This document shows, piece after piece, positions 1 through 40,264 of a DNA stretch of 40,264 nucleotides. The stretch lies in NCBI GenBank assembly GCA_913044115.1, contig CAJWNO010000005.1, positions 1 to 40,264 on the forward strand, read 5' to 3'. The notes below the pieces were generated by a model. The model was given only the letters and a program-made list of their open reading frames with translations. It was not told the origin of the DNA and did not search any database. Origin of the DNA: an uncultured Gammaproteobacteria bacterium. Its GTDB lineage: Bacteria > Pseudomonadota > Gammaproteobacteria > Magnimaribacterales > TMED112. The position numbers were made by a program, and so were the translations under genes. The number at the start of each line of letters is the position of its first letter. Positions within the stretch are counted from its first letter, which is position 1.

Positions 1-54
1 CTCGTCGGGCTCATAACCCGGAGGTCGATGGTTCAAATCCATCCCCCGCTACCA
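1..54 (+). tRNA. tRNA-fMet (initiator, CAU), 3' part only; 5' end outside window
   Basis: TCGGG-CTCATAA-CCCGG anticodon stem-loop with three G:C pairs, T-arm GATGG-TTCAAAT-CCATC, encoded CCA; located upstream of rimP-nusA as metY is in E. coli. Confidence 0.9.
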
Positions 55-60
55 ATTACG

Positions 61-537
61 ATGATAAAGAGAGATATAGAAGCCTTTTTAACCCCAATAA
101 TTGAGGAAACTGGATGTGAACTCTGGGGGTTAGAATTTGGTTCTGCCAAAGGAAAAGGCCGACTATTGAGGATTTATATTGATGCTATACAAGGCGTGGA
201 TATTGATGATTGCACCAAAGTAAGCAGAGAAATTGATTATCATTTTCAGCATGAAACAATTTTTTCTGAATTTGCTTTTTTTGAGGTATCGTCACCAGGT
301 TTAGATAGAAAACTATTTAATCAAAAACAATATAAAAAATTCGTTGGAGATGTAGTATCATTATCACTCTTCTCTAAGGTTAATAACCTTAGAAAATTTA
401 AAGGTACTCTCCTTGAAGTTTTGGATTCAGAAATTTCTGTCAAAACAGAAGGAGAAACCTTATTGCTTGAATTAAGCAATATAGAAGTTTGTAAACTTGA
501 TCTTGATGATCAAATAGAGAAAAAAAAGAATGAATAA
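61..537 (+). CDS. rimP: Ribosome maturation factor RimP (start corrected to ATG at 61; the longer ORF start lies inside the tRNA)
   Basis: MIKRDIEAFLTPIIEETGCELWGLEFG...VSSPGLDRKLF motifs; synteny with nusA. Confidence 0.93.
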   Translation: MIKRDIEAFLTPIIEETGCELWGLEFGSAKGKGRLLRIYIDAIQGVDIDDCTKVSREIDYHFQHETIFSEFAFFEVSSPGLDRKLFNQKQYKKFVGDVVSLSLFSKVNNLRKFKGTLLEVLDSEISVKTEGETLLLELSNIEVCKLDLDDQIEKKKNE

Positions 538-1993
538 ACAGATTTTAGAAGTTGTCGCTTCAGTCTCAATGGAGAAAGGAGTTGATAAAACAATTATTTT
601 TCAAGCTCTTGAAGAAGCTATATCAAGTGCTACTAAAAAACTAGTTGATGATGAAGCAAATATAGAAGTAGTAATTGATAGGGAAACTGGAGAATATCAA
701 ACATTCAGGAACTGGGATGTCGTATCTGAAGTTGATGAAAGTGAAGTATTTCAAATTCTTGAGGGAGATCTTGATGGCCATGATGTTGTCGACGGTGTTG
801 CAAAGAAAGAAATTGAGAATATAGATTTCGGTCGAATTTCTGCTCAAGCAGCTAAGCAAGTAATCATACAAAAAGTAAGAGAAGCTGAAAGAAGCAAAAT
901 CACAAAAAAATATGAAAGCCTGGTAGGAGAAGTTATATCTGGACAGGTAAAAAGAATAAATAGAGATTTCTTGTTACTTGAAATTGAGGAAGATTTAAAC
1001 GCCCAAATCCCTAGAGATCAGATAATTCCTGGTGAAATTTTTAAGTTAAATGATAGGGTGAGAGCAGTAATTAAAGAAATAGTAACTACACCAAGAGGTC
1101 CCCAGATAATTCTGAGTAGAACAGATGAGAGATTAGTAGTGCAATTATTCACTCAGGAAGTGCCAGAAATATCAGAAGGCACAATAGAGATTAAAGCTAT
1201 TGCAAGAGATCCGGGTTATAGATCAAAAATTGCAGTAAAAACTTACGATGGAAGAATTGACCCAGTTGGTGCTTGTGTAGGCATGAGAGGTTCTAGAGTT
1301 CAAGCTGTTTCAAATGAGATAGGTAATGAAAGAATAGATATCTTTATACATAGTGACAACCCGGCTGAGTTTGTGGTGAATTGTCTAGCACCAGTAAAGA
1401 TATATTCAATCCTTGTCGATGAGAGGACTTCAACTCTTATCTTAGAAGTTGAAGAAGAAAATCAAGCACAAATTATAGGAAAAAATGGTCAGAACTTAAG
1501 ATTAATGACACATATGATTGGCTGGTCCTTCCAAGTTCTTAATAAAGAACAATTTAAAGAATATCAGGACTCAACATTAGTTGAGAAGTATGATGGGCTT
1601 GCAACAAGACTAGGACTTTCTGATAAAGAAAAAGAAGGTGTAGTGGCTAATGAATTAGATAGTCTTGAAAAAATTGTTGATTTAGACGCAGCATCTATTT
1701 CTAAATTATTCGGTGACGAAAAAAGAACAACAGAATTATTAGATAAAGCTAATGAATTGCTCTTACAAGACGCATTTAACGCAGATTTTAGTGACCCAAC
1801 CATGGAAGATTCATTAGTTAATTTGAATGGCATTTCAAACGATGTTTTAAGCTCTCTTAGTGCTAATAATATTAAGAAGCTTGATGAATTAGCTGAAATG
1901 TCTGTTGGAGAGTTGATGGATATCTCAGATAAAATAACTGAAAAAGAAGCATCCGCTCTTATAATGGAGGCTCGAAAGCCATGGTTTGAGTAA
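530..1993 (+). CDS. nusA: Transcription termination/antitermination factor NusA
   Basis: NusA N-domain, S1, KH motifs (GACVGMRGSRVQAVSNEIGNERIDI); rimP-nusA-infB order. Confidence 0.97.
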   Translation: MNKQILEVVASVSMEKGVDKTIIFQALEEAISSATKKLVDDEANIEVVIDRETGEYQTFRNWDVVSEVDESEVFQILEGDLDGHDVVDGVAKKEIENIDFGRISAQAAKQVIIQKVREAERSKITKKYESLVGEVISGQVKRINRDFLLLEIEEDLNAQIPRDQIIPGEIFKLNDRVRAVIKEIVTTPRGPQIILSRTDERLVVQLFTQEVPEISEGTIEIKAIARDPGYRSKIAVKTYDGRIDPVGACVGMRGSRVQAVSNEIGNERIDIFIHSDNPAEFVVNCLAPVKIYSILVDERTSTLILEVEEENQAQIIGKNGQNLRLMTHMIGWSFQVLNKEQFKEYQDSTLVEKYDGLATRLGLSDKEKEGVVANELDSLEKIVDLDAASISKLFGDEKRTTELLDKANELLLQDAFNADFSDPTMEDSLVNLNGISNDVLSSLSANNIKKLDELAEMSVGELMDISDKITEKEASALIMEARKPWFE

Positions 1994-2005
1994 GGAGTAG
2001 CATAA

Positions 2006-4096
2006 ATGGATATATCAGTAAAAAAACTTTCTGAAATTTTAAAGATAGATCCTAATGTTCTTCTTGAAAAAATGATTGCTGCGGGGTTATCCCAAACAAG
2101 CCTTGAAGATTTAGTTTCAACAGAAGATAAACAAAAACTTCTTTCTTACATAAGGAGCGCTAAAGATTCTCCAGCTCCAGAAAAAAAAGTTGAAGTTCCT
2201 AAAGAGCTTGAGCCACAAAAAGAAAAGCCCAAGACCCCAGAAAAACCTAAAGTTGCTGAAAAACCTAAAGTTGCTGAAAAACCAAAGCCAGCTGAGCCTA
2301 AAAGGGATAATGATCAAGAAAAAGAAAAACCTAAGAAGTCAGTAAATATAAATGGATCAATACGAGTAAACGATTTATCAAGGAAATTGAATAGACGTGG
2401 AAATGAAGTCGTTAAAAAATTAATGGAGCTTGGTGAAATGGCTTCTTTGAGTGATGAAGTTGACCAAGAAACAGCTGTATTGGTTGCTGAAGAATTTGGG
2501 TTTGTTGTTAAATTTGAAGAAGAACAAAACCTAAGTGAGGAGACAGCAGATTATCCTAATGTTGAAAACATATATTTAGACGAGTCTTCACCTAAAGCAA
2601 GACACTCTGTTGTTACAGTTATGGGGCATGTAGATCATGGAAAAACTTCATTACTAGACGCAATTAAGTCTTCAAATGTTGTCGATGGTGAGTCAGGAGG
2701 CATTACTCAACATATTGCAGCTTATGAAGTAAAAACTAAATCTGGAAAAATTACCTTCATCGATACACCTGGCCATGAGGCTTTTACAGCTATGAGAGCT
2801 AGAGGTGCAAATACAACGGACATAGTCATACTTGTGGTTGCAGCAAATGATAGTGTTAAGCCGCAAACAATAGAAGCTATTACCCACGCCAAAGCTGCAG
2901 AGGTTCCAATAATTGTTGCTATTAACAAAATGGACTTAGAAGCAGCAGATATAGACAAAGTAAAAGGAGACCTTGCAAAATATGAACTTGTGCCAGAGGA
3001 CTGGGGTGGCAAGAATCAAATGATACCAGTTTCAGCTATAACTAAGGATGGCATTGATTCATTGCTTGATGCTATTGAGCTTGAATCAGAGTTACTTGAG
3101 CTTAAAGCTCCAGAACAAGGACCTGCGATGGGTGTTGTGCTTGAGTCAGAACTCGATAGGTTTAAAGGTCCATTAGGCACATTCCTTATTCAAAAAGGCA
3201 TTTTGAAAGTAGGAGATATTATTGTTGCTGCAGAAAAGAAAGGAAAAATAAAATCTTTAATTAATAGTTCAGGTGAAATGGTTAAAGAAGCTGGACCTTC
3301 AACTCCAGTCGAGGTCTTAGGTCTAGAAGATTGTGTTCCAGCTGGCGAAGTTTTTAATGTTATGAAAACCGAAAAAGATGCCCGAAATATTATTGATGAA
3401 AGAAATGCATTTTTAAAAGAGAAAGCCGATAAGAATGTTATGACTTCGGCAACTGCCTTTGATTTACTTGACCAAGAAAAAATTAATAAATTAAGAATAA
3501 TTGTGAAATCTGATGTGGCCGGTACTAACGAAGCAATAAATGCATCACTTCTCAAAATAGGCAATGAAGAAGTTGATGTCGATATTGTAAGTTCGGGTGT
3601 TGGAGGAATAACTGAATCTGATGTTAATCTTGCTATAACAACAGGAGCAAGGATATTTGGTTTTAATGTTAGATCAGATAACAAGGCCAAAAAATTATTG
3701 GAAGAGCAAGGAATAGAAGTAAATTACTATAGTGTAATCTATGACCTTATTGAGGATACCAGAAGATTACTATCAGGGTTGCTCAAACCTATATATTCAG
3801 AAAAAATTCTTGGCCTTGCCGAAGTTAAAGAAGTTTTCAAGTCACCAGAGTTTGGTTTAGTTGCAGGCTGCATGGTTACAGAAGGGCTAGTTAAAAGGGA
3901 AAAACATGTAAGGGTCTTAAGAGATAGCGTTGTTATACATGAAGGCGAATTAGATTCATTAAGAAGGTTTAAAGATGATGTAAAAGAAGTTCAGAATGGT
4001 ACTGAGTGCGGAATTGGTATCAAAAACTATCTGGATATTAAACCAGGCGACGTAATAGAAAACTTCGAGCAAAAAGAAGAAAAAAGATCTTTATAA
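2006..4096 (+). CDS. infB: Translation initiation factor IF-2
   Basis: GTPase motifs [35 protein letters not shown]. Confidence 0.98.
2243..2278 (+). repeat. Perfect 18-bp x2 tandem repeat (aaacctaaagttgctgaa) in the infB linker
   Basis: Direct reading; encodes [12 protein letters not shown] followed by a degenerate third unit KPKPAE. Confidence 0.9.
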
Positions 4097-4099
4097 CTA

Positions 4100-4435
4100 A
4101 TGGAAAAAGATAGGATCATAAGGGTCAATGACAACCTTAAAAAAGAAATAGCTTCTTATATTCAGAACTCTCAGTTAAAAGATTCGTGTGGTTTCATAAG
4201 CATCAATCATGTTGAAACAGCAAGAGACTTATCAGGTGCAAGAGTTTTCTTTTCTACCATTAATTCTGAACTCTCTAATAAAGATCTCCAAAAATTTCTC
4301 AATGAAAATGCCTGGATGATTAGAAAAGGCTTGTCAGGAATATTGCCACTGAAGAGAGTGCCTGAGCTTAGATTCTTTTATGACGATCATATCGATAACG
4401 TTAGAAAGATTGATGATCTAATTGAAAAATTATAG
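4100..4435 (+). CDS. rbfA: Ribosome-binding factor A
   Basis: Position between infB and truB, size, ARVFFSTI and RKGLSGILPLKRVPELRFFYD motifs. Confidence 0.9.
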   Translation: MEKDRIIRVNDNLKKEIASYIQNSQLKDSCGFISINHVETARDLSGARVFFSTINSELSNKDLQKFLNENAWMIRKGLSGILPLKRVPELRFFYDDHIDNVRKIDDLIEKL

Positions 4436-4437
4436 TT

Positions 4438-5334
4438 ATGAGCATTTTGCTTCTCAATAAAGAAAAGGGCATGACTTCTTTTGCAGCTTTGAAAGAAGCA
4501 CAGCGTGATCTGGGTTTCAAAAAAGCTGGACATGGCGGCACTTTAGATCCAATTGCAACAGGATTGTTACCCATTTTTTTTGAGCAGTCTACTAAGTTCC
4601 TTCAATACTTTAATACAGAAACAAAAGAATACATTGCTGAATATATTTTTGGGATCAGTTCAAATACAGAAGACATTTCAGGAATCTTAACTTATGAGGA
4701 AAAGGGCAATGAGCCATCTGAGAAAGAAATAAATATAGTTCTTCAATCTTTCCTTGGTGAGCAATTACAAATACCCCCAAAATTTTCAGCCAAAAAAATT
4801 AATGGGACACCAATGTATAAGTTAGCAAGAAAAGGGAAAGAGTTTGATAGAAAGGCACAAAGAATAAAAATTTTTGATATTAGTTTAATAGATTACGATT
4901 ATCCGAAATTCAAAATCAAAGTATCTTGTAGCAAAGGTACATACATGAGAACACTAGGTGTAGACATTGGTAAATCACTAAAGCAATCTGTTTCAATGTG
5001 CGAACTACAAAGAACAAAATTTGGCCACCTAAGCATAGAAGATTGTATCTCTCTTACAGAGTTAAAAAATTTGGACAAAAACCAAAAAATGCAGTATGTT
5101 AGGCGGGTTGAAGAAATTTTAATAGATATCCCACAGGTAGAAATAAGGTCTTCTGAAGTAAAGAAATTTCAAAATGGGTGCCAATTAGAGGCAAGGGAAA
5201 TAGAAAAGACAGGAAAACATTTTATTTTTAACAAACAGGAATTATTGGGATTAGGTTTAGTGGATAAGAATTTATGTATAAATCCATTGAAAGTTTTAAC
5301 GAAAGGAGAAAAGAAAAAAAATGAGCTTAAGTAA
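4438..5334 (+). CDS. truB: tRNA pseudouridine(55) synthase TruB
   Basis: LLNKEKGMTSF, GHGGTLDPIATGLLPI catalytic region. Confidence 0.95.
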   Translation: MSILLLNKEKGMTSFAALKEAQRDLGFKKAGHGGTLDPIATGLLPIFFEQSTKFLQYFNTETKEYIAEYIFGISSNTEDISGILTYEEKGNEPSEKEINIVLQSFLGEQLQIPPKFSAKKINGTPMYKLARKGKEFDRKAQRIKIFDISLIDYDYPKFKIKVSCSKGTYMRTLGVDIGKSLKQSVSMCELQRTKFGHLSIEDCISLTELKNLDKNQKMQYVRRVEEILIDIPQVEIRSSEVKKFQNGCQLEAREIEKTGKHFIFNKQELLGLGLVDKNLCINPLKVLTKGEKKKNELK

Positions 5335-5590
5335 AGAACAAACTCAAGCAGTTATTAAAAAATTTGGAAAATCAGAAACAGATACAGGTTCTGCATCTGT
5401 TCAGATAGCTTTATTAACGAAAAGAATTGAAGAATTGCAAAGTCACTTTAAAGAACACAAGAAAGATAATCATTCAAGAACTGGTCTATTGCAGATTGTT
5501 AGTGATAGAAAAAAACTTTTAAGTTATCTAAAAAAGTCTGATTCTGCTGCTTACCAAAAGCTCGTAAAAGAATTAAATCTAAGAGACTAA
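5321..5590 (+). CDS. rpsO: 30S ribosomal protein S15
   Basis: Typical S15 sequence (FGKSETDTGSASVQIALLTKRI...HKKDNHSRTGLL), 89 aa. Confidence 0.97.
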   Translation: MSLSKEQTQAVIKKFGKSETDTGSASVQIALLTKRIEELQSHFKEHKKDNHSRTGLLQIVSDRKKLLSYLKKSDSAAYQKLVKELNLRD

Positions 5591-5593
5591 ATT

Positions 5594-7660
5594 ATGAAAA
5601 ATATTGTAAGAAAAGAGATCCAAATGGGATCAAAAACACTAGTATTGGAAACTGGCAAGATAGCTAGACAAGCAACAGCATCAGTAATCGCTTCTATGGG
5701 CGGTACAGTTGTGATGTGTGCAGTAGTAACAAAAGAAGGTGCAGAAGGAAGAGATTTTTTTCCTTTGAGCGTTCACTACATGGAAAAAACATACTCAGCT
5801 GGAAAGATTCCAGGGGGTTATTTTAAAAGAGAAGGTAAGCCTACAGAAGTAGAGACGTTAACCTCCAGGTTAATTGATAGGCCATTAAGACCTCTCTTTC
5901 CAGATTTCTATAAAGATGAAGTGCAAGTAAATTGTATGCTTTTATCTTTGGATAAAGAGAACCCACCAGATGTCGTGGCGTTGATGGCAGCATCAGCTGC
6001 AATGTCAATTGCTGATGTTCCTTTTAAAGGGCCTATGGCTGCTGCAAGAGTTGGTTTTGTTGAAGATGAGTATGTTTTAAACCCATCTTTCATGCAAATG
6101 GAAAATTCCGATTTAGATATGGTTGTAGCAGGTTCTGAAAGTGCAGTTTTAATGGTTGAATCAGATGCTAATGAATTAAGTGAAGACTTAATGATTGGAG
6201 CGATACTGTATGGCCACCAAGAAATGAAGCCAGTGATAAAAGCGATAGATGATTTTGCAAAAGAAGTATTACCTGAAAGAAAGGAACATGTTAATCCTCA
6301 TAAAGAAGAGGAAGAGAAAATATATGCTGAAGTAAGTGAAAAATGTACAAAAGGACTTAGCGATGCATTTACTACCACAGATAAAAAAGAGAGAGGCGAA
6401 AAAATAAGCGTTGTAAAAGACGAGCTTCTTAGTGATCTTGATGAAGATTTGCATGCAAGTTATATGAAGCAGTTCAAAGAAGTTGAAAAACATATTGTTC
6501 GTGAAAATATTTTAGCTGAACAAAAGAGAATTGATGGAAGAAGTTTAACTGAAGTAAGGAACATAAATATTGAAACTAACTTTTTACCATCTGTGCATGG
6601 TTCAGCTCTATTTACAAGAGGTGAAACACAAGCAATTGTTACTGCTACTCTAGGTTCTGGAAGAGATGTTCAAACTGTTGATGCTCTAGCAGGCGAGGTG
6701 AAAGATAATTTTATGCTGCATTATAACTTCCCAAGCTATAGTGTTGGAGAACTTGGTTTTCCAATGGGGCCTAAAAGAAGAGAAATTGGTCATGGAGCAT
6801 TAGCTAAGAGATCTTTGCAGTTCGCTGTACCAAGCTTAGAGGATTTCCCATATGCAATAAGAGTAGTTAGTGAAATTACTGAATCAAATGGTTCAAGCTC
6901 TATGGCATCTGTATGTGGCGGAAGTTTAGCAATGATGGCAGCAGGTATTCCTATAAAAGAAAATATTGCTGGCGTTGCAATGGGGCTAGTTAAAGATGAA
7001 GAAAGATATGAAGTGTTAACAGATATTCTTGGTGATGAAGACCATTTAGGTGATATGGATTTCAAAGTGGCTGGGACAAAAAACGGTGTATCTGGTTTAC
7101 AAATGGATATCAAAATAGAAGGCATTAATGAAGAAATCTTAGAAAAAGCCTTAACACAAGCTAAGGATGCAAGAATGCATATTCTTGGTGAAATGGATAA
7201 AGTTTTATCTAAGCCAAATGAATTAACAGGTTTGGCTCCATATTTCTGTAAATTTAAAGTCCATAAAGATAAAGTCAAAGTTGTAATAGGCAAGGGCGGT
7301 TCAACTATTAAAGGATTGCAAGAGGAATTTGGTGTAACAATAGAACTTCAAGATTCTGGCGAGGTAAATGTCTTCGGTGAAAATAAAGAAGTAGCTGAGG
7401 CTGCAAAAGAAAAGATTGAACTTATGTGTGCTGAGCCTGAAGTAGGCAAAGACTATGATGCAGTCGTTGCTAAAATCATGGAATTTGGTGCTTTTGTTAC
7501 CTTTATGCCAGGAAAAGATGGCCTGCTTCATATTTCACAATTTAAACAAGACTTTGAACAACTAACTGATGTTATTAATGAAGGCGATGAGGTTAGAGTC
7601 AAAGTTACTGAAATAAGAAGAGACGGAAAAGTAAAACTAGAATTTTCAGACTCAGAATAA
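5594..7660 (+). CDS. pnp: Polyribonucleotide nucleotidyltransferase
   Basis: Two RNase PH domains, KH (VVIGKGGSTIKGLQEEFGVTIEL) and S1 domains. Confidence 0.97.
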   Translation: MKNIVRKEIQMGSKTLVLETGKIARQATASVIASMGGTVVMCAVVTKEGAEGRDFFPLSVHYMEKTYSAGKIPGGYFKREGKPTEVETLTSRLIDRPLRPLFPDFYKDEVQVNCMLLSLDKENPPDVVALMAASAAMSIADVPFKGPMAAARVGFVEDEYVLNPSFMQMENSDLDMVVAGSESAVLMVESDANELSEDLMIGAILYGHQEMKPVIKAIDDFAKEVLPERKEHVNPHKEEEEKIYAEVSEKCTKGLSDAFTTTDKKERGEKISVVKDELLSDLDEDLHASYMKQFKEVEKHIVRENILAEQKRIDGRSLTEVRNINIETNFLPSVHGSALFTRGETQAIVTATLGSGRDVQTVDALAGEVKDNFMLHYNFPSYSVGELGFPMGPKRREIGHGALAKRSLQFAVPSLEDFPYAIRVVSEITESNGSSSMASVCGGSLAMMAAGIPIKENIAGVAMGLVKDEERYEVLTDILGDEDHLGDMDFKVAGTKNGVSGLQMDIKIEGINEEILEKALTQAKDARMHILGEMDKVLSKPNELTGLAPYFCKFKVHKDKVKVVIGKGGSTIKGLQEEFGVTIELQDSGEVNVFGENKEVAEAAKEKIELMCAEPEVGKDYDAVVAKIMEFGAFVTFMPGKDGLLHISQFKQDFEQLTDVINEGDEVRVKVTEIRRDGKVKLEFSDSE

Positions 7661-8551
7661 CTCAGCAATCATACACCTAGCTGAGCCACCACCGAATTTT
7701 TCGATGGTAGGAATATCTGAGTGAACAATTTTACTAAAGTGCCTATTTATTTCTAATTTCTGTTCCTCTGAGTATCCATTAAAAGCTCTTGTAGACATGG
7801 CGAGTAGAAGCTCGCCATTTTTATTTGGTATCTCTAGACAGTTTCCACAGAAGTCCAAAAGTTGTTCTTTATGTATTTCTATAATTTCATGATGTTTGCT
7901 GACCTTTTCCCTGACATAATCTCTATAGTCAGGTTTAATTACGTCGAGACATATGCCAATTGCTGATGTTCCAACATACATCAATACATCTGTATGATAA
8001 ATCGGATTGCCTGTATGGCTTTCTGTTTCAAACATAACTAGTTCATAACCATTTCTAGCGCACCATTCTTTTGCAAGATCGGAGTTTGCCCTTGGTGATA
8101 TTGTTAAGTAAACAACTTTATTAGTTCTATCAAAAACCATGCTGCTTGTTGATTCTAAGAATTTATTTTCAGACTCTAGATTGCTCATATCTTCTGTTAG
8201 TTCATAATCTTTTTTGAGGAAATCAATCATCTCAGGTGTTTTTTCAAGCCTGCGATTTTCTGCAAGCATACTAAATATCTGAAAAGTACCATTCTCAAAT
8301 GTTGTAAACCAATTTGGGAATATATGATCGGGGCATTTTGCTGAGCCCTTCATAGTTATTACTTCAACTCCATTTTCCTTTAAACAATCTCTAAAATATC
8401 TAAATTCTTCGATTGAGGAAGTTAAAATTTTGTCTGGATTTTCGTTTGTATCATTAATCTGATAGTGATTGCTGGAAGCAGTCTGTGGATTCATAAAAAA
8501 AACTTTTGGCTCCACCATGAAAATTTTATTTGTTGATTGTCTATCTTTCAT
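7652..8551 (-). CDS. Amidinotransferase/arginine-deiminase-fold hydrolase (CtlX/DDAH-like; possible citrulline hydrolase). ATG at 8518 is an alternative start
   Basis: N-terminal MVEPKVFFMNPQTASSNHYQIND, HTDV catalytic His region, C-terminal GGGSARCMIAELF with catalytic-type Cys. Confidence 0.75.
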   Translation of the reverse strand: MKDRQSTNKIFMVEPKVFFMNPQTASSNHYQINDTNENPDKILTSSIEEFRYFRDCLKENGVEVITMKGSAKCPDHIFPNWFTTFENGTFQIFSMLAENRRLEKTPEMIDFLKKDYELTEDMSNLESENKFLESTSSMVFDRTNKVVYLTISPRANSDLAKEWCARNGYELVMFETESHTGNPIYHTDVLMYVGTSAIGICLDVIKPDYRDYVREKVSKHHEIIEIHKEQLLDFCGNCLEIPNKNGELLLAMSTRAFNGYSEEQKLEINRHFSKIVHSDIPTIEKFGGGSARCMIAELF

Positions 8552-8589
8552 ATTTTAGCTAGCAGTACAAAATATTTACTATTAGAATA

Positions 8590-9813
8590 TTGTCAGTGAT
8601 AAATGATATTCAAAATAGTCTAATAAAAAAAGAGTCAATATTTGGACCAGATAATTATAAGCCCCTTCCAGTTGTATTATCAAAAGCTAAAGGAGTATGG
8701 GCTTGGGATGTAAACGAAAAAAAATATCTCGATATGATGTCAGGCTACTCTGCTGTTAGCCATGGACATGCTCATCCAGAACTCTTAAGAGTATTCCATG
8801 AACAATCAAGCAGATTATCTCTAACTTCAAGAGCATTCTATACCGATACCTTGGGCCCTTATCTCGAGACAATTACAAAAATGAGTGGGTTTGAAATGTG
8901 CTTACCGATGAACTCAGGTGCAGAGGCAGTTGAGACCGCTATAAAATCATCAAGACGTTGGGCTTACAGAACTAAAAAAGTAAAACCCGGAAAAGCAGAG
9001 ATTATAGTTGCAGATGGAAATTTTCATGGCAGAACGACAACAATCATAAGTTTTTCAACAGACGAGAATTCAAGAGAAGACTTTGGTCCTCACACACCTG
9101 GCTTTGTAGCTGTTAAATATGGCTGTTCAGAATCTATAGAATCTGCAATTAATGAAAATACAGCAGCAGTTCTAATAGAGCCTATACAAGGGGAAGCAGG
9201 TATCGTTGTTCCTCCTGAAAATTATTTGCCAGAAGTAAGAGACATATGTACTAAACATAACGTCTTAATGATTCTAGATGAAATCCAATCAGGCTTAGGA
9301 AGAACAGGCAAGCTTTTTGCCTACCAACATTCAAATATTCAGCCTGATGGGCTTATTCTCGGTAAAGCATTGGGAGGTGGTTTCATGCCTGTCTCATGCT
9401 TCCTTTCATCAGAAGAAGTTTTACATTGGATGAATCCAGGATCTCATGGTTCAACTTTTGGAGGTAATCCTCTAGCTGCTGCTATTGCAAAAAGATCATT
9501 AGAACTCCTTGAGGAAGATGGTTTGATAGAAAATAGCAGAGTCATGGGCCAATATTTCAAGGAATCTCTTCTTAATATGAATTCTAAAATTATAAAGGAG
9601 ATAAGAGGCAAGGGTCTTTGGCTTGGAGTTGAAATTGATCCTGAACTTATATCCGGAAAAGATTTGTCCAAAATGTGTCTAGAGCATGGAATTTTGTGCA
9701 AAGAAACTCATGAAACAACAATAAGATATGCCCCACCTTTGGTTATAAATAAAGAGGAATTAGATTGGGGTCTTGATAAGATCAAAGAAGTTTTCGATAA
9801 AATCACTGGCTAA
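8590..9813 (+). CDS. rocD: Ornithine--oxo-acid aminotransferase (TTG 8590 or GTG 8596 start)
   Basis: Class III PLP aminotransferase: YLDMMSGYSAVSHGHAHPEL, LDEIQSGLGRTGKLFA, GKALGGG. Confidence 0.85.
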   Translation: MSVINDIQNSLIKKESIFGPDNYKPLPVVLSKAKGVWAWDVNEKKYLDMMSGYSAVSHGHAHPELLRVFHEQSSRLSLTSRAFYTDTLGPYLETITKMSGFEMCLPMNSGAEAVETAIKSSRRWAYRTKKVKPGKAEIIVADGNFHGRTTTIISFSTDENSREDFGPHTPGFVAVKYGCSESIESAINENTAAVLIEPIQGEAGIVVPPENYLPEVRDICTKHNVLMILDEIQSGLGRTGKLFAYQHSNIQPDGLILGKALGGGFMPVSCFLSSEEVLHWMNPGSHGSTFGGNPLAAAIAKRSLELLEEDGLIENSRVMGQYFKESLLNMNSKIIKEIRGKGLWLGVEIDPELISGKDLSKMCLEHGILCKETHETTIRYAPPLVINKEELDWGLDKIKEVFDKITG

Positions 9814-9827
9814 CAGAGCTTGCAATA

Positions 9828-10211
9828 ATGGTTATTAAAATTATTAAGTATGCAGGCACTAATGGTGCTGCTTTTATAGTTGATTTCACAGTCTTATTAG
9901 CTCTCGATTACTATACCGATATAAATAGATCTTACACGGCATTCTTTTGCTACCTGCTAGGAACTTGTGTTAGTTTCGTACTTGCCAAAAATTTTGTTTT
10001 TGGGAGGGGTTGGCTTGCAGATAAGCCTGCAGTTGAATTTTCTGCTTATTTCTTAGGAGGTGTTATTGGAGCTGTAATAACGGCTGTAGCTTTCTATTTG
10101 CTGGCTGCAGTTGAAGTAAATAATATTCTTATACAAAAGATTATAGCTGGCATATTTAGTTTCACTACTGTATTCATTTATAGGAATTTCATAGTATTTA
10201 AGGATGACTAA
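9828..10211 (+). CDS. GtrA-like small membrane protein
   Basis: About 4 hydrophobic segments, GTNGAAFIVDFTVLL and C-terminal FIYRNFIVFK signature. Confidence 0.75.
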   Translation: MVIKIIKYAGTNGAAFIVDFTVLLALDYYTDINRSYTAFFCYLLGTCVSFVLAKNFVFGRGWLADKPAVEFSAYFLGGVIGAVITAVAFYLLAAVEVNNILIQKIIAGIFSFTTVFIYRNFIVFKDD

Positions 10212-11505
10212 AACTTTAGAAGTTCTGATAGAGGAATTTGGTGAACAAAAAGTTAAATATTCTGAAGAATATTTTGAGAAGTACGGTACTGATTGGTATA
10301 AGGAAATAAAACCTGACCCTTTAGCAATTTTTTTTCCTGAATCTGAAATTGACCTCAAAAAAATTGTGCAGTTTGCTAATGAAGCAAATCAACCACTTGT
10401 AATCTCAGGAGGACGTACGGGTTTATGTGGTGGCGCAACTGCTGGCAATAAAGAGCTTGTTGTGTCTCTTGAGAGAATGAACAAAATTGAATGGTCTGAA
10501 GATAAAAAACAAGTTTTCTGTGAGGCTGGAGCTATTACAGATGTTGTTAAAGATTTTGTTAATAGTCATGATCGGTTATTGCCAATTTCTCTTGCTTCGT
10601 CGTCATCTAGTTCTGTTGGTGGTAACGTTGCAACTAATGCTGCTGGATCAAAATTTATTAGATACGGATCAACAAAAGATCATGTAGCAAAAATTAAAGT
10701 GATGCTTGCCAATGGAGAAGTATTAACATTGCAAAAAGAAATACAAAAAGATGCTACAGGCCCAAACCTCATGGAGTTATTTTTTGGATCTGAAGGCTCC
10801 CTTGGTATTATTTTTGAGATTGTCTTTAATACCTGTGAAAAGCCAAAGTTTTTAGAAACAATAGTTCTTACAAGCGACGATATAGATGCTGTAAAAAACC
10901 ATATTCTTTCACCTGAGATCAAAAAATTTATATCGTCAGTAGAATATTGGGATAGGAATTGTCAGACTTTACTGGATGATGACCCAAAGAAAAACTATTT
11001 CATAGTTATAGAGTTAGTTTCACAGCAAGATCAAGCTATGCAAATTTGCCTGGAGAATCTGGCTGATAAAGAACTAGATTTAGCGTTATTAACTTCTAAG
11101 CAAGCTGAAGAAATTTGGAGCAAAAGAGAAGATCTTCCAGTAGTTCTCGCAAGCAAAGGTGCATACAAAATGGATGTATCAGTCCCGCTAGATAAGCTTA
11201 AGGATTTTTTGGAGCAGCTAAAAAAACTTGAAAGTACTGAAATTTTTTCATTTGGACATTTAGGAGATGGAAATATTCATGTAAATATTGTTTCATCCAC
11301 AAAACAATCTGAGTTAATTGAGGAAACTTATAAGCTTCTCAAGCAGTGCGGAGGATCTCCAAGTGCTGAACATGGAATAGGCCAAAGAAAAAAAGGTATT
11401 TGGACAGATTTTAATGAATATCAAGACAAGTATAAATTGCTTAAAACCCTTAAAAAATCAATGGATCCAAAGAATATTTTATCTCCAAAAGTTTTTTTTG
11501 AATAA
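10204..11505 (+). CDS. FAD-binding oxidase of the GlcD / D-2-hydroxyacid dehydrogenase family
   Basis: ISGGRTGLCGGA, SSSSVGGNVATNAAGSKFIRYG, FFGSEGSLGI, HLGDGNIHVNI, SAEHGIGQRKK. Confidence 0.85.
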   Translation: MTKTLEVLIEEFGEQKVKYSEEYFEKYGTDWYKEIKPDPLAIFFPESEIDLKKIVQFANEANQPLVISGGRTGLCGGATAGNKELVVSLERMNKIEWSEDKKQVFCEAGAITDVVKDFVNSHDRLLPISLASSSSSSVGGNVATNAAGSKFIRYGSTKDHVAKIKVMLANGEVLTLQKEIQKDATGPNLMELFFGSEGSLGIIFEIVFNTCEKPKFLETIVLTSDDIDAVKNHILSPEIKKFISSVEYWDRNCQTLLDDDPKKNYFIVIELVSQQDQAMQICLENLADKELDLALLTSKQAEEIWSKREDLPVVLASKGAYKMDVSVPLDKLKDFLEQLKKLESTEIFSFGHLGDGNIHVNIVSSTKQSELIEETYKLLKQCGGSPSAEHGIGQRKKGIWTDFNEYQDKYKLLKTLKKSMDPKNILSPKVFFE

Positions 11506-11677
11506 TTGAATAACCTGAAAATACTATATCTAGTGTTTTACACAAGAATTAGCACAATATAAGCCAAATTTATATCCCCCCATAGCCTTATAAAACCTCA
11601 ATAAAACTAAATTTAAAATAATTTGTGAAATACGGTCTATTTTGTACCATATTCGTAACTATTACATGGGGGAATTT

Positions 11678-11902
11678 ATGGATAGTTTAATGAAAACAGT
11701 TGTAGGATTCGTACACGGTCTTACAGGAGTTCTAGTAGCCGTTCTTGGTTTAGGCATTGTTGCTCAAATCGTAATCGGTGATGCTTATTTTGCTGGCGAT
11801 GTTATTGGTAACATCATGATGTATGTCGAAATGTTGGGTGAAAATGGATTAGCTGGTCTAATCGTATTGCTCATCATTATGGGTGTACTTAACATCAAAT
11901 AA
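11678..11902 (+). CDS. Small hydrophobic protein (74 aa), unknown; ATG at 11678 preferred over the upstream TTG
   Basis: Preceded by atggGGGAattt-ATG (SD-like); two hydrophobic segments; C-terminal GENGLAGLIVLLIIMGVLNIK. Confidence 0.7.
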   Translation: MDSLMKTVVGFVHGLTGVLVAVLGLGIVAQIVIGDAYFAGDVIGNIMMYVEMLGENGLAGLIVLLIIMGVLNIK

Positions 11903-11913
11903 AGTATAATTTC

Positions 11914-11941
11914 TGCATGAGGGGTTTTTACTCCTCATGCA
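11914..11941 (+). promoter_or_regulatory. Perfect 9-bp stem-loop (TGCATGAGG ... CCTCATGCA) between two small ORFs
   Basis: Direct reading; extends by G-U and G-C pairs to a TTTTTA loop. Confidence 0.75.
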
Positions 11942-11948
11942 ATTTAAT

Positions 11949-12182
11949 ATGAAATTTTTTGATTTCAATTTTTCTGCCCTAAAAAGCTTTCTTGAAAAGC
12001 TTATAGAAGTTCTTTTATTAGTAATCTCTGTTTCACTCTTAATGGGCGTTCTTTTTGGTCCGGACACTGCTTTTGTTGGATCCGTGTATCAAAATTTTGC
12101 AGCTATTCTTGCCAACATTGGTGAAAATGGAATTATTGCTTTAGTTTCTGTAGCAATAATATTTGCTGTTCTCAAAAAGTAA
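11949..12182 (+). CDS. Small hydrophobic protein (77 aa), apparent paralogue of the preceding ORF (track start 11937 lies inside the hairpin)
   Basis: Shares spacing and motif FVGxVxxN...GENGxxxL...IIxxVL with the upstream small ORF. Confidence 0.6.
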   Translation: MKFFDFNFSALKSFLEKLIEVLLLVISVSLLMGVLFGPDTAFVGSVYQNFAAILANIGENGIIALVSVAIIFAVLKK

Positions 12183-12184
12183 TT

Positions 12185-12568
12185 TTAAATAAATGAATGA
12201 ACTATCCAGGTAAGATTGGATAGAAGAACTATAACAGTTAGAACCACACTTATTGTGTGCAGCTTTTTAAACATTTCATCATTGCCCTCGTCGCGAGCTT
12301 TATTAGTTGCAGGAACTAATCTGCCACAAATGAATGGCAATAGCATTGTAATAATAGCAACATAAATATTTCCTTTACCCAGCAAAAAAAGAATAAGCAT
12401 TAAAGCTCCCAGAACTACAAGCATGTTAAAAAGCTTGGGAAAAATGGTCCTCAAAAAAACTTTAGCTTGCGAAGGCTCAAGTACCTTAAATACACTTGGA
12501 GCTATTATTGAAGTTTGGAAGAGTATTGCTCCTGCTGCTATTCCCGAAAGTAAAATTGCTAAATCCAT
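12185..12568 (-). CDS. DUF4149/TMEM205-like membrane protein
   Basis: 4-TM pattern with FQTSIIAPSVFKVL, FPKLFNM, NKARDEG motifs. Confidence 0.65.
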   Translation of the reverse strand: MDLAILLSGIAAGAILFQTSIIAPSVFKVLEPSQAKVFLRTIFPKLFNMLVVLGALMLILFLLGKGNIYVAIITMLLPFICGRLVPATNKARDEGNDEMFKKLHTISVVLTVIVLLSNLTWIVHSFI

Positions 12569-12578
12569 AAATAATATT

Positions 12579-12655
12579 TGGTGGCTATGGGTGGACTTGA
12601 ACCACCGACCCCAGCATTATGAATGCTGTGCTCTAACCAGCTGAGCTACATAGCC
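12579..12655 (-). tRNA. tRNA-Met (elongator, CAU)
   Basis: GGCTATGTAGCTCAGCTGGTTAGAGCACAGCATTCATAATGCTGGGGTCGGTGGTTCAAGTCCACCCATAGCCACCA; full cloverleaf, encoded CCA. Confidence 0.95.
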
Positions 12656-12695
12656 GAGGAGACAATTATAAATAAATAATTGTATTTACACACCA

Positions 12696-13784
12696 TTAGA
12701 CGTTAAATTTGAAATGAATTACATCACCGTCTTTAACAATGTATTCCTTTCCTTCAAGCCTAAGTTTTCCTTGTTCTTTTGCTTTTAATTCACCACCGCA
12801 TTCAACATAGTCATCAAATCCTATAACTTCAGCTTTTATAAAGCCTCTTTCAAAGTCTGTATGGATTTTACCTGCTGCTTGTGGCGCTGTTGAATTTCGT
12901 TTAATAGACCATGCTCTTACTTCTTTTGGTCCAGCTGTAAAGTATGAAAATAAATCTAACATCTCATAACCTTTTCTAATAATCGAGTTTAATGCTGGTT
13001 CTTTTAGACCCATCATTTCTAGGTATTCTTTCCTTTCCTCCTGCTCCAGATCTATTAATTCACCTTCTGCTTTTGCAAAAACTTTCAAAATTTCAAGATT
13101 ATGATCCCGTGCATAATTCTCTAACTCAGCTAGATGCATATTCTTTTCTTCATCTTCATGAATGTTGGCTATAAAAAAGAATGGTTTGCTCGTAACCAGT
13201 TGAAGCTGTTTAAGAAATACTTTGTCATTATCATCAAAATCAATTTTTCTAACTGGCTGATTACTATCTAAGTTAGCTTGAATTTTTTCTAAAATATCAA
13301 ATTCTTTCTGAGTCGTTTTATCTCCACTTCTTAACTTCTTTTGTACCGACTCCTTTCTTTTTGATACGACTTCAAGATCTGCAAGTATTAATTCGGTCTC
13401 AATTGTCTCAAGGTCATTAATAGGAGAGACTTTTCCTTCAACATGAATAATATTTTCATCTTCAAAACATCTAATAACATGTGCAAAACATTGAGTTTCG
13501 CGAATATGAGATAAAAATTTATTTCCAAGGCCTTCCCCAGAGTGCGCCCCTTTAACGAGACCTGCAATATCAACAAATTCCATAAAGGATGGAATTACTT
13601 TTTCTGGACTAACAAGATTCGAAAGTTTATTTAATCTTTCATCTGGTATATTGACTCTAGCTATATTTGGCTCGATTGTGCAGAAAGGAAAATTTTCAGC
13701 ATCTATTTTTTGTGATGTAAGGGCATTAAATAATGTTGATTTTCCAACATTTGGTAAACCTACAATACCGCATTTTATACTCAT
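12696..13784 (-). CDS. ychF: Redox-regulated ATPase YchF
   Basis: KCGIVGLPNVGKSTLFNALT, FCTIEPNIA, TGS domain C-terminus. Confidence 0.97.
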   Translation of the reverse strand: MSIKCGIVGLPNVGKSTLFNALTSQKIDAENFPFCTIEPNIARVNIPDERLNKLSNLVSPEKVIPSFMEFVDIAGLVKGAHSGEGLGNKFLSHIRETQCFAHVIRCFEDENIIHVEGKVSPINDLETIETELILADLEVVSKRKESVQKKLRSGDKTTQKEFDILEKIQANLDSNQPVRKIDFDDNDKVFLKQLQLVTSKPFFFIANIHEDEEKNMHLAELENYARDHNLEILKVFAKAEGELIDLEQEERKEYLEMMGLKEPALNSIIRKGYEMLDLFSYFTAGPKEVRAWSIKRNSTAPQAAGKIHTDFERGFIKAEVIGFDDYVECGGELKAKEQGKLRLEGKEYIVKDGDVIHFKFNV

Positions 13785-14350
13785 TTTGAGTGAAGATCAT
13801 TCATAGCTATTAACCAGTCTTTGAGCAATAACTGATCAAGAGATCTTAATGCTTTATCAAAAGCTTCATCAAGACCTTTTTTTTCTTGTGGGTTAGGCTT
13901 CTTTATTACCCAAGCATTTGTATCATTTTTTAATGCAGGGTGGCCTATACCAAATCTTAATCTCATGAAATCACTACCTACCCGGTTAATAATATCTTTA
14001 AGGCCATTATGCCCACCGTGTCCTCCGCCATCTTTCAATTTAACTTCGCCGGGCTCTAAATCCATATCATCATGAACAACCAGAACATCCTTTAAAGATT
14101 TAACTTTATATTTTTTTAGAAGATTTAAAGTTTTGCCCGAATTATTTATAAATTCATTTGGTTTAACTAGGGCTATTGTGCTTTCGCCAAATGATATTTC
14201 ACCATAAAGGGCATCAATTTTGCTTGTATCTTTAAGTTCCACATTAAGATTCTTTGCTAGTAGATCGACGAAGTCGTAGCCAGCATTGTGTCTTGTTTTT
14301 TTATGTTTATCGCCAGGATTGCCTAGACCAACTATGCAAAGATCAAGCAA
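13781..14350 (-). CDS. pth: Peptidyl-tRNA hydrolase, probable TTG start at 14350
   Basis: LLDLCIVGLGNPGDKHKKTRHNAGYDFVDLLA, VVHDDMDLEPGEVKLKDGGGHGGHNGL; upstream part of the track ORF overlaps rplY. Confidence 0.92.
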   Translation of the reverse strand: MLDLCIVGLGNPGDKHKKTRHNAGYDFVDLLAKNLNVELKDTSKIDALYGEISFGESTIALVKPNEFINNSGKTLNLLKKYKVKSLKDVLVVHDDMDLEPGEVKLKDGGGHGGHNGLKDIINRVGSDFMRLRFGIGHPALKNDTNAWVIKKPNPQEKKGLDEAFDKALRSLDQLLLKDWLIAMNDLHSK

Positions 14351-14351
14351 G

Positions 14352-15059
14352 TTACTCGGATTTTTCCTCAGAACTATCTGAGTTATTTTCTTCAGAAGAT
14401 TTTTCATCGCTTGATTCAGTGCTTTCACCATCTGCACCCTCTTCAACATCATCGGTTTCTTCATCTTCAAAATCAAGACTTCCACCCTTAGCTGTAAGAA
14501 CTGAAACTAGAACTGGGTCTTGGCTTTTAAGACTTGATGGAAAATCATAACTATCATTTTCACCTAGAGAACTTAGTCTTACCTTCTCTTTAGATTTAAT
14601 CTCTTCCATATCCACTTCAATAGATTCTGGTATGGAATCAGGACTTGAAAGGACAGAAACTTCTTTTAAGACATGGTTAATAACGCCTCCCTCAATCTTT
14701 ACACCAAAACACTTATCTTGATTTTTTAGCACAACAGGAACAACTACATTAACTTTTGTGCCCTTAACAACCCTTTGAAGATCTATGTGAGTGAAAATAT
14801 TTTTAGCAGGATGCTTTTGGACTTCTTTGAATACAACATTTACTACCTTTCCGTCCAATTCAACTTCAACTACGGAGTTAAATAACCCATCATTATTTAT
14901 TATTTTTAGTAACTCATTATTTTTAACGAGAATTGGTTGAGGCGCATCTTTGCCTCCATAGATAATTCCTGGAATCTTATCTTCCTTATATATAGCTGTT
15001 TTAGAGCTAAGGCCTCCGACCTTTTCTCTAACTTCTGCTTTTAATTTTAAACTTTCCAT
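14352..15059 (-). CDS. rplY: 50S ribosomal protein L25/CTC family with long acidic C-terminal tail
   Basis: KAEVREKVGGLSSKTAIYKEDKIPGIIYGG; conserved pth-rplY-prs order. Confidence 0.9.
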   Translation of the reverse strand: MESLKLKAEVREKVGGLSSKTAIYKEDKIPGIIYGGKDAPQPILVKNNELLKIINNDGLFNSVVEVELDGKVVNVVFKEVQKHPAKNIFTHIDLQRVVKGTKVNVVVPVVLKNQDKCFGVKIEGGVINHVLKEVSVLSSPDSIPESIEVDMEEIKSKEKVRLSSLGENDSYDFPSSLKSQDPVLVSVLTAKGGSLDFEDEETDDVEEGADGESTESSDEKSSEENNSDSSEEKSE

Positions 15060-16006
15060 TATCTAAATAATTCGCTAACTGATTCACCTGTCATAAGTCT
15101 AGTAATTGCTTGTGACAAAACAGGAGATATATCAAAGACGTCTATTTTAGGACATTTTTTCGATTTGTCACCAATATCTATTGAGTTTGACACTACCAAC
15201 TTATCAATCGCCGAGTTATTAAGATTTTCTATGGCATTTCCAGACAAGACAGGATGCGTAATGTATGCAATTATTTCTTTTGCACCTTTCTCTTTTAGAG
15301 CATGGCTTGCATTACTTAAAGTACCGGCTGTATCGATTAAATCATCAGGAACAATACATACTTTACCTTCTACATCTCCAATTAAGTTGATTACTTCAGA
15401 TTCGTTTGCTTTCTCTCTTCGTTTATCAATTATTGCTAAGTCTTGAACTCCTAATGTTTTTGCAACAGACCTTGCTCTTATTACGCCACCAGTATCAGGA
15501 GAAACAACTTGTAGGTCATTCACATCATATTTTTCAAGTAAGCCTTTGACCATAAGGTTAGCTGTATAGATATTATCCATTGGAAAGGAGAAAAAGCCTT
15601 GTATTTGCTCAGAATGAATATCAAGAGTAATAATTCTTGTTGCTCCAGCATTAGAAAGCATATCCGCGACAACTCGTGCGCTTATAGGCACTCTGGCTGA
15701 TCTTACTCTTCTATCCTGTCTTGAATAACCAAAATAAGGAATTACAGCTGTAATAGATCTTACGGAGGCTCTTTTTAAGGCATCAATTATGAGAATCAAC
15801 TCCATTAAATTTTTTTCTGCAGGAAAATTCGTTGATTGAACGATAAATGTATCTTTGCCTCTTACATTCTCATTTATTTGAATATTAATTTCACCATCAC
15901 TAAAAGAATCAACTTTAATAGAACCCAAATCTACGCCGAGATTCTCCGCAACCTTTTTAGCTAATTTAGGGTTTGAATTACCTGTAAAAACAACTCTATT
16001 ATTCAT
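15059..16006 (-). CDS. prs: Ribose-phosphate pyrophosphokinase (start corrected to ATG at 16006; track start lies in tRNA-Gln)
   Basis: MNNRVVFTGNSNPKLAKKVA, DNIYTANL, VSPDTGGVIRARSVAKTL. Confidence 0.97.
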   Translation of the reverse strand: MNNRVVFTGNSNPKLAKKVAENLGVDLGSIKVDSFSDGEINIQINENVRGKDTFIVQSTNFPAEKNLMELILIIDALKRASVRSITAVIPYFGYSRQDRRVRSARVPISARVVADMLSNAGATRIITLDIHSEQIQGFFSFPMDNIYTANLMVKGLLEKYDVNDLQVVSPDTGGVIRARSVAKTLGVQDLAIIDKRREKANESEVINLIGDVEGKVCIVPDDLIDTAGTLSNASHALKEKGAKEIIAYITHPVLSGNAIENLNNSAIDKLVVSNSIDIGDKSKKCPKIDVFDISPVLSQAITRLMTGESVSELFR

Positions 16007-16016
16007 AATAAAAAAC

Positions 16017-16091
16017 TGGCTGGGGTGGTAGGATTCGAACCTACGCATGGAGGCATCAAAAGCCTCTGCCTTACCACTTGGCGACACCCCA
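16017..16091 (-). tRNA. tRNA-Gln (UUG)
   Basis: TGGGGTGTCGCCAAGTGGTAAGGCAGAGGCTTTTGATGCCTCCATGCGTAGGTTCGAATCCTACCACCCCAGCCA. Confidence 0.95.
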
Positions 16092-16096
16092 ATAAT

Positions 16097-16894
16097 CTAG
16101 TGATAGTATTCTAATGCTTTCACTTGAAAAACTCTAAAATTTTTTTCATTTTTATGCATAATTAATTTAATTTCATCATTGGTGGGGTTTTCTATGAACA
16201 TTGTGGATCCAGTTCCACTTAATTTAAGTTTCTGTGCAAGTTCTAAAGGGTAGTTTCTTTTAAAACTACTTAAAAAATTACTGAATTCTTCATTTTCATG
16301 CAGCACAACGTCAAAGAAACAATTTTTATCTACATTAATTTCTGGAGATACATAAAGCTTATTTGATTTAAAGATTTTTTCAGTCGAAATAAATATATCA
16401 GGGACAATAAGCACATAGTTTGATTTATAGGAAAAGTTTTTTGTGAATTTTTGACCACATCCTTCAGCAAAAGAGCTTTTTCCATGCAAAAATATGGGAA
16501 CATCTGCACCTAATTCAAAACAAATATCTTCATAGTCTAAAAGCCTTGTTTCTATTGAATGAAAATCACACAAGAATTTTAAAGTAGTTGCACAGTTTGA
16601 GCTTCCGCCCCCTAAACCACCGCCAATAGGAATAGTCTTATTGAGCAAAACCTTAAAATTTTGGTCAAGATCAAATTTCTTATTGAACCAATTAATAGCA
16701 GCAAGGATAGAATTATCATCAGGGTTCAGTTTAACGTTGGAGTCAATCAAAAATTTATCAGTCTCTTGGAATTCAATTTCATCAAAAAGGTCTATTAATT
16801 GAAAATGTGTCTTTAACTCATGGTAACCATTATCTAAAACAGAAGTTACATTCAAAAAGCTATTTAATTTTGCACAAGATTTATATTTATACAT
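16097..16894 (-). CDS. ispE: 4-diphosphocytidyl-2-C-methyl-D-erythritol kinase
   Basis: AKLNSFLNVT, IPIGGGLGGGSSNCATTL; synteny with lolB/prs. Confidence 0.92.
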   Translation of the reverse strand: MYKYKSCAKLNSFLNVTSVLDNGYHELKTHFQLIDLFDEIEFQETDKFLIDSNVKLNPDDNSILAAINWFNKKFDLDQNFKVLLNKTIPIGGGLGGGSSNCATTLKFLCDFHSIETRLLDYEDICFELGADVPIFLHGKSSFAEGCGQKFTKNFSYKSNYVLIVPDIFISTEKIFKSNKLYVSPEINVDKNCFFDVVLHENEEFSNFLSSFKRNYPLELAQKLKLSGTGSTMFIENPTNDEIKLIMHKNEKNFRVFQVKALEYYH

Positions 16895-17303
16895 TTCTCA
16901 AGATCACTTTAATTTTTTCAGAACCTATTCCAATAAATTCAAATTGACACCCATTTTTGTTTAAACAGTCACCCTTAATGCTATATAAAATTTCACGAGG
17001 TTTTGGAAGAATTGAACTAAAATCTATTTTAGTTTCATTCAAAATTTTCCAATCATTACCTTGGCCCTGTAAACTGGCAATTGAGGACCCATTAATAGGT
17101 TCATAGAGTGTAATTATTAAGTTATCAGATTTAACCTTTATTTCTGTGGAGAGTATTGCTGAGAAGTCTTCTGAAACATAAGAAAACTTGCCTTCAAGAT
17201 TGTATGTTTGGTTAGATGTATTTAAACTTGCACAGCTGGATAATATGCATATAAAAAAAATAGAATAAAGTATGTTTTTAGGAAAATAATTATGGAATTT
17301 CAT
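16887..17303 (-). CDS. lolB: Outer membrane lipoprotein LolB-like
   Basis: Lipobox-type CILSSC; position between ispE and hemA; overlaps the hemA 5' end. Confidence 0.7.
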   Translation of the reverse strand: MKFHNYFPKNILYSIFFICILSSCASLNTSNQTYNLEGKFSYVSEDFSAILSTEIKVKSDNLIITLYEPINGSSIASLQGQGNDWKILNETKIDFSSILPKPREILYSIKGDCLNKNGCQFEFIGIGSEKIKVILRNV

Positions 17304-18458
17304 TGTTGGGGCATAAGTCATAAATCTACCTCTTTAGAGGTTAGAGAAAAATTCGCTTTTAATAAAGAGAAGATTGATGAAATCATTGCTAATCTAAAAG
17401 GAATCACTCCGTTTGATAATGGTGTTTTTCTATCAACATGCAATAGAACTGAGTTCTATTCTTTTTGCAAAAGAACAGAAATTAAAAACTTTGACTCCTT
17501 TTTAGAGAGGCTTACAGGAAAAGACATAAATTTAAGAAAAAACGACCAATATCTCTTTTCCAATAATGATGCATTTAAACATCTGCTACGAGTGATGACT
17601 GGTGTAGATTCTATGATAGTTGGCGAGCCAGATATTTTTGGCCAAGTAAAGAAATCGTTTCAAAACTCAAAATCTTTTAACTATCTAGGCTCTGATTTAG
17701 AAGTTATATTCTCAAGAGCAATAAAATTAACAAAAGAGATAAGATCAGAAACTCAATTATCTAAGAACCCTCTTTCAATTGCTTCTCTCGTTGAAAACAA
17801 AATCCTTGAAGTTGAAAAAAAACCAGTATTAGTAATAGGGGCTGGAGACGTCGGAAAAGCTTTAATTAAAAGGTTGACTGATAAAGATTATGATATAAAT
17901 CTATACAACAGATCTGACATATCAATTGAGAATATCAAATCTAAACCACTTTCTAGTGTTAAAGAAGATATAGGAAATTTTGAAATCATTGTTGTGGCTG
18001 CAGCATCAGAACAATCATTTTTTGATGAAAGTCATCTGCCTGGCAATAATTATTTAATTTTTGATTTAGCTATTCCAAGAAATTTGCCACATGAGATAAA
18101 AGATTCAAAGAATACAAATGTGCTGACACTGGATGAATTGAGTGGCATGGTAGACGAGAACCTTAAAGGCAGAGAAAGTGCAGTAAAAAAGGCCGAAAAT
18201 TTGATATCTCTTAATTCAGATCAGGAATTTATAAAACTTAAAAACAGAAAAAATTTAAATACAGCTCAAAAGAAATTTCATCAAGAGCAAATTGAAATTA
18301 GGGAAAAAGCAATAGATAGTGCGATGAACAAGATTTCTAGCGGTGAGAAGGTTGAAAAAATTATTGAAGAGCTTGCTGATGAGATTGCTTCCAAAAATGC
18401 TTTTCATGTTTCTAAAATTCTGGATGAATCTTTATCTGGAAAAAAAAGAGGAAGTTAA
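17292..18458 (+). CDS. hemA: Glutamyl-tRNA reductase
   Basis: [44 protein letters not shown]. Confidence 0.96.
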
Positions 18459-18462
18459 AGTA

Positions 18463-19542
18463 ATGAAGGATTCGATAAGGAAGTCACTAATAAATCTGCA
18501 AGAAAAAGCAGATGAGCTTAGCAAACAGTTAGCAGATCCCACCATTACTTCTGATATATCAAAATTAACAAGCCTTAACAAAGAGTTTTCAGAAATAAAG
18601 GATGTGGTGGAAAATTGGCTGGAGTACCAGAAAATTGAGACCACAATTCTAGACCTTGAAAAATTACTCAAAGATGAAGAAATGAAGGATATGGCTCAAG
18701 AAGAAAAAACTGATTGTGAGTCTAGATTAGAAAAACTTGAATCAGAAATAATGGTTCAGCTTCTACCAAAGGACAAAGATGATGCAAGAAATTCATTTCT
18801 CGAATTAAGAGCGGGCGCTGGAGGTGACGAAGCTGCAATTTTTGTTGGTGATCTCTATCGAATGTTTAGCAGATATGCTGAAAGAAATAATTGGAAAACT
18901 GAAAAAATTAAAGAGGTTGTCTCTGGACCTGGAGGTTTCAAAGAAGTAGTTATAAAAATTATTGGGAATGACTCTTACGGAAAACTAAAATTTGAATCAG
19001 GAGTTCATCGTGTACAAAGAGTGCCTTTAACTGAATCCCAAGGCAGAATTCATACATCAACAGCAACTGTAGCAATTATGCCAGAGATGGATGATATTGA
19101 GGAGAAAGATTTAGATATGTCTGAGATAAGAGTGGACACTTACAGAGCGTCTGGTGCTGGCGGTCAGCATGTCAACAAAACAGACTCAGCAGTTCGCCTT
19201 ACACATGAACCTTCTGGTATTGTTGTTGAGTGTCAAGATGACAGAAGCCAACATAAAAATAAAGCCAAAGCTTTAGCACTATTGTCGGCAAAGATTTATG
19301 ATGTTGAAAAACAAAAAGCCGAACAAGAAAAAGCAAGTGAAAGAAAATCTTTAGTTGGAACAGGAGATAGAAGTGAGAAAATTAGAACTTATAATTTTCC
19401 TCAAGGCAGAATCACAGACCATCGACTTAAATTAACACTCTATAATATTGAAAATTTTCTTGATGGCGATATCGATGAAATGATAGATTCACTCAAAGCC
19501 CAAAGTAATGCAGAGAAGCTACTTGAAATACAAGAAAGTTAA
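18463..19542 (+). CDS. prfA: Peptide chain release factor 1 (start corrected to 18463)
   Basis: GGQ motif [25 protein letters not shown]; hemA-prfA-prmC order. Confidence 0.96.
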
Positions 19543-20299
19543 AAATCAAATAAAAAGCATCAAAGAGACTTGGAGAAACACTTATAAGAATACCTATGAA
19601 GAAGGCCTTCATTTCTTAATTGAAGGACTGCAAGTTCAAGAGATAGATTTAGATAACATTTTATTGCAGATTAAGAATAAGGTACCGATACAATACATAC
19701 TACAAAAATGGTTTTTTTATGATGGTGAGTATTTTCTGAATAAACACGTTTTAATACCAAGGCCTGAAACTGAAGTTCTTGTTGATTTCATTATTAAAAA
19801 ATTTTCAGAAACAAACAAAATTCTTGATTTAGGTACAGGTTCTGGCTGTATTGCTATCGAGCTCTCTAAGAAATTAATTAAAACTAAACTAACAGGAACA
19901 GATATATCTAACAAAGCTTTAGAAGTTGCGAATAAAAATAACTCACAATCAAATAACCCAGTAAACTTTTTTTTATCTGATTGGTTTTCAAACATAAATG
20001 AAGTTTTTGATCTTATAATCGCAAATCCGCCTTATTTAGCTGAATATGAAAATTTAGATAAAAGCCTACTTCATGAGCCCAAAACTGCTTTGGTGTCAAA
20101 AAACGATGGTTTTTTTGATCTTGAGTACATTATTTCTGAGGCTCCAAGATACTTGTCCCCAAATGGAGCTTTGATTTTGGAGCATGGCATTGGGCAAGAA
20201 AAAAGACTCAAGGAAAAAATGCTCATTAATTCATATAAAAAGATAGAATTAATAAAAGACCTTAAGGGAATCAATAGATTTATTTTGGGTTTTAAGTGA
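19508..20299 (+). CDS. prmC: Release factor glutamine methyltransferase PrmC (exact start uncertain)
   Basis: [31 protein letters not shown] motif. Confidence 0.92.
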
Positions 20300-20310
20300 T
20301 TTTGAAAAAT

Positions 20311-21294
20311 ATGTTAAACAGATTAGGAATAGTTGAAGGATACTATGGAAATCTACCAACTTTTGAACAAAGAAAGCTCATTGTAAAAACTTTGAGCACT
20401 AATAATTTAAATTTTTATTTGTATGCCCCTAAAGAGGATCCTTTTTTGAGATCGCATATTGATATTGATCATTCAGATACTTGGTTTGATGAATTCGAAA
20501 ATTTTCTTGGCTACGCAAAAGATTTAAATATTGAAATAGGTATTGGTCTTGCCCCAACTAAATCTAGCAATATCACAGCTCTCAAGAAAAAAATAAATAA
20601 TTTTACAGAAAGGGGAGTAAATTTCTTTTCTATTTTATTTGATGATATTGAAGAAAAATTTTCCTTTAATGATCAGTTAAATATCTTCAGAGAAATTAAA
20701 AGTGAATTTCCTAATTTGAATTTTGATTTTTGTCCTACTGTTTACTCAAAAGAATTAATTGAAAAAGATTCAATTCATAAAAATTATTTTGAACAATTTA
20801 TCCAAGGATTCCCTAGATCTGAAGATTTTTTTTGGACAGGAGAAAAAGTTATAAGCACTAATATGGATGCATCATGCCAAAAAGAATTACATCAATTTGA
20901 AAATGAGAATATAGCTATTTGGGATAACTATTTCACCATTGATTCGCAGCCAAAGAAATTGAACATTAGTTATTTTGATTATCTAGACAAAACTTTTCTT
21001 ACTACAAAGAAATGTTATGTAGTAAATCTTACAGGAATGCCAAGACACGATAATTTAATCATTGATTTATTGGGTTCATTTGTAGCTGGAAAAAAAGATA
21101 CATTTGAAAGCATTTTGCTCAAACATGGGGTCGATGAAAGGTTTTTAGAATTTATTGGGCTCTTTGATCCAAAAAATAAAATGAATCTTAAAAAAGAGGA
21201 AAAAGATAAAATTCATAAAATTATGTTTACATGGTTTCACCCATTAAAAAATGAATGGTATCCTTATCTTCATAATCTAAAAAATTGGGAGTAA
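20311..21294 (+). CDS. GH84-family glycosidase-like (beta-N-acetylglucosaminidase/O-GlcNAcase-like); GTG at 20296 is an alternative start
   Basis: RLGIVEGYYGNLPTFEQR, FYLYAPKEDPFLR, SILFDDIEE (Asp-Asp catalytic-type motif). Confidence 0.8.
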   Translation: MLNRLGIVEGYYGNLPTFEQRKLIVKTLSTNNLNFYLYAPKEDPFLRSHIDIDHSDTWFDEFENFLGYAKDLNIEIGIGLAPTKSSNITALKKKINNFTERGVNFFSILFDDIEEKFSFNDQLNIFREIKSEFPNLNFDFCPTVYSKELIEKDSIHKNYFEQFIQGFPRSEDFFWTGEKVISTNMDASCQKELHQFENENIAIWDNYFTIDSQPKKLNISYFDYLDKTFLTTKKCYVVNLTGMPRHDNLIIDLLGSFVAGKKDTFESILLKHGVDERFLEFIGLFDPKNKMNLKKEEKDKIHKIMFTWFHPLKNEWYPYLHNLKNWE

Positions 21295-21296
21295 AT

Positions 21297-22910
21297 ATGA
21301 GTAACATGCAATCATGGAAACAAAACATCGGAAGCATAATAGATTATGCCGAAAGAATCTTTCCAGACGTAGAAATAGTATCAAGATCTCTTAGTGGCGA
21401 GATAGTCAAATCAAATTATGGGCAAGTAGCAAAAAGAGCTAAGAAACTAGGATCAGCATTAGAGACTTATGGAATTAAACATGGTCAAAACGTTGGTTCA
21501 TTGGCACTTAATACATACAGAAATATGGAGATGTACTATGGTATTTCAGGAATGGGAGCTGTAATGCATACAATCAATTTCAGGCTACACCCTGAACAGA
21601 TTGCTTACATTATAAACCATGCTGAAAATAGATTAATTTTCTTAGAAACTGTATTTGCACCACTACTAGAGGCACTTCAAGATAATTGCCCAACTGTTGA
21701 GCAATATATTCTTTTATGTTCAAAAGAAGAAATGCCTGAAACAAAATTAAAGAACGTAATTTCTTATGAAGAATTTATTGAAAATGGAGACGAGTCATAT
21801 GCGTGGCCTGAATTAGAGGAAGATGCACCATGTGGTTTATGTTATACATCTGGAACAACCGGTAATCCTAAAGGGGTTCTATATTCTCATAAATCTACAT
21901 TGCTTCATACTTGGGCAGGCTCTTCTGCTAATGGCCTTGGACTTGATAAAGATGATTCTATATTAATGGTGGTTCCAATGTTCCATGTTATGGGATGGGG
22001 GTTACCTTACATTGGAGCAATGAATGGAATTAAATTAGTTTTACCAGGAATGGGCATGGATGGCGCAGCATTAGTAGAGTTAATTCAAAAAGAGAAAGTT
22101 ACTTTAGCGTTTGGTGTTCCAACAATTTGGCTTGGTTTACTCAATTACTGCAAAGAAAATAATATTAAACTTGATACAGTTAAGCAGACACTCATTGGTG
22201 GTTCAGCTGTGCCTTATTCAATGATTAAACAATTTGATGAAGAGCATAATATTAATGTTGTGCAAGGTTGGGGTATGACAGAAACAAGCCCATTAGCAAC
22301 AGCAAATATAAAGACCAAAGCAATGGAAAAAATGTCAAAAGACGAGATGTATAAACTGCAGACTAAACAAGGCAAACCTATCTATGGTGTTGAGTTAAAA
22401 ATTATTGATGATGACGGAAAAACGCTTCCAGAAGATGGTAAAGCTTACGGCAAATTAATGATAAGAGGCCCTTGGATTAATAAAAGATATTACAAACATG
22501 ATTCAGATGCAGTTGATGCAGATGGCTGGTTCGATACAGGTGATATTTCCTCAATAGACCCTGATGGCTATATGACTATAGTTGATAGGGCAAAAGATGT
22601 TATTAAATCCGGTGGCGAGTGGATAAGTTCAGTAGACTTAGAAAATGCAGCTCAGGGGCATCCTGATGTGATGCAAGCATGTGTTATTGGCGTTGCTCAT
22701 CCAAAGTGGGATGAAAGACCGGTATTATTGGTAGTTCCAGCTAACGACAAGAAAGACAAAGATTCAATTTATACTTTTCTAGAAGATAAGATTGCAAAAT
22801 GGTGGAAGCCAGATGATATTGTTTTTGTAGAAGAGCTACCAATCGGAGCAACAGGTAAAGTCCTGAAGATTGAACTGAGAGAACAGTTCAAAGACCATTT
22901 AATGAAATAG
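21297..22910 (+). CDS. AMP-forming acyl-CoA ligase (medium/long-chain fatty-acid--CoA ligase-like)
   Basis: [63 protein letters not shown]. Confidence 0.93.
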
Positions 22911-22920
22911 GAGAAAAATT

Positions 22921-23370
22921 ATGGAAGCAATTAAACCAGAAGACCTTCACAAGGAAATTGGAAATGCACGAAGCACATCGTGGTTTGTAGTTAATCAGGA
23001 GATGATAAATACATTTGCAGATGTAACTGACGATCCTCAGTTTATTCATGTTGATCCAGAAAAGGCTGCACCTATATTTGGCAGTACAATTGCACATGGA
23101 GCATTGATGTTATCTTTATCAGTTGGTAAGGGCTATGAGACTTCTATTCCAGTTGAGGGAACAAAAATGGCTATGAACTATGGTTATGACAAGATCAGAT
23201 TCATCAGTCCAGTTGCAGTTGATTCAAACTGCAGATACACAAGCACATTATTAGAAGTTACTGAAAAAGGTGGCGGTAGATGGCTAATGAAATTTGGAAT
23301 TGAACTAGAAATTGAAGGCCAAGAAAAACCAGGTTTTGTAGCAGAAAACCTTGCAATGATATTTGTATAA
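22921..23370 (+). CDS. MaoC-family (R)-specific enoyl-CoA hydratase/dehydratase
   Basis: FADVTDDPQFIHVDPEKA..FGSTIAHGALMLSL hot-dog fold signature. Confidence 0.9.
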   Translation: MEAIKPEDLHKEIGNARSTSWFVVNQEMINTFADVTDDPQFIHVDPEKAAPIFGSTIAHGALMLSLSVGKGYETSIPVEGTKMAMNYGYDKIRFISPVAVDSNCRYTSTLLEVTEKGGGRWLMKFGIELEIEGQEKPGFVAENLAMIFV

Positions 23371-24529
23371 GATTCTTGTAAAAATACTAGCTTCGGCAGC
23401 TCTGTTAATAGTTTTAGGGCTGCTCTTGCTAGACCCAATCTTAAAATCCTTTGTTCCAGTTTATGAAAATAAGGATGAGTGCAAATCTAATGGCGAGCTT
23501 GAATTAATTTGTAATTTACAAAACCCTGAAGACTTTGCAGTTATTCCTGGTGAAGATGCCCTAATAGTCTCTCAGTTTGCAGGTCTTGCCGAACTAAATG
23601 AAGGATCTATAAAGACCGGAGAAATATCAAGATTAGATCTTAAATCTAAAAATATTGAAAATTACAATGTAAGATTTATTGAAGATAATGGTTTAGGAAT
23701 TGGTGAAGAGGATTGCAAGCCATACAAACAATTATTTCCACATGGTATTGATACTCATAAAACCGTTTCTTTAAAAAATTCTAAAAATTTTAGTCCCTTC
23801 TTAGAGGAAGCTCATTTACTTGCAGTTATAAATCACGAAATAGTTGATAGAGTAGAATTTTTTTTATTCTTTAATGAGGAGATAATTTTTTCCGATGATC
23901 CTCAGAAAACTTTATTTTGGGTTGGTTGTGTAGAGGCACCAAGAAAAAACACATATTTTAATGATGTTGTTATAAAAGATGAGTATGGTGGTTTTTTTGC
24001 AACTCATCAATACGACAAGGATTGGAATTTTTCAAAATTAGAACTCTACAACGCATTTAGATTGAATACAGGATATGTGTATGAATGGAACAAAAAAGAT
24101 GGATTTAAGATTGTAGATAATTCTTATGGTGCATGGCCAAATGGAATTGAAATGATTGATGACACTTTATTTGTAAGTTACAGAATGAATGGCGTGGTTT
24201 CAGCAATAAAAAATGACCAAAGAACCAACTTTAAATTTAGAAATTATCTTGAAGGAGGGTCAGATAACATAATTGCTAAAGATGATGAGCTGTGGATAGC
24301 TGTTCAAAATACAGACTTGGGAGGTCTTACTTGTATGGATTCATCTCAAGTGCAGTGTGCTACACCTTACTCGGTTATTGTGACTGATAAATACCTAAAT
24401 TTAATTAAGCAATATGAATTTGGAAATACTTCCTTTGGTGGGTTATCGGTAGTCTACCCTTATGAAGATGAATTAATTCTTGGTTCTTATAAATCAGATA
24501 GGATAGGGATCTTTAAAACTAATGATTAG
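23363..24529 (+). CDS. Membrane-anchored/secreted SMP-30/strictosidine synthase/paraoxonase-like beta-propeller protein (probable TTG start)
   Basis: N-terminal hydrophobic segment; internal AWPNGIEMIDDTLFVSYR, PHGIDTH motifs. Confidence 0.55.
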   Translation: MYKILVKILASAALLIVLGLLLLDPILKSFVPVYENKDECKSNGELELICNLQNPEDFAVIPGEDALIVSQFAGLAELNEGSIKTGEISRLDLKSKNIENYNVRFIEDNGLGIGEEDCKPYKQLFPHGIDTHKTVSLKNSKNFSPFLEEAHLLAVINHEIVDRVEFFLFFNEEIIFSDDPQKTLFWVGCVEAPRKNTYFNDVVIKDEYGGFFATHQYDKDWNFSKLELYNAFRLNTGYVYEWNKKDGFKIVDNSYGAWPNGIEMIDDTLFVSYRMNGVVSAIKNDQRTNFKFRNYLEGGSDNIIAKDDELWIAVQNTDLGGLTCMDSSQVQCATPYSVIVTDKYLNLIKQYEFGNTSFGGLSVVYPYEDELILGSYKSDRIGIFKTND

Positions 24530-25409
24530 ATTGTTTTTTTTAGTATTTATAATTTTTGACTTTTATGCAGAAACTAAAGTGTTTGTCCTGGGTTCTGGCA
24601 CTCCTAATCCTGATCCAGTTAGAGGCGGTTCATCTTATTTAATTATGGTTGATAAAACCCCATATCTTATTGATTTTGGAGTAGGAGTAGTTCGTAATTT
24701 TGCTGGCCTAACAAAAGAATGGGGCGGTGAACTTGAAATAGACACAACAAGTATTGAACACGCTTTTCTTACCCATATGCATTCAGATCACACACTTGGT
24801 CTTAGTGATTTAATAATTACCCCATGGATCATGGGTAAAACACAAACCTTGAAACTTCATGGCCCTAAGGAATTAAATCTAATGGCTCAAAACATAATCG
24901 ATGCTTACGCCTTTGATATTGATTACAGAATAAATGGTACTCAACCACAAAACAGCTCAGGTTATAAGTATGATTTCTTTGAAATCCATGATGGTTATAT
25001 ATTTGAGAATGATGATATGAAACTTGAAGCTTTTAAAAATAGTCATGGCGACCTAGAAAAATCATTTGGATTTGTTGTAACTACTGCTGACTTAAAAATT
25101 GTTTTTTCTGGAGATACAGCACCATCAAATAAGCTATTAAATAAATCTAAAGATGCCGATATATTGGTGCATGAAGTTTTCTCTGAGGCAGGTTTTTTAA
25201 AGAAGACGCCTGATTGGCAAATTTATCATGCTGCTCATCATACTAGCCCTAAACAACTTGGCTCAATAGCAAAAAAAATTAAACCCAAGAAGTTAGTTTT
25301 GTCACATATTCTTTATTGGGGTTCTAGTGAAGATGATATTAAGAATGAGGTAGCAAAATACTATGATGGTGAGATTTTAGTTGCTTCAGATCTTATGCAA
25401 ATTTATTAG
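24522..25409 (+). CDS. MBL-fold metallo-hydrolase with N-terminal signal-like segment (RNase Z/arylsulfatase-like subgroup)
   Basis: VLGSGTPNPDPVRGGSSYLI, FLTHMHSDHTLGLSDL (HxHxDH), FSGDTAPS, HAAHHTSP, LSHI. Confidence 0.85.
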   Translation: MIRLFFLVFIIFDFYAETKVFVLGSGTPNPDPVRGGSSYLIMVDKTPYLIDFGVGVVRNFAGLTKEWGGELEIDTTSIEHAFLTHMHSDHTLGLSDLIITPWIMGKTQTLKLHGPKELNLMAQNIIDAYAFDIDYRINGTQPQNSSGYKYDFFEIHDGYIFENDDMKLEAFKNSHGDLEKSFGFVVTTADLKIVFSGDTAPSNKLLNKSKDADILVHEVFSEAGFLKKTPDWQIYHAAHHTSPKQLGSIAKKIKPKKLVLSHILYWGSSEDDIKNEVAKYYDGEILVASDLMQIY

Positions 25410-26845
25410 TTGGAAAGAAGTCTTTTAAGGATTGCGTTAACAGCCCCTGGGTTTGCCTTACCTTGTGTTTCCTTCATTACTTGACCAACAAAAAATCCGA
25501 ATAATTTATCTTTTCCAGACTTGAATGCCTCAACTTGACTTGGATTATTATCTAGGATTGATTGGGCTATTGATTCCAATTCACTTTCATCAGAAATTTG
25601 TTCTAAACCTTTAGATTTTATAATTTCTTGCGAATCTGAACCTGTTTGCCACATCTCTTCAAGAACTTCTTTTGCAATCTTTCCTGATATTGTGCCATCT
25701 TTTATTTTCATTATGAGGCCAGCAAAGTTTTTTGAATTTATTTTAGATTCCGCAAGTGAAACATCATGTTTATTCAAAAGAGCATTTATTTCACCGATGA
25801 TCCATTTCGCAGAAAGAATTGGATCTGTAACTTCGCATACTTCCTCATAAAATTTTGCTGTTATTTTTTCTGCACATAAAACTTTTGCTTCATATTCATC
25901 CAAGTTGTATTGGGATCTAAACCTACTTTCCTTTTCTTCTGGCAATTCGTCCATATTTTTTCTGACATCTTCAATTAGTTCATCAGAAATATTTGTTGGC
26001 ACTAAATCTGGACATGGGAAATATCTATAATCGTTGGCAAATTCTTTTGTTCTCATCGACCTTGTTTCGTCTTTTACTGCATCATATAGTCTAGTTTCTT
26101 GCTCGACTTTATTACCATTTTCAAGGATTTTTATTTGTCTCTTAATTTCAAAATTAATAGCTTTTTCAACAAATTTAAATGAATTGATATTCTTTATTTC
26201 TGCTCTAGTCCCAAATTCATCAGCATCAGGACGCATAATAGATATATTTGCATCACATCTCATAGAGCCTTGGGACATATTTCCATCTGAGATATCTAAA
26301 TAGGTAATAATTTGGTGAATCTTCTTTAGGTAGTCTACTGCTTCACTAGCTGATCTAAGATCAGGCTCAGATACAATCTCCAATAAAGGTACTCCTGATC
26401 TATTTAGATCAATAACTGACCTATCATCATATTTATCATGCATTGATTTCCCGGCATCTTCCTCTAAGTGCGCTTGATGTATTCGGACTTCTTTACCATT
26501 TACATCAACAACTCCATCTTTGACTATTGGAAAATGGAGCTGGGTAATTTGATATCCCTTTGGTAGATCTGGATAAAAATAGTTTTTTCTATCAAATATC
26601 ATAGTTTTAGCAATTTTAGCTGAAGTTGCTAAACCAAATTTAATGCCTTGCCTCATAGCTCCTTCATTTAAAACAGGCAAGACTCCAGGCAAGCCCATAT
26701 CTATTAAATCAACAAGAGTATTTGCATCCTCTCCAAACTTGTTTTTTGCTGGCGAGAAAAGTTTTGTATTGGTCATAAGCTGGACATGAACTTCAAGACC
26801 AATTACAGGTTGCCAGCCTTTAATTAGGGTGTCATTTTGTGCCAA
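25406..26845 (-). CDS. gatB: Asp-tRNA(Asn)/Glu-tRNA(Gln) amidotransferase subunit B
   Basis: WQPVIGLEVHVQLMTNTKLFSPA, RKNYFYPDLPKGYQI, NRSGVPLLEIVSEPD. Confidence 0.97.
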   Translation of the reverse strand: MAQNDTLIKGWQPVIGLEVHVQLMTNTKLFSPAKNKFGEDANTLVDLIDMGLPGVLPVLNEGAMRQGIKFGLATSAKIAKTMIFDRKNYFYPDLPKGYQITQLHFPIVKDGVVDVNGKEVRIHQAHLEEDAGKSMHDKYDDRSVIDLNRSGVPLLEIVSEPDLRSASEAVDYLKKIHQIITYLDISDGNMSQGSMRCDANISIMRPDADEFGTRAEIKNINSFKFVEKAINFEIKRQIKILENGNKVEQETRLYDAVKDETRSMRTKEFANDYRYFPCPDLVPTNISDELIEDVRKNMDELPEEKESRFRSQYNLDEYEAKVLCAEKITAKFYEEVCEVTDPILSAKWIIGEINALLNKHDVSLAESKINSKNFAGLIMKIKDGTISGKIAKEVLEEMWQTGSDSQEIIKSKGLEQISDESELESIAQSILDNNPSQVEAFKSGKDKLFGFFVGQVMKETQGKANPGAVNAILKRLLSN

Positions 26846-28251
26846 TCTGTCACCTCCTGAATTTTATGTGTTGTAGCAAGTAATAAATCTTCACTAAAAT
26901 AATTACCAACAAACTGACCTCCAACAGGCAAGCTATTTTTAAATCCATTTGGAAAAGAAATTGCTGGCAAGCCTGCTAAATTTGCTGGAATAGTTAGAAG
27001 ATCTTCTTTATACATTCTATTTGGGTCACTGTCTTTTCTATTTTTTTCGAAAGCTTGATCAAGAGTTGTTGGCATAAAAATAAGGTCTACATCTTTAAAA
27101 ATACTTTCAAACTTATTTTTAATCATTCTCCTTACTTTTTGCGCCTGCAAGTAATAAGCATCATAAAATCCAGCTGAAAGAACATGAGTGCCTATTAATA
27201 TTCTCTTTTTGACCTCATCTCCGAAACCCTCAGATCTTGTTTCCATATAAAGATTAGATATATCTTTTTGATTCGAAGCTCTATAACCATATTTAACTCC
27301 ATCAAAACGTGATAAGTTTGATGAACATTCTGCCGGAGCAATTACATAATAAGAACAAATGCCCGATGAAAGTTCAGAAAAATCAACTTCCTTTAGTTTG
27401 TGTCCAAGACCGGTTAAAACTGATTTAGAAGTCTCATATGATTGCATTACATCTGTATTTATGCCGAGGCTATCAATATTCTTGATAACGCCTATTTTCA
27501 ATGAACCAAAATTTTCTGTTAAAAGTGATTCAAAGTTTTTCTCTATCCTTTTAGAGCACGTTGAGTCTTTTTCATCATATGATGCCATTGCATCAAGCAA
27601 AGCAGCACAGCCAAATGCATCTCTTGAAAATGGACCTGCTTGATCCATACTTGAGCAGAATGCAATCATACCCCATCTTGATACCAAGCCGTATGTAGGC
27701 TTTAATCCAGTAACTCCACAAAGTGCAGCGGGCTGCCTAATTGAACCTCCGGTATCAGTCCCTGTTGAAATAGATGTAATATCTGCAGCTACACAAGCTG
27801 CTGCTCCTCCTGAGCTACCGCCCGGTACTAAATCTGAATTCCAAGGGTTTGAAACTGCTCCAAAATAACTTGTTTCATTTGATGAGCCCATAGCAAATTC
27901 ATCCATATTTGTTTTAGCAACCATTATTGAGCCTGCCTCATTGCAATTTTTAATAACAGTGGAGTCGTATGGAGGCACAAAGTTTTCCAACATCTTTGAG
28001 CCACAAGTGGTCTTAAGGCCATTTGTACAAAAAATATCTTTATGAGCTATAGGTACGCCAGATAATGGTGTATTTTTAAATTTTTCAAAATTATTATCTA
28101 TGTAGTCCGCTTGTTTTAAGGCTTGAGTTTCAAAATCATTGATAAAAATATTTAGATTATCATTTTTGATCTTTTGCATAGCTTCTTTAACCGCTTCTTT
28201 TGCGGAAATAGCTTTAGATCTAAATTTTTCTCTTTGGTCTTTAAAATTCAT
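26824..28251 (-). CDS. gatA: Asp-tRNA(Asn)/Glu-tRNA(Gln) amidotransferase subunit A
   Basis: Amidase signature VPGGSSGGAAACVAADITSISTGTDTGGSIRQPAALCG. Confidence 0.97.
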   Translation of the reverse strand: MNFKDQREKFRSKAISAKEAVKEAMQKIKNDNLNIFINDFETQALKQADYIDNNFEKFKNTPLSGVPIAHKDIFCTNGLKTTCGSKMLENFVPPYDSTVIKNCNEAGSIMVAKTNMDEFAMGSSNETSYFGAVSNPWNSDLVPGGSSGGAAACVAADITSISTGTDTGGSIRQPAALCGVTGLKPTYGLVSRWGMIAFCSSMDQAGPFSRDAFGCAALLDAMASYDEKDSTCSKRIEKNFESLLTENFGSLKIGVIKNIDSLGINTDVMQSYETSKSVLTGLGHKLKEVDFSELSSGICSYYVIAPAECSSNLSRFDGVKYGYRASNQKDISNLYMETRSEGFGDEVKKRILIGTHVLSAGFYDAYYLQAQKVRRMIKNKFESIFKDVDLIFMPTTLDQAFEKNRKDSDPNRMYKEDLLTIPANLAGLPAISFPNGFKNSLPVGGQFVGNYFSEDLLLATTHKIQEVTDWHKMTP

Positions 28252-28532
28252 TCTATTATCTTTGGTACCGTGAAATAATCGTCGTCTGATTCAGGAGAAT
28301 TATCGAGAAATTCCTTTTTCTTATTCCTATTATTATTTTCATCTTTTCTTGAAACATTGTTTAACTCTAGTGGGTTATTTAGTGGCTCAAGGTCTGATAG
28401 GTCTAAGTCCTGCATTTCATCTATCAGATTGAATGTATTTTGTAGTTTTTTAATTATTTCTGGGTGTTCTTTTTCATCTGCATTGATTCGTGCCAGAAAT
28501 AAAAGATTTTTTAACTCGATTTTATCCATCAA
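28248..28532 (-). CDS. gatC: Asp-tRNA(Asn)/Glu-tRNA(Gln) amidotransferase subunit C
   Basis: Size and position; DLDLSDLEPLNNPLE, FTVPKII C-terminal motif. Confidence 0.9.
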   Translation of the reverse strand: MMDKIELKNLLFLARINADEKEHPEIIKKLQNTFNLIDEMQDLDLSDLEPLNNPLELNNVSRKDENNNRNKKKEFLDNSPESDDDYFTVPKIIE

Positions 28533-28578
28533 AAGCCTTATTCTATAAGATTCTGATTATTATAGAGATATATTAGGA

Positions 28579-29619
28579 ATGTTTAAGTTTTTACGTAGTC
28601 TTTTTTCAAATGATATATCCATTGATTTGGGTACGGCTAATACATTGATTTACACAAAAGAGGATGGCATTGTTTTAGATGAGCCATCTGTTGTTGCTAT
28701 TCAGGAAAGAAGTGGTCAAAAAACTGTTGTTGCTGTTGGTCATGATGCAAAGAAAATGCTTGGAAGAACTCCTGGACAAATGGAAGCTATAAGACCTTTG
28801 CGAGATGGTGTAATTGCTGACTTTAATGTGACCGAAAAAATGCTTCAGCATTTCATTAAAAAAGTTTCTAATAATTCGATTCTTTCACCAAGCCCTAGAG
28901 TTTTAGTATGTGTACCCTCAAAAGCTACACAAGTTGAAAAGAGAGCCATTAGAGAATCAGCTTTATCAGCAGGTGCAAGTGTAGTTAAACTCATAGAAGA
29001 ACCTATTGCAGCAGCATTAGGGGCTGGCGTAGCAATCGATAAACCAAGAGGAAGTATGGTAATAGATATTGGGGGAGGGACCTCTGAAGTTGCTATTTTA
29101 TCCTTAAATGGGATTGTTTACTCGGAGTCATTGAAAGTTGGTGGTGATAAATTTGACGAAGCAATTCAAACATATGTGCGTAGAAAGTTTGGAGTTGTAA
29201 TTGGAGAATCAACTGCTGAACTAATCAAACTACAAGTAGGTTGTGCAACATTAAATTGTAAAAAAGATTTTGAGCCTTATGAGTTTAGAGGCAGAAATCT
29301 TGCTGAAGGAATACCTGAATTAGTTGTATTTCAAAAAGAAGATGGGTTTAGAGCTTTAGAGAATCAGACTTCTGCAATTGTAAGATCTGTAAGAACTGCT
29401 TTGGAACTTTCGCCACCAGAATTAGCAGCTGATATTTCACAGGATGGCATAGTTTTAACTGGTGGAGGCGCTCTTCTACATTGCTTAGATACCTTAATTG
29501 AGCAATCAACTGGCATTCCAACAAGAGTTGCTGAAGACCCTTTAACATGTGTAGCTCGTGGTGGTGGAATAGCTCTTGGTTTGATGGATAAAGATTTCGA
29601 CCTTTTTGCTGAAGAGTAA
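28579..29619 (+). CDS. mreB: Rod shape-determining protein MreB
   Basis: [44 protein letters not shown]. Confidence 0.98.
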
Positions 29620-30416
29620 TGTCATCAAATATTCTTCCTTTACAGAAGAAAATAAGGCTACTCCTGCTAGGCCTTATATTTGTAAGCTGTCTTATTTATA
29701 TCTCGGAATCCTTTGAATTGAATGCAAAATCACAAAGATTCTTAGTTAAATTTCTTAATGTTCCACAGCAATTTATATCAAATGTTCTTGATGAGTATCA
29801 AGAGTTTGAAAATGCAAAGATCGCATCACTTGAAGAAGAAATTCTCAATTTACAAAATGAGATTTATGAGAATGAACTTCAGATTAGGTCATTAGAGAAT
29901 TCAAAATCTTTCACAGACTATAATTTTACTGAAGATAATAGTACTCAATTGCAAATAGATTCATTTGATCAAATGAATTTCACATGTTGCAATAAACATA
30001 GAGTTTACCTAAATAATCCTGATTTAAATATAAATGGAGTATTTGCTGTTTCACAAGGTAATTTTGCAGTAGGTAAAACAAAAAATATTTCAAATGATGA
30101 AATAGAAGTTAGATTATTAAGTGATCCAGAAGAATATGTATCCATTAAAACAATTAATGGTTTTTTCTGTATTGCAAAGGGATCAGGTAAAAGAAGATTA
30201 ATTAGTTGTAGCAACGAATCAAAAGCCGTAAGTTATGACCTGGGAGACACATTTTTTACAACAGGTTTTGATGGCATATATCCAGAAGGTCTAATTGTTG
30301 GCAGATTAATTGATATCTCCAATGCAGATTCAAATATTTTTCAACAAGAACTAAAAATTGAATTGTTTTTTGACCCATTTCAATCAATTAATAAAAAGGT
30401 GATCCTTCATGAATGA
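29619..30416 (+). CDS. mreC: Rod shape-determining protein MreC
   Basis: N-terminal TM plus coiled coil and beta domain (FAVSQGNFAVGKTKNIS); overlaps mreB stop as TAATG. Confidence 0.85.
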   Translation: MSSNILPLQKKIRLLLLGLIFVSCLIYISESFELNAKSQRFLVKFLNVPQQFISNVLDEYQEFENAKIASLEEEILNLQNEIYENELQIRSLENSKSFTDYNFTEDNSTQLQIDSFDQMNFTCCNKHRVYLNNPDLNINGVFAVSQGNFAVGKTKNISNDEIEVRLLSDPEEYVSIKTINGFFCIAKGSGKRRLISCSNESKAVSYDLGDTFFTTGFDGIYPEGLIVGRLIDISNADSNIFQQELKIELFFDPFQSINKKVILHE

Positions 30417-30867
30417 GCTGCTAAGGTACTTGATTCTTTTTGGATTGATTGTTTTAAATCAGATTCTTTTAGCTGCAAATATTTGGTCAATAACACCAGA
30501 TGTTTTCTTAATACAAACTTTGGTGATGACAACCTTTGTTAAAAAAGTCCCAAATATCTATTTTTTTATATTTAAAGGCTTCTTGATCGATCTTTTCTTT
30601 AGTAATGTAACTGCACCATATACGCTAACTTTTACTGCTATTGGTTTGTATTTAAATTTCTCTACTTTAAGATGGATCCAAAGATCTTTGCTCGAACAAA
30701 TAATATTAATTGGCTCTATTTCTTTAGCATTGAACATTATGCTTTTTTCTTTAAATGACTACGCTGAAGGGATGAGTACAAGAATTCTGCTTAACCCTTT
30801 GCTTAATTCAGCCGTATGGGCATTTATTTTTATAAATCAAAGACAAAAATGGTTAAAAAATATTTAG
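30409..30867 (+). CDS. mreD: Rod shape-determining protein MreD
   Basis: Hydrophobic, 152 aa, FLIDLFFSNVTAPYTLTF; position after mreC. Confidence 0.82.
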   Translation: MNELLRYLILFGLIVLNQILLAANIWSITPDVFLIQTLVMTTFVKKVPNIYFFIFKGFLIDLFFSNVTAPYTLTFTAIGLYLNFSTLRWIQRSLLEQIILIGSISLALNIMLFSLNDYAEGMSTRILLNPLLNSAVWAFIFINQRQKWLKNI

Positions 30868-32870
30868 TTTGGCCAATAAGGCTTTTTTTATATTTTATCG
30901 CGATATTAATTGTAAGTTTTTACAGTTTCTGTCTTTTTCTTACAACGGATTACGGCTCAAAACAAACCTCAAGCATGCTTTTTGGCGAAAGCTTTGACTT
31001 TAAAGACATTTCAATTGAACCAAGTCTTTTAGGCATGCGAGTAGAAATTGATGATTTCTCTTTTAGAGGTGCTGCAAATTTTTCAGGTGAAAACATTATC
31101 TTAGAAATAAATTTTCTTAATTCACTTATAGGCAATATGATCTATATTCCTGAGCTTCAACTGACTAACAGCGAAGTAAAACTTAATGAAGCTTCATCAG
31201 ACGAGTCATCTAACCAACCTAATGTTTATATTCGTGAACTTTCTCTCACTAGATTCAAAGCCGGCATTACAGAGTTCAGAAACCTTGAGTTAAACGATTT
31301 CTTGCTTGTAGAAGATGAAATTGGATTCGCTTTCAATAATTTAAGTATAGAACTACCAGGAAGCATTCAATCTTTAGAACAATTCAGTGGAAGAGGTTAT
31401 TTCTCATCTGGAAAACTTAATATTAACCTAGATTCAAAAGAGGGTTTAATAGACTTTGCATTCTATGATTCTTCAAGAACATTTGAAAATTTAGAGGGAA
31501 TTATAGAAATTGATTTTAATAATGGATTCAAAATACCTTTTGCGCAACTTTCATCAAGTACGCAAAATAAAAGCATTAATACTTCTTTTCAATATGACGA
31601 ATCTTTCCAGCTAGAGCTCTGGATGAGGGGAAATGATAGCGATCTAGCAAGCTTAATACCTATTACTGCAGATGAGACGAAACTATTTCTTGAAGAATCA
31701 GAATTTGAATCTTCTGAGATGGATGTGTTGCTGAGCTTGACAGATGTGGATGATATTTCAAATTTTAATGCAATTATTAAAGCAAAAGATTTTGCACTAA
31801 ATATTTCAGATTTAGATATAAAAAGCTCATCAGCAAATTTATATTTAGATAATAGTTCACTAAGAATTTTTGGAGATGGTCTGTATGTTTCAAACGTAGA
31901 TTTAGGACAATTCTTTCTATCAAAGAAAATTATCGATGATAGTAATTACAGTTTAGTTTTGAATGACTATGATAGTTTTGCTATTGAATTTAGTAATGAA
32001 GGCAGTCTTGAAAGTATTGAGGGTTCTATCCAGACTGATAGCGAATCTCTATATAAGATATCTTTCAACAAAGACAGACTGCTTGTAAATCTAGATGAGT
32101 TATATTTAGAATTTAATGTGCTTGATGCTTATGAAATTATTAATGGTAGTTTCAGGGTATTTCCAAAGGAATTCAATTCCAATTATTTCGCTCTTAATGA
32201 CACTTCAATAAGTTCTTTTGATTTTGATTTTAACAATATGGAGTTGAATAACTTGAATGCAGGTTTTTCTCTTTTAAACAACGAAGAGAATAAGATTTTG
32301 AATTCAAATTTTGAATTTAGCCAATTAGATTTCACTTTAGAAAATAGCTATATAAAATTTCAAAATTCAAAAATTGACTATGGTGGTTTGGTTAATATCT
32401 CTGGAGAAAGCATTTCCTACACAGACTCAACATTTAGTATTGATGCTCTAAGAGTTTTATCCTTAATAGATATTCGATCTAGACTTGTAAATATTTTGAA
32501 TGCCGATTTTGAGAAATTAGACCAAAATAATTTTTTTATAAATTCTCTCTCGGGTGAATTTTTCGCGGATAGTGCAGGATATGCCAACATAAATAATCTA
32601 AATTTGAATTTTGATGTAGGTAACGCCACATTAGCCGGAACTATTTCATCAGCTAAAGAATCTTTTGATACATTTAATTTAGAAATGATCTTTAATTCTA
32701 CACTGTCACAAAACATTCCATGGTATGTAGCTATTCTTGGTGGTTTTCCAGCTGCAGCAGGAGCAGTTGTAGTAACTGAAGTTCTTGAAGATGGCATTAA
32801 TCAGATTACAGAGACTAAATATGGTATAACTGGTAATGCAGAAAACCTAGTCGTCGAGACTAAGCAATAA
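30849..32870 (+). CDS. Short YhdP/AsmA-like protein (start corrected to ATG 30849)
   Basis: N-terminal TM then long beta-rich domain; C-terminal FPAAAGAVVVTEVLEDGINQITETKYGITGNAENLV; located after mreBCD as yhdP is in E. coli. Confidence 0.7.
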   Translation: MVKKYLVWPIRLFLYFIAILIVSFYSFCLFLTTDYGSKQTSSMLFGESFDFKDISIEPSLLGMRVEIDDFSFRGAANFSGENIILEINFLNSLIGNMIYIPELQLTNSEVKLNEASSDESSNQPNVYIRELSLTRFKAGITEFRNLELNDFLLVEDEIGFAFNNLSIELPGSIQSLEQFSGRGYFSSGKLNINLDSKEGLIDFAFYDSSRTFENLEGIIEIDFNNGFKIPFAQLSSSTQNKSINTSFQYDESFQLELWMRGNDSDLASLIPITADETKLFLEESEFESSEMDVLLSLTDVDDISNFNAIIKAKDFALNISDLDIKSSSANLYLDNSSLRIFGDGLYVSNVDLGQFFLSKKIIDDSNYSLVLNDYDSFAIEFSNEGSLESIEGSIQTDSESLYKISFNKDRLLVNLDELYLEFNVLDAYEIINGSFRVFPKEFNSNYFALNDTSISSFDFDFNNMELNNLNAGFSLLNNEENKILNSNFEFSQLDFTLENSYIKFQNSKIDYGGLVNISGESISYTDSTFSIDALRVLSLIDIRSRLVNILNADFEKLDQNNFFINSLSGEFFADSAGYANINNLNLNFDVGNATLAGTISSAKESFDTFNLEMIFNSTLSQNIPWYVAILGGFPAAAGAVVVTEVLEDGINQITETKYGITGNAENLVVETKQ

Positions 32871-34203
32871 GAAAGCTTATAATTCCTAAAAAGCTAACAA
32901 AACCTATAATATCTGTGAAAGTTGTAATAACTACTCCGCCTGCAATAGCTGGATCGTAACCAAATTTTCTTAAGAAATGCGGAAACAAAAATCCAAATAT
33001 AGCTGCTGCCAACAAGTTGAAGATCATAGCAAGGGAAATTGCTAGCGATAGTGCCATGTCAGCAAACCAAAAACTAGTAATGGCATATATTGCAATAGAA
33101 AAAACAAAACAATTAGCTACAGCTACAATGAACTCTCTTCTGAATAGATAACGTATATTTTTTCTATTCAATTGCCTCATTGCCTCAGCTCTTATATATA
33201 TACCTAAAGTTTGAGTTGCTGCTATACCACCCATACTTGCAACTATAGGCATTAGTATTGCGGCGTAAACAACTTTTTCTATAACATCCTCAAAAATGCT
33301 TATGGAGAATGCAGCTATTATTGCTGTTAAAAGATTAATTGATAGCCAAAGCAATCTATTCCTAATAGATTTTTTTGGGGATGCAAAAATATCCTCTTCG
33401 ATTTGTGCAAATCCTATGAAATCCTGTTCAACTTCATCTGCAGCAACTTCAATAATGTCATCCACTGTAATCCTTCCTAACAAATGATTATGTTCATCAA
33501 CAACAGGGGCAGAAAATAAATCTTTAGTTTTAAATTGGTTATAAATATCAATTTGGTTGCTCTCTATACTTATTGGGCTAAATTCTGTATCCATAACTTC
33601 TCTTACAGTGAGGTTTGGATCAGAAGTTAGTATTTTCGTAATTGGAAGTATGCCCAGATATTCATCTTTTTTTGATACAACATATATGTCGTCTGTATTT
33701 TGAGGTAATTCCTTTAAAAATCTTAGGTACCTCATTACAAGTTCTATGGAGTTCTCAGCACGCACAGTAATTACATCAGTATTCATCAGCCCTCCAGCTG
33801 ACTCTTCTGGGTAATCAAGAATTTTTTCAACTCTACCTCTATCTCTAGAATTCATTAATGACAAAACTTCATTTGTCATTTTCTCAGGCAATGTTTGAAG
33901 AATATCAGCAAGATCATCTACTTCTAAGTCACTAATTGCAGCTGAGATTTCCTCAGGATTCATGCCTGCAAGGAGATCTTCTCTTAAACTTTCATCAAGT
34001 TCGCCAAGAACTTCACCTTCAGTATCAAGTTGAATTAAGTCCCAAATAATTTTTCTTTCATGAGGAGGGGAAGACTCTATTACATAAGCTAGTTCACTTG
34101 GTGTCATTTCATTCAAAATTCTTCCAAGTTTTGTTTTAAATTCTGGATTTGAGAAGGTTTCTTGTATTAGCTCAAATCTTTTGTCTAAATTTTCACTAGC
34201 CAT
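32860..34203 (-). CDS. mgtE: Magnesium transporter MgtE
   Basis: N-domain, CBS pair, VVYAAILMPIVASMGGIAATQTLGIYIRAEA membrane domain. Confidence 0.95.
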   Translation of the reverse strand: MASENLDKRFELIQETFSNPEFKTKLGRILNEMTPSELAYVIESSPPHERKIIWDLIQLDTEGEVLGELDESLREDLLAGMNPEEISAAISDLEVDDLADILQTLPEKMTNEVLSLMNSRDRGRVEKILDYPEESAGGLMNTDVITVRAENSIELVMRYLRFLKELPQNTDDIYVVSKKDEYLGILPITKILTSDPNLTVREVMDTEFSPISIESNQIDIYNQFKTKDLFSAPVVDEHNHLLGRITVDDIIEVAADEVEQDFIGFAQIEEDIFASPKKSIRNRLLWLSINLLTAIIAAFSISIFEDVIEKVVYAAILMPIVASMGGIAATQTLGIYIRAEAMRQLNRKNIRYLFRREFIVAVANCFVFSIAIYAITSFWFADMALSLAISLAMIFNLLAAAIFGFLFPHFLRKFGYDPAIAGGVVITTFTDIIGFVSFLGIISFLIA

Positions 34204-34227
34204 TGGGCTATTCTACAAGAAAAAATC

Positions 34228-34938
34228 TTAATTCAGTTCGCCAAAATATAATTTTTTGGCTACTGGATCATTTTTAACGTCATTAGGAGTGCCTTTCAAT
34301 AAGACTTCGCCTTGATTTAGTAAAATTATTTCATCACACACATTCATGACATCCCTAAAGTTGTGATCACTTATAAAAATTCCAAGATCTTTCTTAAATG
34401 ACCTAAGCATTTTTATTATTTCTTCTACTGAAATAGGATCTACACCTGCAAATGGCTCATCAAGCAATATATATTTTGCATCCAATAGAATTGCTCTAAG
34501 AATTTCGGTTTTTCTTTTTTCCCCACCTGATAAAAATTTTGCTTTTGTGTTGGCCCTATCCTCTAATTTCATTGATTTAAGCAAAGCTCCAATTTGAGAA
34601 CGTTTTTTTTCTGAAATTTTTACGAATTTTAATTCAACTACTGCCTCTAAATTTTGTTGAAGAGTTAAATCATCAAAAAGAGAATTTTCTTGAGGAACAT
34701 AATTTAAACCAGCATTTGATCTTTCCTCTAGGTTCATAAAGTTCAGGTTCTCTCCAAAAAAACTGAGTTTCCCGTCATCTATTTTTGTAAGGCCAGCCAA
34801 GGCTTTAAATAAACTTGTTTTCCCTGCACCATTTGCACCTAATAATCCAGTAATTTTGTTATTTGGCAGTTCAAAGGATATATTTGTGAATAATTTCTTA
34901 GAGTTTACAGATCTACTGATGCCTTCAGCTTTAATCAT
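34228..34938 (-). CDS. lptB: LPS export ABC transporter ATP-binding protein LptB
   Basis: GLLGANGAGKTSLFKALAGL, LSGGEKRKTEILRAIL, ILLDEPFAGVDPISVEEI. Confidence 0.95.
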   Translation of the reverse strand: MIKAEGISRSVNSKKLFTNISFELPNNKITGLLGANGAGKTSLFKALAGLTKIDDGKLSFFGENLNFMNLEERSNAGLNYVPQENSLFDDLTLQQNLEAVVELKFVKISEKKRSQIGALLKSMKLEDRANTKAKFLSGGEKRKTEILRAILLDAKYILLDEPFAGVDPISVEEIIKMLRSFKKDLGIFISDHNFRDVMNVCDEIILLNQGEVLLKGTPNDVKNDPVAKKLYFGELN

Positions 34939-35305
34939 TGTTATTTAGTCTAATAACCATTTTCTCAGAGTTTATTTTATTCCCTGATTTAATAACTGAA
35001 ACGTTTTTTGATAAAACAAGGTTTTGTGAATCAATCTCGATGATTTCTGCCTGGCCATCGATAAATTCGACGCCATCAAAAAATCTTATTTTTATAGGTT
35101 TGCCTGAAGCAATGAATGAGTCATTGTTTTGATTAAGTTTTAATTGGTCTGCAGTGAAGCTTATATTCTTTGAGTTAAAGATTACGCTGTTTTCATAGCT
35201 TATAGTATTAAGCTCAGTATTAATCTCTATATTTTCCGAAGTTATTTCATATTCTTGAGCAAATATGCTCAAAGAAAAGAAAAAAAGCATTAATTTATAA
35301 AACAT
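34931..35305 (-). CDS. lptA: LptA/OstA-like periplasmic protein (start corrected to ATG 35305)
   Basis: Signal peptide-like N-terminus; OstA pattern SENIEINTELNTISYENSVIFNSKNISFTADQL; immediately upstream of lptB. Confidence 0.75.
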   Translation of the reverse strand: MFYKLMLFFFSLSIFAQEYEITSENIEINTELNTISYENSVIFNSKNISFTADQLKLNQNNDSFIASGKPIKIRFFDGVEFIDGQAEIIEIDSQNLVLSKNVSVIKSGNKINSEKMVIRLNNND

Positions 35306-36260
35306 TTGCCTCCAATATATCGTGCATTGATAAAATGCCGATAATACTCTTACCTTCCTGAACAACCAATGTATAAACCTTAAATTTTTTCATCATATTT
35401 GCAGCATCAACAACTAAATCATTTGATTTGATTGTTTTAAAATTTTTAGCAATAACTGAAGCAAGCTTAACTTTATTAATATCTATATTTTTTTTCAGCT
35501 GCCTTCTTAAATCTCCATCAGAGAATACACCAATAATTTTTGCTCCCTTTTTCACTAAAGCTATCCCTTGTTTCTTTTCAGATACTTCAAAAATTAAATC
35601 TTTTATCGTATCTGTGTCTTTTACTACAGCAGCTTTATGCATTGGAACCATTAGATCTTTAGCTCTTAATGTAAGTTTTTTTCCTAATTTTCCTCCTGGA
35701 TGCGATTTTGCAAAATCTTCTGAGGTGAATCCCTTAGCTTTAAGCAGGGCTACTGCAATAGCATCCCCTAAAGCAAGTGTTACGGTAGTGCTTGATGTTG
35801 GCGCTAAATCATTTGGACAGGCCTCTCTTTTAACTTTTACAAGTATATGTGTCTTAGATGCTTTAGCTATTGTTGAGTCTAAATTTTCGGTAATGGAAAA
35901 GAGACTAATTTTCTTAAGTTTTATTGCAGGAATAAGATCACAAATTTCCTGACTTTCTCCAGATTTTGAAATTGCTAAAATGGCATCTTTTTTTTCAATC
36001 ATCCCTAAATCACCATGAAGAGCTTCAGCAGGATGAATAAAGAAAGATGGAGTGCCAGTGCTTGATAAAGTTGCAGCAATTTTATTCGCAATATGTCCTG
36101 ATTTACCAACTCCAGTCAGAAATATCTTACCTTTGCAATTGAAAATATTTTTGCATAATTCTTCTACATTGAAGTTTTTTGACTCAGAAAAGGCCTTTAA
36201 TTCATCTAATTCGATTAAAAAGGCTTTTTTTGCTTCTTTTTGGAAAATATTTTTTTTCAT
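35295..36260 (-). CDS. kdsD: D-arabinose 5-phosphate isomerase (SIS + CBS pair)
   Basis: GKIFLTGVGKSGHIANKIAATLSSTGTPSFFIHPAEALHGDLGM, HPGGKLGKKL, CBS domains. Confidence 0.95.
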   Translation of the reverse strand: MKKNIFQKEAKKAFLIELDELKAFSESKNFNVEELCKNIFNCKGKIFLTGVGKSGHIANKIAATLSSTGTPSFFIHPAEALHGDLGMIEKKDAILAISKSGESQEICDLIPAIKLKKISLFSITENLDSTIAKASKTHILVKVKREACPNDLAPTSSTTVTLALGDAIAVALLKAKGFTSEDFAKSHPGGKLGKKLTLRAKDLMVPMHKAAVVKDTDTIKDLIFEVSEKKQGIALVKKGAKIIGVFSDGDLRRQLKKNIDINKVKLASVIAKNFKTIKSNDLVVDAANMMKKFKVYTLVVQEGKSIIGILSMHDILEANVL

Positions 36261-36279
36261 TTCAAACTATAATCTACAC

Positions 36280-36885
36280 ATGATACGATTTTTTGCATCA
36301 AAAATTTTAATTGTGCTTCTATTATCACAATTTATTCATGCAGATAAAATTCCTGAACTTTATAAATTTATAGACTCTAATGGTCAGTATTTTTTGACAG
36401 TAATTAAGGAAGATGGTTCAAAATATGAGGAAGATCCAGAAGCATTCAAAGATAGGCTAAAAGCAATATGGGAGCCAATGGTTGATATTAAAGTTGTTTC
36501 TAGATTAATTCTTTCATCAAAAATATATGCCTCTGCTTCTGAAGAGCAAAAGAATCTATTTGAAGAAAGAACTAAAAAATTGCTTCTAGATACCTATGTA
36601 ACGACCCTCTTAGAATTCGATAATTACCAAATTGAAACAAATGAAGATATAAAAGTTAATAAGAAAACTTTTGAGGTATCAATGAACTTTTACTCAGACT
36701 CAAGCTCATTTGTCACAAAATTTACTGTTTATAAAAATAAAGATGGAGATTATAGGATTGTAAATATTATTATAGACGGTATAAATTTAGGTCTAACATT
36801 TAGAAATCAATTTCAAGATACATACTTAGAAAATAATTCTAATCTTGACGAAGCCATAGAATCTTGGAAACCTACTACTTTTTAA
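36280..36885 (+). CDS. mlaC: MlaC/Ttg2D-like phospholipid-binding periplasmic protein (start corrected to ATG 36280)
   Basis: Signal-like N-terminus, DIKVVSRLILSSKIYASASEEQKNLFEE..LLLDTYVTTLLEF; adjacent to murA. Confidence 0.82.
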   Translation: MIRFFASKILIVLLLSQFIHADKIPELYKFIDSNGQYFLTVIKEDGSKYEEDPEAFKDRLKAIWEPMVDIKVVSRLILSSKIYASASEEQKNLFEERTKKLLLDTYVTTLLEFDNYQIETNEDIKVNKKTFEVSMNFYSDSSSFVTKFTVYKNKDGDYRIVNIIIDGINLGLTFRNQFQDTYLENNSNLDEAIESWKPTTF

Positions 36886-36889
36886 ATAA

Positions 36890-38155
36890 ATGGAAAGATT
36901 AATCATTAAAGGAGGAAATCATCTAACTGGTGAGGTTGATTGCTCTGGAGCAAAAAATGCTGGTCTTCCAATTTTAGCTTCGACAATTTTGTTAGATGGT
37001 TCTGCTTTTATTGGGAATTTACCTCACCTTCAAGACATAACGACAAAACTTGAATTATTAAATTCAATGGGATCTGCAATTAATTTTCATGAAGATGGTT
37101 TCATAGAAATTGATTCTTCAAATATAGTTGTACCAGAAGCAAGATATGAACTAGTAAAAACAATGAGAGCTTCAATTCTTGTAATGGGCCCACTAGTTGC
37201 CAAATATGGTAAAGCAAAAATATCTCAACCTGGTGGTTGTGATATAGGAACAAGACCTATAGATTTTCATCTTGCTGGATTAGAGCAAATGGGAGCAGAA
37301 ATTACTTCAGATTCAAAATATATTTATTTGAAAGCAAAAAAATTAACTCCTATTGATTTTGAGTTCCCAAAAGTCTCAGTAACTGGAACAGAAAACTTAA
37401 TGATGGCTGCTACACTTATTGATGGGGTTACAGTTTTACGAAATTGTGCAAAAGAACCTGAGGTACTTGAGCTTGCAAATTATCTAAATAGTTGTGGGGC
37501 AAAGATAGAAGGGGCAGGGGAATCAAACATCACAATTACAGGAGTTAAAAGCCTGAAAGCAGATAGATGGAATGTGTTATTCGATAGGATTGAAGCAGGC
37601 ACATATCTCGTTGCAGGAGCAATAACTAATGGTCACGTGAAAGTGAACAAAATTAATCCATCAACAATAAATATTATTAGTGAAAAACTGATACAGATGG
37701 GTGTCAAGGTAAACATTGACAAAGATTCTGTTGAAGTTGATGCCACATCTTCAGATTTGAAAGCACAGGATATATTTACAGAGCCTTTTCCCGGATTTCC
37801 AACAGATATGCAAGCCCAATTTATGACACTAAATACGATAGCTGCAGGAAATTGCACCATAGAAGAAACTGTTTTCGAAAATAGATTTCAACACGTCAGT
37901 CAATTAAGAAAAATGGGAGCTGATATTGTATTAAACAAAAATAAAGCTTCTGTAACAGGAGTTTCAAATTTAGTTGGAGCAAATGTCAGCGCCTCTGATT
38001 TAAGGGCATCAGCAAGTTTAGTTTTAGCAGGATTAGTAGGAAAGAATAAGACACAAATAGATGACATCTATCATATTGATAGAGGCTATGAATGTATTGA
38101 GGAAAAGCTTAATAAATTGGGAGCTGAAATAATTAGAGAGCCCGTGGTGTATTAG
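36890..38155 (+). CDS. murA: UDP-N-acetylglucosamine 1-carboxyvinyltransferase
   Basis: GNHLTGEVDCSGAKNAGLPILAST, GGCDIGTRPIDFHL, FPGFPTDMQAQFM. Confidence 0.98.
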   Translation: MERLIIKGGNHLTGEVDCSGAKNAGLPILASTILLDGSAFIGNLPHLQDITTKLELLNSMGSAINFHEDGFIEIDSSNIVVPEARYELVKTMRASILVMGPLVAKYGKAKISQPGGCDIGTRPIDFHLAGLEQMGAEITSDSKYIYLKAKKLTPIDFEFPKVSVTGTENLMMAATLIDGVTVLRNCAKEPEVLELANYLNSCGAKIEGAGESNITITGVKSLKADRWNVLFDRIEAGTYLVAGAITNGHVKVNKINPSTINIISEKLIQMGVKVNIDKDSVEVDATSSDLKAQDIFTEPFPGFPTDMQAQFMTLNTIAAGNCTIEETVFENRFQHVSQLRKMGADIVLNKNKASVTGVSNLVGANVSASDLRASASLVLAGLVGKNKTQIDDIYHIDRGYECIEEKLNKLGAEIIREPVVY

Positions 38156-39101
38156 GTCTTTCCTTTGTTACAAGTTTCAAATCTATTTCTTTGTCAGACC
38201 TAATAACCTTAAGCTCCAAAATCTCACCTGGAGTAACACTATTCACAGAAGCCAGTAAAATATTCCATCTTGCTTCTGCACCTTTTATACCAATAATTAT
38301 GTCTCCATCTTTGAGGCCTTCAGTAAATTGAGAGTTATTATTCAATTCAACGACATATAGCGCTGGAATTCTATTCGTAGTATTAATTGGTGTAAAAAAA
38401 CCCCTTCGGAATCTAAAATCCCCAAGCCAAGCTCTATTAACCTTTCCATACTTGATAATCTCATTAGTTATTGATAAAACTTTATCAGACGGCAAAGCAA
38501 AACCTACTCCGTCTGAACCTCCAGATGCAGATGCTATAAGCGTGCTTAAACCAATAAGTTCACCATTATTATTTATCAAAGCCCCACCTGAATTACCCTT
38601 ATTAATAGCAGCATCTGTTTGAATAATATTTAAATAAGGATTACCAAAATTCCTACCTGTTGCACTTAATATTCCTCTAGAGACAGAAGTTCCAAGGTTA
38701 TAAGGGTTGCCAATAGCATATACAGTTTGACCAATTTGTAATTCTTCATCATCAGAGAATCTAATATGCTTTAGGTTGCTCTCGTTAATTTTAAGTACTG
38801 CTAGATCTGCATATTCATCAAACCCAATCAAATTCGCTAGATAAGATTTACCAGAAATTTTCACTGTACTTAAATTGCCTGAAAGAACATGAAATGCTGT
38901 TATGATGTATCCATCCTCAGAAATTATTACTCCTGAGCCAAAACTTTTACCTCTATTGTCTAAAGATTCTATTGTGACGATTGAAGCAGATATATCATCA
39001 AAATTTATTTCTTTTTCATCTAAGAATCGATTTTCAAAATATACAAACTGAGCACCAAAAATTAAGCCAAAAAATAATATTAATAAAAACAGGTTTTTCA
39101 T
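38133..39101 (-). CDS. DegS/HtrA-like trypsin-fold serine protease, N-terminally anchored, one PDZ-like domain
   Basis: AFHVLSG, YADLAVLKI, NKGNSGGALIN; GDIIIGIKG PDZ motif; neighbour of rplM. Confidence 0.88.
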   Translation of the reverse strand: MKNLFLLILFFGLIFGAQFVYFENRFLDEKEINFDDISASIVTIESLDNRGKSFGSGVIISEDGYIITAFHVLSGNLSTVKISGKSYLANLIGFDEYADLAVLKINESNLKHIRFSDDEELQIGQTVYAIGNPYNLGTSVSRGILSATGRNFGNPYLNIIQTDAAINKGNSGGALINNNGELIGLSTLIASASGGSDGVGFALPSDKVLSITNEIIKYGKVNRAWLGDFRFRRGFFTPINTTNRIPALYVVELNNNSQFTEGLKDGDIIIGIKGAEARWNILLASVNSVTPGEILELKVIRSDKEIDLKLVTKERPNTPRAL

Positions 39102-39156
39102 GTTTCAAATCCTTTACCAATATATTAATATATAGCGGGTCAACTTTGAGCATTAC

Positions 39157-39582
39157 ATGAAAACAACAGCATTAAGAACTCAAGATATTGAGCAAAAATG
39201 GTACATAGTAGACTGTACTGGTAAAAAACTTGGCAGATTATCTGTCCAAGTTGCAAATATATTGAGGGGAAAAAATAAACCTGAATATACACCAAATTCA
39301 GATGTTGGAGATTTTGTAATTCTTCTTAATGCAAAAAATATTGAAGTTACAGGTAAAAAAGCAACAGATAAAATTTATTACAGACATTCAGGCTTCCCAG
39401 GTGGAATCAAACAAATATCATTTCAAGATCAAATGGAGAAGAATCCTGAGAAAGTGATAAGAGATGCAGTGAAAGGAATGTTGCCAAAAAATAGATTAAA
39501 TAGACAAATTATTAAAAAATTAAAAGTTTACAATGATGAGAATCATCCTCACGAAGCACAGAACCCTCAGGAGATAAAGTAA
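39157..39582 (+). CDS. rplM: 50S ribosomal protein L13
   Basis: [42 protein letters not shown]. Confidence 0.98.
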
Positions 39583-39962
39583 TGAGTACTATTTCTGGAA
39601 GAAGAAAAGAAGCAACTGCAGTAGTCAGACTTAAAAAAGGCACAGGGGTTGTTACTGTTAACAAAAAAAGCATCGATGATTACTTTGGAAGAGATGTAGC
39701 AAAAATGATCGTTAGACAGCCATTGGTCTTAACAAAAAATGCAGAAACATTTGATGTTGAAGCCAAAGTTCAAGGAGGCGGTTCATTTGGGCAAGCAGGA
39801 GCAATTAGGCTCGCTATTTCCAAAGCTTTATTAGAAGTAGATCCTGAATTAAGAGGCGAATTAAAAAAAGCTGGCTATTTAACAAGAGATTCAAGAGTTA
39901 AAGAAAGAAAGAAAGTTGGTTTAAAGAAAGCAAGAAAAAGTCCACAGTTTTCAAAGAGATAA
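39582..39962 (+). CDS. rpsI: 30S ribosomal protein S9
   Basis: [17 protein letters not shown]...[21 protein letters not shown]. Confidence 0.98.
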
Positions 39963-39969
39963 AATCTAC

Positions 39970-40007
39970 TTTGAACACCGACAAAAAAATCCTTATTTAT
40001 GTTCAAA
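39970..40007. repeat. Inverted repeat TTTGAACA-N22-TGTTCAAA (copy 1), just after rpsI
   Basis: Direct reading; 8/8 inverted match. Confidence 0.85.
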
Positions 40008-40060
40008 AAATGTAAATTTACCAGTTATTTTTTGAAAAGCTTTTTATTTTTTAAATAATC

Positions 40061-40070
40061 TGTATATAAT
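40061..40070 (+). promoter_or_regulatory. Extended -10-like TGtATATAAT upstream of the integrase-like ORF
   Basis: TATAAT with upstream TG; -35 only weakly matched. Confidence 0.4.
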
Positions 40071-40119
40071 ACTGATCATATTGATTTAAGAGGAATTGGT
40101 CTGGTTGTTTTCACTAAAG

Positions 40120-40145
40120 TTTGAACACCAAAAAGACTGTTCAAA
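40120..40145. repeat. Inverted repeat TTTGAACA-N10-TGTTCAAA (copy 2), abutting the ATG at 40146
   Basis: Direct reading; shares TTTGAACACC and TGTTCAAAA with copy 1. Confidence 0.85.
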
Positions 40146-40264
40146 ATGTCAAAAAATAAGCAAGGGAAAAAACACATCCACATTCTTGACGGAATGTCAC
40201 TTTACACTAGAGATAAATCTCCTTTTTTCTGGGGATATTTAAACATTGAAGGTGAGATTCATAA
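40146..40264 (+). CDS. 5' end of an integrase/tyrosine recombinase-like ORF (truncated by window; alternative ATG at 40194)
   Basis: MSKNKQGKKHIHILDGMSLYTRDKSPFFWGYLNIEGEIH resembles integrase N-terminal 'SLYxRxxSPFWxxxxxIxGK' pattern; no stop before the window end. Confidence 0.45.
   Translation, partial: MSKNKQGKKHIHILDGMSLYTRDKSPFFWGYLNIEGEIH

Follow-up and report, generated by a model that had tools for sequence, protein, structure and literature searches.

Introduction

Several prophage integrases of the kind represented by IntS of KplE1 and P4 Int have been documented to exert negative control over themselves (PMC2951348), and PutA, a membrane-associated enzyme, represses its own gene when it is not engaged (PMC8249747); the latter is the nearest functional parallel to the petA gene considered here. 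The arm-binding domain found in integrases of this general type consists of three strands and a helix (PMC8138268). The DNA analysed here, termed the window, is a stretch of 40,264 nucleotides that represents a complete contig; it ends at position 40264, at codon 39 of a gene which a first-pass annotation had called integrase-like, and therefore 39 codons of this downstream gene are visible. The genomes in which the petA locus was compared belong to SAR86 cluster bacteria, and single-cell genomes and MAGs are among their records.

The fused gene and the petA locus

The visible part of the fused gene (40146-40264, plus strand) encodes the first 39 residues of a domain of the integrase arm-binding type (HMM match with E 7.6e-27 in G000, the genome of the window). 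It is preceded on the same strand by rplM (39157-39582; ribosomal protein L13, Pfam Ribosomal_L13, E 1e-47), with which the ancestral order rplM-rpsI-petABC begins, and by rpsI (39582-39962; ribosomal protein S9), which was recognized by translation and by alignment with relatives. A gene for a trypsin-like serine protease with a weak PDZ match (38133-39101) is oriented divergently from rplM.

A search of 100 relatives recovered the petA locus within the genus, with DNA identity that reaches 84% across the intergenic region. The reading frame opened by the corresponding ATG in sister genomes encodes approximately 60 integrase-like residues and a linker of ca. 20-35 residues, and then runs through the whole of PetA, the Rieske iron-sulfur protein of cytochrome bc1; the designation as an integrase-like gene thus holds for the first ~60 codons, but not beyond them. 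The PetA portion of the sister proteins, which lies past the end of the window, retains its Tat signal/anchor, matches PF10399 and PF00355, and contains both [2Fe-2S] cluster motifs (CTHLSC and CPCHGS); petB and petC adjoin the fusion downstream, followed by a glutathione-transferase-like gene. Every sister whose frame is intact has the fusion to PetA, including the genome that is assembled as one contig (G013) and the single-cell assemblies. In one of the sisters (G014) the contig ends within PetA, and in another (G016; L045, G016:C3) a 1-base deletion in the linker creates a stop between the domain and PetA, which may reflect either an assembly error or a natural split in which the linkage is non-essential.

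The integrase-like domain occurs once per genome in 14 of the 21 genus genomes. In six members of the genus without the fusion, petA starts a few nucleotides past the rpsI stop codon, with neither dyads nor domain; G018 (60% complete), where the search did not recover the petA locus, is not counted among these six. In other SAR86 families, petA follows rpsI after 1-3 nt. Since petA stands directly after rpsI in the unfused relatives, its ancestral state was to be read on from rplM-rpsI; in the derived state, a predicted promoter, sites and domain have been inserted before petA. On a tree of rplM, rpsI and petB, the distribution of the fusion needs three changes, and a single origin is not rejected (AU p 0.217).

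Identity of the N-terminal domain

A profile of the SAR86 domains was searched against 369 genomes of the class, with E below 0.001 as the threshold; fewer than 369 of the genomes covered are from outside the order. Outside of SAR86, matches were found in 13 genomes; the readable ones, which leave out L116 and L118 (matching frame not recovered) and include a partial frame in L107, are tyrosine recombinases in which the match covers the N-terminus. In profile comparisons (hhalign), the PetA domain aligned with these integrase N-termini at a probability of 98.5% (E 2e-15), and the homologous domain of GltD, discussed below, at 92% (E 7e-7); the comparison is not wholly independent, since it was a related profile that had led to those integrases. 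The AlphaFold model of the domain has a beta-beta-beta-beta-alpha topology (pLDDT 78), and its best low-rmsd matches in a viral structure library were integrases (probability 1.00, 1.2-1.4 Å), with no E-value below 0.001. The full-length fusion was modelled poorly (pLDDT 52), and for this reason nothing is drawn from it on the arrangement of the domains.

Other searches were less informative. Sequence and fold searches of the PDB with the domain gave no significant match; the domain alone yielded weak matches or none in Pfam, PHROGs and NCBIfam (DUF6538, E 0.004; a phrog integrase, E 0.009); no phage record matched the 40 residues of the window, and a query of 67 residues found one weak integrase; viral contigs contained no relative of the domain, nor of the intact SAR86 integrase described below. 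By its match to the recombinase N-termini, the N-terminal domain is assigned to the arm-binding domains of tyrosine recombinases. This is the part of a tyrosine recombinase that is present; the core-binding and catalytic domains with the R-H-R-Y residues are absent, and the relatives have the linker and PetA in their place.

The ratio pN/pS was 0.16 in the domain, where silent sites are near saturation, 0.13 in the PetA core and 1.0 in the linker; the N-terminal domain is therefore under purifying selection, and the linker is not.

Dyads upstream of the fused gene

Two inverted repeats, already noticed in the first-pass annotation, occupy the region between rpsI and the fused gene. Site 1 (39970-40007) has the form TTTGAACA-N22-TGTTCAAA, with its left half-site at 39970-39977 on the plus strand and its right half-site at 40000-40007 on the minus strand; site 2 (40120-40145) reads TTTGAACA-N10-TGTTCAAA, with half-sites at 40120-40127 (plus) and 40138-40145 (minus). 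The base that follows the left half-site is conserved as well (C at 39978 and at 40128). With gaps of 6-30 nt, the dyad pattern occurs twice in the window, far above the 0.02 occurrences expected from shuffled windows, and a genome-wide count located it solely at these two places in the 742-kb assembly. Between the sites lies the predicted -10 element of the petA-fusion promoter, TATAAT at 40065-40070 on the plus strand, and site 2 runs straight into the ATG at 40146, as the annotation had also proposed.

Each of the 14 genomes that carry the fusion has both dyads and, between them, a conserved TATAAT at -80, -81 or -91 relative to the ATG. The half-sites are the sole blocks conserved throughout the upstream region: three of them, including the one that abuts the start codon, show no variation in the 14 genomes, and the fourth, the left half-site of site 1, is present in all 14 and varies at its first base (T>C in three genomes). 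The intervening spacers are only 46 and 58% identical. Together with the pN/pS value of the domain, the conserved half-sites indicate that selection maintains sites and domain alike while the sequence that joins these parts drifts. In the leader, TTTAAGAGGAATT (40084-40096) is conserved in one subclade; it resembles a ribosome-binding site ca. 50 nt before the ATG and has no evident start codon.

The 12-nt difference between the two spacers, previously read as one helical turn, did not persist in the relatives: spacer 2 measures 9-10 nt, and spacer 1 either 12-13 or 20-23 nt. Fixed helical phasing or looping of the two sites was also considered; the distance between the site centres ranges from 121 to 144.5 bp among the 14 genomes, and consequently there is no fixed helical phase, and a fixed repression loop is unsupported.

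An accidental fusion of an integrase fragment to petA, retained as a functionless neutral remnant, would be compatible with the freely evolving linker, but it is contradicted by the selection on the domain and its near-saturated silent sites, by the invariant half-sites, and by the parallel fusions to GltD and indolepyruvate oxidoreductase presented below; we regard this explanation as scarcely credible. Site 2 could alternatively act as a hairpin in the leader RNA that controls translation of the fusion, since it is part of the inferred 5' leader, reaches the AUG and could form an 8-bp stem. Against this interpretation, the arms are invariant and show no compensatory change, the lone arm change (the T>C in site 1) breaks its pair, folding is no better than that of shuffled sequences (z -0.07 to -1.5), and site 1 is located upstream of the promoter; as the arms do not covary and the folding is ordinary, a role as RNA hairpin is disfavoured and seems decidedly unlikely.

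Connection to mobile elements

The annotation had left a choice between an autoregulatory operator pair and recombinase attachment sites. The operator pair is better supported, because the dyads occur in 14 of 14 fused and in 0 of 6 unfused loci; the recombination sites lack support at this locus, although they are right in a historical sense, because the TTTGAACA motif marks both ends of a tRNA-Phe island and the domain is of the integrase arm-binding type. This island was found in G017, which belongs to the genus and carries the PetA fusion; there, a further TTGAACA dyad pair stands beside a tRNA-Phe gene (L086, ca. 4105-4279; G017:C10:6542-12278). The island spans 5.7 kb, carries type III restriction-modification genes, and is bounded by tRNA-Phe and a 56-bp near-copy of the 3' half of this gene; the motif sits just inside both ends, in the position of integrase arm sites, and no integrase is left inside the island.

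Attachment sites are expected to show a duplicated core, usually a tRNA 3' end, that bounds an element; such a core was found at the G017 island alone. If an element integrated between rpsI and petA used the repeats upstream of petA as active sites of attachment or recombination, the motif at the island ends would speak for this; yet the petA locus has no tRNA, no core duplication and no catalytic recombinase domain, its spacers of 9-23 nt differ between sites and between species, the locus order is conserved with rpsI and petBC contiguous, and no element separates rpsI from petB, so that we consider active recombination sites very improbable. There is no mobile element at the rpsI-petA locus, and the gene is a PetA fusion, not an integrase.

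An intact integrase with the same N-terminal domain adjoins tRNA-Phe in a member of another family (G029; L089:1418-2768), with five copies of TAACACA/TGTGTTA between the tRNA and the integrase ATG, two of them 10 bp apart; a DNA methylase gene and a possible restriction gene are its neighbours. Tyrosine integrases that are oriented in this way beside tRNA genes repress their own promoter via overlapping sites (PMC2951348). The genomes searched yielded no full integrase accompanied by TTTGAACA sites. The petA module looks like such a block of sites, promoter and arm-binding domain in which the recombinase body has been replaced by PetA.

Fusions in another SAR86 family

An order-wide search of 203 genomes placed the domain in another SAR86 family (f3) as well, in 93 genomes and nearly always in frames of 550-625 residues. 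The translated loci (L090-L103, L123-L139) encode GltD (small subunit of glutamate synthase) that carries the domain at its N-terminus. Upstream of each GltD fusion stands a direct repeat, TGTCATAC-NN-TGTCATAC, whose period is 10 bp (GTCATAC). In its exact form it was found in 76 of the 203 genomes, once in each, always in f3 and just 5' of the domain-GltD gene; it was absent from families f1, f2 and f4, and the reversed repeat, used as a control, had no matches in the 203 genomes. Among the 93 domain genomes, 75 have the exact repeat, and inspection of the other 18 revealed a close variant in all of them; in the 76th genome with the exact repeat (G149), the copy of the domain is damaged. Ten genomes from other families have an unfused gltD immediately after gltB and collinear with it, whereas gltB and gltD are divergent in f3.

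In two f3 genomes the domain is present a second time, as a fusion to indolepyruvate ferredoxin oxidoreductase (1240 residues; L087:5054-8776 and L088:595-4323). These genes are preceded by dyads, TATGCACAG/CTGTGCATA or ATACACAGT/ACTGTGTAT, whose right arm reaches the start codon, as at petA.

These cases bear on the possibility that the sites are operators of an unlinked transcription factor, and that the N-terminal domain serves some other role, such as bc1 assembly or Tat targeting. The domain does sit on a membrane protein, and its tie to the sites rests on co-occurrence and conservation. However, sites and domain co-occur without exception at petA, and again, with other sequences, at gltD; in addition, the genomes contain hardly any such dyads away from the petA locus, and a separate regulator would therefore have a single target. 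Because the co-occurrence is exact in independent cases with different motifs, the unlinked factor is weakened as an explanation, and we view it as unlikely.

Proposed mechanism

It is probable, in our assessment, that the captured arm sites and arm-binding domain enable the fused Rieske protein to control the expression of its own gene. The elements from which this proposal starts, namely the fusion, the homology of the domain, the conservation of the sites, their co-occurrence with the domain and the purifying selection, were established directly in the comparisons above. In an SAR86 bacterium, an ancestral tyrosine-recombinase module that comprised arm-type sites, a promoter and the first ~60 codons would have been inserted between rpsI and petA, and fused in frame to petA through a free linker. 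Since the fused Rieske protein retains its Tat signal/anchor, its N-terminal domain should stay cytoplasmic; it would bind the TTTGAACA half-sites of both dyads, of which site 1 lies ca. 88 bp before the inferred start of transcription and site 2 ca. 56 bp after it, reaching the ATG. Bound to the dyads, the domain would repress, rather than activate, the fusion's own petABC transcription unit. Its availability may depend on the state of PetA (free, exported, or incorporated into bc1): fusion protein that is free or not assembled would act as the repressor, and protein within the bc1 complex would be less available, an assembly feedback by which synthesis could match demand. As a caveat, a membrane-bound electron-transfer protein that acts on DNA would be unusual, which counts against the proposal.

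On a wider scale, and with somewhat less assurance, we favour the view that SAR86 bacteria have on at least three occasions, and with different specificities, made integrase modules of arm sites and arm-binding domain into portable and self-contained feedback circuits that each serve a single metabolic gene, and that in the case of petA a membrane-anchored subunit regulates its own operon. If this is true, a gene can become autoregulated in one step, by capture of the promoter, sites and DNA-binding domain of a mobile element. The setting is central metabolism (complex III, glutamate synthase) in an abundant, streamlined marine lineage, where dedicated regulators are scarce. Matched pairs of domain and site are available and can be tested directly in vitro. 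The locus also carries a warning for annotation: a truncated contig such as that of the window reads as a phage integrase though the gene is petA.

Comparison with known systems

A literature search retrieved no report of such fusions between integrase domains and metabolic enzymes; the locus nevertheless shares individual features with described systems. The SAR86 domain resembles the arm-binding (AB) domain of tyrosine recombinases, Pfam clan CL0081 (PMC8138268), in its sequence profile and in its predicted beta-beta-beta-alpha core, but it is detached from core-binding and catalytic domains. In autoregulated prophage integrases such as IntS of KplE1 and P4 Int, arm-type sites overlap the promoter of the integrase's own gene (PMC2951348), and the arrangement at petA, with predicted sites that overlap the promoter of a gene for an arm-binding domain, matches this layout. 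In contrast to IntS and P4 Int, the petA module has a respiratory or metabolic protein in place of the catalytic recombinase, it has no attachment core, and the SAR86 arrangement is fixed across species.

As in trigger enzymes, an enzyme is joined to a DNA-binding domain, the latter recognized here by homology. The likeness to the trigger enzyme PutA extends to a metabolic, membrane-associated protein that carries a DNA-binding domain and acts at its own promoter region, as is proposed for the fusion (PMC8249747). The two systems differ in the origin of their parts: the SAR86 domain is of the integrase arm-binding type and is accompanied by recognizable arm-like sites, and the SAR86 enzymes are the Rieske protein PetA, GltD and indolepyruvate oxidoreductase. 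The DNA-binding domain of PutA, by comparison, is a ribbon-helix-helix.
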